DNA of 64,000 nucleotides from Psychromonas sp. L1A2 (GTDB lineage Bacteria > Pseudomonadota > Gammaproteobacteria > Enterobacterales > Psychromonadaceae): positions 2,356,001 to 2,420,000 of the forward strand of contig NZ_WUAG01000001.1 of assembly GCF_009828855.1 (NCBI RefSeq), written 5' to 3'. A program made the position numbers and the translations under genes. Within the stretch, counting starts at the first letter, position 1, and every line of letters begins with the position of its first letter. The notes beneath the pieces are model-generated. The model was not told the DNA's origin. It ran no database searches and saw only the letters and a list, made by a program, of their open reading frames with translations. Of the stretch, positions 1 through 64,000 are shown piece after piece.

Positions 1-504
1 ACTTACCAAAGGACTTCCACTAAAACCTTTAAGTGATGGAAATGATAACTCTGTAATTGATTTAGCTTCAGGGTGATCAGACTTATCACTAATTGAAACT
101 ATGTAACCTTTTAGTAGCCTAGCTTTTACTTCTACATTCTCGCCTACTTTACCAATATTATTAAACCCAAAAACTCTAACGTCTTGACCCAAAGATAATT
201 CAACATTTTCTATAGGAAAAGTTGAATACTTATGTGTTGTAGGGAAAACTCCCATGGCAAAATCAAACTTAGGATGCTCTTTAATGTTTGATATAGGTAA
301 TATTTGATTACTAACTAAACATTTACCAACTAATACTTCATCATCTTGCACCATCTGAATTATGTGACGGCAAGTTACAACTTTACCTTTGTCACCAACA
401 TAGAAAGCAACTCCTGCATATCTATCGATTTGTAGGTTAACATGGCCTTTATTTATGCTTTTTTTAGCAATTAATAGCGGTATTTGAAAATCACCAAAAT
501 TCAT
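1..504 (-). CDS. Trypsin-like serine protease domain protein (partial, 3' end outside window)
   Basis: The frame is open from the ATG at 504 to the left edge (168 codons, no stop), so the C-terminus is missing. A GGAGAAAGT Shine-Dalgarno precedes the ATG. The translation has the landmarks of a chymotrypsin/HtrA-fold peptidase: GVAFYVGDKGKVVTCRHII with the catalytic His in TCRH, a DFAMG block that fits the catalytic Asp, and FSGSPLV at the nucleophile Ser. No signal peptide is visible, so a cytoplasmic protein is likely. Lone trypsin-like domains of this kind in accessory DNA are often the N-terminal part of defence proteins, but the partner domain lies outside the window and I cannot say which. 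The domain is clear; the role is unknown. Confidence 0.75.
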   Translation of the reverse strand, partial: MNFGDFQIPLLIAKKSINKGHVNLQIDRYAGVAFYVGDKGKVVTCRHIIQMVQDDEVLVGKCLVSNQILPISNIKEHPKFDFAMGVFPTTHKYSTFPIENVELSLGQDVRVFGFNNIGKVGENVEVKARLLKGYIVSISDKSDHPEAKSITELSFPSLKGFSGSPLVS

Positions 505-731
505 ACTTTCTCCAGTAGTGCTAACGAGGCTGTAGAATTTCTCATTTTCAGCCTGTTTATTTTAAATAAAAATGACAGTAGCTTACATTTACTTGAGATT
601 AAATAGATTATTTTGTTTTTGTTAACTAATTGATTAAATTGAGTCATAAATGGGATTAGAGGGCTAAATATGCGGGATTTATTGAGTTAATGGCAATGCC
701 ATTGTAGCCTTGAATAGTGCCTTGGAAAGTG
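505..731. other. AT-rich intergenic DNA, little recognised
   Basis: Separates the protease gene from the RAYT element. It overlaps a weak 73-codon minus-strand frame (679-900). No RNA gene or strong terminator is visible. Confidence 0.4.
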
Positions 732-900
732 CTGGACACCCATCACCTTTACATCCTAAAGCTTTGATTTTATTGTAATTAACTAGTGGGTATCCAATGA
801 ATGCCAAAATTACGGACATCCATCGACTTAAACCATCAAACATAATCCTATTTCCATTATTAAAACGGTAACCTAAAAATTTTTGATAGTAGAAAATCAT
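679..900 (-). CDS. Small hypothetical protein (73 aa), doubtful
   Basis: An open frame with a hydrophobic stretch (residues about 28-42) followed by GCKGDGCPAL. It has no convincing Shine-Dalgarno. Its C-terminal third is encoded by the left inverted repeat of the RAYT element (732-744), because GDGCPA is simply the translation of that repeat. It may be a host gene whose 3' end was replaced when the element arrived, or chance coding. I do not recognise a family. Confidence 0.25.
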   Translation of the reverse strand: MIFYYQKFLGYRFNNGNRIMFDGLSRWMSVILAFIGYPLVNYNKIKALGCKGDGCPALSKALFKATMALPLTQ

Positions 901-2091
901 AAATTAAGAGAAGTTTTCGCAAATAATGACTTTTTCAGGTATGACTGATGTTAGCCGCTGCTAATAGTGTGTTTATTTTGTTTTAAATAAAAAATACGCG
1001 ACTTAATGCAGCCGTAATTGGTTTTTACTGGCTATCCAACGTTTGCCTGTGTTACCTGCATAAGCAGCTAATGCTTCTAAAGAGCCCACCGCTCCGTGAT
1101 AATCTTTTCCAAAACTACTCGCCAATGATAACCAAATATCATTTTCTAAGCCTAATGTTGATAATAACCTAGGCCGTTGGCTTGAAATAGCCCCCCGTTT
1201 ATCTTCTCGAATAATACGGCCACTCCAATCGACAAGCTCGATGTAATCTAATAGTGAAAATGGAATACTCTGCGTATCATTTTGATTTTCATCACCAATA
1301 AAGCCAAACAGTGGTTTCTTATGATATAAATCTGACGGTTTGTCTTGTTGTTGGGCAACACCAGCTTTTTTGCAAGGTAATAGGCGCTCATAAGCTGATG
1401 TATATTCTGATGTTTCAACGCTAGTTGCCATTTTGGCGCGAATTGGATTTAGGTCGACATAGGCCATACAGGTTAATAACGCATCTTCGTCTAGTAATGC
1501 TTGAGACTTGAATCTTCCCTCCCAGAAACGACCTGAACATTCATCTTCTTTATTCGCTTTGCGCGCAATGAATTCATTTAAACAGCGCATAAACCATGAA
1601 ATATCAGCTAATCGCCCTCTCCACCCATTAATAATAGTTAATGCGGCTTTATTTTCTGCTTCTGAGGTGGTTTGCTCGGATTGCCAACGCTCAACTAATA
1701 CAGGTTTTGAATAGAGCTGACACCAACGCTCACAAACTTCTTCATGCGTTAGGCTTTCATTATGTTGCTCATCTATGTGCAATACCAGGTGATAATGGTT
1801 GGACATGATAGCGTAAGCGCAGATATCAATATTAAAAAGAGAAGCGAGGTAATGCATTCGCTCAACAACCCACTGACGGCGATGTTCAAAGGATTTTTCG
1901 GTGTATTTATCTTCACCACATAAGTAAGCTCTACGAACACAACGCGAAACACAGTGGTAATAAGGTGTATCAGATAATGATACTTGTGATTGGCGAGATT
2001 GAGTCATAATAAACTACCTCCTAAATGCAAAAATACGCATTTATAAAAGATAGTTTAACTATCGCAATTATTCAAATAGGTGGGTGTCCAG
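732..2091 (-). mobile_element. RAYT element with terminal inverted repeats (intact copy)
   Basis: The left end reads CTGGACACCCATC (732-744) and the right end GGTGGGTGTCCAG (2079-2091), a 13-bp inverted repeat with one mismatch. Between them lies one Y1 (HUH) transposase gene. RAYT proteins act on REP-like palindromes. Here the recognised sequence is probably the GGTGGGTGTCCAG terminus, which recurs at 2283, 2907 and, in part, 4069. Confidence 0.7.
1003..2007 (-). CDS. REP-associated tyrosine transposase (RAYT), Y1/HUH family
   Basis: A 334-aa single-stranded DNA nuclease of the IS200-like Y1 family, which makes and joins ssDNA ends at REP palindromes. The HUH motif is H71-Y-H73 (SNHYHLVL), and the nucleophile is probably Y183 in AYVDLNPIRA, the classic RAYT block. 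The N-terminal [16 protein letters not shown] is typical of long RAYTs in marine gammaproteobacteria. It starts at an ATG behind a TAGGAGGTAG ribosome-binding site. The gene appears complete and is the parent of the two truncated copies to its right. A domestic role in REP dispersal is possible; nothing in this sequence decides that. Confidence 0.85.
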   Translation of the reverse strand: MTQSRQSQVSLSDTPYYHCVSRCVRRAYLCGEDKYTEKSFEHRRQWVVERMHYLASLFNIDICAYAIMSNHYHLVLHIDEQHNESLTHEEVCERWCQLYSKPVLVERWQSEQTTSEAENKAALTIINGWRGRLADISWFMRCLNEFIARKANKEDECSGRFWEGRFKSQALLDEDALLTCMAYVDLNPIRAKMATSVETSEYTSAYERLLPCKKAGVAQQQDKPSDLYHKKPLFGFIGDENQNDTQSIPFSLLDYIELVDWSGRIIREDKRGAISSQRPRLLSTLGLENDIWLSLASSFGKDYHGAVGSLEALAAYAGNTGKRWIASKNQLRLH

Positions 2092-2099
2092 ATCTTTCG

Positions 2100-2211
2100 T
2101 TTTGGTGTATTTATCTTCACCACATAAGTAAGCTCTACGAACACAACGCGAAATACAGTGGTAATAAGGTGTATCAGATAATGATACTTGTGATTGGCGA
2201 GATTGAGTCAT
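2100..2211 (-). pseudogene. 5' fragment of RAYT gene (truncated copy 1)
   Basis: Repeats only the first 35 or so codons of the gene at 1003-2007 plus its upstream region to GGTGGGTGTCCAG at 2283-2295. It differs from the intact copy by single bases (GAAATACAG for GAAACACAG, ATACGTATT for ATACGCATT). It begins directly after a CCAGATCTTTCG junction. It cannot encode a functional nuclease. Confidence 0.85.
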
Positions 2212-2271
2212 AATAAACTACCTCCTAAATGCAAAAATACGTATTTATAAAAGATAGTTTAACTATCGCAA

Positions 2272-2835
2272 TTATTCAAATAGGTGGGTGTCCAGATCTT
2301 TCGATAACGCATCTTCGTCTAGTAATGCTTGAGACTTGAATCTCCCCTCCCAGAAACGACCTGAACATTCATCTTCTTTATTCGCTTTGCGCGCAATGAA
2401 TTCATTTAAACAGCGCATAAACCATGAAATATCAGCTAATCGCCCTCTCCACCCATTAATAATAGTTAATGCGGCTTTATTTTCTGCTTCTGAGGTGGTT
2501 TGCTCGGATTGCCAACGCTCAACTAATACAGGTTTTGAATAGAGCTGACACCAACGCTCACAAACTTCTTCATGCGTTAGGCTTTCATTATGTTGCTCAT
2601 CTATGTGCAATACCAGGTGATAATGGTTGGACATGATAGCGTAAGCGCAGATATCAATATTAAAAAGAGAAGCGAGGTAATGCATTCGCTCAACAACCCA
2701 CTGACGGCGATGTTCAAAGGATTTTTCGGTGTATTTATCTTCACCACATAAGTAAGCTCTACGAACACAACGCGAAACACAGTGGTAATAAGGTGTATCA
2801 GATAATGATACTTGTGATTGGCGAGATTGAGTCAT
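2272..2835 (-). pseudogene. 3'-truncated RAYT gene (truncated copy 2)
   Basis: Encodes the first 177 residues of the RAYT, almost identical in DNA to the intact copy, and then runs into the repeat junction and stops after ten unrelated residues ([10 protein letters not shown]). The HUH motif is kept, but the Tyr nucleophile (Y183 in the full protein) is lost, so it should be inactive in catalysis. Homology begins at 2304, straight after CCAGATCTTTCG. Its upstream region ends in GGTGGGTGTCCAG at 2907-2919. Confidence 0.85.
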
Positions 2836-2924
2836 AATAAACTACCTCCTAAATGCAAAAATACGCATTTATAAAAGATAGTTTAACTATCGCAATTATT
2901 CAAATAGGTGGGTGTCCAGATCTT

Positions 2925-3647
2925 TGTCCAACAGTTCGTTTTGTTGCGGTTAAATCGACAGAGCAACAAGACATTCAATCACTACAACGGATTGCTGAAC
3001 GATTGGTAAAAACAAGAACGGGTGACGTGAATCAGTTAAGAGGTTTATTATCTGAGTACGGCGTAGTGGTTGGAACGGGTATCACGACTTTGATGAACGC
3101 AGTACCTGATATCGTTGAAGATGCGAATAATGAATTAACGTCGATAGCACGCAGTTTTATCCTACGTATTTATCGTAATATACAACGAATAAGTGTTCAA
3201 ATTGAAGCAGTAAAAACAGAGTTGTTCGACCTAATTAAAGACAAAGATGAATATGCATTGTTACAAAGCATACCAGGTATCGGGCCAATTATTTCAGCCG
3301 CTTTAATGGCATCAGTCGGTGATGCGGGGGCCTTTAAAAATGGCAGGCAGCTAGCCGCTTGGATTGGCCTAACACCCACACAATATGCTAGTGGTGAAAC
3401 AAATCGAATGGGTAAAATAAGTAAGCGGGGCAATAGTTCGCTTAGAAAGTATCTAATTCATGGTGCGCGCACGGTACTGAACTGGTGTGAGAAAAAAGAC
3501 GATGTATTGAGTTGTTGGCTGAAAACGCTAAAAGAGCGAATGCATGGGTGTAAAGCAGTGGTTGCTTTAGCGAATAAGCTAGCCAGAATAATTTGGTCGG
3601 TATTAACGACTAAACAGCCCTTTGATGTGACTAAAGCTTGTGCATGA
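2925..3647 (+). pseudogene. IS110/IS1111 transposase, N-terminal DEDD domain deleted
   Basis: The remaining 240 residues start at CPTVRFVAVKSTEQQ and include the coiled-coil linker and the complete Transposase_20 domain (LLQSIPGIGPIISA, LAAWIGLTP, KISKRGNSSLRKYL, with the conserved Ser of the RGNSSLR block). The RuvC-like DEDD catalytic domain is gone. The open frame continues upstream to 2853, but those first 24 codons are translated RAYT flank and not part of the transposase. The protein cannot work alone; it could only be served in trans by a full copy elsewhere. Confidence 0.85.
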
Positions 3648-3737
3648 TAAAGCACAATGAACAGATAGAATATGAAAAACGATTTAATTAATCCACCACC
3701 CTAAACGGTAATAAGCATTGATGATTTAAAACGGTTT

Positions 3738-4003
3738 GTCTTACTCGGAACCTCAGCTGGACTTCTGCCTTTTAAGGCATAATGGGTGCAAAGGCGAGTA
3801 AGACTTCTTCTGGAATTCAGGAGGGCGCGGCTTCCCATAAAGTAGCCATTAAGACGCCGGATATATGTCAAGAAACCGTTATCTCTATGATGTAAAGAGC
3901 AGTTTAGACAAAGGTGATTTATCGACTAAAACGATCCTGTACAAAAGACAAGTTTAATCAGGAAAACACCCCTTTATTAATAAGGGTGACGAGTCTTTTG
4001 TAC
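3738..4003 (+). ncRNA. Putative bridge RNA / seekRNA of the IS110-type element
   Basis: Two large stem-loops lie in the 3' tail of the IS. Stem 1 pairs GTCTTACTCG (3738-3747) with CGAGTAAGAC (3795-3804) and encloses a small inner hairpin (3766-3779). The left side of the internal loop holds CTGGAC (3757-3762), the complement of GTCCAG. The right side holds TGGGTG (3783-3788). Together these match both strands of the RAYT terminus TGGGTGTCCAG, which is the apparent insertion site at 4069. Stem 2 pairs GTACAAAAGAC (3939-3949) with GTCTTTTGTAC (3993-4003) around an inner CACCC/GGGTG hairpin and could be the donor loop. Structure is seen directly; the function is inferred from IS110/IS1111 biology. 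Confidence 0.6.
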
Positions 4004-4097
4004 GTAATCAATTATTAAACAGAAAATAAAAATCAATCTAATCTTGATTTACAAAGAGTGACCATATATGTCCAGATCTTTCGTGAGTAAACCAACC

Positions 4098-4158
4098 TCA
4101 AACGGGCTTGTCCAACACCCGAATAAGGTGTCGGCTGCGCGACACCTATTCTTGTTTG
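4098..4158 (+). repeat. Solo right end of an IS91-like element / short attC-like site
   Basis: Matches the right terminus of the three 2.3-kb elements with a handful of changes: CTCAAACGGGCTTGTCCAAC, then the AGGTGTCGG/CGCGACACCT hairpin, then TTTG before TTA. On the minus strand it reads TAACAA...GTTGGAC, a short attC with a consensus R' box. The body of the element is gone, cut off by the IS110/RAYT cluster. It supplies the stop codon (TAA) of the gene at 4159. Confidence 0.7.
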
Positions 4159-4905
4159 TTAGCTGTGTTGCACGCGTAAAGTAGAGAATTTATTACAAAG
4201 TGAATGATACATTGCTTTTTTATATGCCTCTTCACTACCCTTTGGAGGAAACCATGATAAACCAGCATCAATTGCAGCCAAAAAACAAAGCGAGTTAATA
4301 GCTGCGATCGTTTTATAAAAATTTATTGCAGTACCATAATCTGAATCATCAAATGAACCATGTGCAATTCCATTTCTATTAGTTTTATCTTCGTGAGGAT
4401 ATGTACTTGATTCCGAATAGAGGTTATTTACTAAAAAGAACTCAAATGAATCGATCATTGATTCCACCTCTTCATACGCACCAAGTTTTTTACTAACAAC
4501 TTCATCTTTACAGCTTTTGCATATATTTTTAATAGTCTGTTTTACATGCTTATGATGCACACCCCGTTTAATAGCTAATTTTCTTGAAGCCCCTTCTATG
4601 ACAGGAATTAAAGTCGCTACGGCTGAATAATGTAATCCCATAAAATGAGCTTCGATACCATTATCCAATATATTTATATAATCTTTAATAAACGGAGTTT
4701 TAGAATATTTTTCAATAAATAAGTTAGCCAAATTATTCTCGGAATATATTGGCGAGAGGATATTTTCCAATTCTAGCTGTGTTAAATCAGCCTCATTTTT
4801 TATGTTTGCACCAAGTATATTATCCATTTCTCCCATAGTTACATAAGGAGGAATGAACCAACCAATTTTTTTAAATTCAGTTACCCAAGAATCAAGACTA
4901 CCCAT
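4159..4905 (-). CDS. Cassette-borne HEPN-like protein (248 aa)
   Basis: A soluble, mostly helical protein. Near its C-terminus it has R177-N-G-I-A-H182, the R-x4-H signature of HEPN ribonucleases, within NRNGIAHGSFD, a block often seen in HEPN proteins of the Apea/DUF4209 type. HEPN proteins commonly cut RNA in toxin-antitoxin and abortive-infection systems. The gene has standard cassette form: ATG about 20 bp after the GTTAGCT core, TAA formed by the TAACAA of the attC-like site. No antitoxin partner is visible in the cassette. Ribonuclease activity is an inference from one motif. Confidence 0.7.
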   Translation of the reverse strand: MGSLDSWVTEFKKIGWFIPPYVTMGEMDNILGANIKNEADLTQLELENILSPIYSENNLANLFIEKYSKTPFIKDYINILDNGIEAHFMGLHYSAVATLIPVIEGASRKLAIKRGVHHKHVKQTIKNICKSCKDEVVSKKLGAYEEVESMIDSFEFFLVNNLYSESSTYPHEDKTNRNGIAHGSFDDSDYGTAINFYKTIAAINSLCFLAAIDAGLSWFPPKGSEEAYKKAMYHSLCNKFSTLRVQHS

Positions 4906-4920
4906 TTAAATACCTTATAC

Positions 4921-5020
4921 AGCTAACGCCGCAATAAGCGGACTAAAATGGTGGGTTATAATGTGTAGCGAAGCGAAACGTAACCCACTGTTTTAGTTCC
5001 GTTTAATTGCCTTGTTATAA
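4921..5020 (-). repeat. attC site, intact (downstream of the 366-aa gene)
   Basis: On the minus strand it runs from TTATAAC-AAGGCAATTAAACGG to CCGCTTATTGCGGC-GTTAGCT, about 100 bp, with long self-complementary arms through GTGGGTTA. The ends of the neighbouring cassettes pair as expected: AGCTAAC here with GTTAGCT at 4158, and GTTATAA here with TTATAAC at 6517. Confidence 0.85.
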
Positions 5021-5024
5021 CACG

Positions 5025-6125
5025 TTAAGATGCAGTTATTTCTTTAACATTATACGAAAATTTATCTTCAGAATTACTGCTGAATATTTTGACAGATAAG
5101 TGTTCATCATTAACTACATGGAGTTGATTGGCGTAGAATTTAGCCCTTGGAAAGCTTCTATAGTTCGCAAACTTATCGTCCAATTTACTTATACCACTGC
5201 TATTAACTAAGTATAAATCGTTTATAGACTCAGCGATTACACCAAAAACTGACGAGCTAAAATATAATTCTTGATTATTATTTGGTATATCAATCGTTGT
5301 TAATATTTCACCTGCTCTGTTGAGCACATTATTACCTGAATCAATATAAAGTATCTTGTCACCTAGATAAATACTAGATAAAACATCTGCTTCACCAATT
5401 TTTTTAACCGTTTCAATTGAAGGCTTTTGTTGCTTCAATTCAACAATTTTCGCCCAGAATTCTTTTTCAGTTCCATTAAACTCACTCTGTTTTATAAGTG
5501 GTTCATAGTTGACAAATTTTATACCTGATTTTGTATTTGCTATGAGCCTATTTCCTAACCAATCAAGATTGTTACATGGCTCGGTAATTATACTTTTAAC
5601 GTCTTTATCGTTTATATATTTTCGTTCAGGCGCTACTGATAATACGCCATCATTTCCAGCTGCAACTGCAATACGGTTATGTGACCCAGGCGCTAACTTA
5701 AAAGATGCGGCATCAATTATCTTATTAATTTTGCTCACTCCATCAATTGATCCATTTTCCCAATAAAAATCAAAGTAAGAAACACCATTTGATGAAGAAA
5801 AATAGAATCTATTATTATAAATGCTGATGTCAGATGGCCATTCATTAATGTTTAGTTCATGCAGTTTATGCTTTTTAATATCATTTTCAGTAACTTCAAA
5901 TATCTCTTGATGTTTAAGTACTATTGAAGAGGAGTGACCCAACAAATACCTTTTAAATTTTAATTTTTCAAATAGTGTTTTATTAGCAAGGAGTTCTTCA
6001 CATATTTTATCCCAAGAATATATAGACAGTTTAAAATCGGCATCAATTAAGAACAGAACACCTGAATAAATGTAAGATTCAATATAATCGCCACAAATGT
6101 TAACTGTTAATTTTTGACCTAGCAT
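5025..6125 (-). CDS. Cassette-borne beta-propeller-like protein (366 aa), unknown function
   Basis: No signal peptide or membrane segment. The sequence is rich in short beta-strand blocks spaced roughly every 40-50 residues (GVLFLIDAD, NNRFYFSSSNGV, HNRIAVAAGNDGVL, GNRLIANTKSGI, GDKILYIDSGNNV, VFGVIAESINDLYL), which suggests a beta-propeller. I recognise no named family. Its ATG overlaps the stop of the 120-aa gene by one base (TAATG), so the two are translationally coupled and share one cassette. Such pairs are often toxin-antitoxin or defence modules, but no catalytic motif is visible to support that. Confidence 0.7.
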   Translation of the reverse strand: MLGQKLTVNICGDYIESYIYSGVLFLIDADFKLSIYSWDKICEELLANKTLFEKLKFKRYLLGHSSSIVLKHQEIFEVTENDIKKHKLHELNINEWPSDISIYNNRFYFSSSNGVSYFDFYWENGSIDGVSKINKIIDAASFKLAPGSHNRIAVAAGNDGVLSVAPERKYINDKDVKSIITEPCNNLDWLGNRLIANTKSGIKFVNYEPLIKQSEFNGTEKEFWAKIVELKQQKPSIETVKKIGEADVLSSIYLGDKILYIDSGNNVLNRAGEILTTIDIPNNNQELYFSSSVFGVIAESINDLYLVNSSGISKLDDKFANYRSFPRAKFYANQLHVVNDEHLSVKIFSSNSEDKFSYNVKEITAS

Positions 6126-6487
6126 TAATATTTACCTTGTTCAATTCTGACTGCATCTCTCTTACTTACTATATTTTTAACCACCCAATCTTTAAGGGTT
6201 CCTTTAGGTGGAATATCAAAAGCTTTTGGTGACACGGGATAACCATGCCAAATACCTTGATCAACTTTAAACTTTGCTATAAATAAATCATTATTAATAT
6301 CACGACCTATTTTACAAAACTCGGGATCAGCAGACCATAAATTATCTTTGTTACACTTCCATTCATTCATTTTTGCATCATGAAATAAAGTTAATTCTTT
6401 CCATTCAGGGATAGTCCACTGACTTTTTTTGTTTATCGGTAATCCCCCCCGATGTTGATGATTTACAACGTAACCTTTAAATAGCAA
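6125..6487 (-). CDS. Small cassette protein with WHGYP motif (120 aa)
   Basis: First gene of the two-gene cassette. It begins at TTG (6487) behind GGAG with six bases of spacing; no in-frame ATG lies near. The protein is Trp-rich (WTIPEW, WKCNKDNLW, GIWHGYPV, LKDWV). A KFKVDQGIWHGYPVSP block near residue 80 and the basic end ISKRDAVRIEQGKY look like a compact domain. I cannot name it. It is coupled to the propeller-like gene by a TAATG overlap, which suggests the two products act together. Confidence 0.65.
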   Translation of the reverse strand: MLFKGYVVNHQHRGGLPINKKSQWTIPEWKELTLFHDAKMNEWKCNKDNLWSADPEFCKIGRDINNDLFIAKFKVDQGIWHGYPVSPKAFDIPPKGTLKDWVVKNIVSKRDAVRIEQGKY

Positions 6488-6516
6488 ATTTATCTCCAGT
6501 AATGTAAAAGTGAGCG

Positions 6517-6610
6517 TTATAACGCCGCACTAAGCGGACTAAAATAGTGGGTTAAAATGTGTAGCGAAGCGAAACGTAACCCACTGTTTTAGTTCCGTTT
6601 AAGTGTCTTG
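6517..6610 (-). repeat. attC site split by element copy 1
   Basis: Minus-strand attC arms (CTTAAACGG ... CCGCTTAGTGCGGC-GTTATAA) whose R'' core is interrupted. Sequence leaves at CTTG (6610) and resumes at TTATACC (8914). Rejoined, it would be the attC of the SIR2 cassette, since GTTATAC at the junction is the exact complement of GTATAAC at 10238. Confidence 0.8.
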
Positions 6611-6708
6611 TTGAACGAAGCCGCTGTGCGGCAGAAAAACAAAATACCAATAACGTTCATACTTATATTTATATCACTTTTCGGTGATATCTAATAGGAG
6701 TATAAGCG

Positions 6709-7596
6709 ATGAACACCTCAGAGCAACAACACTTTAATCTTTTATATCAACAGCATTTGACCAACCTAACACTGCAAGGCATGAGACCTGCCACGATTGA
6801 TGCCTACTCTCGTGCAGTACGTAGGATAACTACCTTTTTTGACCGCACACCTGACACATTAACCAAAGCAGATTTAAAGTGTTACTTTGCACAACTCATT
6901 CAAACTCACTCGTGGAGTACCATTAAATTAGACCGAAATGGATTACAGTTTTTTTATAAACATACTCTCGATAGACAGTGGGAATGGCTCAATATTGTCA
7001 AACCACCACAAGTAAAACGCATTCCCGACATCCTCACGCCACAACAAATTGGACTGATAATTAGCCACACTCGTGCATTGCGTTATCAGGTGTTTTTTCT
7101 TGTTTTGTACAGCATGGGATTACGCTTAAGTGAGGCCCTTGATTTGACGGTGAACGACATTGATAGCCATACCATGCAAGTGCATATTCGCGAAGGTAAA
7201 GGAGGTAAAGACCGTTTACTCCCTTTACCCAAACGAACACTTTCTGCATTACGTTGCTATTGGTCAACGCATCGTCATCCGCAGTTGTTATTTCCAAGTA
7301 TTGGTAAAAACACACAAGTGCCGATGGATAAAGGCAGTGTGCAGAAAGCGTTGAAAAAAGTGATGACTGAATTGGGTATTAATAAATCTATCAGTCCACA
7401 TTCATTACGACATTGCTTTGCAACTCATCTCTTAGAGCAAGGTATTGACCTACGCTCCCTGCAAATACTATTGGGACATCACAGCCTGAATACGACAGCG
7501 AAATACACACAACTCACTCCACTCAAACAAAAAGATAATGTCACCGCCTTGAACCAGTTAACCGAAAGGTTATCAATTCAATGGGAGGCATCATGA
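6709..7596 (+). CDS. Tyrosine recombinase of the IS91-like element, copy 1
   Basis: A 295-aa phage-integrase/XerD-type recombinase. The N-terminal SAM-like DNA-binding domain covers residues 10-90. The catalytic set is complete: R139 (GLRLSEAL), a Lys in EGKGGKDR (164-168), H231 and R234 (PHSLRHCF), H257 (LGHH) and the nucleophile Y266 (AKYTQ). It lacks the extra insertion that marks integron integrases, so it is not IntI. ATG at 6709 behind TAGGAG. The stop overlaps the transposase start (ATGA), so the two are coupled. Its job in transposition is not established for this subgroup; it may resolve circular intermediates. Confidence 0.85.
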   Translation: MNTSEQQHFNLLYQQHLTNLTLQGMRPATIDAYSRAVRRITTFFDRTPDTLTKADLKCYFAQLIQTHSWSTIKLDRNGLQFFYKHTLDRQWEWLNIVKPPQVKRIPDILTPQQIGLIISHTRALRYQVFFLVLYSMGLRLSEALDLTVNDIDSHTMQVHIREGKGGKDRLLPLPKRTLSALRCYWSTHRHPQLLFPSIGKNTQVPMDKGSVQKALKKVMTELGINKSISPHSLRHCFATHLLEQGIDLRSLQILLGHHSLNTTAKYTQLTPLKQKDNVTALNQLTERLSIQWEAS

Positions 7597-8642
7597 GCCA
7601 ATTTATTGCACTACTTGAGCGCTATCAAGCACAACTGGAGCAACAATATGGTGGATTGTTGAATCAAGATATTCGTCGCGCTATCACTGATATGCTGCAC
7701 TGTAAAAACGATGTAAATCGAACGACCCAATGGCATTGTGGCCATTGTCAGCATGACCAACAACTCCCAGCATCTTGTGGGAATCGAAGTTGTCCACAAT
7801 GTTTGCATCAAACAACTTCAAATTGGTTAGCTAAACAGACCGATAAACTATTACCCGTACACTATTTTATGGTCACCTTTACGCTACCCTATCAATTGAG
7901 AGTACTGGCTCGTCAACACCCCAAAGCACTGTATCAATTGATGTTACAAGTGACGGCGGGCATATTAAAAGACTTTGCCAAGCGAGAGAATAAAGGCAGT
8001 TTAGGGTTTACTAGCGTATTACACACGCATAATCGGCGACGTGAATGTCATCCTCATGTGCATATCATTGTGCCCTGCGGACGTTACGATACGACAAAGA
8101 AACAATGGCACAAAAGTGATGCAAAATATCTGTTTAATGAATTTGCACTCGCTAAAGTATGGCGGGCAAGAGTCATTGATGCGATTAATCACAGCGCTGA
8201 GTTAACCATGCCCACTGACACGCCTAAAAAATGGATGGTCGATTGCCGTAAGGTCGGATTTGGTGCCTCTGCTTTTAAATACTTATCACGTTATCTGTAT
8301 CGTGGCGTGTTACCCGATAAAGACATTATTAACCTCTCCGAGGAAATGGTCACATTTAAGTATAAAGAAAGCAGCACTAATATGACTAAAGAACGTACTT
8401 TACCTGTGCTCGAATTCTTATGGTTAATCTTACAACACGTGTTACCAAAAGGTCTGCAGCGGGTGAGGGATTATGGGTTTTTAAGAGGTAATGCCAAACA
8501 ACTGCGACTACAAATATTGCTGATATTGGGGAGCGACATAAGCACAATGGCGACACCAGTAAAACGCAAGCGTGCTATCTGTATTTGCCCATGCTGTCAC
8601 CATGAAATGCATTTTATGGGCTTAAGTCGACTGAGAAACTAA
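7593..8642 (+). CDS. IS91-family Y2 HUH transposase, copy 1
   Basis: A 349-aa rolling-circle transposase. The N-terminal zinc-binding domain has C37, C49-x2-C52, C62, C67 and C70. The HUH motif is H155-V-H157 within ECHPHVHIIV, and the paired tyrosines are Y230 and Y234 (FKYLSRYLYRG). I place the start at the ATG of the ATGA overlap behind GGGAGG; an ATG four codons upstream is less likely. It would nick one strand and drive single-strand transfer; single-stranded attC hairpins would be natural substrates. Confidence 0.85.
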   Translation: MSQFIALLERYQAQLEQQYGGLLNQDIRRAITDMLHCKNDVNRTTQWHCGHCQHDQQLPASCGNRSCPQCLHQTTSNWLAKQTDKLLPVHYFMVTFTLPYQLRVLARQHPKALYQLMLQVTAGILKDFAKRENKGSLGFTSVLHTHNRRRECHPHVHIIVPCGRYDTTKKQWHKSDAKYLFNEFALAKVWRARVIDAINHSAELTMPTDTPKKWMVDCRKVGFGASAFKYLSRYLYRGVLPDKDIINLSEEMVTFKYKESSTNMTKERTLPVLEFLWLILQHVLPKGLQRVRDYGFLRGNAKQLRLQILLILGSDISTMATPVKRKRAICICPCCHHEMHFMGLSRLRN

Positions 8643-8913
8643 TGCGTGAAAACGTACGGTCTTAAACAGATCATTGACACAAATAAAAGATTAACAAGCC
8701 AGAGAGGTGATATGGCATTCAACATATAAAATATAACATACTGATATAATTGAGGTATCAATTTTATATTAGCGAGACTCGCCTTAAAGAAAGTTGAATT
8801 ATTGAGCCAGCCCAAAACCCATTCCACTATTTACTATATAAAGCAAAGAGTCTCATACGGGCTTGTCCAACACTCAGATAAGGTGTCGGCTGCGCGACAC
8901 CTATCCTTATTTG
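8643..8913 (+). repeat. 3' non-coding end of element copy 1 with attC-like terminus
   Basis: After the transposase comes about 200 bp of non-coding DNA, then the terminus at 8855-8913. Read on the minus strand with the flanking TA it gives TAACAAATAAGG, a hairpin stem, and CTGAGT-GTTGGAC: R'', L'', L' and R' boxes of a 55-bp attC. The same terminus ends copies 2 and 3. It replaces the function of the split host attC for the upstream gene. Confidence 0.7.
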
Positions 8914-8919
8914 TTATAC

Positions 8920-10224
8920 CTAAATTTGGTTCACCACTGCGAGGGCATCTATATTGTATGTTTTTTCTTTAATAAACTCTTTTATCATTACCCTATTCTT
9001 AGAAATTATACTTGACCAACGGATGTTCCATGAGTTGTAAGCGTGCCATGAATAGCCAACACGATGTTCTCGACACATCGAGGTCATAGATCTTAATGTT
9101 GCATCTAAATATACTTTCTCAATCGATGTCCCCTTAATTTCTAAAATACTAGATAAATATATCAACCACCTAGCAAGGTGCTCATATTGTTCCCAAGCAT
9201 TATTTTCACTAGTTAGTTTACGTTTAGATTCGATAATTTGCCCCAATGCCCGAACGACTTCAGGATGCTCTATGCTTTTACCAATAGCTCCGATAGAAGA
9301 TATAATTTCGTAAAATGCATTTTCCATTTTTAGAAACGATGGAGTGAAATAAGCGCTTTGGAAAACTACTTTTCTAATATTTTCGATTGAGGATTCAGTG
9401 CATTTTTCAGCCTCAGGAAGGTACATATTCAAATTAACAAAAAAATCATTTACTTCCAGCGAATCCATAACGCGAATACCGTAACAATGCGCATAATAGT
9501 CTTTTACTGATTGATCGACAGCATTTCTCGAAACTAAGAAAATATTTGCACCAATTACATGGTCTCTAGAAAAACCTTTATAGTCGTTAATAATTGATTT
9601 TAGATTGGCATCACCTAATGAATACCCAAGAATTACAACCGTATTTTCATGTAATACAGTACTAAGTTTCTTTGAAAAATAAGAGTTTGTATTCATAAAT
9701 TTAAAATAATCGTCTGAAGTTACGACCATGTTTTCAGGAGACTCTATAGATCCATGTACATGGTAGACTTTCACTTGTGTTGAAGAGCGTGGAATTGGCA
9801 ACCCAGGAGTTATAGACTGACACCTCTCTGACCCAGCCAATTTTTCAGCTAATTTATCATAATTTGTAGTAACAACACGGACAGATTTTGTAGACAAAAA
9901 TTGAGAAATTGCAGAATTATTCCCTTTAATTTCAACTTTTGAAATTATCTTAGACACTTCATCGTGAAGATTTTTATGATTGCTTAACAGTTCTATAGAT
10001 AAAACTTGTGCAACTTCCTCTAAACTCAGTGGGTTTTTTCCATTTTCGGGAAATAGAGCTAATTTTAAGTCTTTACCTCTAGGTGTTAACAAACAGATTT
10101 CTTCGAGTAATCCTTGCCAACTTGGAGCTTCATTCAAGCTAACTGCTTTAGAAAAACCAGTACCAGTAAATAAACATAATCTATTTGATACAGCGGCATA
10201 TGCAATTTCAAAATACTCGCTCAC
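8920..10224 (-). CDS. Cassette-borne SIR2-domain protein (434 aa), probable antiphage NADase
   Basis: The N-terminal 270 residues are a SIR2 Rossmann domain: GTGFS (21-25), TTNYD (119-123), catalytic His in YHVHGSI (H157) and ILGYSLGD (198-205). The C-terminal 160 residues are helical and unrecognised, probably a sensor or oligomerisation part. SIR2 proteins of this layout deplete NAD+ in response to phage. Start is GTG at 10224 behind AAGGAG; the stop lies 7 bp from the cassette edge. The start lies about 14 bp after the GTTATAC core, so it is a single-gene cassette transcribed in array direction. Confidence 0.85.
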   Translation of the reverse strand: MSEYFEIAYAAVSNRLCLFTGTGFSKAVSLNEAPSWQGLLEEICLLTPRGKDLKLALFPENGKNPLSLEEVAQVLSIELLSNHKNLHDEVSKIISKVEIKGNNSAISQFLSTKSVRVVTTNYDKLAEKLAGSERCQSITPGLPIPRSSTQVKVYHVHGSIESPENMVVTSDDYFKFMNTNSYFSKKLSTVLHENTVVILGYSLGDANLKSIINDYKGFSRDHVIGANIFLVSRNAVDQSVKDYYAHCYGIRVMDSLEVNDFFVNLNMYLPEAEKCTESSIENIRKVVFQSAYFTPSFLKMENAFYEIISSIGAIGKSIEHPEVVRALGQIIESKRKLTSENNAWEQYEHLARWLIYLSSILEIKGTSIEKVYLDATLRSMTSMCREHRVGYSWHAYNSWNIRWSSIISKNRVMIKEFIKEKTYNIDALAVVNQI

Positions 10225-10237
10225 TCTGACTCCTTAG

Positions 10238-10323
10238 GTATAACGCCTTGCTAAGCGGATAAAAACAGTTGGTTAAAATCGCGCAGCGATAACCAACTGT
10301 TTTTATTCCGTTTAAGCAACTTG
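10238..10323 (-). repeat. attC site split by element copy 2
   Basis: Arms AAGTTGCTTAAACGG ... CCGCTTAGCAAGGC-GTTATAC on the minus strand around a GTTGGTTA/TAACCAAC stem. It is interrupted after CTTG (10323) and resumes at TTAGTT (12627). Rejoined, it is the attC of the 242-aa cassette (GTTAGTT pairs with AACTAAC at 13389). Confidence 0.8.
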
Positions 10324-10421
10324 TTGAACGAAGCCGCTGTGCGGCAGAAAAACAAAATACCAATAACGTTCATACTTATATTTATATCACTTTTCGGTGA
10401 TATCTAATAGGAGTATAAGCG

Positions 10422-11309
10422 ATGAACACCTCAGAGCAACAACACTTTAATCTTTTATATCAACAGCATTTGACCAACCTAACACTGCAAGGCATGAGAC
10501 CTGCCACGATTGATGCCTACTCTCGTGCAGTACGTAGGATAACTACCTTTTTTGACCGCACACCTGACACATTAACCAAAGCAGATTTAAAGTGTTACTT
10601 TGCACAACTCATTCAAACTCACTCGTGGAGTACCATTAAATTAGACCGAAATGGATTACAGTTTTTTTATAAACATACTCTCGATAGACAGTGGGAATGG
10701 CTCAATATTGTCAAACCACCACAAGTAAAACGCATTCCCGACATCCTCACGCCACAACAAATTGGACTGATAATTAGCCACACTCGTGCATTGCGTTATC
10801 AGGTGTTTTTTCTTGTTTTGTACAGCATGGGATTACGCTTAAGTGAGGCCCTTGATTTGACGGTGAACGACATTGATAGCCATACCATGCAAGTGCATAT
10901 TCGCGAAGGTAAAGGAGGTAAAGACCGTTTACTCCCTTTACCCAAACGAACACTTTCTGCATTACGTTGCTATTGGTCAACGCATCGTCATCCGCAGTTG
11001 TTATTTCCAAGTATTGGTAAAAACACACAAGTGCCGATGGATAAAGGCAGTGTGCAGAAAGCGTTGAAAAAAGTGATGACTGAATTGGGTATTAATAAAT
11101 CTATCAGTCCACATTCATTACGACATTGCTTTGCAACTCATCTCTTAGAGCAAGGTATTGACCTACGCTCCCTGCAAATACTATTGGGACATCACAGCCT
11201 GAATACGACAGCGAAATACACACAACTCACTCCACTCAAACAAAAAGATAATGTCACCGCCTTGAACCAGTTAACCGAAAGGTTATCAATTCAATGGGAG
11301 GCATCATGA
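10422..11309 (+). CDS. Tyrosine recombinase of the IS91-like element, copy 2
   Basis: The 295-aa product is identical to the copy at 6709, with R139, H231, R234, H257 and Y266 all present. It is intact and coupled to the transposase by ATGA. Confidence 0.85.
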   Translation: MNTSEQQHFNLLYQQHLTNLTLQGMRPATIDAYSRAVRRITTFFDRTPDTLTKADLKCYFAQLIQTHSWSTIKLDRNGLQFFYKHTLDRQWEWLNIVKPPQVKRIPDILTPQQIGLIISHTRALRYQVFFLVLYSMGLRLSEALDLTVNDIDSHTMQVHIREGKGGKDRLLPLPKRTLSALRCYWSTHRHPQLLFPSIGKNTQVPMDKGSVQKALKKVMTELGINKSISPHSLRHCFATHLLEQGIDLRSLQILLGHHSLNTTAKYTQLTPLKQKDNVTALNQLTERLSIQWEAS

Positions 11310-12355
11310 GCCAATTTATTGCACTACTTGAGCGCTATCAAGCACAACTGGAGCAACAATATGGTGGATTGTTGAATCAAGATATTCGTCGCGCTATCAC
11401 TGATATGCTGCACTGTAAAAACGATGTAAATCGAACGACCCAATGGCATTGTGGCCATTGTCAGCATGACCAACAACTCCCAGCATCTTGTGGGAATCGA
11501 AGTTGTCCACAATGTTTGCATCAAACAACTTCAAATTGGTTAGCTAAACAGACCGATAAACTATTACCCGTACACTATTTTATGGTCACCTTTACGCTAC
11601 CCTATCAATTGAGAGTACTGGCTCGTCAACACCCCAAAGCACTGTATCAATTGATGTTACAAGTGACGGCGGGCATATTAAAAGACTTTGCCAAGCGAGA
11701 GAATAAAGGCAGTTTAGGGTTTACTAGCGTATTACACACGCATAATCGGCGACGTGAATGTCATCCTCATGTGCATATCATTGTGCCCTGCGGACGTTAC
11801 GATACGACAAAGAAACAATGGCACAAAAGTGATGCAAAATATCTGTTTAATGAATTTGCACTCGCTAAAGTATGGCGGGCAAGAGTCATTGATGCGATTA
11901 ATCACAGCGCTGAGTTAACCATGCCCACTGACACGCCTAAAAAATGGATGGTCGATTGCCGTAAGGTCGGATTTGGTGCCTCTGCTTTTAAATACTTATC
12001 ACGTTATCTGTATCGTGGCGTGTTACCCGATAAAGACATTATTAACCTCTCCGAGGAAATGGTCACATTTAAGTATAAAGAAAGCAGCACTAATATGACT
12101 AAAGAACGTACTTTACCTGTGCTCGAATTCTTATGGTTAATCTTACAACACGTGTTACCAAAAGGTCTGCAGCGGGTGAGGGATTATGGGTTTTTAAGAG
12201 GTAATGCCAAACAACTGCGACTACAAATATTGCTGATATTGGGGAGCGACATAAGCACAATGGCGACACCAGTAAAACGCAAGCGTGCTATCTGTATTTG
12301 CCCATGCTGTCACCATGAAATGCATTTTATGGGCTTAAGTCGACTGAGAAACTAA
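11306..12355 (+). CDS. IS91-family Y2 HUH transposase, copy 2
   Basis: The 349-aa product is identical to the copy at 7593, with zinc-binding cysteines, HPHVHII and the Y230/Y234 pair. It is intact, so the window holds two potentially active transposase genes. Confidence 0.85.
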   Translation: MSQFIALLERYQAQLEQQYGGLLNQDIRRAITDMLHCKNDVNRTTQWHCGHCQHDQQLPASCGNRSCPQCLHQTTSNWLAKQTDKLLPVHYFMVTFTLPYQLRVLARQHPKALYQLMLQVTAGILKDFAKRENKGSLGFTSVLHTHNRRRECHPHVHIIVPCGRYDTTKKQWHKSDAKYLFNEFALAKVWRARVIDAINHSAELTMPTDTPKKWMVDCRKVGFGASAFKYLSRYLYRGVLPDKDIINLSEEMVTFKYKESSTNMTKERTLPVLEFLWLILQHVLPKGLQRVRDYGFLRGNAKQLRLQILLILGSDISTMATPVKRKRAICICPCCHHEMHFMGLSRLRN

Positions 12356-12636
12356 TGCGTGAAAACGTACGGTCTTAAACAGATCATTGACACAAATAAA
12401 AGATTAACAAGCCAGAGAGGTGATATGGCATTCAACATATAAAATATAACATACTGATATAATTGAGGTATCAATTTTATATTAGCGAGACTCGCCTTAA
12501 AGAAAGTTGAATTATTGAGCCAGCCCAAAACCCATTCCACTATTTACTATATAAAGCAAAGAGTCTCATACGGGCTTGTCCAACACTCAGATAAGGTGTC
12601 GGCTGCGCGACACCTATCCTTATTTGTTAGTTTTGA

Positions 12637-13365
12637 CTAGTAACATAGTTCCAAAGCATCAGTATTTTTGATTTCATTACATTCAGGTAATAATTTGTCA
12701 AATTCACTTTCTATTTTTACTTTACTATCAATAAGTGTTTTTTCCATCGCATGCAAGGACAGAAATAAATAATTAATTTTATGACTTGTAACGCCATTAT
12801 CATTCAAATGTGTAATTAGTTTTCCATTTTTAGCATTGTAAGTTGAAATTAGATCTGGAAGATTTAAAGACTCTGATGATTTTATGTAGTGTGTGATCTT
12901 ATCTATATCATTAAAACTTAGATAAGGCTTATATATTTCATAGAATGACAAAAGTGACTTTGTATGCTGCTTCAATGGAAACTGAACCAATGAACTTATT
13001 TGAGATGTAGTCTCTTCATTTTGGTTAAGAAATATTTTCCTACTGTTTTCATAGTCAAACAAAGGGGTCTGTTTGGCTAATAAGTCATACTTTTCCCATA
13101 AAAAAGCATACTTAATTGCCTCTACATCATTTAATATTCTTCCATAAATCATTCGTTTTGCTTTTATAGTTTCAATTTTGGATTTTTTAGCTTGCTGGTC
13201 TTCATGATACATTACATAGCCATTTGCTATACCAGCTACTAAAATAAGAAGTAAAAGGCTAACCCCGAAATTATTAAGTCTCCCATTTTCTGTAGCACTA
13301 CCAAATAGTGCAACAATCGCTATAACGACAGAGACAGAATAAATAATTATTTTTAATGTAAACAA
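12637..13365 (-). CDS. Cassette-borne inner-membrane protein (242 aa), unknown function
   Basis: Two N-terminal transmembrane helices (about residues 3-21 and 34-52) are followed by a charged, helical, probably cytoplasmic region starting HEDQQAKKSKIETIKAKR. No enzyme motif is recognised. Start is TTG at 13365 behind AAGGAA, about 25 bp after the GTTAGTT core; no in-frame ATG is nearer. The stop lies about 10 bp before the cassette edge, now the right end of element copy 2. A membrane protein alone in a cassette is compatible with a defence effector or stress function, but there is no direct evidence. Confidence 0.7.
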   Translation of the reverse strand: MFTLKIIIYSVSVVIAIVALFGSATENGRLNNFGVSLLLLILVAGIANGYVMYHEDQQAKKSKIETIKAKRMIYGRILNDVEAIKYAFLWEKYDLLAKQTPLFDYENSRKIFLNQNEETTSQISSLVQFPLKQHTKSLLSFYEIYKPYLSFNDIDKITHYIKSSESLNLPDLISTYNAKNGKLITHLNDNGVTSHKINYLFLSLHAMEKTLIDSKVKIESEFDKLLPECNEIKNTDALELCY

Positions 13366-13388
13366 ATCTAATTTCCTTAAATTTTAAA

Positions 13389-13490
13389 AACTAACGCCCA
13401 CATTAAGCGGACTAAAATAGTTGGTTATAATGTGTAGCGAAGCGAAACCTAACCAACTGTTTTAGTTCCGTTTAAATTGACTTGTTATGT
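13389..13490 (-). repeat. attC site, intact (downstream of the 94-aa gene)
   Basis: Minus strand: ACATAAC-AAGTCAATTTAAACGG ... CCGCTTAATGTGGGC-GTTAGTT, 102 bp, with a GTTGGTTA/TAACCAAC inner stem. It is uninterrupted and serves, with 4921-5020, as the model of the native attC in this array. Confidence 0.85.
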
Positions 13491-13492
13491 AG

Positions 13493-13777
13493 CTACAAAT
13501 GTAACTCAATGAAGCCTTTTTTAATATCATAAATGAGATGTTTGGTCATGGAGAATTGAGGGTCATTTTCGTTAAAATGCTGTTTAATCAGATTTTGATA
13601 CTCGTTCACGGACATACCATTAGAAACATACTTATTAATGTTATAGCCAGAACAGTTTTCTTTACCTTCAAACTTTAAATTACTGCCTCTACGAGTGGAA
13701 GCTCCTGTAAATTTAATTTTAAAGTGAAAGTACTCCGACAAATCTATGCCAGCAATATTGGTATGATCGATTTTCAT
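13493..13777 (-). CDS. Small cassette-borne hypothetical protein (94 aa)
   Basis: Soluble, with no signal or membrane segment. Features are FKIKFTGASTRRGSNLKF, a lone Cys in NCSGYNINKY, and the end FIELHL. ATG at 13777 behind GGGAGT, about 27 bp after the GTTATGT core; TAG stop 5 bp from the attC. It is a typical single-gene cassette. I recognise no family. Confidence 0.65.
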   Translation of the reverse strand: MKIDHTNIAGIDLSEYFHFKIKFTGASTRRGSNLKFEGKENCSGYNINKYVSNGMSVNEYQNLIKQHFNENDPQFSMTKHLIYDIKKGFIELHL

Positions 13778-13799
13778 TTACCAAACTCCCTCAGATGCT

Positions 13800-13888
13800 A
13801 CATAACGCCCAATTAACGGGCTAAAAATAGTGGGCTAAAATGGAGCGAAGCGAACAGCCCGCTGTTTTTAGTCCTGTTGAATTGCTTG
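13800..13888 (-). repeat. attC site split by element copy 3
   Basis: Arms AAGCAATTCAACAGG ... CCCGTTAATTGGGC-GTTATGT on the minus strand. It is broken after CTTG (13888) and resumes at TTAGCT (16193). Rejoined, it is the attC of the 128-aa cassette. Confidence 0.8.
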
Positions 13889-13986
13889 TTGAACGAAGCC
13901 GCTGTGCGGCAGAAAAACAAAATACCAATAACGTTCATACTTATATTTATATCACTTTTCGGTGATATCTAATAGGAGTATAAGCG

Positions 13987-14874
13987 ATGAACACCTCAGA
14001 GCAACAACACTTTAATCTTTTATATCAACAGCATTTGACCAACCTAACACTGCAAGGCATGAGACCTGCCACGATTGATGCCTACTCTCGTGCAGTACGT
14101 AGGATAACTACCTTTTTTGACCGCACACCTGACACATTAACCAAAGCAGATTTAAAGTGTTACTTTGCACAACTCATTCAAACTCACTCGTGGAGTACCA
14201 TTAAATTAGACCGAAATGGATTACAGTTTTTTTATAAACATACTCTCGATAGACAGTGGGAATGGCTCAATATTGTCAAACCACCACAAGTAAAACGCAT
14301 TCCCGACATCCTCACGCCACAACAAATTGGACTGATAATTAGCCACACTCGTGCATTGCGTTATCAGGTGTTTTTTCTTGTTTTGTACAGCATGGGATTA
14401 CGCTTAAGTGAGGCCCTTGATTTGACGGTGAACGACATTGATAGCCATACCATGCAAGTGCATATTCGCGAAGGTAAAGGAGGTAAAGACCGTTTACTCC
14501 CTTTACCCAAACGAACACTTTCTGCATTACGTTGCTATTGGTCAACGCATCGTCATCCGCAGTTGTTATTTCCAAGTATTGGTAAAAACACACAAGTGCC
14601 GATGGATAAAGGCAGTGTGCAGAAAGCGTTGAAAAAAGTGATGACTGAATTGGGTATTAATAAATCTATCAGTCCACATTCATTACGACATTGCTTTGCA
14701 ACTCATCTCTTAGAGCAAGGTATTGACCTACGCTCCCTGCAAATACTATTGGGACATCACAGCCTGAATACGACAGCGAAATACACACAACTCACTCCAC
14801 TCAAACAAAAAGATAATGTCACCGCCTTGAACCAGTTAACCGAAAGGTTATCAATTCAATGGGAGGCATCATGA
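13987..14874 (+). CDS. Tyrosine recombinase of the IS91-like element, copy 3
   Basis: The 295-aa product is identical to the other two copies, intact, with all catalytic residues. Confidence 0.85.
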   Translation: MNTSEQQHFNLLYQQHLTNLTLQGMRPATIDAYSRAVRRITTFFDRTPDTLTKADLKCYFAQLIQTHSWSTIKLDRNGLQFFYKHTLDRQWEWLNIVKPPQVKRIPDILTPQQIGLIISHTRALRYQVFFLVLYSMGLRLSEALDLTVNDIDSHTMQVHIREGKGGKDRLLPLPKRTLSALRCYWSTHRHPQLLFPSIGKNTQVPMDKGSVQKALKKVMTELGINKSISPHSLRHCFATHLLEQGIDLRSLQILLGHHSLNTTAKYTQLTPLKQKDNVTALNQLTERLSIQWEAS

Positions 14875-15921
14875 GCCAATTTATTGCACTACTTGAGCGC
14901 TATCAAGCACAACTGGAGCAACAATATGGTGGATTGTTGAATCAAGATATTCGTCGCGCTATCACTGATATGCTGCACTGTAAAAACGATGTAAATCGAA
15001 CGACCCAATGGCATTGTGGCCATTGTCAGCATGACCAACAACTCCCAGCATCTTGTGGGAATCGAAGTTGTCCACAATGTTTGCATCAAACAACTTCAAA
15101 TTGGTTAGCTAAACAGACCGATAAACTATTACCCGTACACTATTTTATGGTCACCTTTACGCTACCCTATCAATTGAGAGTACTGGCTCGTCAACACCCC
15201 AAAGCACTGTATCAATTGATGTTACAAGTGACGGCGGGCATATTAAAAGACTTTGCGCAAGCGAGAGAATAAAGGCAGTTTAGGGTTTACTAGCGTATTA
15301 CACACGCATAATCGGCGACGTGAATGTCATCCTCATGTGCATATCATTGTGCCCTGCGGACGTTACGATACGACAAAGAAACAATGGCACAAAAGTGATG
15401 CAAAATATCTGTTTAATGAATTTGCACTCGCTAAAGTATGGCGGGCAAGAGTCATTGATGCGATTAATCACAGCGCTGAGTTAACCATGCCCACTGACAC
15501 GCCTAAAAAATGGATGGTCGATTGCCGTAAGGTCGGATTTGGTGCCTCTGCTTTTAAATACTTATCACGTTATCTGTATCGTGGCGTGTTACCCGATAAA
15601 GACATTATTAACCTCTCCGAGGAAATGGTCACATTTAAGTATAAAGAAAGCAGCACTAATATGACTAAAGAACGTACTTTACCTGTGCTCGAATTCTTAT
15701 GGTTAATCTTACAACACGTGTTACCAAAAGGTCTGCAGCGGGTGAGGGATTATGGGTTTTTAAGAGGTAATGCCAAACAACTGCGACTACAAATATTGCT
15801 GATATTGGGGAGCGACATAAGCACAATGGCGACACCAGTAAAACGCAAGCGTGCTATCTGTATTTGCCCATGCTGTCACCATGAAATGCATTTTATGGGC
15901 TTAAGTCGACTGAGAAACTAA
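14871..15921 (+). pseudogene. IS91-family Y2 HUH transposase, copy 3, frameshifted
   Basis: One extra base turns CTTTGCCAAG into CTTTGCGCAAG near 15257. The frame stops after about 133 residues, before the HUH motif. The remainder (15253-15921) is open in the next frame but lacks its own ribosome-binding site. This copy would depend on the other two for transposition. Confidence 0.9.
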
Positions 15922-16192
15922 TGCGTGAAAACGTACGGTCTTAAACAGATCATTGACACAAATAAAAGATTAACAAGCCAGAGAGGTGATATGGCATTCA
16001 ACATATAAAATATAACATACTGATATAATTGAGGTATCAATTTTATATTAGCGAGACTCGCCTTAAAGAAAGTTGAATTATTGAGCCAGCCCAAAACCCA
16101 TTCCACTATTTACTATATAAAGCAAAGAGTCTCATACGGGCTTGTCCAACACTCAGATAAGGTGTCGGCTGCGCGACACCTATCCTTATTTG

Positions 16193-16579
16193 TTAGCTGT
16201 ATATTGCACCAGACCAAAGCCATTGAGTATCTTGGTTTTCGGCTGAACTAAACTCAGGGTAATAATACCCACCGCCTTTTTCAGTAGAACCCCATAATAC
16301 AATTTTGTCAGAAAAAAGATCAGATAAAAACTCTACCACTTCAGATGCCGCAGATTCAGCTTGTTGCTGTTTATTCAAAGACGCATCGTGACAACTAATA
16401 TGCACGTGAGTGAACTTACCAATAAAAATTATAAATTCATCACAATCATCTTGAATTTCTACAACTCCAAATTCAGCACATTTAGGCGAAATTGAAATCA
16501 GGAATTCCTGAGCATTTAAATGAAAATTATTATTTGGAAATTCAGATTCCACTTTTTTAACTAGTGCATCGAAATACAC
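16193..16579 (-). CDS. Small cassette-borne hypothetical protein (128 aa)
   Basis: An acidic soluble protein with alternating strands (EFLISIS, FGVVEIQDDCDEFIIFIGKFTHVHI) and a WLWSGAIYS end, resembling small immunity-type alpha/beta proteins. I cannot name a family. Start is GTG at 16579, about 16 bp after the GTTAGCT core. Its TAA stop is formed by the first bases of the attC R'' core, which is the point where element copy 3 inserted. It is the first cassette of the array in reading direction. Confidence 0.65.
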   Translation of the reverse strand: MYFDALVKKVESEFPNNNFHLNAQEFLISISPKCAEFGVVEIQDDCDEFIIFIGKFTHVHISCHDASLNKQQQAESAASEVVEFLSDLFSDKIVLWGSTEKGGGYYYPEFSSAENQDTQWLWSGAIYS

Positions 16580-16641
16580 GCTACTTCCTTATACAGCTAA
16601 CAGCATATTAACTTACAAAACACCGTATTTCAGGAGGAAAT

Positions 16642-16722
16642 ATGGCACCAATTAATAGATTAAAAATAGATTTATATTACGTTAATTCAACAGTAAAACA
16701 AGAAATTACAATTGAAAGATAA
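16642..16722 (+). CDS. Possible 26-aa peptide gene
   Basis: An ATG preceded by CAGGAGGAAAT at ideal spacing opens 26 codons (MAPINRLKIDLYYVNSTVKQ...). The peptide resembles nothing I know and may be the truncated start of a gene lost at the array edge. Confidence 0.3.
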   Translation: MAPINRLKIDLYYVNSTVKQEITIER

Positions 16723-16938
16723 AGTTTACATCATGCAGAAACACGACAATCTGCAATAATTACGGTGGAAATACGGCAATGTCAAAAAATGCAGTTGATG
16801 AAGATACAAGTGAGAGAAGCCTGAAAATATCAAAGTCTAAGGTGCTATGTGCCTCATAACGATATAGAGACTCAATAGAAAGAAGTAATTCTCTTTGCCT
16901 CTTTCTGAGTTAGCCACAACAAAGCGCTTTTCAGGCAT

Positions 16939-16981
16939 AAAAAAACCCGCAAGCTTATATGGTAAAAGCATTGCGGGTTTT
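16939..16981 (-). terminator. Rho-independent terminator, originally downstream of tRNA-Ser
   Basis: Inverted repeat AACCCGCAA / TTGCGGGTT, with a T-run on the minus strand. It lies 20 bp beyond the left island repeat, where the tRNA-Ser transcript would have ended before the island entered. Confidence 0.75.
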
Positions 16982-17001
16982 CTCGTACCTTGTCGGTACT
17001 T

Positions 17002-17036
17002 AATGTGGCGGAGAACAAGAGATTCGAACTCTCGAA
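17002..17036 (-). repeat. Island attachment repeat, distal (partial tRNA-Ser 3' end)
   Basis: Exact copy of 23584-23618, holding the T-arm and acceptor 3' strand with CCA but no 5' part of a tRNA. This is the displaced end of the original target. Confidence 0.85.
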
Positions 17037-17215
17037 TGTAACTAACCAACATAAAAATTATTAAAATCAATAGGTTAATGATAACTTGATTTACGAGATT
17101 GTACCACTAATTTGTACCCTAAATGTATTTATAACTATGTATATAACTCCTCCCTACAATTCATCAAATTTAGGTTATTATATGTAAATAACTCATCAAT
17201 TTTTATTAGGTAATA

Positions 17216-18670
17216 ATGTCAGAACTACTTTTTAACGATGCTAAATTTGGAACTTGGAAAGAAACTCATAACTTCGATAATTGTAAATTAAATCGTAAAG
17301 AATACGGTGAATTTATATGTGATTATATTACTGGAGAAAAAGACGGGTTCGTACTCAATTTAAACGGTGCTTGGGGGGCTGGCAAAACAGAATTTCTTAA
17401 AAGAATATATACGCACCTCATAACACAAAGGCACCCTGTTATATATATAAATGCATGGGAAAGCGATTTATCTAAAGAGCCTTTAGCAGTCGTAATTAGT
17501 GAATTATTAGGACAACTATCTAGATTAGTGAAAGGCATTGAAAAAGAGACTTCTGTACTCAATACAAAAATTCATATAGAAAAAATAATGAAAGGATTAA
17601 CAATAGGATTAGCTGGTCTGGCTTCAATAGCTACAACAGGCACGCCTACAATAGGTGCTACAGTGGTATCTACAATGTTAGAAAGCGAGCCAACAAAGTA
17701 TATTGATACGATAGTAAACGAATACTCAGAACAAATGGATGCAATAAAAGCTATAAGGGACTCTCTTTCTGAGCTTGCAAAAATATTAAACGAAACTTAC
17801 TTCGCTAATATCCCTGTTGTCATACTACTCGATGAGCTGGACCGCTGCCGCCCCACTTATGCAATTGAGATGTTAGAAGTAATAAAGCATTTCTTTAAAA
17901 CAGATAATATGGTTTTTCTTGTTGCAACAGATACAGAACAGTTATCGCACTCTATTAAAGCCGTTTATGGACAAGGCTTCGAATCTAAAGATTATCTTAA
18001 AAGGTTTTTTGATAGAAAAGCAACATTACCAGAGCCTGATATAGAGCGTTACTTAAACGCTTATACAATAGACTATTCAAAATATTCTAAGTTAAACTTA
18101 TTCCCACTTATGGAACGACAATCAATTGAAGTATCAGTCAACAAAAGTGTTGCTCTCCTATCTAAAGCATACAACTTGCATATAAGAGATATTGATCAAT
18201 TAATGAATAAATTTGAATCTTGCTTACGTTTAGCCTCTAACGCATCTAAACAACAGTACATAAATATCCTCGCTTTACTTGTAGGACTAATTGAGCACGA
18301 CAAGTCAGAGAAGACGTATGATGAAAGAACTAACTTTAACTCGCCAGAAATTTTGATTAATAATGCAAACTATAAAATATCAAATGATCTCACATTACAA
18401 AAATACATAAAGATATCTATGGATAGTATTACGGCTACAGAAACAAATAATACAGATAGAATTGGTCAAACATTTACGAAAATTAGCTTTATAAATATAA
18501 GAGATCTTAGAGCGTCTATAACTTACGAACACAGTGACATCTATCAAAATTTTATTGAAGGCAGTGCTAAAAATATACAGTTTTCATCTGAAGATAATAA
18601 AAAGAATTGTAAGTACTGGGTATGGGAGGACATGAAACGAGCAATAGAGTTAGCTGGAACTTTAGAATAG
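17216..18670 (+). CDS. KAP family P-loop NTPase
   Basis: 484 aa. Walker A GAWGAGKT (51-58), the KAP-typical INAWESD (78-84), and Walker B with the family signature LLDELDRCRPTYA (about 204-216). A hydrophobic stretch near residues 127-153 could be the membrane hairpin usual in the family, inserted between the Walker motifs. KAP NTPases include the F-plasmid phage-exclusion protein PifA, so a defence role is plausible here on a mobile island. It is the first gene next to the distal att repeat and has no partner in the same operon: the next gene starts 132 bp later after a separate regulatory-looking inverted repeat. Confidence 0.8.
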   Translation: MSELLFNDAKFGTWKETHNFDNCKLNRKEYGEFICDYITGEKDGFVLNLNGAWGAGKTEFLKRIYTHLITQRHPVIYINAWESDLSKEPLAVVISELLGQLSRLVKGIEKETSVLNTKIHIEKIMKGLTIGLAGLASIATTGTPTIGATVVSTMLESEPTKYIDTIVNEYSEQMDAIKAIRDSLSELAKILNETYFANIPVVILLDELDRCRPTYAIEMLEVIKHFFKTDNMVFLVATDTEQLSHSIKAVYGQGFESKDYLKRFFDRKATLPEPDIERYLNAYTIDYSKYSKLNLFPLMERQSIEVSVNKSVALLSKAYNLHIRDIDQLMNKFESCLRLASNASKQQYINILALLVGLIEHDKSEKTYDERTNFNSPEILINNANYKISNDLTLQKYIKISMDSITATETNNTDRIGQTFTKISFINIRDLRASITYEHSDIYQNFIEGSAKNIQFSSEDNKKNCKYWVWEDMKRAIELAGTLE

Positions 18671-18802
18671 CCTTTATTGTATCCATTAGGTATACCCAAA
18701 TGACTACGGTCAAAGACTGATCAAACAGTACCCTTTAGGGTTGATTTTATATATTGGGTACAGTAATATTTGTGACCTCTTAAAACCAAACGGGTACATC
18801 AA
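18671..18802. promoter_or_regulatory. Inverted repeat ahead of the resolvase gene
   Basis: AGTACCC and GGGTACA arms about 25 bp apart lie between the KAP and resolvase genes. This could be an operator or a recombination (res-like) site for the resolvase; the sequence does not decide. Confidence 0.3.
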
Positions 18803-19354
18803 GTGACAAGTATAGCTTACCTTAGAGTCTCAACTACTGAGCAGAACACAGACCGCCAACTTAATGAAACAGGTATCTCTTTCGATAAAACTTTCATTGA
18901 TAAATGCACTGGTGGTTCAACTAAGCGCCCAGCACTAAACGAACTTAAAGAATATGTTCGTGAAGGTGACACTATCCATGTCCATAGTATTGACCGCCTA
19001 GCGAGGAACTTAGTTGATTTAAAGCAGTTAATTAACGACTGGAACAATCAAGGTGTTAGCGTGAGGTTCCATAAGGAAAACCTAAGCTTTAACGCTGGTG
19101 GTAGTGACCACATGTCAGAACTAATGCTGAATATGCTAGGAGCAGTTGCTCAATTTGAATTAGCAATGATTCAAGAGAGACGTCAAGAAGGTATTGAGAA
19201 GGCTAAAGCTGAAGGGAAATACAAAGGGAGACCAGTCAACGAGACAAACCACCAGCGTATTTCAGAGTTAAGATCTCTGGGTGTTTCTTTAAGAAAAATA
19301 GCAAGTCAGGTTGGTGTATCTCTTTCCACTGTACAAAGAGCTTTAGGTAAATAG
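18803..19354 (+). CDS. Serine recombinase (resolvase/invertase family)
   Basis: 183 aa. Nucleophile S10 in AYLRVSTTEQNTDRQ, IHVHSIDRLARN with the catalytic Arg pair, EKAKAEGKYKGRP linker, and a C-terminal Hin-like helix-turn-helix (LRKIASQVGVSLSTVQRAL). Length and domain order are normal for a small resolvase. GTG start at 18803. It may resolve cointegrates or invert a segment of the island; no crossover sites are certain. Confidence 0.85.
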   Translation: MTSIAYLRVSTTEQNTDRQLNETGISFDKTFIDKCTGGSTKRPALNELKEYVREGDTIHVHSIDRLARNLVDLKQLINDWNNQGVSVRFHKENLSFNAGGSDHMSELMLNMLGAVAQFELAMIQERRQEGIEKAKAEGKYKGRPVNETNHQRISELRSLGVSLRKIASQVGVSLSTVQRALGK

Positions 19355-19624
19355 AGTTTACTTAAGCATTCATTTCAAGTGCATGAGGTTTACATAATTT
19401 CATGCTCTCAATTAATCTAAATCAACTCTTACAACCCCCCTATTTTTAAAATTAGTTGCACTTTGTTGACTATTTCGCATTGTTACCTTTTGACAAAAAT
19501 ATAATATAAAGCTTTGTTATCAGTACTTTACATGGATATTAGCTACTGTTAATCTGCGCACCGTCAAACATCATTAAGTTTGCAGATAACAATATAATTA
19601 CTCAATTAATACATAAGGAAAAAT
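19355..19624. other. Intergenic DNA in the island
   Basis: 270 bp. GCATGA/TCATGC arms at about 19382-19410 form a hairpin just after the resolvase. The rest is AT-rich, with AAGGAAAAAT just ahead of the next gene. Confidence 0.4.
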
Positions 19625-20086
19625 ATGAAAACAACAGTAGAAACTAACGAAATAGTAAAAGCATACATTAGTGCTTCATGCACAGTTCAAGCTCAATCAG
19701 GTGGTTGGGGAGCAGTATTAATACGTACAAATAAACGCATAGAAAGATATGGCTCAATGGCACATACCACTAGTAACCAAATGGCCTTAATTTCTGCGAT
19801 TAAAACTTTAGAGATAATTAAGAAAAATAATTCAAATAAGAAGATACACATCACTACTATTAGTAAATATGTTATTGAGGGTATTACACAACATATTAAA
19901 AACTGGAAACTTAAAGAATGGAAAACTAGTACCAAAAATCCAGTATTAAATAAAGACCTATGGATCCAATTGGATGAGTTGAACCAGTCTATGGATATAA
20001 ATTGGATAAGAGGTGATAGAGGACAAGGAGAGCTTGCTAAAAGTGAAGCTTTAGCTAGAGATGCTAGAGCAATAAAGAAACACTAA
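19625..20086 (+). CDS. RNase HI homologue with all catalytic residues replaced
   Basis: 153 aa that align end to end with E. coli RNase HI (SGGWGAVL, TSNQMALISAI, YVIEGITQHIKNWK, WKTSTKNPVLNKDLW). Yet each active-site residue is changed: D10 becomes S16, E48 becomes A54, D70 becomes I79, H124 becomes D131 and D134 becomes E141. The basic RNA/DNA-binding handle region is kept. It therefore should not cleave RNA-DNA hybrids but could still bind them. It starts behind AAGGAAAAAT. A 56-aa zinc-ribbon gene follows 26 bp later, probably in one operon. The fold assignment is firm; the role is unknown. Confidence 0.8.
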   Translation: MKTTVETNEIVKAYISASCTVQAQSGGWGAVLIRTNKRIERYGSMAHTTSNQMALISAIKTLEIIKKNNSNKKIHITTISKYVIEGITQHIKNWKLKEWKTSTKNPVLNKDLWIQLDELNQSMDINWIRGDRGQGELAKSEALARDARAIKKH

Positions 20087-20112
20087 GAATCAAATCAATA
20101 AGGAAAGAACAA

Positions 20113-20283
20113 ATGAATAGTAATAAACATATAGAGTCACACAACTGTACTGAATGTGGCTACGCTAACATTAATGAATCTGTAGACTTATGGTCTCTCT
20201 GCGGCTGTTGCTCATCTTATATTATTTCAGATATAGAGGTCTTAGCGATGGATACTATAGACGAAGCTAACAGAACTATTTAA
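20113..20283 (+). CDS. 56-aa zinc-ribbon-like protein
   Basis: A short frame with ATG behind AAGGAAAG. The product has C-T-E-C (residues 12-15) and a C-G-C-C cluster (about 33-36), four to five cysteines that fit a small zinc ribbon, then an acidic tail. It lies 26 bp downstream of the RNase HI-like gene in the same direction, so the two are probably co-transcribed. No family name recognised. Confidence 0.6.
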   Translation: MNSNKHIESHNCTECGYANINESVDLWSLCGCCSSYIISDIEVLAMDTIDEANRTI

Positions 20284-20765
20284 AACCTAGTTAATTAAAA
20301 CCAACCTTTTTTAAATAACCAATTGCTTAACCATAAAAAATTAACTTTTTAAAAACACGTTTTGTATAAAAGGAACTAAACGATGCAATCGTCATGGGCG
20401 TACCAATGCCTCACCCCTCCCCCCTATGCTCTCCTACAGCACAACGATAGCCTCAAGGTTTAAATGAGGAGTTGACCACTGCCGTCATACAGCACATAGG
20501 CACACCGAGACACCTTGACGTTTGATTGTAGTTATTTATCGGCAGTAGTTGTAACGCGTGGAGGTAACAAGGAGAAGACCCTAAAAGGAAGTCACAAATA
20601 AATTTAGACTACACCAAAGACACAACACAAAAAAACATAAACCCAATAATATCAGCATCTTAATTGGCTTTCATGACAAATAACTGGGTATACACCTTAT
20701 ATTACCCTATATTTTGATGTATAGCCTCGTCCATAATTATAATAACAAGAGGAATAAACACCCAA
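20284..20765. other. Long intergenic region, possible structured RNA or control region
   Basis: 482 bp with no convincing frame. The first part is AT-rich, the middle (about 20385-20620) is GC-richer than its surroundings with several short complementary blocks (for example ATGCAAT/ATTGCAT-like and CCTCAAGG/CCTTGACG pairs). The right part is AT-rich again, up to an AAGAGGAAT ribosome-binding site for the ParB-like gene. It could hold an ncRNA, a parS-like locus or an origin of transfer; none is proven. Confidence 0.4.
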
Positions 20766-21608
20766 ATGGAAAGTAGAAAAATAGCACTATCAGCAATCAA
20801 TGCAGAAGATAAAAGATACCAAGTGAGAGACCCGAGGACAGCCCCATACGGTGAAAAAGAAAACCAAGATCGTGCATCTAAGGATCATATTAAAGGCATT
20901 ATTAAGACCCTTAGCGATAACAAAAGGGCTAGGCTTGCTCCCATTGAAGTAATAGAAGACCTTAATAACAAAGAACAATATATCATTGTGGATGGATTCC
21001 ATAGATACGCGGCTTATTCCAAGATCAAAGAGAGAACCAAAGGAGGCCGCTATAAACAAATCACAGTAAAGGTATACACTGAAGGCGTGCCGCTTGAAAG
21101 AGCTCTAACAATCAACACAGAGCACAACGCGTTACAGTTAACGAATAGCCAAAGGGATGAGCTAAAATGGCAGCAATTCCTTAATCTAATGCAGCGGGAC
21201 AAAGAGCCAAGTAAGAAAGAGACTGTAAAAATATTAGGTCTAGCTGAATCGACCATAGGTACTTGGCGTAAACTCAGAAGACAAATTATTGAAGCAGGAT
21301 TCTTTAAGAATGGAAGCAACGTATCCAAACACCCTATCACAAACCTACCAATGCTTAAACCAAGCCGTGACGAGTTAAAAAAACACACTGACTGGACAAT
21401 GCCTGAAGACTCCGAGGAGACGGAAGGAGCATTAGCAGAAGAAGACCAAGAGACAGCTTATGAAATATTGAAGAAAGCAAATAAAGCAATAGAGTCAGGC
21501 AAACTAGGCATGTTCATAACACACTTCTGGGGTAAACCTGTTGATGAGGTAGACCTTACCATGAGCAGCGAAGATCTTAATAAAAAAATCATTGAAGAGC
21601 GTTTTTAA
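20766..21608 (+). CDS. ParB/Srx-domain DNA-binding protein
   Basis: 280 aa. The N-terminal ParB-like domain includes VRDPRTAP, LAPIEVIED, and the family block IIVDGFHRYAAY (about residues 75-86). A middle helix-turn-helix follows (KKETVKILGLAESTIGTWRKL). Lone ParB-like proteins on islands act as regulators or nucleases rather than in partition, and there is no ParA in the window. The ATG follows AAGAGGAAT. The C-terminus is acidic and variable. Confidence 0.75.
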   Translation: MESRKIALSAINAEDKRYQVRDPRTAPYGEKENQDRASKDHIKGIIKTLSDNKRARLAPIEVIEDLNNKEQYIIVDGFHRYAAYSKIKERTKGGRYKQITVKVYTEGVPLERALTINTEHNALQLTNSQRDELKWQQFLNLMQRDKEPSKKETVKILGLAESTIGTWRKLRRQIIEAGFFKNGSNVSKHPITNLPMLKPSRDELKKHTDWTMPEDSEETEGALAEEDQETAYEILKKANKAIESGKLGMFITHFWGKPVDEVDLTMSSEDLNKKIIEERF

Positions 21609-21768
21609 ACATAGCTAAAATAAACAAATATTAACGCTAAAAACCACCAGCAGTAACACAGAAAGAAATCTAAAAGTTAATAAGCTGGTGGGATATTGCG
21701 CTAGGTATTAACTAATAAGTAAGTAGACCGATGAATGTACAAAAGCGGAGTATCATCAGAATAACAGC

Positions 21769-23493
21769 TTATAATCTAGTTAAATCAAGACGAGGAACTC
21801 GATCAATTACTTTCTTTTTAATCGTTAGTTCAACCGTACCATAAGACGCTCCCACCCCCTTTGGCGAGTGCCCAGTAATAGCATCACTAATAGTGTCAGA
21901 AACCTCTAAACTACGCATTATAGTTTTAAAGGTATGCCTAAAGGCATGAAAGGGTTGCTTAGTAGAGACCCCTAGTTCCTCTACCACATTGCTCCACCAT
22001 TTGGATAAATAGGATGATTTTGATTCATATTTATTTTCTTTAAGGTCTGGAAATAAACGACCTTGAGAAGCTTCCACATATTCAAGAAAACCTAATTCAA
22101 TAAGATGTTCAGGAATTGGTAGATGCCTTAAAGAGGAGTTTGATTTAACACTCTGCCTCTCACCCCTACGAATATTGAAATAATAAATCCCATTTTGATG
22201 TTTAACAATATCTGATTTATCAAGCTGTGCCATTTCTTCAATTCTTGCACCAGTATATCTACACATTAATGGAGTCCAGTAACAAGCCATTCCATAAGGT
22301 TTATGAGCATTCGCATCTTTAAACACATCAGCACTAAATATCAACTCTACTTCAGCAGTTGTATAGTCTTTAGCTTCGTCACACTCTAATTTTTCCTTAG
22401 CTTTAGGGGGTTTCACTCCTATAACAGGATTCGTATTTATTAAACCTAATTCAACAGCAAAACTAAATACTGGAGATAGTTTCTTCAATCCGTTTTTAAC
22501 AGTAGTAGGACTAATCTTTTCAAGCCCTTCTTTTTTAACTTGCTCAATCTGTTTTAATAAAGGAAGACTTCTGATTGATTTTGTTTTTAACTTTGGAAGT
22601 TGTAACAAAGTATTTCTGCACTCTACGATATCAGCTCGACTCACCTCACTCACATCAATATCACCAATAATATCAATAAGTCGATTCATCTGTAGACCAG
22701 TTTCATCCAAGGTTTTCATCTTTTTACCATTGAGAAGTTCTGAATCTTTATAACGCAGAAATACATTAGATAATGAGTTTTTTGTCTTTATAAGATTTGT
22801 AGGATTTGTAACCTTACCTACTGTCCCTAGTGAGTTAGATAAAGGTTCTTTAGCTATAGGGTTGATAATCGGGTTATAACCAAAGTCACGCTCATGACGA
22901 GCTCTACATAAGGCTTCTATTCGATAGACATAATCATAAAACGCTATCACTAGAAGTCTGAATGAATCACTGATAGGCGGGATTACTAAACCATCACGAT
23001 CTAGCTGGTCAACAATAAAACCTTTCAGACCATCAGAAAGCTCTTGAAATTCATCTTCAGTAGCTTGTACAACATCACGACCACGTATTGAAAACGTATC
23101 AGATAAACCGAACACATGGAGACGCTCCTCCGCACCCCTTACCTTATCCTTATAAACATAACGCTCATACTTTAGGAAACTAGCATAATCACCAGATGTA
23201 TCGACCTCGGACTCAACGCGCTTATACCAACGCTCTGCAATAATTGCGCAGTCTCTCACGGTGAGTTCAATTGAGGGTTCTATTGATAGCTTCAACTTAG
23301 CTAAAGCGAGTTGGTTATTAGCATCTTCAAGATACTTTCCAAAAGACTGTTTTGCTTCTGCTAAGTTCTTAGTTCGTAAAGAGGACTTAAAGACTGTTTT
23401 TCCAACAAAGGGTATTAACGCTTTTGGAACAGCCATTCTGAAATAGTAAACACCAGTTTTAGGATGTTTGTATGGGGAAGTCATAATACTCAT
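21769..23493 (-). CDS. Island tyrosine integrase (574 aa)
   Basis: A large site-specific recombinase with an N-terminal AP2-like/DUF6538-type arm-binding region (YYFRMAVPKALIPFVGKTV). The C-terminal catalytic domain has Arg in YTGARIEEMAQ, HAFRHTF (H-x-x-R), AITGHS and nucleophile Tyr in ASYGTV. It is convergent on the tRNA-Ser, with its start 95 bp from it, and drives integration at the tRNA 3' end. ATG chosen at 23493; a second ATG three codons later is possible. It appears intact, so the island may be excisable. Confidence 0.9.
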   Translation of the reverse strand: MSIMTSPYKHPKTGVYYFRMAVPKALIPFVGKTVFKSSLRTKNLAEAKQSFGKYLEDANNQLALAKLKLSIEPSIELTVRDCAIIAERWYKRVESEVDTSGDYASFLKYERYVYKDKVRGAEERLHVFGLSDTFSIRGRDVVQATEDEFQELSDGLKGFIVDQLDRDGLVIPPISDSFRLLVIAFYDYVYRIEALCRARHERDFGYNPIINPIAKEPLSNSLGTVGKVTNPTNLIKTKNSLSNVFLRYKDSELLNGKKMKTLDETGLQMNRLIDIIGDIDVSEVSRADIVECRNTLLQLPKLKTKSIRSLPLLKQIEQVKKEGLEKISPTTVKNGLKKLSPVFSFAVELGLINTNPVIGVKPPKAKEKLECDEAKDYTTAEVELIFSADVFKDANAHKPYGMACYWTPLMCRYTGARIEEMAQLDKSDIVKHQNGIYYFNIRRGERQSVKSNSSLRHLPIPEHLIELGFLEYVEASQGRLFPDLKENKYESKSSYLSKWWSNVVEELGVSTKQPFHAFRHTFKTIMRSLEVSDTISDAITGHSPKGVGASYGTVELTIKKKVIDRVPRLDLTRL

Positions 23494-23583
23494 TTGTACC
23501 TACGCTTTGTACCTGTAGGTAGTTACATTTGATGTGCTAAGCCCCTGTTCTTCAAGAGGTTCCCGAAGTACGGGGGCTCAACG

Positions 23584-23618
23584 AATGTGGCGGAGAACAA
23601 GAGATTCGAACTCTCGAA
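23584..23618 (-). repeat. Island attachment repeat, proximal (in intact tRNA-Ser)
   Basis: Same 35 bp as 17002-17036, overlapping the 3' third of the tRNA-Ser gene. Confidence 0.85.
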
Positions 23619-23675
23619 GGGTTGCCCCTTACACACTTTCCAGGCGTGCGCCTTCAGCCACTCGGCCAATTCTCC
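23588..23675 (-). tRNA. tRNA-Ser (anticodon GGA)
   Basis: 88 nt starting GGAGAATTGGCCGAGTGG and ending TTCTCCGCCA with encoded CCA. The anticodon loop is CTGGAAA, giving GGA. A long variable arm (AAGGGGCAACCCTT) marks a class II tRNA. It is intact because the island carries a replacement for its 3' end. Confidence 0.97.
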
Positions 23676-23782
23676 GTAAATGTTCATTAATTAATCTATT
23701 ACTTAAGATGTATCAATGAAGCGAGCGCATGATAATTAACTCAGTGCTTTAAATCAACCGTTAACATTCATAATTCCGTGAT

Positions 23783-24733
23783 TTATAACAATTCTTGCCT
23801 TAAATAGACTGATGCGCCTAATAATCCAGGATTTTCATGGGTTATTAAATAGGTTGGGATAGTTTGTAAATAGTCTTTGAAACGTCCTTTGGCTTCAAAA
23901 AACGTTCTGAATTCACTATTTTTAAAAAATTCAACAAAACGAGGCACAATACCACCGGCAATATAAACGCCGCCTTTACAGTCCAAACTCAGTGCTAAGT
24001 TACCAGCGAAACCGCCCATTGCTTGGCAAAATAAGGTTAAGGTTTGTGTGGCTAATTCACATTCATTATTTAGTGCTGCTTTTGTAATGTCTGCCGCTTC
24101 AAAAAATTCAGGTTGTTTACCTGCTAAACGACAAAGTGCGTGATAAATATTGACTAAGCCTTGCCCTGATAATAAGCGCTCTGCTGAAACATGCCCAAAC
24201 TGTGCTTGTAGTAATAATAAAACGTCTGCTTGCTGTGAGGTATTAGGTGCAAAGCTAGTATGACCGCCCTCACCATCTAAACTTACCCACTTTTCACCTT
24301 GTTTGATGAGATGTGAAACACCTAAGCCAGTACCTGGGCCAAATATCGCTTTGACACCATCAGTTACTGCTTCACCACCACCAATTTTTATTTTTTGGTG
24401 GTCTGGTACAAAAGGCACGGCAAAAGAGATCGCCGTATAGTCATTAATTACATGTAATGTTTTCAGTGAAAACTTATGTTTAAATTCTTTTTTTGAGAAC
24501 TGCCAGTTAAGGTTGGTCATGGTGACGAGATCATTTTCTACAGGGCAAGCAATACCGATACACACGTTAATAACAGGGTCTTGAAAAGTGGTAAAGTATT
24601 GAGCAATGGCCGCTTCGAGCGTAATGAATTGTGCACACGGGTATTCTCTTACTTTGGAGATTTCTGTTGTTGCTATGTCTAACACCGCTAACCGTATATT
24701 GGTACCGCCTACATCTGCAATCACTGATAACAT
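23783..24733 (-). CDS. glk: Glucokinase
   Basis: Phosphorylates free glucose with ATP in the cytoplasm, feeding glycolysis and glycogen turnover. The 316-aa product is the usual length for the bacterial Glk family: ADVGGTN (phosphate 1), ACPVEND, LNWQFS, FGPGTGLGV, DGEGGH, YIAGGIVPR and GLLGAS. It is divergent from hexR across a 256-bp spacer that holds a HexR-like site, so repression by HexR is likely. Confidence 0.95.
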   Translation of the reverse strand: MLSVIADVGGTNIRLAVLDIATTEISKVREYPCAQFITLEAAIAQYFTTFQDPVINVCIGIACPVENDLVTMTNLNWQFSKKEFKHKFSLKTLHVINDYTAISFAVPFVPDHQKIKIGGGEAVTDGVKAIFGPGTGLGVSHLIKQGEKWVSLDGEGGHTSFAPNTSQQADVLLLLQAQFGHVSAERLLSGQGLVNIYHALCRLAGKQPEFFEAADITKAALNNECELATQTLTLFCQAMGGFAGNLALSLDCKGGVYIAGGIVPRFVEFFKNSEFRTFFEAKGRFKDYLQTIPTYLITHENPGLLGASVYLRQELL

Positions 24734-24837
24734 AAACCTACTCCTGATTATTCAACATCATGTTTGATAAAGAGACTGATCGATTTCTCAATTCTTTACG
24801 TTAAATTTTAAATTTTTGATCTGAAACATTATTAGCC

Positions 24838-24852
24838 TGTAATAAAATGACA
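24838..24852. promoter_or_regulatory. HexR-like operator between glk and hexR
   Basis: TGTAATAAAATGACA resembles the HexR palindrome TGTAATNNNATTACA (two mismatches in the right half). The position between the two divergent genes suits control of both. Confidence 0.5.
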
Positions 24853-24989
24853 TGAATCCGTCACTTATCTATTATACTTTGTCATTGGAAATGTTCTTTT
24901 ATGTAGTTTTATTTCATTTTCAGTTATAAATTTTCAGTCAGCATGCCAATTACTAGTCGCCAACTTATTACTACCGAGTAAATAATAAA

Positions 24990-25850
24990 ATGAACACTTT
25001 AGAGCTAATTAAAAAAAACCTTGATACGTTTAGTAAATCCGAACGCAAAGTAGCAGAAGCGATTCTGGTTTCACCTGAAACGGCTATTCACTCTAGCATA
25101 GCAAATTTAGCTAAAACTGCTGAAGTGAGTGAACCAACGGTAAATCGTTTTTGTCGTCGTTTAGATACTAAGGGTTTCCCTGATTTTAAACTACATTTAG
25201 CACAAAGTTTAGCCAATGGCACGCCTTATGTGAACCGTAATGTAAATGAAGACGATGGTCCTGAAGCGTATACATCGAAAATTTTTGAATCGACGATGGC
25301 TTGTTTGAACACGGCTAAAAATGGACTGGATACTAACCTCATTAATCGTGCTGTTGATGTGTTAACACAGGCGAATAAGATTTCTTTTTTCGGTTTAGGT
25401 GCTTCTTCTTCTGTTGCACATGACGCGCTTAATAAGTTTTTTCGCTTTAATATTCCTGTTTCTTGTTTTGATGACATCGTAATGCAACGTATGAGCTGTA
25501 TTAATAGTAGTGAAGGTGATGTGATTGTTTTAATTTCTCATACAGGACGTACTAAACTGTTAGTTGAAGTGGCGCAACTTGCTCGGGAAAATGATGCATT
25601 TGTTATTGCGTTAACGGAAGCGAATTCGCCGTTAGCTGAACAAAGTAATTTGGTGCTATCTTTAGGTGTGCCGGAAGACACTGATGTTTATATGCCAATG
25701 TCTTCTCGTATTGCACAGCTGGTATTAATTGATGTACTAACTACTGGCTTTACTTTACGCCGTGGTGCAAAATTTAGAGACAACTTAAAGAAAGTAAAAG
25801 TTGATATTCAAGATTCTCGTTTTGAAAAAACCGGTGATGAAGAGTATTAA
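24990..25850 (+). CDS. hexR: HexR, RpiR-family regulator of sugar catabolism
   Basis: 286 aa. N-terminal RpiR helix-turn-helix (TFSKSERKVAEAIL ... SEPTVNRFCRRL) and a C-terminal SIS domain (about 120-260; GLGASSSVAHDA, ISHTGRTK) that binds a phosphosugar, KDPG in characterised HexR. It controls central carbon genes in gammaproteobacteria. It is followed after 124 bp by pykA in the same direction and is divergent from glk, the conserved neighbourhood for HexR. Confidence 0.93.
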   Translation: MNTLELIKKNLDTFSKSERKVAEAILVSPETAIHSSIANLAKTAEVSEPTVNRFCRRLDTKGFPDFKLHLAQSLANGTPYVNRNVNEDDGPEAYTSKIFESTMACLNTAKNGLDTNLINRAVDVLTQANKISFFGLGASSSVAHDALNKFFRFNIPVSCFDDIVMQRMSCINSSEGDVIVLISHTGRTKLLVEVAQLARENDAFVIALTEANSPLAEQSNLVLSLGVPEDTDVYMPMSSRIAQLVLIDVLTTGFTLRRGAKFRDNLKKVKVDIQDSRFEKTGDEEY

Positions 25851-25883
25851 CAGTATTAGCGTGTTAATGTGTGAAAGCATTAA

Positions 25884-25898
25884 TGTAATATAATCAGA
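25884..25898. promoter_or_regulatory. Weak HexR-like half site upstream of pykA
   Basis: TGTAATATAATCAGA keeps the left half of the HexR box; the right half is poor. It sits about 75 bp before pykA. Confidence 0.3.
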
Positions 25899-25974
25899 AC
25901 AGAAAAAGAATAATTAAAATAAGTTCATTAACCCTCTTTAGCCTTATATTTTTTTATATGTAACAGGAGTTAAC

Positions 25975-27405
25975 ATGGCAAGACGTACGAAAATAGTAAC
26001 TACTTTAGGCCCTGCAACGGATCGCGATAATAATTTAGAAAAAATCATTGCCGCTGGCGCTAATATGGTTCGTATGAACTTCTCTCACGGAGAAGCTGCG
26101 GATCATGTAAAACGTGCACAGCAAGTAAGAGAAATCGCGGTCAGATTAGGCAAAGAAGTGGCGATCATGGGTGACTTACAAGGCCCCAAAATTCGTGTAT
26201 CTACTTTTGAAAACAATAAAATCCAGTTAGTAATCGGTGATAAATTCACGCTAGATAGTGATATTGAAAAAGGCCAAGGTAATCAACAAGAAGTTGGTCT
26301 TGACTACAAAACATTGCCACAAGAAGTAGACGCTGGCGATGTCTTATTATTAGATGATGGCAGAGTACAACTTAAAGTTGAATCTGTTAATGGTAACAAG
26401 GTTCATACGGTTGTCACCATCGGAGGCCCTTTATCTAATAATAAAGGGATTAATAAACAAGGTGGCGGTTTATCTGCTGCGGCGTTAACTGATAAAGACA
26501 AAAGAGACATTTTTACAGCCGCTGAAATTGGTTGTGATTACTTGGCGGTTTCTTTCCCACGTAACGGTGCGGATATTCATTACGCACGTAAGCTCGCTCA
26601 AGAAGCAGGTTGTTTTGCTAAGATTGTAGCAAAAGTTGAACGTGCTGAAGCGGTTGAAACAAAAGAGGCACTGGAAGATATTATTTTAGCATCTGACGTT
26701 GTGATGGTGGCTCGTGGTGATCTGGGTGTTGAAATTGGTGATGCCCGTTTAGTGGGTGTTCAAAAAGATATGATCCGTACTGCTCGTCGTTTGAATCGCG
26801 TTGTTATTACTGCGACACAAATGATGGAATCGATGATCAGTGCACCAATGCCAACACGTGCTGAAGTAATGGATGTTGCTAATGCGGTACTTGATGGGAC
26901 TGATGCTGTTATGTTATCTGGTGAAACAGCAGCTGGTGACTACCCTGTTGAAACGGTTAAAGCGATGAGTGATGTTTGTATTGGGGCTGAAAAACACCCT
27001 AGTATTAATGTTTCAAATCACCGTATCAACCATACTTTTGATGATCCGGGTGAAGCATTAGCCATGACGACTATGTATGCTGCGAACCATACTAACGGTG
27101 TAACGGCGATTGTTGCACTGACAGCTTCAGGATCTACGCCACTATTAATGTCTCGCTTAAGTTCAGGTTTACCGATTTATGCCTTATCGAGTAATCAGCA
27201 AACATTGAACTATTGTGCATTATACCGTGGGGTGACACCGGTTAAATTTGAATCAACAACGACAAGTAGTGTTGAGTTTATTGCAAATGCATTAGATACA
27301 TTAAAAGCAGCAAACTTAATTAAAACAGGTGATTTAATCTTGTTAACACACGGTGATGATAATGAGCAAGGCTCTACAAACACTTGTAAAATCATTAAAA
27401 TTTAA
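25975..27405 (+). CDS. pykA: Pyruvate kinase (PykA type)
   Basis: Converts phosphoenolpyruvate and ADP to pyruvate and ATP, the last step of glycolysis. 476 aa, close to the 480 of Pyk[32 protein letters not shown], catalytic Lys in [30 protein letters not shown] and [12 protein letters not shown] are all present. A Shine-Dalgarno (CAGGAG) lies just ahead, and a strong terminator follows at 27522. Operon-like with hexR. Confidence 0.95.
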
Positions 27406-27417
27406 TAGAGTCTAATA

Positions 27418-27494
27418 ATACCAGTCACACTAATTATTTGAATCTAAGTGATCTCATTAAGAGATCTATTTTACTTATTTAACGAAATCGGTAA
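27418..27494. repeat. MITE-like intergenic repeat (copy a)
   Basis: Begins ATACCAGTCACACTAATTA and ends near AAATCGGTAAAG. It belongs with the elements at 32351 and 39333, which have the same left end and a TTTAATGTMATCGGTAT right end. This copy has the more decayed right arm. Confidence 0.5.
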
Positions 27495-27521
27495 AGACGA
27501 CCATTTTAATGTGATAAATTT

Positions 27522-27558
27522 AAAAAGCCCCACTATTACTATCAATAGTGGGGCTTTT
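27522..27558. terminator. Bidirectional terminator pykA / GST
   Basis: A long perfect stem AAAAAGCCCCACTATT / AATAGTGGGGCTTTTT with A- and T-tracts on both sides, between convergent genes. Confidence 0.9.
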
Positions 27559-27625
27559 TATTACTCTTTAAAACATAAACGCTAAGCTTAAGGCATAGCT
27601 AATACCAAAAGAATTAATAAGGTGA

Positions 27626-28186
27626 TCATTCTTTTGGTGCTGTTTCTGAAAACATTGGATCAGTGTTAGCAAGATCTAATACTTTCTGTAACTCAGGGTA
27701 GCTTTCTAATGAGATAAGGTTTCTAAATAGAGCCCAATCTAGAAAAATAGCTAATCTTGTTTCAGCATCTGTCAGTGGTAATGCATCACTAAAGCTTTTG
27801 TCATTAATCGCCGCTAATCCAGATTCAATGCGTTTTTGTTGACGTGTTAAGTAAACACTTTTTTCAGGCGTTATTCCGTCAAACTTACCTAGCATGACTA
27901 AATTAACACACGCATCTAGCACTGTGTTGGTCATATGGTATAGCTCTACTTCTTCCACATCAGTTAAAAAACCTTCGCCAGCTAGCTCATAGATATGCGT
28001 TAAAATTGAGGTTGAATCTGTTAATTTTAATTCGCAATCAATTAATAGCGGTACTTTTTTAGTGGGAGATAATTCAGCACTTTGCGTTGCATCTATTTCA
28101 ATAAAGTCACAATCAAGCTTTGTTTGTAACAAAGCAATACGACAATGGCGAACAAAAGGTGAAGTATAGCTACCGTATAATTCCAT
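27626..28186 (-). CDS. Glutathione S-transferase family protein
   Basis: 186 aa. N-terminal thioredoxin-like domain (MELYGSYTSPFVRHCRIAL; KKVPLLID; LTDSTSILTHI, the gamma-Glu-binding Asp/Ser), then a helical C-terminal domain. It is shorter than typical GSTs (about 200). The Ser in GSYTSPFVR is the likely catalytic residue, as in other bacterial classes. It probably acts in detoxification or stress; substrate unknown. Confidence 0.8.
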   Translation of the reverse strand: MELYGSYTSPFVRHCRIALLQTKLDCDFIEIDATQSAELSPTKKVPLLIDCELKLTDSTSILTHIYELAGEGFLTDVEEVELYHMTNTVLDACVNLVMLGKFDGITPEKSVYLTRQQKRIESGLAAINDKSFSDALPLTDAETRLAIFLDWALFRNLISLESYPELQKVLDLANTDPMFSETAPKE

Positions 28187-28367
28187 AGGAGACCTTACAT
28201 TTAAAATGACAATTTATGATGATAAACAACAATGTATAACAACTAACACTGTAAAGGAAACTTACTTTATGGGCATAATAATTATTAGTCAACTAGCTAA
28301 ATCTATTAATGTAACTAATGGTTCAGATTTAGCGCTAGTATCAAACTATTACCGTTATCATTCATTG

Positions 28368-29387
28368 TTAAATAGGCAGCACTCTATTACGTCCTAGGCT
28401 TTTAGCCTTGTAGAGGTATTCATCTGCACGTGCAATAAAGTCAGTGATCGTTTCATTAGGTTTACTTTCAACAACACCAAATGAAGCCGTAATACTATTA
28501 ATGACTTGGCCTGAGCGTTTGTCTTTTAATGATAATTTTTCTAATTTTTTGCGTATCGCTTCTGCAAAGTGTCGAGCAATGCGAATGTTCGTTTTAGGTA
28601 ATAACATCACAAACTCTTCACCACCAAAACGGTAAGCAGTGCTTTCGTCTCGCATACTTTCATTAATTTTTCGACCTACTGCCTTTAATACTTGGTCACC
28701 CAATAAATGTCCCCAAGTATCATTAAACTTTTTGAAGTGATCGATATCGCAAAGAATAAGGCATAAGCCTTTGGTATCCGCTTGTAGGTAGGCAGATAAT
28801 TCAGTATCAAATGCATAACGATTAAACAACCCCGTCAAGGAGTCATACATAGCGGCATTACGACTCTCCGCTAACTGTACTTTTAAATTTCCAATTTCCT
28901 TGGTTGCCATCGCTAAACTATTACCAAAAAACTGCGTTGCACTGCGCATGTGTTTTGCATCTTTCTCTAATGTTTTTAGCAAGCCAACCACTTCATCAAG
29001 TGACCACCCTTCTTCTTCGACTTTACTAATGTTGGCGACATTTTTTTCAAAGGATTGAGCAAATTCATTAGTGTCAGAATGTGTATCTGTTACTAACTGA
29101 TCAAGCTGCGTCATCATTTTTTCAATAGTTGAACGAAATTCCCAAGTATCAGCCTCTAAAGGAGAGCTAACATGTTCTCTATATAATGATTCTGCTTGAA
29201 TTGGCGGACAAATGCTGGAGGAAGCTAATAGATGATCCATCGACTCTTTTAAAGCTAAATTCTTTTCAGCCACATAATGATACCAAAGTGCATAATTACT
29301 TGGTGTAGTAGGCACTGAGTATTTCATCATTAACGGCAATGCTTTTTTTAAATTATTCGCAGATTCTACAATTAGTTCTTTGCTCAT
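28368..29387 (-). CDS. Diguanylate cyclase (GGDEF domain)
   Basis: Makes cyclic di-GMP from two GTP. 339 aa. The C-terminal GGDEF domain (about 175-335) includes DSLTGLFNRYAF, LCDIDHFKKFNDTWGH and the active-site loop RFGGEEF. The N-terminal 170 residues are helical, without membrane segments, with a coiled-coil before the cyclase; I know no name for this sensor part. I see no RxxD inhibitory site just before GGEEF, so feedback inhibition may be absent. Confidence 0.9.
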   Translation of the reverse strand: MSKELIVESANNLKKALPLMMKYSVPTTPSNYALWYHYVAEKNLALKESMDHLLASSSICPPIQAESLYREHVSSPLEADTWEFRSTIEKMMTQLDQLVTDTHSDTNEFAQSFEKNVANISKVEEEGWSLDEVVGLLKTLEKDAKHMRSATQFFGNSLAMATKEIGNLKVQLAESRNAAMYDSLTGLFNRYAFDTELSAYLQADTKGLCLILCDIDHFKKFNDTWGHLLGDQVLKAVGRKINESMRDESTAYRFGGEEFVMLLPKTNIRIARHFAEAIRKKLEKLSLKDKRSGQVINSITASFGVVESKPNETITDFIARADEYLYKAKSLGRNRVLPI

Positions 29388-29745
29388 CGGTCACTTTCTT
29401 ATCTATCCATGAATTTATTGTTTAAAATTATAAACCCTAAAGAGGTATCTATGTATAAAAATAGTTTATTAGAAAACATTATATGAAGTTATAAGTTGAT
29501 AATTAGACATGGCGCAACAAAAATTTAATTGAAAATATTTTTAATTTACTTATAAATAACTTTTAAGAGTCTGATTTTAAATACAAAAAATGTAAAACCT
29601 ATTTTTACTGATCTTGCTCAATAATTGTTATCACATGTACATTTACAAGACATTATAAAGCAAGTATTCTTGCGCCCCTGCGCATTATGGCGCTATTTAT
29701 TCCTACTAATTATGCAACTTAATTTTAAGTAAAGGTAAAAACAGA
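29388..29745. other. AT-rich intergenic region between divergent genes
   Basis: 358 bp separating the divergent cyclase and YjiH-like genes. It should hold both promoters. No palindromic operator or RNA is evident by eye. Confidence 0.4.
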
Positions 29746-31101
29746 GTGACAGAAAGAAAATCATTTACGCTAGGCACAATATTAACTTTTATCCTTCCAT
29801 CATTGGTTGGATTGATATTGTTTATGGCACCAATTCAATACGATAATGCACTGACGATACCGATTGCGATTATTTCAAAAGCGTTGCAAGCTTTTTTAGG
29901 CGATTCGATTACTTTGATCGTGACTTTGGTCGTGTTAATTACCGCGGTATTAAGCTTAATTTGTAAGTTGTTTAATCCGGTTATTTTACAACAATCTAAA
30001 TTTATCCACGGTTTATTAAACGTTAGCCCTGTTTGGTTAGCGATTCGATTATTAGGTGCATTTTTCATTGCCGCAACTTATTGGCGCTTTGGCTCTGAAA
30101 TGATCTATTCTTCGAATACCGGCGCATTGGTATTAAATGATTTATTGCCAGTTTTACTGTGTGTCTTCTTTTTGGCTGGGCTGTTATTACCTTTGTTATT
30201 GAACTTTGGTTTATTAGAGTTATTTGGTACTTTGTTAACAAAAGTGATGCGACCAGTATTTAACTTACCGGGTCGCAGTGCAATTGACTGTATGGCCTCT
30301 TGGCTAGGCGATGGTAGTGTTGGTATTTTAATGACGAGCAAACAGTATGAGTCACGTTTTTATACTCAACGTGAAGCGGCGGTTATTGGCACGACCTTCT
30401 CTGCGGTTTCAATTACCTTTTCTTTGGTGGTTATTTCACAAGTTAAATTAGAGTACTTATTTTTACCGTTCTATTTAGCGGTATGTGCTGCGGGTATTGT
30501 GGCGGCGATTGTTGTGCCTAAATTACCTCCTCTACGCAATAAAAAAGATCTTTATATTGATGGCTCAGTTCGTCAAGAAAACGATGAGAAAACGCCTGAA
30601 GGCCATCATGTTTTATCATGGGGATTCCATCAAGCATTAACCCGTGCAGAGCAATCTAATGGTATAAAATCAACATTACAAGATGGCATCAAAAATGTCA
30701 TTGATATGGTGTTTGGTGTTATTCCTGTGGTGATGGCAATTGGTACTGTTGCGTTGATGATTGCTGAATATACGCCAATCTTTAATTACCTTGGTATGCC
30801 ATTTATTCCGTTACTTGAGTTATTACAAATACCGGAAGCAGAGCAAGCATCAACAACCATTGTGGTTGGGTTTGCAGATATGTTCCTTCCCTCGATTTTA
30901 GCGGCGTCTATTGAATCAGATATGACACGCTTTATTATTGCGGCGATGTCGGTAACACAGTTAATTTACATGAGTGAAGTGGGCGCATTATTGCTAGGTA
31001 GTAAAATTCCGGTTAGCATTAGCGAATTATTTATTATATTTATTCTACGTACCTTGGTAACGTTGCCAGTTATTACTGCTATCGCACATCTTATATTTTA
31101 A
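29746..31101 (+). CDS. YjiH-family membrane protein (nucleoside recognition/GATE domain)
   Basis: 451 aa with about ten hydrophobic helices and two nucleoside-recognition (Gate) segments (residues about 130-250 and 310-440), including GDGSVGILMTSKQYE and VVGFADMFLPSILA, the pattern of YjiH-type inner-membrane proteins. GTG start at 29746. A transporter is likely, of unknown substrate. A strong terminator follows. Confidence 0.8.
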   Translation: MTERKSFTLGTILTFILPSLVGLILFMAPIQYDNALTIPIAIISKALQAFLGDSITLIVTLVVLITAVLSLICKLFNPVILQQSKFIHGLLNVSPVWLAIRLLGAFFIAATYWRFGSEMIYSSNTGALVLNDLLPVLLCVFFLAGLLLPLLLNFGLLELFGTLLTKVMRPVFNLPGRSAIDCMASWLGDGSVGILMTSKQYESRFYTQREAAVIGTTFSAVSITFSLVVISQVKLEYLFLPFYLAVCAAGIVAAIVVPKLPPLRNKKDLYIDGSVRQENDEKTPEGHHVLSWGFHQALTRAEQSNGIKSTLQDGIKNVIDMVFGVIPVVMAIGTVALMIAEYTPIFNYLGMPFIPLLELLQIPEAEQASTTIVVGFADMFLPSILAASIESDMTRFIIAAMSVTQLIYMSEVGALLLGSKIPVSISELFIIFILRTLVTLPVITAIAHLIF

Positions 31102-31172
31102 TTCATTGCTAAGATAAGAACGTAGAATGAAGTAAAGTAAAAGACAGTCAAAACAGATTGATAGTAAACGAT

Positions 31173-31213
31173 AAAAGCGAATGATAACAAGCCAGTTATC
31201 ATTCGCTTTTTTA
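31173..31213 (+). terminator. Terminator after the YjiH-like gene
   Basis: Stem AAAGCGAATGATAAC / GTTATCATTCGCTTT followed by TTTTT. Confidence 0.9.
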
Positions 31214-31290
31214 TATTAAATGGATGTACTTAACGTTAAGTCTAAGTGCATCCATTTAAGTGTTCAAGAATCTTAAACATGCTCGTATTG

Positions 31291-31451
31291 ATACCAATCT
31301 GGATAAATTATTGGTCTATTTAGGCGTTAGGGAAAATGGATGATAGCAAGGCGTTGATTGCAGTAACTAGTATTCTCATTACAAAATCAATAACGAAGCT
31401 AAAATTCATTTTAACCAGCATAAATGACTAGATAATGACTTAGATTGGTAT
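31291..31451. repeat. MITE-like intergenic element with perfect ATACCAATCT ends
   Basis: 161 bp bounded by ATACCAATCT (31291-31300) and AGATTGGTAT (31442-31451). It is non-coding and lies directly upstream of marC. It shares the ATACCAATC end with the other repeats of this window but has a different interior. Confidence 0.6.
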
Positions 31452-31477
31452 TCAATTAACACGCAAAGGAAAGCAAC

Positions 31478-32077
31478 ATGGATATTGCATTATATCTTCA
31501 CGCAATGACTGGTTTATTAGTCATCATTGATCCTATCGGTTCAGCATTAATTTTTAACTCATTAACAGCGAGTAGTGACCAAAAACACCGTAATTTAATG
31601 GCAGTAAAGTCCGTTATTATTAGTGGTATTACCCTTATTTTATTTGGTAATTATGGCGAGGCTTTGTTCTCACAGCTGGGTATTAATATCAATTCACTGC
31701 GTATATCAGGTGGTTTATTACTGTTTTACACTGCGTTTATTATGATCACTCAAGAGTTGAAGTTTACTAACACAGACAAAAACTCTGATATTTCAGTATT
31801 CCCCATGTCGATACCTTTATTGGCAGGCCCTGGCACATTAACTTTAGCGATTCTTTTGTTCTCACAAAATACCGAAGGCAATGATTCAATCCTTTCCGTG
31901 AGTGCTGCGATTGTGAGTGTCTTAATCATCACTTTAGTCGCTATGGTTGCCTCTAAATACCTTAAGAAAATGATTGGTAAAACGGGTGATGAAATATTAC
32001 GTCGTTTCTTAGGTGTTATCCTTGCTGCATTAGCAATACAGTTTATTTATGAAGGCATTCGTAATATTTCGATGTAG
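31478..32077 (+). CDS. MarC family integral membrane protein
   Basis: 199 aa with six hydrophobic helices; LLVIIDPIGSALIF near the start and SIPLLAGPGTLTLAILL in the middle are MarC-family blocks. Function is not settled for the family (the old link to multiple resistance is not supported). ATG behind AAAGGAAAG. Terminator 50 bp downstream. Confidence 0.85.
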   Translation: MDIALYLHAMTGLLVIIDPIGSALIFNSLTASSDQKHRNLMAVKSVIISGITLILFGNYGEALFSQLGININSLRISGGLLLFYTAFIMITQELKFTNTDKNSDISVFPMSIPLLAGPGTLTLAILLFSQNTEGNDSILSVSAAIVSVLIITLVAMVASKYLKKMIGKTGDEILRRFLGVILAALAIQFIYEGIRNISM

Positions 32078-32125
32078 TGAATAGTTTTTCAATCTTTAAT
32101 CGCTCGAAGACATAAATTTGCTTTA

Positions 32126-32163
32126 ACCCCAATAAACTACTGGTTTTATTGGGGTTGTTTTTT
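32126..32163 (+). terminator. Terminator after marC-like gene
   Basis: AACCCCAATAA / TTATTGGGGTT stem followed by a T-rich tract. Confidence 0.85.
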
Positions 32164-32745
32164 AGCAGATGGAACATGGTTTGCTAACAACAATTACCGT
32201 TAATTGTTAACAGAAGTTATCGTTATTGCTTAAATACCTTTAATGTAATTCACCTTCTTTCTCAACACTTCCATAGTATTTATGACAACTTTCTAGCGAT
32301 GTAAAAGTCAAAATAATTAAATCATACATACTCTATATACTGTTTAGATCATACCAATCACACTAATTAACCTCTTTTGATTAATTCTCCGATAGACGAT
32401 TAACGACTTAATCTTTGAAAGGCCTCAATTTACGTCTTAAACTAAGTCATTTTCCTGCGCAAAATTTAGAACATTTATTTAATGTAATCGGTATAATCAA
32501 TCATTCAACACTAAGTTATTGCGCAATATCAATAAGAAAGTAAATGAGATGATTCAAACTATATTTATTCAATTTTCTTTCAAGACTCAATGTAAATAAT
32601 CGATTTAAAAGTAAATTGAAAAGGCGATTTACAAGGTAATTTAAAATCAATTTCAACAATTAAAAGTTGAATAATAAAGTAATGAACTCAGTTGCCAGTA
32701 AGACTTAAGCCCAACAATAAGACTCAACATGAGAAGGATTTTCAT
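32164..32745. other. Long intergenic region with one MITE-like repeat
   Basis: About 580 bp without a gene. It holds the repeat 32351-32493 and AT-rich DNA; the universal stress protein promoter must lie in the right part. Confidence 0.5.
32351..32493. repeat. MITE-like intergenic repeat (copy b)
   Basis: 143 bp from ATACCAATCACACTAATTAA to TTTAATGTAATCGGTAT. The ends are imperfect inverted repeats of one another (about 13 of 16 positions). It shares both ends with 39333-39399. Confidence 0.65.
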
Positions 32746-33177
32746 ATGAAAAAGCACATTCTTTGTTCCATCGATTTAGCTTATTTAAAAGAAGCTGCTG
32801 CGATATTAATAGAAGCAGAAAAACAAGCGAGTCTGGATGACGCAAAACTGACGATCATTACCGTGATACCTGATTACAGATCTTCTTGGGTTGGCTCATT
32901 TTTTAAAGAAGGTACGCTACGAAAAGCAGCACTAGCTGCAAGTGAAGAACTTCGTGAACTGGTCAAAACCACTTTGCCCAATCAAGAAAAAATTAAATGT
33001 ATTGTTGAAGTAGGCGTTGTTTATGAACAGGTATTGAACAATATTAAAAAGTTAAAAATTGACTTGGTTGTATTAGGGGCACATAAACCGAATGTGATCG
33101 ACCGATTAATTGGGCCAAATGCCTCAAGAATTGTGCGTAAATCTCCTGCATCAACCTTGGTGATTAGATTAGATTAG
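32746..33177 (+). CDS. Universal stress protein (UspA family)
   Basis: 143 aa. KKHILCSIDLAYLKEA at the start, VVLGAHKPNVIDRLIGPNASRIVRKSPASTLVIR at the end: the ATP-binding G-x2-G-x9-G-S/T-like loop is present in altered form (GAHKPN...GPNAS). Start chosen at MKKH because AGAAGGAT lies at the right distance; an upstream in-frame ATG (32692) would add 18 unlikely residues. Small soluble stress protein. Confidence 0.85.
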   Translation: MKKHILCSIDLAYLKEAAAILIEAEKQASLDDAKLTIITVIPDYRSSWVGSFFKEGTLRKAALAASEELRELVKTTLPNQEKIKCIVEVGVVYEQVLNNIKKLKIDLVVLGAHKPNVIDRLIGPNASRIVRKSPASTLVIRLD

Positions 33178-33349
33178 ATTAAATTAATTTAATTGGTTAG
33201 TGTTGGCGTAATAAGGCTGAGTTAGTTTTTATTTCAATCTAAAAGCAACTCAGCCGACTTCAGCTTGTGTTGCTTATTTGACATTTTCTCTGGAATAATC
33301 AACGACACTTAACAAACGAATTGCATTGTTTATCTGAATTTAAGAAAGG

Positions 33350-34459
33350 TTAAAAGTCTAACTTAAGTTGTTGTTCTTTTACTTCAGGTTTTAACATGAC
33401 ACTGAGGCCAAGCAATCTAATCTCTCTACCTTTTTGCCTTTGAAGTATTTCTTGCAGAAGTTCACGAAAATGGGCGAGATCTAATTGCGTTTGTACATGC
33501 TCTATCGTTGTTAATTGAAAGTCAGCGAACTTTACCTTAATGCCCTGCTTTGTGATCTCTTTCGATGGAGAAGCTCGCTCTAATCGTTTATCTAATTCAT
33601 GATAAAGCTTTTGTTCAATGAACTCCCAGCACTGATCGAAAGTAGAAATATTAGTTGAAAAGGTACGCTCCACGCCGACTGATTTACGTTCACGTTCAGT
33701 GATCACTTCTCGATTATCGATACCATGGCTATAATTCCATAATGACAAGCCCATACGACCATATTTTCTCAGTAATTCACGATAATCGGTATGTTTAATA
33801 TCTTCACAAAGGTAGAAATTGCCTTGGTGAAGCTTCTTTAAACTCACCTTTCCTACACCTGGTATTTTCTCTAAGGGTAGCATATCAATGACGCCTTGAA
33901 CTTCATTCGGCGGGATCACAAATTGCCCATCAGGTTTATTCATATCTGACGCGACTTTGGCCAAAAATTTAATAGGGGCAACACCTGCTGAAGCTGTCAG
34001 GTTCAATTCATTACGGATATCATTTCTAATCGCTTCTGCAATCAATGTCGCTGAACCATGTAATTGTTTGCAATCTGTTACGTCTAGAAAGGCTTCATCT
34101 AATGATAACGGCTCAATGATTTGAGTGTAGCGTAAAAAAATGGCTCGAATCTGTTTAGAAATGTCTTTATAAACTTGCATACGCCCCGGTACCACGGTTA
34201 AGTGGGGGCATAATTTTAAAGCTTGGGAAGTTGGCATTGCTGAATGCACACCATATTTACGTGCATCATAGTTACATGTGCTTATTACACCACGTTGAAG
34301 TGTGCTGCCTCCGACGGCAAGCGGAATGCCTCTGTAATTGGGCTCATCGCGCATCTCGACAGATGCAAAAAATGAGTCCATATCAATATGTACAATTTTA
34401 CGTTGAACCTGAACTTTAGAGGTCACCTTATTTTTAGGGAGGATCACATCAGCACACAT
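33350..34459 (-). CDS. dinB: DNA polymerase IV
   Basis: Error-prone Y-family translesion polymerase. 369 aa with HIDMDSFFASVE (metal-binding Asp), YDARKYGVHSAMP, SLDEAFLDV (the two catalytic acidic residues), ASAGVAPIKFLAKVASDMNKP, the helix-hairpin-helix IPGVGKVSLKKL and a C-terminal little-finger domain ending QLKLDF, a plausible beta-clamp-binding tail. No clear LexA box could be confirmed upstream by eye. Confidence 0.95.
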   Translation of the reverse strand: MCADVILPKNKVTSKVQVQRKIVHIDMDSFFASVEMRDEPNYRGIPLAVGGSTLQRGVISTCNYDARKYGVHSAMPTSQALKLCPHLTVVPGRMQVYKDISKQIRAIFLRYTQIIEPLSLDEAFLDVTDCKQLHGSATLIAEAIRNDIRNELNLTASAGVAPIKFLAKVASDMNKPDGQFVIPPNEVQGVIDMLPLEKIPGVGKVSLKKLHQGNFYLCEDIKHTDYRELLRKYGRMGLSLWNYSHGIDNREVITERERKSVGVERTFSTNISTFDQCWEFIEQKLYHELDKRLERASPSKEITKQGIKVKFADFQLTTIEHVQTQLDLAHFRELLQEILQRQKGREIRLLGLSVMLKPEVKEQQLKLDF

Positions 34460-34609
34460 ATTAGGGCAACCTTAAGACATAAAAGTAAGATGGCTATTTA
34501 ACAACCTCTTAAATTGCATTTTCATCTACTTTAAACCTGTTTATTTATCCAGTTAATTTTATGGTAATAATCAAAAATTACAAGTACAAATAAAAATTGT
34601 ATGCTACGT

Positions 34610-34640
34610 TTGACATTACCCTTAGGGGAAGGGTTAGGCT
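34610..34640 (+). promoter_or_regulatory. CueR-type promoter/operator of copA
   Basis: TTGACA (34610-34615) and TAGGCT (34635-34640) are 19 bp apart, the stretched spacing of MerR-family promoters. The spacer holds the dyad ACCCTTAGGGGAAGGGT (34618-34634), like the CueR operator. CueR encoded at 37143 should activate copA with copper or silver. Confidence 0.88.
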
Positions 34641-34700
34641 TTATCTATCAAATAACTATTCAGTAATTTCTGAGTAGACATTAAGCCGGAGGTAACTTCT

Positions 34701-37082
34701 ATGACAGCACTACAACAAGTAACATTTCCCGTTTATGGAATGAACTGCGCATCATGTGCGAGCAAATTAACCACTGCTTTTAATGAGATTGACGGCATTG
34801 AAGCCAACGTGAATATCACTTTAGAAAAAGCGACACTCTCTATTGATGAAGCAGCATTAGCCACTCCGATAGCAACTGAAGTTGTATCGGTATTACAAAA
34901 AAAGGGTTATCAAACTGATTATCAACAAATCAGTTTTGAAGCTGATTGGTCATGTTCAAGTTGTGTTGAAACCACCTTGAATGCCCTTAAAAAACATCCA
35001 TTAGTTCTGGATGTTAAAGCAAACTTTGCAACACAAATGGTTTACATTGAAACCTTAGAAAGCTTTATTAATGATCAATTTATTGAACAGTTAATCGCGT
35101 TAAGTCCTTATAAGTTAACACGTAAAATTGCAATTACTTCACAACAACAATTACAGAAAAAACAACAACAAGAACAAAAAAAGCAACAACAAGAAAAATT
35201 AAGTCTAGCGTTCGCTGTTTTATTAAGTTTGCCATTTTGGTTAGCAATGATAAACATGGTGTTTAGTGACACGCCATTGTTAGCACCTTGGTTAGAATTA
35301 GCATTAGCAACACCACTGCAATTTATTGTTGGGGCTCGCTTTTATAAAGGCGCTTGGAATAGTATCAAAAATTTCTCGGCTAATATGGATGTATTAGTTG
35401 TTTTAGGCACCTCAGCAGCTTACTTCTTCAGTCTTTATATGCTGTTAGAAGGCAGTACTGCCCATCTTTATTTTGAAACCAGTGCATTAGTCATTGTGTT
35501 GATTCGTTTAGGTAAATATTTAGAGTTTCGCGCTAAGCAAGCGAGTAGCAAAGCCGTCAGTGCCTTAAGTCAATTACAAGCGATCGATGCATTAGTTAAA
35601 AAAGGTAAAGAATTTAAACGTGTATTAATTGAACATGTGCAAGTTAATGACCTGATACAAATTGCAGCAGGCGATAAAGTCCCTGTTGACGGTGTGATTG
35701 TTGAAGGTAGCAGTTATTTAGATGAAGCGTTATTAACAGGTGAAAGTCGTCCTATTTTAAAAAATATAGATGACGAAGTTTTTGCAGGCACACTCAATGG
35801 TGATGGTGTGTTATTAATGAAGAGTACCGCCGTTAATGAGCAAACTAAGTTGCACCAAATAATACAGCTTGTTGAATCCGCTCAAATGAGTAAAGCCCCT
35901 ATTTTGCAGTTAGTCGATAAAATAAGTTCTATTTTTGTACCGATCGTTTTAGGTATTGCAGTTATTACTTTTGGTGCTTGGTGGTTCGTCGGTGGCGACT
36001 TTGAACAAGCCTTAATGCACAGTGTTGCCGTATTAGTAATTGCTTGTCCTTGTGCGTTAGGTTTAGCGACACCCACTGCGATGGTCGTAGGTACTGGTTT
36101 AGCTGCTCAAAAAGGTATTTTAATAAAAGATATCAATACCCTACAACTTGCTCATAAGCTTAACCATATTGCATTTGATAAAACAGGTACGTTAACTAAA
36201 GGACAAGTCAGCTTAGATAATATTACGTCATTTGATAATGACTTCTTTTCTTTATTATTAGGTTTACAACAAGCAAGTAAGCACCCTATTGCAAAAGCAG
36301 TCATAGATCATTGCCAATCACTTGATGTTAAAGCATCCGAAGTGAGTGATATTCAAAGTATTCATGGTGAAGGTATTCATGGTCGCTTTAATGATGCCGA
36401 TCTTATTGCGGGTAATAGCAAATTATTAGCGCGTTTTAATATTAATTTAACCGAACAACTTGCGATACATGCAGTGAATGTGGATCAAGATCAAAATATT
36501 ATTTACGTTTGTTATCAACACACTTTAATTGGTTATTTTGTTATTGCAGATCAATTGCGTCCAGAGAGTAAAGAAGCGATTGAAGATCTTCATAAATTAG
36601 GTCTATCAACCATTTTACTTAGTGGCGATAAACATAGTGTTGTACAGGCGATGAGTAAGCAGTTAGGTATTAAAACCTTTTATGCAGAGCAAACACCGGA
36701 GCAAAAACTACAGCAGTTATCAGATTTGCAACAAGATTCATTAGTTGCAATGGTCGGTGATGGCGTCAACGATGCACCAGCCTTGGCCAAAGCAGATGTC
36801 AGTATTGCGATGGGTGGCGGCAGTGATGTTGCAAAACAAACGGCAGCGATGACCTTAATGCGTGATGACCCTCGCTTGATTGCCGTAGCGATTAAACTTT
36901 CACGAGCAACTTGGTCAACTATTCGTCAGAACTTATTTTGGGCGTTTATATTTAATACGTTAGCGATTCCAGCTGCAGCGTTAGGTTATTTAAACCCAAC
37001 TATTGCGGCGATAGCGATGACTATCTCAAGCTTAACTGTATTAAGTAACTCATTGTTATTAAAACGTACTCGTCTTAAATAA
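34701..37082 (+). CDS. copA: Copper-exporting P1B-type ATPase
   Basis: Pumps Cu(I) from the cytoplasm using ATP. 793 aa: first metal-binding domain with GMNCASC, second with the altered WSCSSC, a Gln/Lys-rich linker (about residues 150-170), eight membrane helices, TGES (actuator), the metal-path ACPCALG, phosphorylation motif DKTGTLT, HP dipeptide (SKHPIAKA) and GDGVNDAPAL. Preceded by a CueR-type promoter and followed by cueR. ATG behind GGAGGTAAC. Confidence 0.95.
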   Translation: MTALQQVTFPVYGMNCASCASKLTTAFNEIDGIEANVNITLEKATLSIDEAALATPIATEVVSVLQKKGYQTDYQQISFEADWSCSSCVETTLNALKKHPLVLDVKANFATQMVYIETLESFINDQFIEQLIALSPYKLTRKIAITSQQQLQKKQQQEQKKQQQEKLSLAFAVLLSLPFWLAMINMVFSDTPLLAPWLELALATPLQFIVGARFYKGAWNSIKNFSANMDVLVVLGTSAAYFFSLYMLLEGSTAHLYFETSALVIVLIRLGKYLEFRAKQASSKAVSALSQLQAIDALVKKGKEFKRVLIEHVQVNDLIQIAAGDKVPVDGVIVEGSSYLDEALLTGESRPILKNIDDEVFAGTLNGDGVLLMKSTAVNEQTKLHQIIQLVESAQMSKAPILQLVDKISSIFVPIVLGIAVITFGAWWFVGGDFEQALMHSVAVLVIACPCALGLATPTAMVVGTGLAAQKGILIKDINTLQLAHKLNHIAFDKTGTLTKGQVSLDNITSFDNDFFSLLLGLQQASKHPIAKAVIDHCQSLDVKASEVSDIQSIHGEGIHGRFNDADLIAGNSKLLARFNINLTEQLAIHAVNVDQDQNIIYVCYQHTLIGYFVIADQLRPESKEAIEDLHKLGLSTILLSGDKHSVVQAMSKQLGIKTFYAEQTPEQKLQQLSDLQQDSLVAMVGDGVNDAPALAKADVSIAMGGGSDVAKQTAAMTLMRDDPRLIAVAIKLSRATWSTIRQNLFWAFIFNTLAIPAAALGYLNPTIAAIAMTISSLTVLSNSLLLKRTRLK

Positions 37083-37089
37083 ACGCATA

Positions 37090-37121
37090 AAAGTCCGTTA
37101 ATAAATTCATTAACGGACTTA
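37090..37121 (+). terminator. Hairpin between copA and cueR
   Basis: Stem AAGTCCGTTAAT / ATTAACGGACTT with a short T-containing tail. It could end or dampen transcription from copA before cueR. Confidence 0.75.
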
Positions 37122-37142
37122 TTTAAATATGGGAGAATCTGT

Positions 37143-37535
37143 ATGTTGTCAATTAGCCAAGTAGCTCAAGAGACAGGGTTATCAGTCAAATCTATTAGAC
37201 ACTATGAATCTATTGGTCTGATCAGTCCTCCGCCAAGGGAGGAAAATGATTATCGATTTTATACCAAGGAAATTACCCAGCAGTTGCATTTTATTTATAA
37301 AACAAAGCAAGCTGGTTTTACGTTAAAAGAGTGTAAAGCGTTGTTGTTGTTGTGTGAAAATGAAGATAGAAACAGCGCCGATGTTAAAAAGATAGCGTTA
37401 GAGAAAATTAAAGAAATTGAGGAACGCATTAAACAGCAACAAGCGATAGTGGATCAGTTAACTAAAATAACTCAGCAGTGTCCGGGTGATGAGCACTCAG
37501 AGTGCAGTATCATTGATGCCTTTAGTCGCGACTAA
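37143..37535 (+). CDS. cueR: CueR, copper-responsive MerR-family regulator
   Basis: 130 aa. N-terminal MerR winged helix (ISQVAQETGLSVKSIRHYESIGL), long dimerisation helix, and the CueR metal loop CPGDEHSEC with its two cysteines. Senses Cu(I)/Ag(I) and should activate the copA promoter at 34610. ATG behind GGGAGAATC. Confidence 0.93.
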   Translation: MLSISQVAQETGLSVKSIRHYESIGLISPPPREENDYRFYTKEITQQLHFIYKTKQAGFTLKECKALLLLCENEDRNSADVKKIALEKIKEIEERIKQQQAIVDQLTKITQQCPGDEHSECSIIDAFSRD

Positions 37536-37608
37536 AGCATCATAAATCTGATCTTTAATTATTAATAATAAGCACACATTAATAAAAACGACCATTAATC
37601 GCTAACCA

Positions 37609-37640
37609 TAAAAAACCCAGTAATAAACTGGGTTTTTATT
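37609..37640. terminator. Terminator after cueR
   Basis: AAAAACCCAG / CTGGGTTTTT stem with A and T tracts, between convergent genes, so it can serve both strands. Confidence 0.85.
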
Positions 37641-37700
37641 TGTCTCAATATTTTATTGAAATATACCTTTCGTGAAAAGTATCATCAAATCGAAAGGAAA

Positions 37701-39017
37701 CTAATTACTCGTTTCTTTTAACGAGCCTATTTCAACACGTTCTTCATTTCTACCCGCATTAGGGTCGTTAAATACATCAACGTCCATCTCACCTTCAGAT
37801 TTAGCAACGATACAAGTCACCACACTATCACCAGTAATATTAACGGCGGTACGGATCATATCTAACAATCTATCAACACCAATGATCATTGCAATACCTT
37901 CAACAGGTAAACCAACTTGGTTTAATACCATTGCTAACATGATCAAACCAACACCCGGTACACCAGCAGTACCGACAGAAGCTAGAGTAGCCGTCATGAT
38001 CACCGCTGCATAGTCAGATAAAGTTAAATCAATATTAAACGCTTGTGCAATAAATACCGTCGCAACACCTTGCATGATGGCAGTACCATCCATGTTGATA
38101 GTTGCCCCTAAAGGCACAGTAAATGAAGCAACCTTATTATTAACACCTAGGTATTTAGTGGCTGTTTCTAATGTCACTGGAATCGTTGCATTTGATGATG
38201 CCGTTGAAAATGCAAAAGTGATTGCAGTTTCCATTTTTTTGAAAAATTTAACAGGGCTTAATCCTGTAAACACTTTCAAGAAAGTACTATAAGTAATTAA
38301 GGCGTGCAAAATCAGTGTCGCACTTAATACTAAGAAGTAATTAATGAGATTAAAGATCGCATCTAAACCAATTTCACTAAATAACTTCGCCATTAAGAAG
38401 AACACACCGTAAGGTGCAATATTCATTAACATAACCACTAATTTCATGATCACTTTGTTGAGATCAAAAAATGTTGCTGCAACACGTTCACCCGCGCTGC
38501 CAGATGAACTAATAGCAACACCAAACAATATTGCAAACACAATAATTTGTAGAGTATTACCTTCAGCCATTGAGCTAATAGGATTTGTTGGGAACATGTT
38601 AATAATAACATCGCCTAACGATGGTGCTTCTTTAGATGCAAAGGTAGTTGCTTGAGCTAAGTCGATACCAACACCTGGTTCAAAGATATTAGCCATCAAG
38701 ATAGCAAGTGAGATAGCAATCGCAGTCGTCACCATATAAAAAGACAGGGTTTTACCCCCTAAACGCCCTAATGTTGACATATCTTTTAAACTGCTTGTTC
38801 CGCAAACTAAAGAAACAAAAATAAGTGGAACAACTAACATTTTAAGCGTGGCAATAAAGATTTTACCGCCTACATAAAATAGCCCATTAACAATATAATC
38901 TTGGACAAATGCAACGTCAGCAAAGATTGTACGGATTAAGAACCCTGTTAATATGCCAATCGCCATGCCGATTAAGACTTTCTTGGTCAATGACATTTTA
39001 TTTTTTACTTCTGTCAT
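37701..39017 (-). CDS. Dicarboxylate/amino acid:cation symporter (DAACS/SLC1 family)
   Basis: 438 aa inner-membrane Na+ or H+ coupled symporter for glutamate/aspartate or C4-dicarboxylates. Family blocks: the serine-rich FAFSTASSNATIPVTL (hairpin HP1), GATINMDGTAI (TM7 NMDGT) and GVPGVGLIML (HP2). The ATG lies behind AAGGAAT. The C-terminus is acidic. Substrate cannot be told by eye. Confidence 0.9.
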   Translation of the reverse strand: MTEVKNKMSLTKKVLIGMAIGILTGFLIRTIFADVAFVQDYIVNGLFYVGGKIFIATLKMLVVPLIFVSLVCGTSSLKDMSTLGRLGGKTLSFYMVTTAIAISLAILMANIFEPGVGIDLAQATTFASKEAPSLGDVIINMFPTNPISSMAEGNTLQIIVFAILFGVAISSSGSAGERVAATFFDLNKVIMKLVVMLMNIAPYGVFFLMAKLFSEIGLDAIFNLINYFLVLSATLILHALITYSTFLKVFTGLSPVKFFKKMETAITFAFSTASSNATIPVTLETATKYLGVNNKVASFTVPLGATINMDGTAIMQGVATVFIAQAFNIDLTLSDYAAVIMTATLASVGTAGVPGVGLIMLAMVLNQVGLPVEGIAMIIGVDRLLDMIRTAVNITGDSVVTCIVAKSEGEMDVDVFNDPNAGRNEERVEIGSLKETSN

Positions 39018-39216
39018 AATAATTCCTTATATTTCATAAAATTACCCTTTAAATTTCTATAAATATTGCAATATCGCACTAGGAGTATGAGTATTAAATC
39101 TTTCTCGTAATCCATTACAAACAAGTCGGTTTTCTCGTATTGTCTTAATGCTAATATCTGAATTAATGCGACATATTCATAAAAATAAAGGGGCTGATGC
39201 TTAAAATGGCAGTACC

Positions 39217-39549
39217 TATACCCGTTACCATTTAAGGTACAAAATTCAACAAGTGGTGAAGTGAACAGATGCTAGGCAGAAAGAGGAAGATCTAACGGGT
39301 TAAACCGACACTTTCTAACAACGCAGGTGTTTATACCAATCACACTAATTAACTGATCTATTTTACTTATCAAAATAACTTATTTAATGTCATCGGTATT
39401 ACTTCACCGCCTGCCCTCTGGGTCGTTAGCTTGAAAATCAACTCAGCGTTGCAACCTTCGATAAGGACTCGTCCTTGTGATCATGTTGCGCGTTGATTTG
39501 GAGTCCAAGCTAACGACTGAACAAAGTACATTGAACGGTAACGGGTATA
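39217..39549. repeat. 333-bp MITE-like element with 13-bp perfect ends
   Basis: TATACCCGTTACC at 39217-39229 and its exact reverse complement at 39537-39549. Non-coding. Contains the smaller repeat 39333-39399 and a long imperfect hairpin 39422-39517 (GTCGTTAGCTTG / CAAGCTAACGAC arms). Confidence 0.7.
39333..39399. repeat. MITE-like repeat (copy c), nested
   Basis: 67 bp from ATACCAATCACACTAATTAA to TTTAATGTCATCGGTAT: same ends as 32351-32493 with a shorter middle. Confidence 0.65.
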
Positions 39550-39578
39550 TACCATAATAACAGGCAGATAAGAAAATA

Positions 39579-40667
39579 TTAATTTATCAAAGAAAAGTCG
39601 GCAGAGGCTAATTGCACGCCGTTAACAAGGATTGCAACAGTATGTTGTCCACCATAATATTGTCTTGTGGAGATTTTTTTGAAACTAAATGATTTCGAAA
39701 TCATTTTATTGTGTTGAGGGATAATCGCTTCAGAAAGTTGGAATATTTTACGTGCTTGTTTGCCATTTTTTTTCATAAAATCAATCGCAAATTCAATACG
39801 CAATTTACTGAGAGGTAAACTTTTTTGATGTTGTAGCTGACAAGAAAAATGAAGCATTTGACCAAGTTGTACATTTTCATCTGTAACAAAATCGATAACT
39901 TCTATGTCTTTTGGCGGTAAAAATCCAAATAAACTTAACGCATCTGGTTGAGCTTGTTTTAATAAACTTCTGCAAGCATGTTTAACAAGGCGTTTAGTGT
40001 ATATCGAATCACTTTCTGTTAACCAACGTTGAGCAATATCTATCACAATATCCGGATGATCCTTGGCAATATCATTAAGGTTATTTGCAACGCTACGACG
40101 AACGTATTCACTCTCATCAGTTTTTAAAGATTCTAAAATAGGTAATAAATAACTTGGATCTTTTTTAAATGAAGGTAATGCCATCGCCCAAGGCAATCGA
40201 GGACGTGCTCCTTCTGAAGCTAATCGACGTATATGATGATTATCACTTTTTGTCCAAGCTAATAAGATACAGTGCATTTGTTCAGGATATTGTTCAATAA
40301 AAGGTCTAACGGCAAATTCTGCACTGGCAAACTGTGTAATATGAGCCAGCGCATCGATCGAAGCGGTTAATTCATCTAACCCAAATAATTCAACAAAAGC
40401 AGGAATAAACATACCTTTGTAGCTAGTGAAGTGCAGCGAAACTTGTTTAATAACAGCGAGCGTTTGTAAATAATCGAGTTCAATAAAAGTATTTAACTGG
40501 TGTGCAATATGTTCTGTGCGTGCTTTTAGTTCTTTATTATTCCAATCATCATTAAAAACTGCATCAATAAAATCATTTTTATGAAAAGTAGGGTAATAAT
40601 CAGCTACCGAGTTTGCAACATGGTTAAGGTAGTCATGGTTATATACATCTTTTAATAAATCAGCCAT
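39579..40667 (-). CDS. AlkD-like DNA alkylation repair protein (HEAT repeats)
   Basis: 362 aa built of HEAT-like helical repeats (SFKKDPSYLLPILESLKTDESEYVRRSVANNLNDIAKDHP and similar), as in AlkC/AlkD DNA glycosylases that remove alkylated purines. The C-terminal 80 residues (LSKLRIEFAIDFMKKNGK ... YYGGQHTVAILVNG) form the beta-rich extension seen in the long COG4335-type members. Activity on alkylated DNA is inferred from the family. Confidence 0.8.
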   Translation of the reverse strand: MADLLKDVYNHDYLNHVANSVADYYPTFHKNDFIDAVFNDDWNNKELKARTEHIAHQLNTFIELDYLQTLAVIKQVSLHFTSYKGMFIPAFVELFGLDELTASIDALAHITQFASAEFAVRPFIEQYPEQMHCILLAWTKSDNHHIRRLASEGARPRLPWAMALPSFKKDPSYLLPILESLKTDESEYVRRSVANNLNDIAKDHPDIVIDIAQRWLTESDSIYTKRLVKHACRSLLKQAQPDALSLFGFLPPKDIEVIDFVTDENVQLGQMLHFSCQLQHQKSLPLSKLRIEFAIDFMKKNGKQARKIFQLSEAIIPQHNKMISKSFSFKKISTRQYYGGQHTVAILVNGVQLASADFSLIN

Positions 40668-40824
40668 CTATACGCCACCTTATTTATACTCAACAGCGCT
40701 ATTGTTAGGCTTGTTTAATAAAATTGGACACTTGTCATTAACAGCTTTTATTTCGCTTATGGTTTTGAACAAACTATTAACAAATAAAAAGACCAATAAA
40801 AATGACTAATAACAAGTGAATTAA

Positions 40825-41592
40825 TTACAATACTCGTTCACCAAAATGGAAAACACAAAACTGCCCTTCTTCCATTTTGGTCCACGCTTCATCTTTGGTT
40901 AATGGACGAGTGGCAATCACAGTCACAACATCCGTTGCTGAGGTTTCTTCTTGGAAATCAACCGTCATATCTTCATCAATCAACTGGGCTTTACCAAAAG
41001 GTGCTCGGCGCGTTATCCAATGTAAATTATTAGTGCAATAACACATTACATATTCGCCATCGCTTAAAAGCATATTAAAAACACCTAATGCTTTTAATTG
41101 ATCGGCATAACGAGCTACCAATCTAAACATATCTAACATGTCTTCAGGTGGTTGTTTAAACTCTTTGTGTAATTTATCAATGATCCAACAAAAAGCACGC
41201 TCACTGTCCGTTTGACCCACTGGATTAGCGTAGCCCATTTCTAGGTCTTCATAGCCGGTTAGTTGGCCATTATGAGCATAAGTCCAATTACGCCCCCATA
41301 ACTCTCTAATAAAAGGATGTGTATTCTCTAAATTAACGCCACCACGGTTCGCTTGACGAATATGACTGATAACCGATTTACTTTTAATAGGGTAACTTTT
41401 CACTAATTCAGCAATTTTAGAATCACAACTTGGGCTAGGATCTTTAAAACTACGGCAACCTTTACCTTCGTAAAAAGTAATACCCCAACCATCTTTATGC
41501 GGGCCAGTACCACCACCGCGCTTTACTAATCCACTGAAACTAAAACAGATATCAGTTGGGACATTGGCACTCATGCCTAATAATTCACACAT
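40825..41592 (-). CDS. Class II glutamine amidotransferase (YafJ type)
   Basis: 255 aa. Cys2 follows the initiator Met (MCELLGMSANVPTD) as the N-terminal nucleophile; GPHKDGWGI, SHIRQANRGG and WTYAHNGQLTGYE are the family's other active-site blocks. It hydrolyses glutamine to ammonia for an unknown acceptor. It follows the gmhA-like gene by 9 bp on the same strand, the same pair as yafJ-gmhA in E. coli. Confidence 0.92.
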   Translation of the reverse strand: MCELLGMSANVPTDICFSFSGLVKRGGGTGPHKDGWGITFYEGKGCRSFKDPSPSCDSKIAELVKSYPIKSKSVISHIRQANRGGVNLENTHPFIRELWGRNWTYAHNGQLTGYEDLEMGYANPVGQTDSERAFCWIIDKLHKEFKQPPEDMLDMFRLVARYADQLKALGVFNMLLSDGEYVMCYCTNNLHWITRRAPFGKAQLIDEDMTVDFQEETSATDVVTVIATRPLTKDEAWTKMEEGQFCVFHFGERVL

Positions 41593-41601
41593 TGTTTAAA
41601 C

Positions 41602-42177
41602 CTAAGCCATCTTTTTTTCAATTAAATAGATCAAGATATGAATGATCTTAATATGTACTTCTTGGATGCGATCGGCAAAACCGAAATGCGGTACACGAAT
41701 TTCAACGTCTGCTAGTCCAGCCATTTTTCCACCGTCTTTACCCGTTAAAGCAATGACTTTGATGCCTTTAGATTTAGCAACATCAATGGCTTTTAGAATA
41801 TTGCCTGAGTTACCACTGGTTGATAAACAAAATAACACATCACCACTGCGGCCAACGCCTTCAAGGTAACGTGCAAATATGTACTCAAATCCGTAGTCAT
41901 TACCGACACAAGAAATATGGCTAGCATCTGAAATCGCAATCGCTGGGTACGACGGTCGATGTTCACGATAACGCCCCGTTAACTCTTCAGCAAAATGCAT
42001 AGCATCACAATGAGAGCCTCCATTACCACAAGCTAATACTTTGCCTTCATTTTTGAAAGATTCCGCTAATAACGAAGCAGCATCTTCGATATTCTGTAAA
42101 TTTTGTTGATCTGATAAGAATGCAGATAAGACCGTTTGTGCTTCTAACAACTCATCTTTAATTAATGATAAATTCAT
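41602..42177 (-). CDS. gmhA: Phosphoheptose isomerase (SIS domain)
   Basis: 191 aa. Converts sedoheptulose 7-phosphate to D-glycero-D-manno-heptose 7-phosphate for LPS core heptose. SIS signatures: [37 protein letters not shown], and [26 protein letters not shown] with the catalytic Glu/His. Length matches GmhA. First gene of a pair with the YafJ-type amidotransferase. Confidence 0.9.
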
Positions 42178-42853
42178 AATACCTACTTACATAATTGAGA
42201 TTAATACCTTGGGTATAACTATCCACCAGCAGCTTGATGCTGGTGACGAATATTTTATTCTTCTAAACAATTCCTCTAAACAATTCCTCTAAACCATTCT
42301 TTCAAAAAGAGCCTAATAATATATCGTTTATCAGTGCAACTTTTAGACTATAAATACATTCCATTAGTTAAGATCTATTGATTAAACTTTATTAGTAAAA
42401 TTCAGTTAATTAATTTCAATACAAACAAATCTAGCATTATAGCTTTTGATCATTGTTGTCATTATTCATAAACATTTTTCTGTATTAAATAGCCACCAAA
42501 GTTAAGCTTTGTGCTTTTTAAGTTCATTATATCAAACTTAAAAAAGAAAAATTCTATCGTCGTTAATATAACTTATTAAGGTACTGATGACGTAAATTAT
42601 TGTTATATTTTTAAATTTTATGATGGCTTTAAGCCATTCAGAAAATTGTTTAATAGAAGAGTAACTTAAAGACAATAAATAATGGGGGAAGTTTAAGTAG
42701 AAATGTATTGGATAAACGTATTTAAACACTAGTGCATGAATGAGTTACCTTTTGATCGGTCCATTTATGCTCTAGGTATGTGTAAAATACTAACCATATT
42801 TATTAAGCGCAGATGCGCAGTGACGCTTAGCGCTAATGGCAGAGGAACAATAT
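42178..42853. other. 676-bp AT-rich intergenic region
   Basis: Holds one clear hairpin, CACCAGCA/TGCTGGTG (42224-42245), and a short direct repeat (AACAATTCCTCTAA). A 63-codon frame at 42538-42729 is not convincing as a gene. Otherwise nothing is seen. Confidence 0.5.
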
Positions 42854-43138
42854 TTATAAGTTAATAAGATGCACTTCAGAGTTATCATCAGGATCTGCAA
42901 ACTGTTGCCTTAATACTTTTTTAGACTCCATAAAGATTTCACCATTTTGAGCGATAGTAAAATGATCGGGTTCTATATTAAATTCTTTTTGGTAAGCCAT
43001 TACTAATTGCAATGAATGTGCTTTTTGCTCTTCACTCAATGGTGCACCGTCTAACCATTTCCCTGTTTCAACAGCAGTTGCTAGTTTCTGATAAAGTGCT
43101 GGAGTGATATTTTTTGCATACTCATTTATATTTGCCAC
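42854..43138 (-). CDS. yeaC: YeaC-like protein (DUF1315)
   Basis: 94 aa, small and soluble. ITPALYQKLATAVETGKWLDGAPLSEEQKAHSLQLVMAYQ is characteristic of the DUF1315/YeaC family, conserved in gammaproteobacteria and without known function. Single gene. Confidence 0.85.
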   Translation of the reverse strand: MANINEYAKNITPALYQKLATAVETGKWLDGAPLSEEQKAHSLQLVMAYQKEFNIEPDHFTIAQNGEIFMESKKVLRQQFADPDDNSEVHLINL

Positions 43139-43462
43139 TGTGTTTGCCTTTTTCTTTAATCTTAATTAATTTGAATGAACTGAAGTATATTTATTTGTTT
43201 GAAATTATCTAGTGATGTTTTTGTTGAGCAATAATTTTTTGCTGTTGGTCTACTTTTTATCTTTAATTTTATCTTTAACTTTAACTTTAACTTTAATTAA
43301 CAGTAACTAATGTTAGCAACCATTAACTTATGCTAATCCTTAAAAAGAAAAAGCCACTTATTGATAAGCAGCTTTTGTATTAGGCATTACATAGTAAATT
43401 ATATGCAAAAATTACAAATAAAAATCGAAACAATTCATGCAGCTTATAAAAAACATAAATCA
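43139..43462. other. Intergenic region with simple-sequence repeat
   Basis: Between about 43257 and 43303 the hexamer CTTTAA(C/T) recurs six or so times in a row with small variations. The rest is AT-rich, with AAAAAGCCACTTAT/AAGCAGCTTTT arms near 43347 that may form a weak terminator. Confidence 0.5.
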
Positions 43463-45559
43463 TTATTTCTGGTTAACAGCTTTAAATAACAAGATTGAAT
43501 GCGCTTTGGCATGAACAGGAATCTCTACTTTACTTGTATCTTCAACTAAATTTCCTGTAGAACAACTGGTATCCAATGCCATAAACCAATCTTTGTTATC
43601 GATTAATGGTGGTAGTTCACAAGCAATTTGGTAAGTTGAAGCATTCAAAATCAAATACCAATGTTCACCTTCAGGATCTACTTCACTTAATTCAACGGCA
43701 ATAGCCTGTGAGTTAGAAGCATGCCAATCGACTTCTTCCATTAAATAACCATCAGGGTGATACCAGGTCACTTTATCACTATTCACATCGTTATCATCGA
43801 GTAACAAGTCACCAAATAGTCGCGACTGCTTGCGTAATTCAATTAACTTAGAGGTAAATTCAAACAAGGCGAAATCAGCTTCTGAACGATCCCAATTAAT
43901 CCAACTAATTTGGTTATCTTGGCAATACGCATTATTATTACCTGATTGGTGATTTCCCATTTCATCACCCGCTAAAAAGTGCGGGGTACCTTGAGACAAA
44001 AACAAGGTCGTAATCATGTTACGTTTTTGCTTCTGTCTTAAGCAATTAATGCGTTTATCTTTAGTCGGGCCTTCACAGCCATAATTGGCAGAAAGGTTAT
44101 TTCCATGACCATCACGATTACTCTCGCCATTAGCTTGATTATGACGATCTTGGAAAGACACTAAATCGTCTAATGTAAAACCATCGTGATAACAGATATA
44201 GTTAACACTAGTAGTATTACTTCGATTACTTAATGGAAAAAAGTCGTGAGAACCTATCAAACGAGTTGCCACTTCAGAGACTTTGCCTGTATCACCTCGC
44301 CAGAAAGAACGCATGGTATCGCGGTATCGATCATTACACTCTTTCCATTGTTCAGGGAAAGCACCTAGACGATAACCACCGGGTCCAATGTCCCAAGGCT
44401 CAGCAATTAATACAACATCACTTAAAATAGGATCTTGTGATAAAGCTTTAAAAAAAGCACTTTTTTCAGTAAACCCTTGTGGCTCACGTGCTAAAGTCAC
44501 CGCCAAGTCGAACCTAAAGCCATCAACTTGCATTTCAGTTACCCAATACCGCAAAGCATCGAGTGTTATCTTTAATGACCAAGAAAAATCTAAATTAACC
44601 GTATTACCACAACCGGAATGATTACTATAACGTTGGAAGTCAATTCCCTGTTTATTACTTTCAAAAGTATAATATTGTCTATTATCAAACCCTTTAAAGC
44701 TTAAAACGAGACCATCATTTCCAGCTTCCGCTGTATGGTTAAACACCACATCCAATATCACTTCAATATTGGCGGCATGTAATTCTCGCACCATGGTTTT
44801 AAACTCAGAGATAGCATCATATTGAGCATAACGAGTCTCCGGGGCAAAGAAGTTAATTGGGTTATATCCCCAATAATTGGTTAACCCTAAACCACTTAAA
44901 CGAGATTCGCTGACAAAACTAAAGACCGGCATGATTTGTAAGCTTGTCACACCTAATGATTGATAATGTTTGATACTTTCTGGATGTGATAAACCTAAAT
45001 ATTTACCACGCATGGGTAAGGGGATATTAGGGTTTGTTTGAGTAAACCCTTTAGTATGCACTTCATATAAAATACGATCTTGATCGTCTATATTAGGCTT
45101 TTCACTGCCTTGCCATTCAAAGCTGTCGTCAACCACAACCGATTTAGCGACATACAGATCATCAACATCACTCTGAGCTTGTACAAAACTGTGTTGCACT
45201 TTACTCAAGCATTTCGCATAAGGATCAATTAATAAATGCTTATTATTAAATAACATCCCTTTGTTAGGTTGATATTCACCATCAACTCGATAACCGTATT
45301 TTTGTCCTGCTTTAATACCTTGTAAATGAATATGCCAAAGATGTGAATGAGAAACTTTTAGAAAATAACTGTCTATTTGATTGTCATGCTTATCAAAAAG
45401 ACATAACTCAACACTTTTCCCGCCTTGACTATGCACTGAAAAATTACAGCCTTGCTGATCTAAAGTCGCTCCTAAAGGAAGACTTTTCCCATTAGAAGTA
45501 GTGAATAGGTGCTTAGCATTAATGGTGGTTAGGTCTATTTTAATATCATGTTTTGACAT
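43463..45559 (-). CDS. glgX: Glycogen debranching enzyme
   Basis: 698 aa GH13 isoamylase-type enzyme that removes alpha-1,6 side chains from phosphorylase-limited glycogen. N-terminal CBM48 (GATLDQQGCNFSVHS), barrel with VILDVVFNHTAE, nucleophile Asp in DGFRFDLAV, acid Glu in LIAEPWD, and the third Asp in CYHDGFTL. Last gene of malQ-glgB-glgX; its ATG lies one base after the glgB stop, so it is translationally coupled. Confidence 0.92.
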   Translation of the reverse strand: MSKHDIKIDLTTINAKHLFTTSNGKSLPLGATLDQQGCNFSVHSQGGKSVELCLFDKHDNQIDSYFLKVSHSHLWHIHLQGIKAGQKYGYRVDGEYQPNKGMLFNNKHLLIDPYAKCLSKVQHSFVQAQSDVDDLYVAKSVVVDDSFEWQGSEKPNIDDQDRILYEVHTKGFTQTNPNIPLPMRGKYLGLSHPESIKHYQSLGVTSLQIMPVFSFVSESRLSGLGLTNYWGYNPINFFAPETRYAQYDAISEFKTMVRELHAANIEVILDVVFNHTAEAGNDGLVLSFKGFDNRQYYTFESNKQGIDFQRYSNHSGCGNTVNLDFSWSLKITLDALRYWVTEMQVDGFRFDLAVTLAREPQGFTEKSAFFKALSQDPILSDVVLIAEPWDIGPGGYRLGAFPEQWKECNDRYRDTMRSFWRGDTGKVSEVATRLIGSHDFFPLSNRSNTTSVNYICYHDGFTLDDLVSFQDRHNQANGESNRDGHGNNLSANYGCEGPTKDKRINCLRQKQKRNMITTLFLSQGTPHFLAGDEMGNHQSGNNNAYCQDNQISWINWDRSEADFALFEFTSKLIELRKQSRLFGDLLLDDNDVNSDKVTWYHPDGYLMEEVDWHASNSQAIAVELSEVDPEGEHWYLILNASTYQIACELPPLIDNKDWFMALDTSCSTGNLVEDTSKVEIPVHAKAHSILLFKAVNQK

Positions 45560-47881
45560 TTAGACTTCCTTTTTCTTCAAATAAACTGATGATAATGGAG
45601 GTAAATTAACAACAATTGAATGGCCTTTGCCTTGCCAAGGGTAAGGTTCGCTGACAAACACGCCCATTAGATCACCCATTGAATAGTTGCTTCCCCAATA
45701 ATATTCACTATCAGTATTGATAACGACTTCATATTGACCAGCTTCTTCTACTGCCACACGATACTTCTCGCGAGGCACAGGTGTAAAATTAGAAAGACAG
45801 ATAACATATTCACTTTTATCTAAATTATAGCGAATAAATGAGATGATGCTGTTGACGCCATCACTATGATCCAGCCATTCAAAACCTTGTGGTTCATAAT
45901 CTGATTCATACATAGCACTGTTATTTTTATAAAAATGATTCAAATCGGCAATCAATTTTTGTTGCCCTTTATGTTTATCAAAAACTAATAAGTCCCAATC
46001 TAAACTTTGATTATGATTCCACTCACGACTTTGTCCAAACTCACCGCCCATAAAGTTTAATTTTTTACCAGGATGCGCATACATATACCCCATATAAGCA
46101 CGTAGATTTGCGGCCGCCTGCCATTCATCTCCAGGCATTTTATTCAACATACTTTTTTTACCGTGTACGACTTCATCATGAGAAATAGGTAATACAAAGT
46201 GTTCGTTATAGTGATAAACCATTGCAAAGGTCATTTCATGATGATGGTATTTACGGTACATTGGATCTTGTTGAATATAACTTAATGTGTCATGCATCCA
46301 GCCCATGTTCCATTTAAAGCCAAAGCCTAATCCCCCTGCAAAAGTAGGTTTTGAAACACCACTAAAAGCAGTCGATTCTTCAGCAATAGTCATGGCATTA
46401 GGGAATTGACTATACACTTCTTCGTTAAACCATTTTAATAAGCTAATCGCTTCATAGTTATGATTGCCACCATCTACATTAGGTACCCACTCACCTTCTT
46501 CGCGTGAATAGTCCCAATACAGCATAGATGCGACTGCATCTACTCGTAATCCGTCAACGTGGAATTTATCTAGCCAGATTAGTGCGCTAGCCACTAGGAA
46601 TTGACGGACATTGTCACGGCCAAAGTCATAAATGTAAGAATTCCAATCAGGATGCCAACCACGCTTAGGATCTTCGTATTCATACAAAGGTGTCCCATCA
46701 AAACGCGCTAAACCGTGTGGGTCGGCAGGAAAATGTGCGGGTACCCAATCAACGATAATGCCTATACCGGCTTGGTGACATTTGTCTATGAAGTATTTTA
46801 AATCATCTGCATCACCAAAACGGCTGGTTGCAGCAAATAAACCGACGGGTTGATAGCCCCAAGATCCATCAAATGGAAACTCTGATATAGGGAGTACTTC
46901 TAAGTGTGTGTAACCCATTTCAACTAAATAAGGTAATAGCTCCTCAGCAAGTTCACGATAGCTAAGCATTCGCTCTACACCGTTTTCCTTTTTACGTTTC
47001 CATGACCCTAAATGAACTTCATAAATACTCATCGCCGTAAAGCGTTTGTCACCAGTATGAGTATTTTGCCAAGTTTGGTCGTTCCACTGATAAGCATCAT
47101 GATCAACGACTATCGATGAATGTGATGGGTATAATTCAGCTTGAAAACCAACGGGATCAGCTTTATGTGGTAAACGATTACCCATCGCATCTTTTAATTC
47201 AAACTTGTAAGCACAGCCAGCTGATAAACCAGGAATAAATAATACCCAATGACCACACCAACTTCGTTGCATGGGATGTATTTGCCCATTCCAATGATTA
47301 TGATCTGAGATTAAACTAACGCTACTGGCATTGGGTGCGTAAACAATAAAACGTACACCACAAATTTTAACGTCATTATCGGTAATCGTTTTTAATTGTG
47401 CCCCAAGTGTACGATAAACATTTTGTGGAGCTTCATGTAACGTCGATAATCCTTCAAATGCGATATCATGAAATTGGTAAGGGTCTACAAACTCATGTAC
47501 ATCATTTACATATTTAGCATTTAATTGATAAACAAACTTATCAGTAACAGAAGATAAACTAACTTCGAATAAGCCAGCATCATAAACTTTTGTTAACTCA
47601 CCAGAAAGATGCGAACCATCAAGCGCAGAAAATGAAACCGCTGTTGCTTCTGGTAACCAGACTCTTAATAAAAAACCTATACCGTTGGCGTTTTTAATTA
47701 AGCCTAATTGTTCAAAAGGATTGGCTAATGTTGCTTTTTCAAGTTGGTTGAGTAACGTTGATTTTAATGGCATTGTATTGATTTCTTCGCCTACTTTAGG
47801 AGTTGCTACATTTTTGACTGTTGTTTTCTTTACAGTTTTTTCTTTTGTAGCTACTTTCTTTGTCGTTGGTTTCTTAGTCAT
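45560..47881 (-). CDS. glgB: 1,4-alpha-glucan branching enzyme
   Basis: 773 aa. Forms alpha-1,6 branches in glycogen. After an unusual Lys/Thr/Val-rich N-terminal tail of about 35 residues come the N1 and CBM48 domains (to about 270) and a GH13 barrel: YEVHLGSWKR, DWVPAHFP, nucleophile Asp in DGLRVDAVASML, Glu in AEESTAF, and ISHDEVVHGKKSM. C-terminal beta domain ends at PPLSSVYLKKKEV. Middle gene of the operon, 40 bp after malQ. Confidence 0.95.
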   Translation of the reverse strand: MTKKPTTKKVATKEKTVKKTTVKNVATPKVGEEINTMPLKSTLLNQLEKATLANPFEQLGLIKNANGIGFLLRVWLPEATAVSFSALDGSHLSGELTKVYDAGLFEVSLSSVTDKFVYQLNAKYVNDVHEFVDPYQFHDIAFEGLSTLHEAPQNVYRTLGAQLKTITDNDVKICGVRFIVYAPNASSVSLISDHNHWNGQIHPMQRSWCGHWVLFIPGLSAGCAYKFELKDAMGNRLPHKADPVGFQAELYPSHSSIVVDHDAYQWNDQTWQNTHTGDKRFTAMSIYEVHLGSWKRKKENGVERMLSYRELAEELLPYLVEMGYTHLEVLPISEFPFDGSWGYQPVGLFAATSRFGDADDLKYFIDKCHQAGIGIIVDWVPAHFPADPHGLARFDGTPLYEYEDPKRGWHPDWNSYIYDFGRDNVRQFLVASALIWLDKFHVDGLRVDAVASMLYWDYSREEGEWVPNVDGGNHNYEAISLLKWFNEEVYSQFPNAMTIAEESTAFSGVSKPTFAGGLGFGFKWNMGWMHDTLSYIQQDPMYRKYHHHEMTFAMVYHYNEHFVLPISHDEVVHGKKSMLNKMPGDEWQAAANLRAYMGYMYAHPGKKLNFMGGEFGQSREWNHNQSLDWDLLVFDKHKGQQKLIADLNHFYKNNSAMYESDYEPQGFEWLDHSDGVNSIISFIRYNLDKSEYVICLSNFTPVPREKYRVAVEEAGQYEVVINTDSEYYWGSNYSMGDLMGVFVSEPYPWQGKGHSIVVNLPPLSSVYLKKKEV

Positions 47882-47921
47882 ATTAAATACCTAATTCGAA
47901 GTTTATCTAGCCTGAATTTAA

Positions 47922-50114
47922 TTATTTAGCTCGCGCTTCTGTTAACTCTTTCATTAAATGCTGAATATCAGTATCAGTAAAAATAGTGTCTACGTCATGC
48001 GTTAACTTACGTTGCCAGTTTCTGTATTCATTACTTGTTCCAGGAACGTTAACTGGTTGATCCATCTCTAAGAAATCTTCAAGCTGCAAACTGAGCAATG
48101 AAGCACTGCCCGTTGCAAGGTGCTTTTGAAGTGCAAAATTTAATGCTTTATCCATGCCGGTTGTATTAGCATCATGATAAAGCGCATCAGGTATACTATT
48201 ATGACCATGTAAACTATTTAAAATCTGTTGTTTGCTTTCAACTCTATCTGCAAGTAATCGATTAAATACTTCATCATCAGGATACAGCCCTAAGCTTCTA
48301 CCTAAATACAGATCTTCGCAATGCCAGTAACCTTTAATTGTCGGCATATCATGCGTCGACAATGTTGCCATTGCTTGTTGTATATAGTGTAAAGGAGAAA
48401 TAAAGCCACCATCGGGCGCTTGCTCAAAGAAAAATACTTTATATGAATAAACGCCAGCCTCTTTTAATAAAACATCCATGCCTTCAGGTACGGTACCTAA
48501 GTCTTCACCAATCACTAAACATTGGTTACGTGTGCTTTCTAGCGCTAATATATTCAACATATCGTAAACATTGTAATAAATATAAGCCCCACTATCAGCG
48601 GTTGAACCTTCTGGCACCCACCATAATCGTAATAAGGCCATCACATGGTCAATACGTAAAGCACCGCAATGACTCATATTGGATTGTAATAATTCGATGA
48701 AAGGCTGATAGCCTGACTTATATAGTTGATCTGGTGAAAGCGGCGGCAATCCCCAGCTTTGACCTAACGGTCCCAGTACATCAGGTGGCGCACCGATACT
48801 GACATTTTCGCAATACAAATCATGATTTGCCCAAATTTCGCTGCTACTTTTACCTACACCAACGGCTAAATCTCTGTATAAACCTAACGTCATTCCTAAT
48901 GAACGAGCAAGTTCATCTGCTTCAGCTAATTGAGTCTCTGTAACCCATTGGCAATAGCTCCAAAATAATACCTCTTGTTCATTCTCAGCTATCCAACATT
49001 GTGTATTTTCACTAGAAAATGATTGAAACTCTTCAGGCCAAGATGGCCATCCCCAAGAATCTTCATTCTCAGCTAAGAATTTAAATTGCAACGCATCATA
49101 TGCAGCTTGTTGCGTTAATGAGTCTCCTTTCTGTGTAACAAACTCATGCAAAGAAGCTAAACGTATTTGATTTTCTTTTTTACCATTTATTAATGTATCA
49201 AAAAGCGCCCTGAGCGCCTTCAATTTAACAGTGGTGACATTAACATAATCAACCCATTTCAAATCTCTCAGGTTTGATAGTTGTTGTTGGAATACAGATG
49301 TGGCTACTTCAGCTTGTAAAGCATCACAAAGAGCAAACTCAGGTACTGCTGTGATATCGGTGTACAGTATATTTAACCACTTACGTGATGAAGGACTATA
49401 TGGGCTGGCATTTTGTGGCTGTGATGGATTGAGAGCGTGAATTGGATTTAAGCCAATGAAATCCCCGCCATTTTCAGCAGTTTTGATTAATAACTGTTTT
49501 AAATCAGAAAAATCTCCAATTCCCCAGTTATTTTGGCTTTTCAAACAATATAATTGAACGCTTGTCCCCCAAAGCTTTTTACCGTTTTGTATAACCGTTG
49601 GCGTAAAACAAGTTTCAGGAGTGATGATTAAAGACATTTCAGCCAATGGATCATCATTCCCTTTTTCTAGTAAACTTAATTGATGGTAACCAGGGGCTAA
49701 GGGAACTTCGATAGTCACTTCATATAATTGAAATTCGACATCAGAAATATCTTTGCAGCCTAATAAAGGAAAATCAGTGGCGGTGATTGTTTTATCAATT
49801 TGCAGACCATCTTCTGTGGTTATTCTATAAATTAATGGGTCTGTTACAAAGTCGATAGGAAGATGAACTTCGAGTTGATATTCAGGGGCTTGTTGTAATA
49901 CGCAGACAGGCGCTAACAAAGATAACCAATGCTGTAACTCTTCCTGTTCATAATAAGCTGATAAAGCAGCATCATCTGAGGCATCAAACCCCATATGGTT
50001 AATGAGCGTTTTAACGTTTTCATCAAGCACGGTGGTGGGTTTACCCCAAGCATCAATAAAATTAAGATCAATGCCTTTTAATTGCATAAATGAATCTAAT
50101 GTTGAACTACTCAT
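47922..50114 (-). CDS. malQ: 4-alpha-glucanotransferase (amylomaltase)
   Basis: 730 aa GH77 enzyme that transfers maltodextrin units. NWGIGDFSDLKQL, GLNPIHALNPSQP, SPYSPSSRKWLN, nucleophile Asp in ALRIDHVMALLRLWW, Glu in VIGEDLGTVPEGM and LSTHDMPTIKGYW. The first 150 residues are the extra beta domain of the long enterobacterial type. First gene of malQ-glgB-glgX, so the operon handles glycogen and maltodextrins together; glgA, glgC and glgP are not in the window. Confidence 0.93.
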   Translation of the reverse strand: MSSSTLDSFMQLKGIDLNFIDAWGKPTTVLDENVKTLINHMGFDASDDAALSAYYEQEELQHWLSLLAPVCVLQQAPEYQLEVHLPIDFVTDPLIYRITTEDGLQIDKTITATDFPLLGCKDISDVEFQLYEVTIEVPLAPGYHQLSLLEKGNDDPLAEMSLIITPETCFTPTVIQNGKKLWGTSVQLYCLKSQNNWGIGDFSDLKQLLIKTAENGGDFIGLNPIHALNPSQPQNASPYSPSSRKWLNILYTDITAVPEFALCDALQAEVATSVFQQQLSNLRDLKWVDYVNVTTVKLKALRALFDTLINGKKENQIRLASLHEFVTQKGDSLTQQAAYDALQFKFLAENEDSWGWPSWPEEFQSFSSENTQCWIAENEQEVLFWSYCQWVTETQLAEADELARSLGMTLGLYRDLAVGVGKSSSEIWANHDLYCENVSIGAPPDVLGPLGQSWGLPPLSPDQLYKSGYQPFIELLQSNMSHCGALRIDHVMALLRLWWVPEGSTADSGAYIYYNVYDMLNILALESTRNQCLVIGEDLGTVPEGMDVLLKEAGVYSYKVFFFEQAPDGGFISPLHYIQQAMATLSTHDMPTIKGYWHCEDLYLGRSLGLYPDDEVFNRLLADRVESKQQILNSLHGHNSIPDALYHDANTTGMDKALNFALQKHLATGSASLLSLQLEDFLEMDQPVNVPGTSNEYRNWQRKLTHDVDTIFTDTDIQHLMKELTEARAK

Positions 50115-50410
50115 AATACACCTATATGTATGGTTAATTTATTGCTGTTTTTAATCATTTAAAATGAGTATTTAACTAATACATAATATTTGCAACGACT
50201 TAATCCATAAACAACCACGTATTAAGATATTTTTTTTATTAAATAAAATTAAATACTATTAATAATCATAGGAAATTTTGATTTAAACTTCTTTTGAGTA
50301 CATTTTAAAATATTCGAATAATAGGTTTTATTATTTTTAATCAACAATATAGTAGAATATGTGAAGTAAGATAACAGCTGTAAATACAATTCATGACATA
50401 GGGAACAAAA

Positions 50411-51304
50411 ATGATTTCACATTTGCGACTTAAAACAACAAAAAATTTAAGCCCATCCATCAACCTGCAAGTTGATGATAATGGTTTTGAATTTGTGGTT
50501 ATCAATCATAAAAATTTCGACGCTACTTTTTCTCTTCATGGCGCTCATTTAATTCATTTCCAAATCAAACAACAAGCACCGCTTATCTACCTCAGTAAAT
50601 CTACGCCTTATAATCACAGTAAAGCAATTAGAGGCGGTGTTCCTATTTGTTGGCCATGGTTTGGTAATACTGAAGAAAGTAAAAGTAAAAATTTACCTTC
50701 TCATGGATTTGCTCGAATTAGTCAATGGGTATTATCCACTGTTAATGAATATGAAACGGGAGTTGATCTTGAGTTTACATTGACGGCAACAGCTGAGACT
50801 AAAGCCATTTGGAATCATGACTTCTCATTGACACTTAAAGCCTCTTTATCTGATCATATTGAATTAAGTTTGGTTACTGATAATACAAGTAACGAAGACT
50901 TCACTTATGGTGGTGCGCTTCATACTTATTTGCATGTCGCTAACAGCGGGCTTTGCTCGGTTGAAGGACTTGCCGCTAGCTATAAAGACTCTCTAGATAA
51001 CGGTAAACGTAAGAATAGCGATCAAATTTTAAATATTAACGGTTCAGTAGACTCAATCTATGATGCAAATGAACAAAAAATTGTAGTTAATGATGAAAGT
51101 AATCAGCGTAAGATAGTCATTAATAATGAAGGTAATGACTCAGTTGTTGTGTGGAATCCATGGATAGAGATAGCCAAAAAATTCGTAGATCTACCTGATG
51201 ATGGCTATAAAACCATGTTATGTGTAGAGTCTGCAATTACCGCTAAACAAGGTGTATTAGTTAAATCAGGATGCTCTCACACACTTAAAACGGTTATAAA
51301 ATAA
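50411..51304 (+). CDS. yeaD: D-hexose-6-phosphate mutarotase (YeaD type)
   Basis: 297 aa aldose-1-epimerase fold: FDATFSLHGAHLIHFQ, RGGVPICWPWFG, SHGFAR, the catalytic His in GGALHTYLHV, and near the end LCVESAI with the general-base Glu. Interconverts anomers of glucose 6-phosphate. ATG behind AGGGAAC. It lies upstream of gapA in the same direction but 358 bp apart. Confidence 0.88.
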   Translation: MISHLRLKTTKNLSPSINLQVDDNGFEFVVINHKNFDATFSLHGAHLIHFQIKQQAPLIYLSKSTPYNHSKAIRGGVPICWPWFGNTEESKSKNLPSHGFARISQWVLSTVNEYETGVDLEFTLTATAETKAIWNHDFSLTLKASLSDHIELSLVTDNTSNEDFTYGGALHTYLHVANSGLCSVEGLAASYKDSLDNGKRKNSDQILNINGSVDSIYDANEQKIVVNDESNQRKIVINNEGNDSVVVWNPWIEIAKKFVDLPDDGYKTMLCVESAITAKQGVLVKSGCSHTLKTVIK

Positions 51305-52655
<1,351 letters not shown>

Positions 52656-52677
52656 GTTTAATTAAATAGAATTTATA

Positions 52678-52702
52678 AAGCCTGCTACATGCAGGCTTTT
52701 TT
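52678..52702 (+). terminator. gapA terminator, copy 1
   Basis: AAAGCCTGC-TACAT-GCAGGC followed by TTTTTT. Confidence 0.92.
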
Positions 52703-52831
52703 GTGCCTTTAATAAAATACATTAAATGGCATAGCAGAAGAACAACGAAATCGAACTCAGTTAACACCCTAAATAAAGTGCTAGACCTAGTGGCGCTTAT
52801 TGCTAAATAAGTTTAATTAAATAGAATTTAT

Positions 52832-52857
52832 AAAGCCTGCTACATGCAGGCTTTTTT
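52832..52857 (+). terminator. gapA terminator, copy 2
   Basis: Same stem and T-run within the second repeat unit. Confidence 0.88.
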
Positions 52858-53000
52858 GTGTCTGTAATAAAATACATTAAATTAAACACATTAAATGGCA
52901 TGGCAGAAAAACAACGAAATCGAACTAAGTTAACACCCGAAATAAAGTGCTAGACCTAGTGGCGCTTATTGCTAAATAAGTGTAATTAAATAAAATACTT

Positions 53001-53027
53001 GAAGCCTGCTATATGCAGGCTTTTTTG
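53001..53027 (+). terminator. gapA terminator, copy 3
   Basis: Same stem with one loop change (GCCTGC-TATAT-GCAGGC), T-run intact. Confidence 0.88.
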
Positions 53028-53101
53028 TACCTGTCATAAAACACATTAAATGACATGGCAGAAGCACAACGAAATCGAACTCAGTTAACACCCTAAATAA
53101 A

Positions 53102-53571
53102 TTTAATGCGAAATATAAACAAACATAAAGTTGTGATTATTTATTCAAAAAATGGGTTAATATTTTCCAATAAAACAAAAAAGATCATTCACTATTGTTT
53201 ATAAAAAACTTATTTAAAATAAACGGTTCAATTTAATTCCCCTTTTATTACTTAAAAACCCTCAAGCTTACTGAAATATAAGCCATTTAACTCTAACGTA
53301 CCAACACTGACTTTCACTTCTTTGAAGTTAAAAACATGAAATGATAACTGTTACAACTCATCAAAAATAACAATTTCACTTTCACAATCTCGTAACGTCC
53401 ACTTTAAATAACAAATAATCAACGCCAAAAGAAGAGTTAAACATTAATTAAAGATATTAAGAAGCTAACTTTGCAGAATCGACTTAATTTCAAAGACATT
53501 TACTGCAATTGATTCGCTTTTTATGATCAAATTAGCCACAATATAATGACTCAAGCAATAGGTAAAAGAAT
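53102..53571. other. Intergenic DNA before sbcB
   Basis: 470 bp, AT-rich. I see no gene, hairpin or repeat of note. It should contain the sbcB promoter. Confidence 0.4.
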
Positions 53572-55002
53572 ATGAATCAAGAATCTCCAAGCCTTCTCTG
53601 GCACGATTATGAAACTTTCGGATTAAACCCAGGAACGGATCGCCCCTCTCAATTTGCAGGAATTCGTACCGATCTTGATTTGAATGTCATTTCTGAACCT
53701 TATCAATGGTATTGCAGACCACCTAATGATTACTTGCCAGCCCCAGAAGCGTGTTTAGTGACAGGTATAACACCGCAATATGCATTGCAACATGGTGAAT
53801 TTGAAAACCAATTTATATTTAATATATTGCAACAATTTCAACAAAAAAACACTTGTGTCGTTGGCTATAACAACATTCGATTTGATGATGAAGTTACACG
53901 CTTTACTTTGTATCGTAATTTTCACGATCCTTATCAAAGAGAATGGCAAAATGGATGTTCTCGTTGGGACATTATTGACATGGTTCGTGCTTGCTATGCA
54001 CTTAGACCTGATGGAATTGAATGGGTATTTGATGAAAACGATGCACCAAGTTTTAAACTGGAATTATTAACAAAAGCCAACAACATTATTCATCAGCAAG
54101 CTCATGATGCTATGTCTGATGTTTATGCAACCATTGCGATGGCAAAATTAATCAAAACCACACATCCAAAATTATATGATTATTGCTATAGTTTGAGACA
54201 AAAAAATAAAGTACTAAATGAATTGAAATTAGGCACCTTTACTCCTTTGGTTCATATTTCAGGCATGTTTACTGCAATGCAAGGTTGTTGTTCTTATATT
54301 TTACCGATAGCACAACATCCAACAAATAATAACGCAGTCATTGTCCTCGATTTAAATAAAGATATTTCACAATTACTATCGTTAAGTATTGAAGAGATCC
54401 AATCATATTTGTACACCGCAACAGATAACTTACCTGAAGGGATCAACCGACCACCGATTAAATTAATCCATATTAATAAGTGCCCTATTGTCGCAAGTGC
54501 AAAAACATTAAGTGCCGAACGAGCAAAAGAATTAGGTGTGGAGGCAAAACAATGCCGACAATCTATGGATACTTTTTCAGCTAATAAGCACTTAGTTGAA
54601 AAATTAATCGCGGTTTTTGATATAGAATCTAAAAGTAATAAAGAACAGCAACCAGAACAAAAATTATATTCTGGAGGTTTTCCGACAGCCAATGACAAAA
54701 ATCAAGCAAAAGCGATCACAACTTTGTCACCACAACAGATAGCTGATTACCAAGTTACTTTTGATGATCCTAATTTCAACAATTTATGGTGGCGATACAA
54801 AGCAAGGAATTATCCACAAACTTTATCGCTTGAAGAACAACAAAAATGGGCAAGACATAGGGAGGCTTATCTTATTGAACATGTCGATAATTATGTCGCT
54901 CGTTTAGAAATACTAGCCATTGAGCATCAGCACAGCCCAGAAAAGATAGAAGTTTTGCAAAAACTGGGACATTACTTAGAATTTTTAACAGGTAATGCAT
55001 AA
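53572..55002 (+). CDS. sbcB: Exodeoxyribonuclease I
   Basis: 476 aa, matching the 475 of E. coli. Degrades single-stranded DNA 3' to 5' in recombination and mismatch repair. DEDD nuclease motifs: HDYETFGLNPGTDRPSQFAGIRTD (Asp, Glu), GYNNIRFDDE, and HDAMSDVYATIAMAK. The SH3-like and helical C-terminal parts end at GHYLEFLTG. The ATG lacks a strong Shine-Dalgarno but follows GGTAAAAGA. Confidence 0.95.
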   Translation: MNQESPSLLWHDYETFGLNPGTDRPSQFAGIRTDLDLNVISEPYQWYCRPPNDYLPAPEACLVTGITPQYALQHGEFENQFIFNILQQFQQKNTCVVGYNNIRFDDEVTRFTLYRNFHDPYQREWQNGCSRWDIIDMVRACYALRPDGIEWVFDENDAPSFKLELLTKANNIIHQQAHDAMSDVYATIAMAKLIKTTHPKLYDYCYSLRQKNKVLNELKLGTFTPLVHISGMFTAMQGCCSYILPIAQHPTNNNAVIVLDLNKDISQLLSLSIEEIQSYLYTATDNLPEGINRPPIKLIHINKCPIVASAKTLSAERAKELGVEAKQCRQSMDTFSANKHLVEKLIAVFDIESKSNKEQQPEQKLYSGGFPTANDKNQAKAITTLSPQQIADYQVTFDDPNFNNLWWRYKARNYPQTLSLEEQQKWARHREAYLIEHVDNYVARLEILAIEHQHSPEKIEVLQKLGHYLEFLTGNA

Positions 55003-55061
55003 AACACACAAAAAATGTTCTATTATAATTTGATTATATTAATCAATCATACTACTAGGGC

Positions 55062-55646
55062 ATGGGATATTTAATGAGGAGCTTACCTGTATTTCGACTA
55101 TTTGTTTTTATACTATTAAGCTCTTCTATTGTTTCAAGCTTTGCTAAAGACTTACCTAAGAATCAATTACAAATAGACTATCAAAAAAGTTTGAATGGTG
55201 TCGATTTATTTGATTATCCTTTTTTGACGGTATATCAAATACCAGATGCAACTTATCAATATCTTAACTCTGCTTTTAGTCGCTTTTATCGAACCGTTTC
55301 ATTCAATACTTCAATCAAAGACAGTACCTTTGTAAAAAGTAACCAATATGAAATTATTTCAATCCCTTTCATTGAAGCTAACAGCAATTATTTTCAATTT
55401 GAATTATTTGGTAAATTATCTGACTCCGAATACAACGTTCGAAGTGAAATGACCAAAAATAATGTTCTTTATCAATATAACGAAAATTCTGAGGTGTTAG
55501 ATATTTATAACAGTACACTTTCTTTGGGTGCGGGAATAAGTTTTCAAACAACGCCATTTAGTAAAGTGAAAGTTTTATTTTCTAATGAAAGTTTACCCGG
55601 TTATGGTAATAGCCAAGCATTAATTGGATTTGAATCTCAGTTTTGA
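55062..55646 (+). CDS. Secreted or outer-membrane protein of unknown function (194 aa)
   Basis: An N-terminal signal peptide (hydrophobic VFRLFVFILLSSSIVSS then SFA-KD) is followed by a beta-rich domain ending in aromatic Phe (GFESQF), which suggests an outer-membrane barrel or periplasmic beta protein. The real start may be the second Met at 55074 (MRSLPVFR). It follows sbcB by 60 bp. I recognise no family. Confidence 0.65.
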   Translation: MGYLMRSLPVFRLFVFILLSSSIVSSFAKDLPKNQLQIDYQKSLNGVDLFDYPFLTVYQIPDATYQYLNSAFSRFYRTVSFNTSIKDSTFVKSNQYEIISIPFIEANSNYFQFELFGKLSDSEYNVRSEMTKNNVLYQYNENSEVLDIYNSTLSLGAGISFQTTPFSKVKVLFSNESLPGYGNSQALIGFESQF

Positions 55647-55781
55647 AGCCTCCCAACACCATAAACTATACATAGCTCAAAAACCTATATGGTATAACAA
55701 AATTTCACTTCCCCATTTACACACATTGGATATGCTACTATCCATTAATAATTCAAACACCCAACTGATAGGAACAATATT

Positions 55782-56747
55782 ATGAGTAAGATTTTTAGCG
55801 ATAATTCACAAGCAATCGGTAATACACCTTTAGTACGTTTAAACAACGTGACTACAGGTAATGTATTTGCAAAAATTGAAAGTCGCAACCCAAGCTTCAG
55901 TGTGAAATGTCGTATTGGTGCAAACATGATTGCTGCAGCAGAAAAAGATGGCACGTTAACAAAAGATGTTGAATTAGTTGAAGCAACAAGTGGTAATACA
56001 GGTATTGCACTTGCGTTTGTAGCAGCTGCTCGTGGTTACAAAATCACACTAACAATGCCAAACACAATGAGTGTTGAACGTCGTAAATTATTAAAAGCAT
56101 TGGGTGCAAACTTAGTATTGACTGATGGTGCATTAGGTATGAAAGGTGCAATCAACAAAGCCGAAGAACTTGGTGCTTCTGCAACAGGTAAATACTTAGT
56201 ATTACGCCAATTCGAAAACCCTGCAAATCCACAAATTCATGTAGAAACAACAGGCCCTGAGATCTGGAATGATACTGATGGTGAAATTGATGTTTTTGTT
56301 GCGGGTGTTGGTACTGGTGGTACCATTACTGGTGTTAGCCGTTATATTAAAGAAATCCAAGGTAAAGCAATCATCAGTGTGGCTGTAGAGCCAACAGATT
56401 CTCCTGTTATTTCACAAACATTAGCAGGTGAAGATGTTAAACCTGGCCCACATAAAATCCAAGGTATTGGCGCTGGTTTTATCCCTAAAAACTTAGATAT
56501 GTCTCTAATCGATCGAGCAGAACAAGTAAGTAACGAAGATGCGATCAGTATGGCACGACGCCTAATGGAAGAAGAAGGTATTTTAGCGGGTATTTCTTCA
56601 GGTGCGGCAGTTGTTGCAGCTGCACGTTTAGCAGCAGAACCAGAATTCAAAGATAAAAATATTGTTGTAATCTTACCAAGTTCAGGTGAGCGTTATTTAT
56701 CAACCGCGCTTTTTGCAGGTGTTTTTGAAGGTGAAAACTTCGCATAA
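55782..56747 (+). CDS. cysK: Cysteine synthase A
   Basis: O-acetylserine sulfhydrylase, PLP-dependent, last step of cysteine synthesis. 321 aa: [13 protein letters not shown] Lys in [40 protein letters not shown] (phosphate loop) and [10 protein letters not shown]. The ATG sits behind TAGGAACAAT. It is monocistronic with a terminator 20 bp downstream. Confidence 0.94.
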
Positions 56748-56763
56748 CATCTTTAAAAGGACT

Positions 56764-56793
56764 TAAAAAAGGTACTTTTTAGTACCTTTTTTT
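56764..56793 (+). terminator. Terminator after cysK
   Basis: AAAAAAGGTACTTTTTAGTACC followed by TTTTTTT: stem GGTACT/AGTACC. Confidence 0.85.
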
Positions 56794-57144
56794 ATATAAA
56801 ATGAAAGTCCAAATTTAAGTATGGTCAAAAAACATGCAAAAACAACAATAATACGTAGTTTTAGCCTTCAAACAGGAGAAAATCGTTGACCTACCTCTCC
56901 TTATTTAGGATCATTAAATATGATTTTGGACTTTTCAAAAAAGGCACGTTAAACGCCGATTTACTTGAGTTGAAGCATAATATTTTTGTTAATAAGTATT
57001 ATCATTTAGACGTCGCTTCTATCTCTCATTTTTAGTGTTTATTATTGTTCATTTTGACAATTCCAATGTCACTCAATAGCAATTTTTATCTATATCAATT
57101 AAAATCGCTATCATTAAAAATTCAAATTTATTTAAGGTGTTACC
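56794..57144. other. Intergenic region ahead of the pts operon
   Basis: 351 bp, AT-rich, with the pts promoter presumably in the right half and TAAGGTG before ptsH. No gene or strong palindrome seen. Confidence 0.45.
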
Positions 57145-57402
57145 ATGTATCAAAAAACAGTAACTATCACAGCTCCAAACGGCCTTCATACTCGTCCTGC
57201 TGCTCAATTTGTAAAAGAAGCAAAATCATTTGCATCTGATATCTCAGTTGAAGTTGGAACTAAATCTGCAAGTGCTAAAAGTCTTTTCAAACTACAAACG
57301 TTAGGTTTAACTCAAGGCACATCAGTGAACATCAAAGCTGAAGGCGCAGATGAGCAAAAAGCTGTTGATACGCTAGTTGAGTTAATGGCAACATTAGTTT
57401 AA
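57145..57402 (+). CDS. ptsH: HPr phosphocarrier protein
   Basis: 85 aa. Carries phosphate from enzyme I to sugar-specific EIIA domains. Active His in [11 protein letters not shown] (His15) and regulatory Ser46 region [16 protein letters not shown] are conserved. First gene of ptsH-ptsI-crr. Confidence 0.97.
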
Positions 57403-57449
57403 TTCAAATATCTTTTATAAGATTAAAATTAGTAGTTTAAGGATAGGTT

Positions 57450-59171
57450 ATGATATCTGGCATACTGGCATCCCCTGGTATTACGTTTGCAAAAGCGTTG
57501 TTATTACAAGAAGACGAAATTTCTCTCAATACTGAGAAAGTAAGCAATATTGAACATGAAATTACTCGATTTGTTGATGGCAGAACAAAAACTTCAGCTC
57601 AACTTGAAATAGTTAAGCAAAAAGCTCTTGAGACATTTGGTGAAGAGAAAGAAGCTATCTTCGAAGGGCATATAATGCTGCTTGAAGATGAAGAGCTTGA
57701 AGAAGATATCATCACCTATATGAAAACCAACAAGTGTACAGCAGATTTTGCAATCAATGCGGTTGTAGAAGAGAATGCACAAATGTTGCAAGAACTAGAT
57801 GACCCTTATTTACGTGAACGTGCAGCTGATTTTCGTGATATCGGTAATCGTTTGTTAAAAAATGTTTTAGGCATCGAATTAGTTAACTTAAGCGATATTT
57901 CAGAAGAAGTTATTTTAATTGCAAATGATTTAACACCCTCTGAAACAGCACAAATTAACCTTGATAAAGTATTAGGCTTTATTACTGATATTGGTGGTCG
58001 TACTTCTCACACATCAATAATGGCACGTTCGTTAGAAATTCCAGCAATTGTTGGAACAAATGATATTACTAAATGTGTTAAAAATGGTGATATGGTTGTT
58101 CTTGATGCTATCAATAACAAAATCATCATTAACCCAAGCAAAATTCAACTAGCTGAAGCAAAATCAATTCGTGATGATTTCTTAAATGAAAAAGCTGAAC
58201 TGGCTAAATTAAAAGATCTTCCAGCAACAACGCTAGATGGTCATCAAGTTGAAATAGGCTCAAACGTCGGCTCAGTTAAAGACACTGATGGCGCTAAACG
58301 TAACGGAGCTGAATGTGTTGGTTTATACCGCACAGAATTCCTGTTTATGGATAGAGACCAACTACCTACTGAAGATGAGCAATTTGTTGCTTACAAAGAC
58401 GTAGTTGAAGCGATGGAAGGAAAATCTTGTATTATTCGTACCATGGATATTGGTGGCGATAAAGATCTACCTTATTTAAATCTCCCTACAGAATTAAACC
58501 CATTTTTAGGATGGCGTGCGATCCGTATTTGTTTCGACCGTCCTGAAATAATGAATCCACAATTGCGAGCTCTTTTACGTGCCTCTGCATTTGGTAAAAT
58601 TCGTATCATGTTCCCTATGATCATTTCAGTTGAAGAAATTCGTAAATTGAAAGACATTTTAGAGACGTTGAAAGCAGAGTTGACTGAAGAAAATGTTGCT
58701 TATGATGAGAGCATTGAAATTGGTGTTATGATTGAAACTCCAGCAGCTGCTGCAATTGCACATCATTTAATTAAAGAAGTAGATTTCTTTAGTATTGGCA
58801 CTAACGATTTAACACAGTACACACTAGCGGTTGACCGTGGTAATGAGTTAATTTCAGACCTTTACAATCCATTAACGCCATCTGTATTAACCATCATCAA
58901 ATCAGTGATTGATGCTTCTCATGCTGCTGGTAAATGGACAGGTATGTGTGGTGAGCTAGCGGGTGATGAACATGCAACATTGCTATTGTTAGGTATGGGA
59001 TTAGATGAGTTCTCTATGAGTGCAATCTCAATACCAACCGTTAAAAAGATAATTCGTAGTACTACTTTTGCAGATGCGAAAGAATTAGCAGATAAAGCAC
59101 TTTCTATGGCAACCGCTGCAGAAATCGAAGCTCTAGTTAACGACTTCAATCATGCTAAAGGTATTAGTTAA
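57450..59171 (+). CDS. ptsI: Phosphoenolpyruvate-protein phosphotransferase (enzyme I)
   Basis: 573 aa. Takes phosphate from PEP. Active His189 lies in [24 protein letters not shown]-binding blocks [47 protein letters not shown] and the catalytic Cys in [10 protein letters not shown] are present. It starts 47 bp after ptsH and is followed by a hairpin and then crr. Confidence 0.97.
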
Positions 59172-59180
59172 CTAATTGAT

Positions 59181-59215
59181 AAAAAGGTAATATCAAATTA
59201 AATATTACCTTTTTG
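59181..59215 (+). terminator. Intercistronic hairpin/terminator between ptsI and crr
   Basis: AAAAAGGTAATAT / ATATTACCTTTTT stem with a T-run. In enterobacteria too, crr is partly transcribed separately; here this hairpin could lower read-through from ptsI. Confidence 0.75.
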
Positions 59216-59248
59216 TTTTATTCTATTAAAAATTTGGAGTTTACTAAT

Positions 59249-59758
59249 ATGGGTTTTTTTGATTCATTAAAAAAAGCAGTCACAGGCAATACACAAACAG
59301 CAAATACTATTGATATCATTGCTCCTCTTTCTGGTGAAATTGTTGCAATCGAAGATGTGCCAGATGTTGTTTTTGCAGAAAAGATTGTTGGTGACGGTAT
59401 TGCGATACGTCCAACTGGCAATAAAATGGTTGCTCCTTGTGATGGTGAAATTGGCAAAATTTTTGAAACAAACCATGCATTTTCAATAGAATCTGATACT
59501 GGCATTGAATTATTTGTACATTTTGGTATTGATACTGTTGAGTTAAAAGGTGAAGGTTTCACTCGTATTGCTCAAGAAGGCCAAAAAGTTAAAGCTGGCG
59601 ATACCATTATTGAATTTGATCTTGCTTTTTTAACTGAAAAAGCGAAATCTATTTTAACACCTGTTGTTATTTCAAATATGGATGAAATTAAAGAATTACA
59701 AAAAATGTCTGGTACTGTTGAAGTTGCTACTGACGTTGTTCTTAAAATCATCAAATAA
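59249..59758 (+). CDS. crr: PTS glucose-specific EIIA component
   Basis: 169 aa, the exact length of E. coli EIIA-Glc. Accepts phosphate from HPr and signals glucose status. Active-site histidines in [11 protein letters not shown] (His75) and [18 protein letters not shown] (His90). The N-terminal amphipathic tail [12 protein letters not shown] is membrane-binding in the family. Start chosen at 59249 because of TTGGAG and homology; a longer frame from 59213 is unlikely. Terminator 20 bp downstream. Confidence 0.97.
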
Positions 59759-59779
59759 TAATGCTATTGCATTAGTATT

Positions 59780-59803
59780 TAAGAGTCGCTGATGCGACTC
59801 TTT
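59780..59803 (+). terminator. Terminator after crr
   Basis: AAGAGTCG-CTGATG-CGACTCTT followed by TT. Confidence 0.88.
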
Positions 59804-59895
59804 TACTTTGTAAAGACCTCGCTTAAATTTTTCTTCTTGACCCTTTTCTTGCTACAATTAATTATTCTTTTTATTTCAATTTGTAAGCACCTATC

Positions 59896-60246
59896 ATGAC
59901 AACAATAATGTACGGTATCCCTAATTGCGATACGATAAAAAAAGCCCAAAAATGGCTTAATGAAAATAACATTCCATTTAGCTTCCATGACTATCGTAAA
60001 GATGGTTTAGATGAGCAATTACTCGCACAGATGTACACGACATCAAACTGGGATCAGCTACTCAACAAACGTAGTACGAGCTATCGTGCACTAACTGATC
60101 AGCAAAAAGAAACACTTGATGAAAATACAGTTAGCCCATTATTTATCGAATTTCCTACATTAATAAAACGTCCTGTTGTAGTTCATCAAGGTGTTGCTAT
60201 TGTCGGATTTAATATTAAAAACTATCAACAATTTTTTGCAGTATAA
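59896..60246 (+). CDS. ArsC/Spx-family protein (YffB-like)
   Basis: 116 aa thioredoxin-like fold: TMYGIPNCDTIKKAQKWLNENNI with one N-terminal Cys, then NKRSTSYRALTDQQK and FPTLIKRPVV. This is the YffB type rather than a true arsenate reductase. It directly precedes dapE by 9 bp in the same operon, the same neighbourhood as yffB-dapE in E. coli. Function unknown, perhaps a glutathione-dependent reductase. Confidence 0.85.
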   Translation: MTTIMYGIPNCDTIKKAQKWLNENNIPFSFHDYRKDGLDEQLLAQMYTTSNWDQLLNKRSTSYRALTDQQKETLDENTVSPLFIEFPTLIKRPVVVHQGVAIVGFNIKNYQQFFAV

Positions 60247-60255
60247 GGAAGTACA

Positions 60256-61389
60256 ATGACACATTCGCCTGTCGTAACATTATTACAAGATTTAATCAGT
60301 CGACGTTCCGTAACACCTGAAGATGCTGGATGCCAAGACTTGCTTATTGCTCGTTTAGAAAAACTAGGCTTTGTATGTGAAACCATGGAATTTGAAGACA
60401 CCTTAAATTTATGGGCTAGAAAAGGCACTGAAGCACCTTTATTCTGTTTTGCAGGACACACAGACGTTGTACCGACCGGTCCAGAAAGCAAATGGGATAC
60501 ACCGCCTTTTGAACCCACTATTATTGATGGTATGTTATATGGGCGTGGTGCTGCAGACATGAAAAGTGGTATTGCTGCTTTCATGATTGGTCTAGAAGCA
60601 TTTATTGAAGAGCATAAAGATCATAAAGGTTCTATCGCTCTATTGATAACAAGTGATGAAGAAGGACCATTTATTAATGGTACAACACGTGTTATTGATG
60701 TTCTAGAAGCTAGAAATGAAAAAATAGATTATTGCATTGTTGGTGAACCATCAAGCACAGGTCATGTGGGTGATATCATTAAAAATGGTCGTAGAGGTTC
60801 ATTAACAGCTGATATTACTTTTAAAGGAACACAAGGTCATGTTGCCTATCCACACCTGGTTAACAACCCTATCCATCTTGCGGCTCCTGTACTAACTGAA
60901 CTTGTTCAAACTGAATGGGATAAAGGTAATCAATACTTTCCAGCAACGAGCTTTCAAATCACTAACTTTAATTCAGGTACTGGTGCGAGCAATGTTGTAC
61001 CCGGTGATGCTGTAGTTCAATGTAACTTTCGTTACTCTACCGAATTAACCGCTGATATGTTGACAGAGAAAGTTGAAACTATCCTTAATAAAGCTGGATT
61101 TGAATACGATATAAAGTGGACTTACAACGGACAACCATTTATCACTGAACCAGGTTCATTAACTGATGCAGTTGCACAAGCTATTCTATCGACCAATGGT
61201 ATCACTACAGAGCTTTCAACGAGTGGTGGCACTTCTGATGCACGCTTTATTGCACCTACAGGAGCGCAGGTGGTTGAATTAGGCCCAATCAATGCCACAA
61301 TACATAAAGTGAATGAATCGACTAATATCGCACAGTTAGACGAGCTAGTAGACATCTTTAAATTAACACTTAAAAACCTACTTGCATGA
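60256..61389 (+). CDS. dapE: Succinyl-diaminopimelate desuccinylase
   Basis: 377 aa, as expected. Hydrolyses N-succinyl-LL-diaminopimelate in lysine/peptidoglycan precursor synthesis. Zinc ligands and catalytic residues in [37 protein letters not shown] (Glu base) and [12 protein letters not shown], and the late His in [11 protein letters not shown]. Its stop overlaps the next start (ATGA). Confidence 0.95.
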
Positions 61390-62072
61390 CATCGATTGCC
61401 ATGACGCCGATGCAATTGACGGGTCAAGTGCAAACTCACCTTGTTGAGTTTGCACCTAACAGACTGCTACATAAACAAGTTATTGCTGACTTCACTGCCC
61501 TTCAACAGGCAGCTAAGCAACAAGGTTTTACGTTGCATGTTGCTAGTGCATTTCGTAGCTTTGAACGTCAATTACATATTTGGAACAATAAGTATTCGGG
61601 TGTCACGGCTATTTTGGATAAAAATGAAAAACCTATCAATATTAAAAACATAAGTGAAGTAGAGAAACTTTATAAATTGTTGCATTGGTCTGCTCTTCCC
61701 GCTGCGAGCCGCCATCATTGGGGAACAGATATTGATGTTTATGATCCGACATTGTTGCCCCCGAATCAGTCTTTACAGCTACAAAAAAATGAATACTTAA
61801 ATGGCGGTTATTTTTCAGAATTAACAGAGTGGTTAGGTAATAATATTCAACAGTTTGGCTTTTATCGACCTTATCAACACGACCAAGGCGGTGTTGCACA
61901 AGAGCCTTGGCACATCAGTTATTTCCCGTTAGCAGATGAATTTTTATCACAATTAGATTTAAATATTATTTCAAGTACGCTAAAGCAACATCCAGTGTTA
62001 GGTAATTCGCTAATTCAACAAGAGTTGCCTATCATATATAAACAATATATTTGCAACATTAATGCACGCTAA
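61386..62072 (+). CDS. D-alanyl-D-alanine carboxypeptidase, M15 family
   Basis: 228 aa with the M15B/VanY-type zinc site: [13 protein letters not shown] (H-x6-D) and EPWHISYF (E, H). No obvious signal peptide, so a cytoplasmic or non-classically exported enzyme is suggested. It would cleave D-Ala-D-Ala bonds in peptidoglycan or its precursors. ATGA overlap with dapE shows translational coupling, tying it to cell-wall precursor supply. Confidence 0.85.
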
Positions 62073-62093
62073 ATGTTCACTAAAGGAATAATT

Positions 62094-62480
62094 ATGTCTG
62101 AACGTCGTAAATTTTCGCGTATAAAGTTCCAATGTCATTGCTCGCTTATTTTTGATGGAAAAATTCCAGCACATGATTTTGATGCATCACTAGTTGATAT
62201 TTCACTCAATGGCGCATTAATTGCTGTAACAACCCTTTCCCCAAATGTTATTCACGAACAGGTTCAGATAAATCTAATACTTGAAGGATCTGATGTACAA
62301 CTATTATTAAATGGCATAGTTTGCCATCAACAAGAGCTGTTATTAGGTATTCAATTTACTACGATTGAATTAGAAACAATGACCCATTTAAAACGTATCA
62401 TTGAGCTTAATTTAGCTGATAATGACGAGATGCACAGAGAGTTTGAACAACTCATTGAAATGTATATCGCAGAAAGTTAA
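62094..62480 (+). CDS. PilZ domain protein
   Basis: 128 aa. N-terminal ERRKFSRIKF (the RxxxR c-di-GMP motif in KFSR-type form) and DASLVDISLNGALIA (D/NxSxxG motif) identify a PilZ c-di-GMP receptor. Start at MSERRKF because AAAGGAAT precedes it; a longer frame from 62073 is possible. Last gene in the arsC-like/dapE/M15 run, 21 bp after it. A link to the diguanylate cyclase at 28368 is only by pathway. Confidence 0.85.
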   Translation: MSERRKFSRIKFQCHCSLIFDGKIPAHDFDASLVDISLNGALIAVTTLSPNVIHEQVQINLILEGSDVQLLLNGIVCHQQELLLGIQFTTIELETMTHLKRIIELNLADNDEMHREFEQLIEMYIAES

Positions 62481-62633
62481 CGCGGTTCCAAAGGCTTTAT
62501 CGCCACACTAAAATAAAGTAATTATTATAAAATGTGCAGCATAAACTTCACATTATAAAAAATGACCAATAATGAAAGTACAATATAGTGAACTAGCCAT
62601 GTTAAAGCGCTAGTTCACTGATCAGTGTGAATA

Positions 62634-63116
62634 TTAGTCTTTAAAGTTATTAAATTGAAAGCCCATTCCTAGATCACATTCCTTAACTAAACGCATCGCT
62701 TGTTGTAAATCATCACGTTTTTTACCTGTTACACGTAACTGATCACCTTGAATAGAAACTTGTACTTTAATTTTGCTATCTTTGATCTGTTTTACCAATT
62801 TTTTAGCTGTTGGCTGATCAACACCTACTTTAAATTTAACATTTTGAGACCAAAACTTACCCGATTGATCACATTTTTCTGCATCCATAGCGCGCGTATC
62901 AACACCACGTTTAGCTAAGTTTGCACGTAACATGTCACGTAATGCATTGATTTGCATATCTGCTTCTGCTTCTATTTTGACCACTTCTTTATTAAGTGCT
63001 ATAGATGCTTTTACACCACGAAAGTCATAACGAGTACCAAGCTCACGGCTAGTGTTATCAACAGCATTTTTTACTTCTATCAAATCGATTTCTGAGACAA
63101 TATCAAATGAAGGCAT
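62634..63116 (-). CDS. yajQ: YajQ family nucleotide-binding protein
   Basis: 160 aa. MPSFDIVSEID at the start, RYDFRGVKA, KRGVDTRAMD and KVQVSIQGDQLRVTGKKRDDLQQA are diagnostic of YajQ (DUF520). Members bind nucleotides or c-di-GMP; in some pathogens they act as c-di-GMP effectors. ATG behind GGAATAAAA. Monocistronic. Confidence 0.95.
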   Translation of the reverse strand: MPSFDIVSEIDLIEVKNAVDNTSRELGTRYDFRGVKASIALNKEVVKIEAEADMQINALRDMLRANLAKRGVDTRAMDAEKCDQSGKFWSQNVKFKVGVDQPTAKKLVKQIKDSKIKVQVSIQGDQLRVTGKKRDDLQQAMRLVKECDLGMGFQFNNFKD

Positions 63117-63339
63117 TTTTATTCCTTAATAAACAGTTTAAAATAATATCAGACGAATTTACCAGAAAACGGCCCAATCATCTATCCATACACTCTACTT
63201 TGTTGCTTGTATCTTATAATACAAATTAGCATAATGAAGAGACTAGCTAATCGCGAGATATAAACAACCAACTAAACGGTCTAATAATAAGCGAACAAGT
63301 GAGTAAATAAGTCAGTTAATAAATAATATAGAGGATTAT

Positions 63340-64000
63340 ATGATTCAGATTATTGGTGCAGGTGCGATTGGTTGCTTATGGTTAGCAAAACTACATCAAT
63401 CTGGATATCCATGTCATCTCGTTTCTCGCCCTAGTACTAAATGCCTTCAACAACAATTATATTTTACTGACTTACAAGGTCAACAACATCAATTTGCTAT
63501 TTCACATAGTCAGCAATTATTAACAGCAAAGGTAGATGAGCAACAAAGCACTATATTAGTTTGTGTTAAAGCGCCTCAAGTGCTTTCTGCTTTACTCAAT
63601 CAACAGCAGTATATAAGCCCTCATCAAGTTATTATCTTAATGCATAATGGTTATGGTTGTGCAGAAGAAGTAAAACAACACTTTCCTGAGAACTCTATCA
63701 TTTGCGCAACCACTGCAAACGCAAGCTTATTAAATAGTCCATTGAATGTGACTCATACTGGCATAGGACCTAGTTATTTCGGTGTTTTTCAATCAACTGA
63801 TAAACTCACTATTATTGATAATAATTTAAAACAATACCTTGAGCCTTTGCAAAATGTAATGGCAGACGTATATTGGACCGAGAAAATCCTTGAGAAATGT
63901 TGGCTCAAGTTAATCATTAATGCGGCTATTAACCCACTTACGGCGATCCATCAAATTACAAATGGTCAATTACAAGCATCACAATACGAAGCTTTAATTC
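63340..64000 (+). CDS. panE: 2-dehydropantoate 2-reductase (partial, runs off the right edge)
   Basis: 220 codons present from ATG 63340 behind AGAGGAT. NADPH-dependent reduction of ketopantoate to pantoate for coenzyme A synthesis. N-terminal IIGAGAIGCLWLAKL (NADPH loop), VCVKAPQV, HNGYG, and the catalytic Lys in EKCWLKLIINAAINPLTAIHQITNG are present. The C-terminal quarter is outside the window. Confidence 0.9.
   Translation, partial: MIQIIGAGAIGCLWLAKLHQSGYPCHLVSRPSTKCLQQQLYFTDLQGQQHQFAISHSQQLLTAKVDEQQSTILVCVKAPQVLSALLNQQQYISPHQVIILMHNGYGCAEEVKQHFPENSIICATTANASLLNSPLNVTHTGIGPSYFGVFQSTDKLTIIDNNLKQYLEPLQNVMADVYWTEKILEKCWLKLIINAAINPLTAIHQITNGQLQASQYEALI

Follow-up and report, generated by a model that had tools for sequence, protein, structure and literature searches.

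IS91-Type Elements With an attC-Like Right End, Probably Specialised on Integron attC Sites

Introduction

The shuffling of cassette genes is chiefly the work of integrons, and the origin of their attC sites is an open question. We know of no attC-like terminus in the IS1111-attC group of insertion sequences (ISKpn4, ISPst6). The literature on this group is said to include the work of Tetu and Holmes in 2008 and that of Post and Hall in 2009. Like the element described here, the members of the group use a fixed target point in attC, but they rely on a DEDD transposase and a guide RNA (seekRNA) instead of an HUH/Y2 transposase (PMC11187229). Group IIC-attC introns likewise target attC and are known to insert antisense to cassettes (PMC9229058); they are of the ribozyme/reverse-transcriptase type, unlike the present element. 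The IS91 family (IS91, IS801, IS1294) shares with our element the HUH/Y2 transposase with a Zn-binding domain, the absence of target duplication, the right-end hairpin and, probably, the GC-rich stem-loop at the left end that is described for the family (PMC3189936). Unlike that family, the element carries a tyrosine recombinase, targets the R'' box of attC in place of GAAC/CAAG-type tetranucleotides and has an attC-like right end.

As prior art we found one sentence, which concerns ISShvi3 of Shewanella sp. Choline-02u; its section of the article adds no target analysis, ends or attC-like terminus, and the authors state that no IS was detected interrupting attC sites (PMC9229058). ISShvi3, compared here by its description, very likely represents the same kind of event as the attC insertions reported below.

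Three Elements in One Cassette Array

The window, i.e., the whole stretch of 64,000 nucleotides that was analysed, comprises positions 2,356,001-2,420,000 of the forward strand of contig NZ_WUAG01000001.1 of Psychromonas sp. L1A2 (GCF_009828855.1). It contains three IS91-type elements on the plus strand, copy 1 (6611..8913, 2303 bp), copy 2 (10324..12626, 2303 bp) and copy 3 (13889..16192, 2304 bp, with a frameshifted tnpA), each composed of a tyrosine recombinase and an HUH/Y2 transposase. All three start with TTGAAC, end with TTTG and are bordered by CTTG on the left and TTA on the right. The insertion point is identical, G/TT of the R'' box, in three different attC sites on the minus strand: 6520..6610, in whose R'' copy 1 lies antisense, 10241..10323, broken by copy 2, and 13804..13888, broken by copy 3. 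The bodies of these sites differ from each other, and the left flanks of the three copies reached attC scores of 29.3, 34.4 and 32.1, all above the threshold of 20.7 set at the 99th percentile of 1270 shuffles (shuffle maximum, 25.5). Coordinates, flanks and scores thus confirm what an earlier note on this DNA had claimed, namely three 2.3-kb elements at one fixed point in three attC sites. Uninterrupted attC sites of the same array are located at 4924..5016 and 13392..13486, both on the minus strand.

The left terminus of copy 1 (6611..6635, plus strand, TTGAACGAAGCCGCTGTGCGGCAGA) consists of the core-like GTTGAAC, if the preceding G is included, and a GC-rich stem-loop, and is conserved throughout the family of elements. 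The left ends collected carry TTGAACGAAGCCGCTNNGCGGC or near variants, which is the pattern used to find them and a putative counterpart of the published 17-nt sequence of the IS91 family. The right terminus of copy 1 (8865..8913, plus strand) reads GTCCAAC, hairpin, TTTG; it is attC-like in the sense orientation and is the presumed origin of transposition. The same terminus is present in copy 2 (12578..12626, plus) and copy 3 (16144..16192, plus). A solitary right terminus at 4097..4161 (plus strand) is the remnant of a variant of 80% identity, and the remnant as a whole (76 bp, 4086-4161) is 100% identical to the locus L003.

Encoded Proteins

All three copies encode both proteins, a tyrosine recombinase of 295 aa and an IS91 TnpA of 353 aa, the latter frameshifted in copy 3. 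The tyrosine recombinase of copy 1 (6709..7596, plus strand, 295 aa) is XerA-like and not an IntI. It scored 163.7 bits against the integron-integrase model TIGR02249, below the cut-off of 265, and in the comparison with IntI4 (2a3v) residues 178-206 were left unaligned and the IntI-specific insert was not found. The second protein, the IS91 TnpA (7581..8642, plus strand, 353 aa), has a Zn-binding N-terminus, the HUH motif at H159-V-H161 and the Y2 motif at Y234/Y238. It scored 343 bits against NF033538 (cut-off, 125) and also matched Y2_Tnp and Zn_Tnp_IS91, and its HUH and YxxxY catalytic residues are nearly invariant in 42 intact copies. The Pfam and NCBIfam matches were to tyrosine recombinase and IS91/Y2 models only, with no DEDD transposase or reverse transcriptase among them.

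Target-Site Preference

All seven distinct insertions in the host genome are in attC. The complete elements number 58 and come from several genera; 48 of them are in the R'' box of an attC, 40 by the automated test (39 plus E33, whose flank scored 25.8 as L035) and 8 by eye; identical left flanks were entered once in this set, which merges a duplicated host copy and Rheinheimera L067/L068. The attC test was passed by 77 of 129 distinct left-end matches, a count from which the matches outside the main clade were not removed. The tabulation of flanks across genomes therefore bears out the attC targeting that had been proposed for the window. Copies outside attC, named in the earlier note as evidence against such targeting, do exist (6/58: E9, E11, E16, E35, E47 and E55), and most insertions are still in attC, so the targeting is strong and not absolute.

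A first attC score based on folding only was replaced as too lax, since 49 of 400 random positions passed it at 13 pairs, and its TTG/TTA control (118/400) was contaminated by real attC sites and by the elements' own ends. An Rfam search gave no match. Of the left-end matches, L105 is inside a coding gene, and the minus-strand matches L050 and L069 resemble the sister clade described below.

In IS801, the tetranucleotides GAAC, GGAC, CAAG and CGAC mark the target and the left end of the element (PMC3189936). The present element does not follow this rule: its right flank is TTA[TAG] in 56/58 complete elements, and the left CTTG (42/58) comes from attC. CTTG had earlier been taken for an IS91 target; it proved to be the left flank, part of attC, and gives way to TTTG in 8/58 and to ATTG in 2/58 elements, with a few other flanks. 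The enzyme might instead recognise the short motif CTTG/TTA alone, with attC enriched because insertions are tolerated there, and non-attC insertions at this motif do occur, such as E11, which lies in an attI/promoter region and has an uninterrupted homologue (L002) in the host genome. We regard this as scarcely probable at all: CTTGTTA occurs 17 times in 60,502 bp, which scales up to about 1,200 sites per genome, yet the host insertions are without exception in attC, where TTTG, ATTG and other flanks are used as well.

The Right End as an attC-Like Site

If the element were circularised, the predicted junction would read GTCCAAC-stem-GTTGAAC over 55 nt, and its hairpin is predicted to be more stable than shuffled sequences on either strand (z -2.6 and -3.1; one input sequence began with three incorrect letters, which are not part of the hairpin). 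Almost all of the 39 distinct right ends follow the pattern GTYCAAC...GTTGAAC. Under a rule that counts the stem alone and is identical for right ends and free attC, the single-sided bulge on the plus strand of the right ends lies in the 5' arm in 26/39, in the 3' arm in 3 and is absent from 10, which leaves 13/39 ends without a sense bulge; the top strand of uninterrupted attC has it in the 5' arm in 27/28. The position shared by the right ends and free attC indicates that the attC of the element would be in sense with the element's genes. Judged from these sequences, the right end has the R boxes and stem of an attC and, in most cases, a bulge of sense polarity. A cruder rule, with strings too short for many ends, gave 15/4/15 of 34 right ends and 28/28 attC. 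Another count, which mixed in the spacer loop (5' arm 3, 3' arm 30, equal 6), was superseded by the stem-only count.

The earlier note had read the right end as an attC on the minus strand, by which insertion would split one cassette into two exchangeable ones. The attC-like hairpin itself stands, with its fold and R-box-like ends, and on the minus strand the R boxes do read TAACAA and GTTGGAC around a hairpin that folds on either strand. The assignment to the minus strand did not hold: the bulge agrees with plus polarity in 26/39 ends and with minus polarity in 3, and the element E16 lies in sense. All 10 right-end matches in the host genome retain element sequence past GTTGGAC, i.e., no exchange is seen there, and the cassette with its inserted element recurs as one block (below), so that the two-cassette reading is highly improbable.

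Probable Mobility by the Integron Integrase

A cassette gene with a SIR2-like domain (8920..10224, minus strand) is directly upstream of copy 1, and this cassette, the antisense element and the host attC form a composite block (6520..10244, minus strand). The block, of 3,725 bp, recurs 100% identical and with exact core-site boundaries next to IntI, at the start of the C2 integron. No pair of exchangeable cassettes is seen in this case; the recurrence is read here as one block moved, though two successive cassette moves would look alike.

The element resembles integron gene cassettes in its left core-site boundary, its attC-like site on the right, its sense gene order and the location of E16 at an attI-like site, and differs from them in that the window copies are antisense within the R'' of another attC. 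E16, from Psychromonas arctica DSM 14288, is in sense orientation in an attI-like region and is likely the one capture of the element as a sense cassette. Its 108-bp attI match stops 106 bp short of the junction; no IntI gene was found in the 10-kb E16 locus, and no downstream attC by the attC scan. Seven elements of a sister clade head arrays in sense orientation (L180 and L186 are left out of this number, having no left end in reach). Their TnpA is 29-34% identical where measured, they end in a sense attC-like hairpin, and no integrase is present in the examined stretches of the arrays that they head. The position and orientation of a gene cassette fit only E16 and this sister clade.

For its recombination the integron integrase acts at R' on the bottom strand or at attI. 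We know of no use by IntI of a position inside R'' in antisense. Were the element an ordinary gene cassette, placed everywhere by the integron integrase, its TTGAAC start and sense attC-like hairpin end would make it formally a cassette, and E16 and the sister clade would be in their expected places; 48/58 elements, however, are antisense at R'' and one is at an attI-like site. No left flank among the 58 has CG as its last two bases, and the one that ends in GG (E43) belongs to an antisense-type attC, i.e., no sense-oriented copy at attC R' was seen. An origin of all insertions by the integrase is thus very unlikely. The alternative offered in the earlier note, a cassette on the plus strand that an integrase copied, suits E16 and the sister clade and fails for the window copies, whose antisense position inside R'' departs from the core-site and array-orientation pattern of gene cassettes.

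Proposed Mechanism

We think it probable, from comparison of the sequences, that the elements constitute one clade of rolling-circle transposons of the IS91 family and that this clade has become specialised on the attC sites of integrons. TnpA presumably takes the attC bottom strand for its own origin, and the integron integrase would later move the product, the account to which we give most credence. The HUH/Y2 transposase is expected to cut single strands at a hairpin plus TTG^TT. The right end and the folded bottom strand of attC appear to have an equal layout on one strand, AAC - stem - TTG^TT, by which attC would be a natural copy of the origin; this resemblance offers a testable reason for the choice of attC by an HUH enzyme. 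Insertion spares R' and the hairpin and rebuilds R'' as GTTCAAC, which still fits RYYYAAC, and both neighbouring sites look usable afterwards. The integron integrase may then move the element within an enlarged host cassette or, in rare cases, carry it alone, as a sense cassette, to an attI-like site. With attC as target and an attC-like end of its own, the element couples two mobility systems, and the machinery that shuffles cassettes apparently can move it too.

It has also to be considered that the element's own tyrosine recombinase makes the insertions, a circle with the 55-nt attC-like junction recombining with the host attC at TTGTT. TTGTT would then be common to the junction and most targets (left CTTG or TTTG in 50/58, right TTA in 56/58). 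The residues R139, K164, H231, R234, H257 and Y266 of the recombinase vary hardly at all among 37 intact copies, and its identity exceeds that of TnpA in most relatives (E24, 73% vs 59%), which suggests that the recombinase matters. Against its being the inserting enzyme, a lineage that has lost most of the recombinase occurs at three attC flanks (scores 24.1, 26.9 and 28.3) in two Moritella genomes, with one common deletion junction and 86-90% identity, and has by all appearances still spread. In P. arctica, three 100%-identical copies have an intact TnpA and a frameshifted recombinase (a run with six T in place of seven, in a draft assembly). Fuller copies present in a genome could act in trans for its copies without the recombinase, and one of the latter, E22, also lacks residues 1-17 of TnpA. 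Among the 58 elements, no identical copies with a broken TnpA were seen at different sites. Insertion by the recombinase is on balance unlikely, and transposition by TnpA is preferred. No one-ended transposition, which is characteristic of IS91, was observed; the three solitary right ends inspected (window 4097, L002:6504 and L171) have no TTG/TT left boundary.

A wider conjecture, which we hold to be quite unlikely, is that a single hairpin serves as HUH transposition origin, as target and as attC, and that rolling-circle elements were a source of attC and of new cassettes and arrays; if true, it would bear on the birth of gene cassettes.

Empty and Filled Sites on Plasmids

The element is already present in a class 1 integron of a conjugative E. 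coli plasmid, one copy being inserted in the aadA1 attC of the IncC plasmid RCS41_p. A megablast search, within its sensitivity, gave no match to this element in E. coli genome records. Plasmid R100 was chosen as the reference for the empty site in place of a neighbouring aadA1 record, which does not have the standard empty site. The empty site in R100 reads GAATTG/TTAGACATT, and the filled site in RCS41_p reads GAATTG/TTGAAC... and ...TTTG/TTAGACATT. The left flanks are identical over 60 bases; on the right, 49 bases are identical, with 1 mismatch in 60. These junctions reveal an insertion without target duplication, and the same was observed when the uninterrupted homologue in L002 was compared with L017.

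Insertion Into attC Sites

The cassette array of the window (4.1-16.6 kb, minus strand) is located on C1 (2.49 Mb), the larger of the two host contigs (C2 is 1.85 Mb); both integron integrases of the genome are found elsewhere. It is interrupted by three copies of the element (6611-8913, 10324-12626, and 13889-16192), each of which carries genes for a tyrosine recombinase and an IS91 transposase (TnpA) on the plus strand. All three copies start with TTGAACGAAGCCGCT..GCGGC on the left and terminate on the right with GTCCAAC, a hairpin, and TTTG. As described in the earlier note, they occupy one fixed point of attC: an attC body with terminal CTTG stands to the left of each copy, and TTA followed by the 3' end of a cassette gene stands to the right. 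The same point reads CTTG/TTA (slashes mark the boundary) in both uninterrupted attC sites of the array. At the array head (16590-16830), an attI-like core is present (minus strand TTAATATGCTG/TTAGC) with no integrase beside it, and similar cores were observed in loci L002 and L057.

Four further near-identical copies and one variant (80% DNA identity) were detected on C2, and two solitary right ends in the host genome are remnants of this variant. With a duplicated insertion counted once, the host has seven distinct insertions, and the left flanks of all seven pass the attC test, with scores of 28.4 to 34.4 against a threshold of 20.7 (the 99th percentile of 1,270 shuffles; shuffle maximum 25.5). 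The motif CTTGTTA occurs 17 times in the 60,502 bp outside the array, or about 1,200 times per genome, and therefore the location of all seven insertions in attC is not an effect of the motif. One solitary right end, at 4097, adjoins an IS110-family transposase gene (2853-4090), a layout that looks as if an IS110-type element had removed the remainder of the variant.

A search for TnpA relatives gave hits in 11 of the 24 genomes examined from the genus (E up to 1e-30) and in 38 of the 394 from the order (E up to 1e-60). In the genome collection, relatives occur at 22 loci, which belong to Psychromonas, Moritella, Vibrio, Rheinheimera, and a Desulfobacteraceae MAG. Among 388 genomes of the order, 49 contain the left-end pattern when no more than one mismatch is allowed. 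All fetched sequence yielded 129 distinct left-end matches, false ones being kept in, and 77 of them passed the attC test; for 385 genomic TTG/TT sites, the 99th percentile was 19.2, under the threshold, and the maximum 23.8. The 58 complete elements came from 53 loci. The test was passed by 40 of them, 39 directly and E33 through its flank scored as L035 (25.8), and for eight more (E18, E20, E32, E39, E42, E44, E56, and E57) the attC site, altered in R' or an arm, was recognized by eye. Two are inserted in attC remnants (E21 and E53), six in sites that are not attC (E9, E11, E16, E35, E47, and E55), and two sites could not be judged owing to an assembly gap (E7) or a contig end (E34). Six short derivatives with both ends (286 to 934 bp) were also found, five in test-passing attC sites and one in an attC remnant. 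The tabulation of flanks proposed in the earlier note thus places most insertions at attC; copies in other DNA, named there as counter-evidence, do exist, and the majority still lies in attC. The elements form a genuine branch of the IS91 family that is strongly targeted to attC and whose attC-like end has sense polarity.

The elements of L168 (left end 4016) and L165 have a common non-attC left flank, GTCCA(A/G)AAG(T/C)GAG/TTGAAC. This flank may represent another target; a related sequence is present in the plasmid of Shewanella sp. ANA-3.

In a search that covered mainly open-access papers, the sole statement found on this kind of event was one sentence on ISShvi3 (PMC9229058).

An Occupied and an Empty Site on Plasmids

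In a class 1 integron on the E. coli IncC plasmid RCS41_p (NZ_LT985243.1), a 2,336-bp member separates aadA1 from qacE-delta-1. The uninterrupted site in R100 (NC_002134.1) reads GAATTG/TTAGACATT, and the junctions in RCS41_p are GAATTG/TTGAAC on the left and TTTG/TTAGACATT on the right. The left flanks match over 60 bases and the right flanks over 49, with one mismatch in 60; no bases were duplicated and none were lost. The flanking tetranucleotide is ATTG rather than CTTG, and therefore recognition is not of an IS91-type tetranucleotide, contrary to the earlier proposal that CTTG served as an IS91 target. At least 5,000 plasmid records contain a match to the 287-bp left flank; the element itself had no match in E. 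coli genome records, and its single full-length match in plasmid records was itself. In the ANA-3 plasmid (L171:4900-5250), 248 bp of a right end, with 95% identity to the RCS41_p element, are joined to an attC-like stretch without a TTG/TT boundary.

Polarity of the attC-Like End

An attC site has an extra base on the arm adjoining R''. The position of the single-sided bulge was counted on the stem alone, by the same rule for the right ends and for 28 uninterrupted reference attC sites, which had been selected for their pattern and fold. The bulge was in the top-strand 5' arm of 27 free attC sites and in the 3' arm of one. Among 39 distinct right ends read on the plus strand, it was in the 5' arm in 26, in the 3' arm in three, and absent in ten. 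Under a less refined rule applied before, 34 ends divided into 15, 4, and 15 (5' arm, 3' arm, none), with 28/28 for attC. The right end is therefore, in most members, a sense attC 3' of the element's own genes, and the former reading of it as a minus-strand attC is corrected.

A natural case that agrees with sense polarity is E16 of P. arctica DSM 14288 (L061). Ahead of this element, a 108-bp stretch shows 75% identity to the host attI region; the match stops 106 bp short of the junction, but in the multiple alignment the junction coincides with the attI crossover. E16 is in sense orientation, and the gene that follows it has the same direction and begins at a core-like TTAGCTG. Two observations speak against this case. 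Behind that gene, the scan detected no complete attC, and an R''-like AGCTAA continues into other sequence. IntI is absent from the 10-kb locus; the genome has two IntI genes elsewhere, one with a stop.

Enzymes of Insertion

TnpA may be the inserting enzyme. Its HUH and YxxxY residues show almost no variation in 42 intact copies. In one Moritella lineage, whose copies have diverged to 86-90% identity, most of the recombinase is missing, with one deletion junction in common. This lineage occupies three attC flanks in two genomes, and a third genome has a fourth copy with the junction and a decayed left end. In addition, a recombinase frameshift is common to three P. arctica copies that show 100% identity along 2,302 bp and have an intact TnpA. 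However, fuller recombinase genes in the same genomes could help in trans, and one of the three Moritella copies is without the first 17 TnpA residues; moreover, the P. arctica frameshift falls within a run of T in a draft assembly, and most relatives show stronger conservation of the recombinase than of TnpA. Insertion by an integron integrase is unlikely, since none of the 58 copies was seen at attC R' in sense orientation and one is at an attI-like site.

The right end, on the plus strand, has the layout AAC-stem-TTTG^TT, the presumed start site of the HUH enzyme, and the bottom strand of the host attC (here the plus strand) has the same layout, AAC-stem-CTTG^TT. If a HUH enzyme that cuts single strands starts at the right end, it could accept the attC bottom strand as its target. 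IntI is known to act on attC bottom strands in their folded form.

Probable Cassette Movement

Insertion leaves R' and the stem of the host attC unchanged and converts R'' to GTTCAAC, which is still RYYYAAC. A 3,725-bp block (6520-10244), in which copy 1 is joined to the host attC and to the SIR2-domain cassette upstream, recurs with 100% identity on C2. There it is the first unit of the integron and lies about 240 bp from IntI, and identity ends at a core site on both sides. Integrase-mediated cassette movement leaves such a pattern. It was proposed earlier that insertion makes two exchangeable cassettes from one; this arithmetic is corrected by the block, in which copy 1 and its neighbor are shared as one identical unit bounded by core sites. 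The block fits one large cassette, and it might instead represent two successive cassettes. The cassette gene at 8920-10224, part of this twice-present block, encodes a SIR2-like domain, a type frequent in anti-phage defense.

Sister Clade

A sister clade of seven elements (L178, L179, L181, L182/L069, L183, L184, and L185) also combines IS91 transposase and tyrosine recombinase. TnpA identity to the window protein is 29-34% where measured (L178, L179, and L069), and the remaining members were found with L178, at 54-57%. The common left end is TTGAACTAA(G/A)CCGCT, and the elements terminate in a sense attC-like hairpin. A same-direction attC lies downstream of all seven; none was detected upstream within the 2-6 kb fetched. 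Left flanks such as AATAAGCTG/TT are similar to the host attI core. IntI above the cut-off was present in two of five genomes searched, on other contigs. The sister elements were observed in sense orientation, heading cassette arrays, with no integrase within the stretches examined.

Other Features of the Window

A Y1-type transposase gene (under the Pfam cut-off) with partial tandem duplications is located at 1003-2927; its repeats are 204 bp and longer, and the truncated second copy is 187 aa. At 52553-53101, a repeat of 155-169 bp is present in three to four tandem copies downstream of a gene that we take from its sequence to be glyceraldehyde-3-phosphate dehydrogenase-like.
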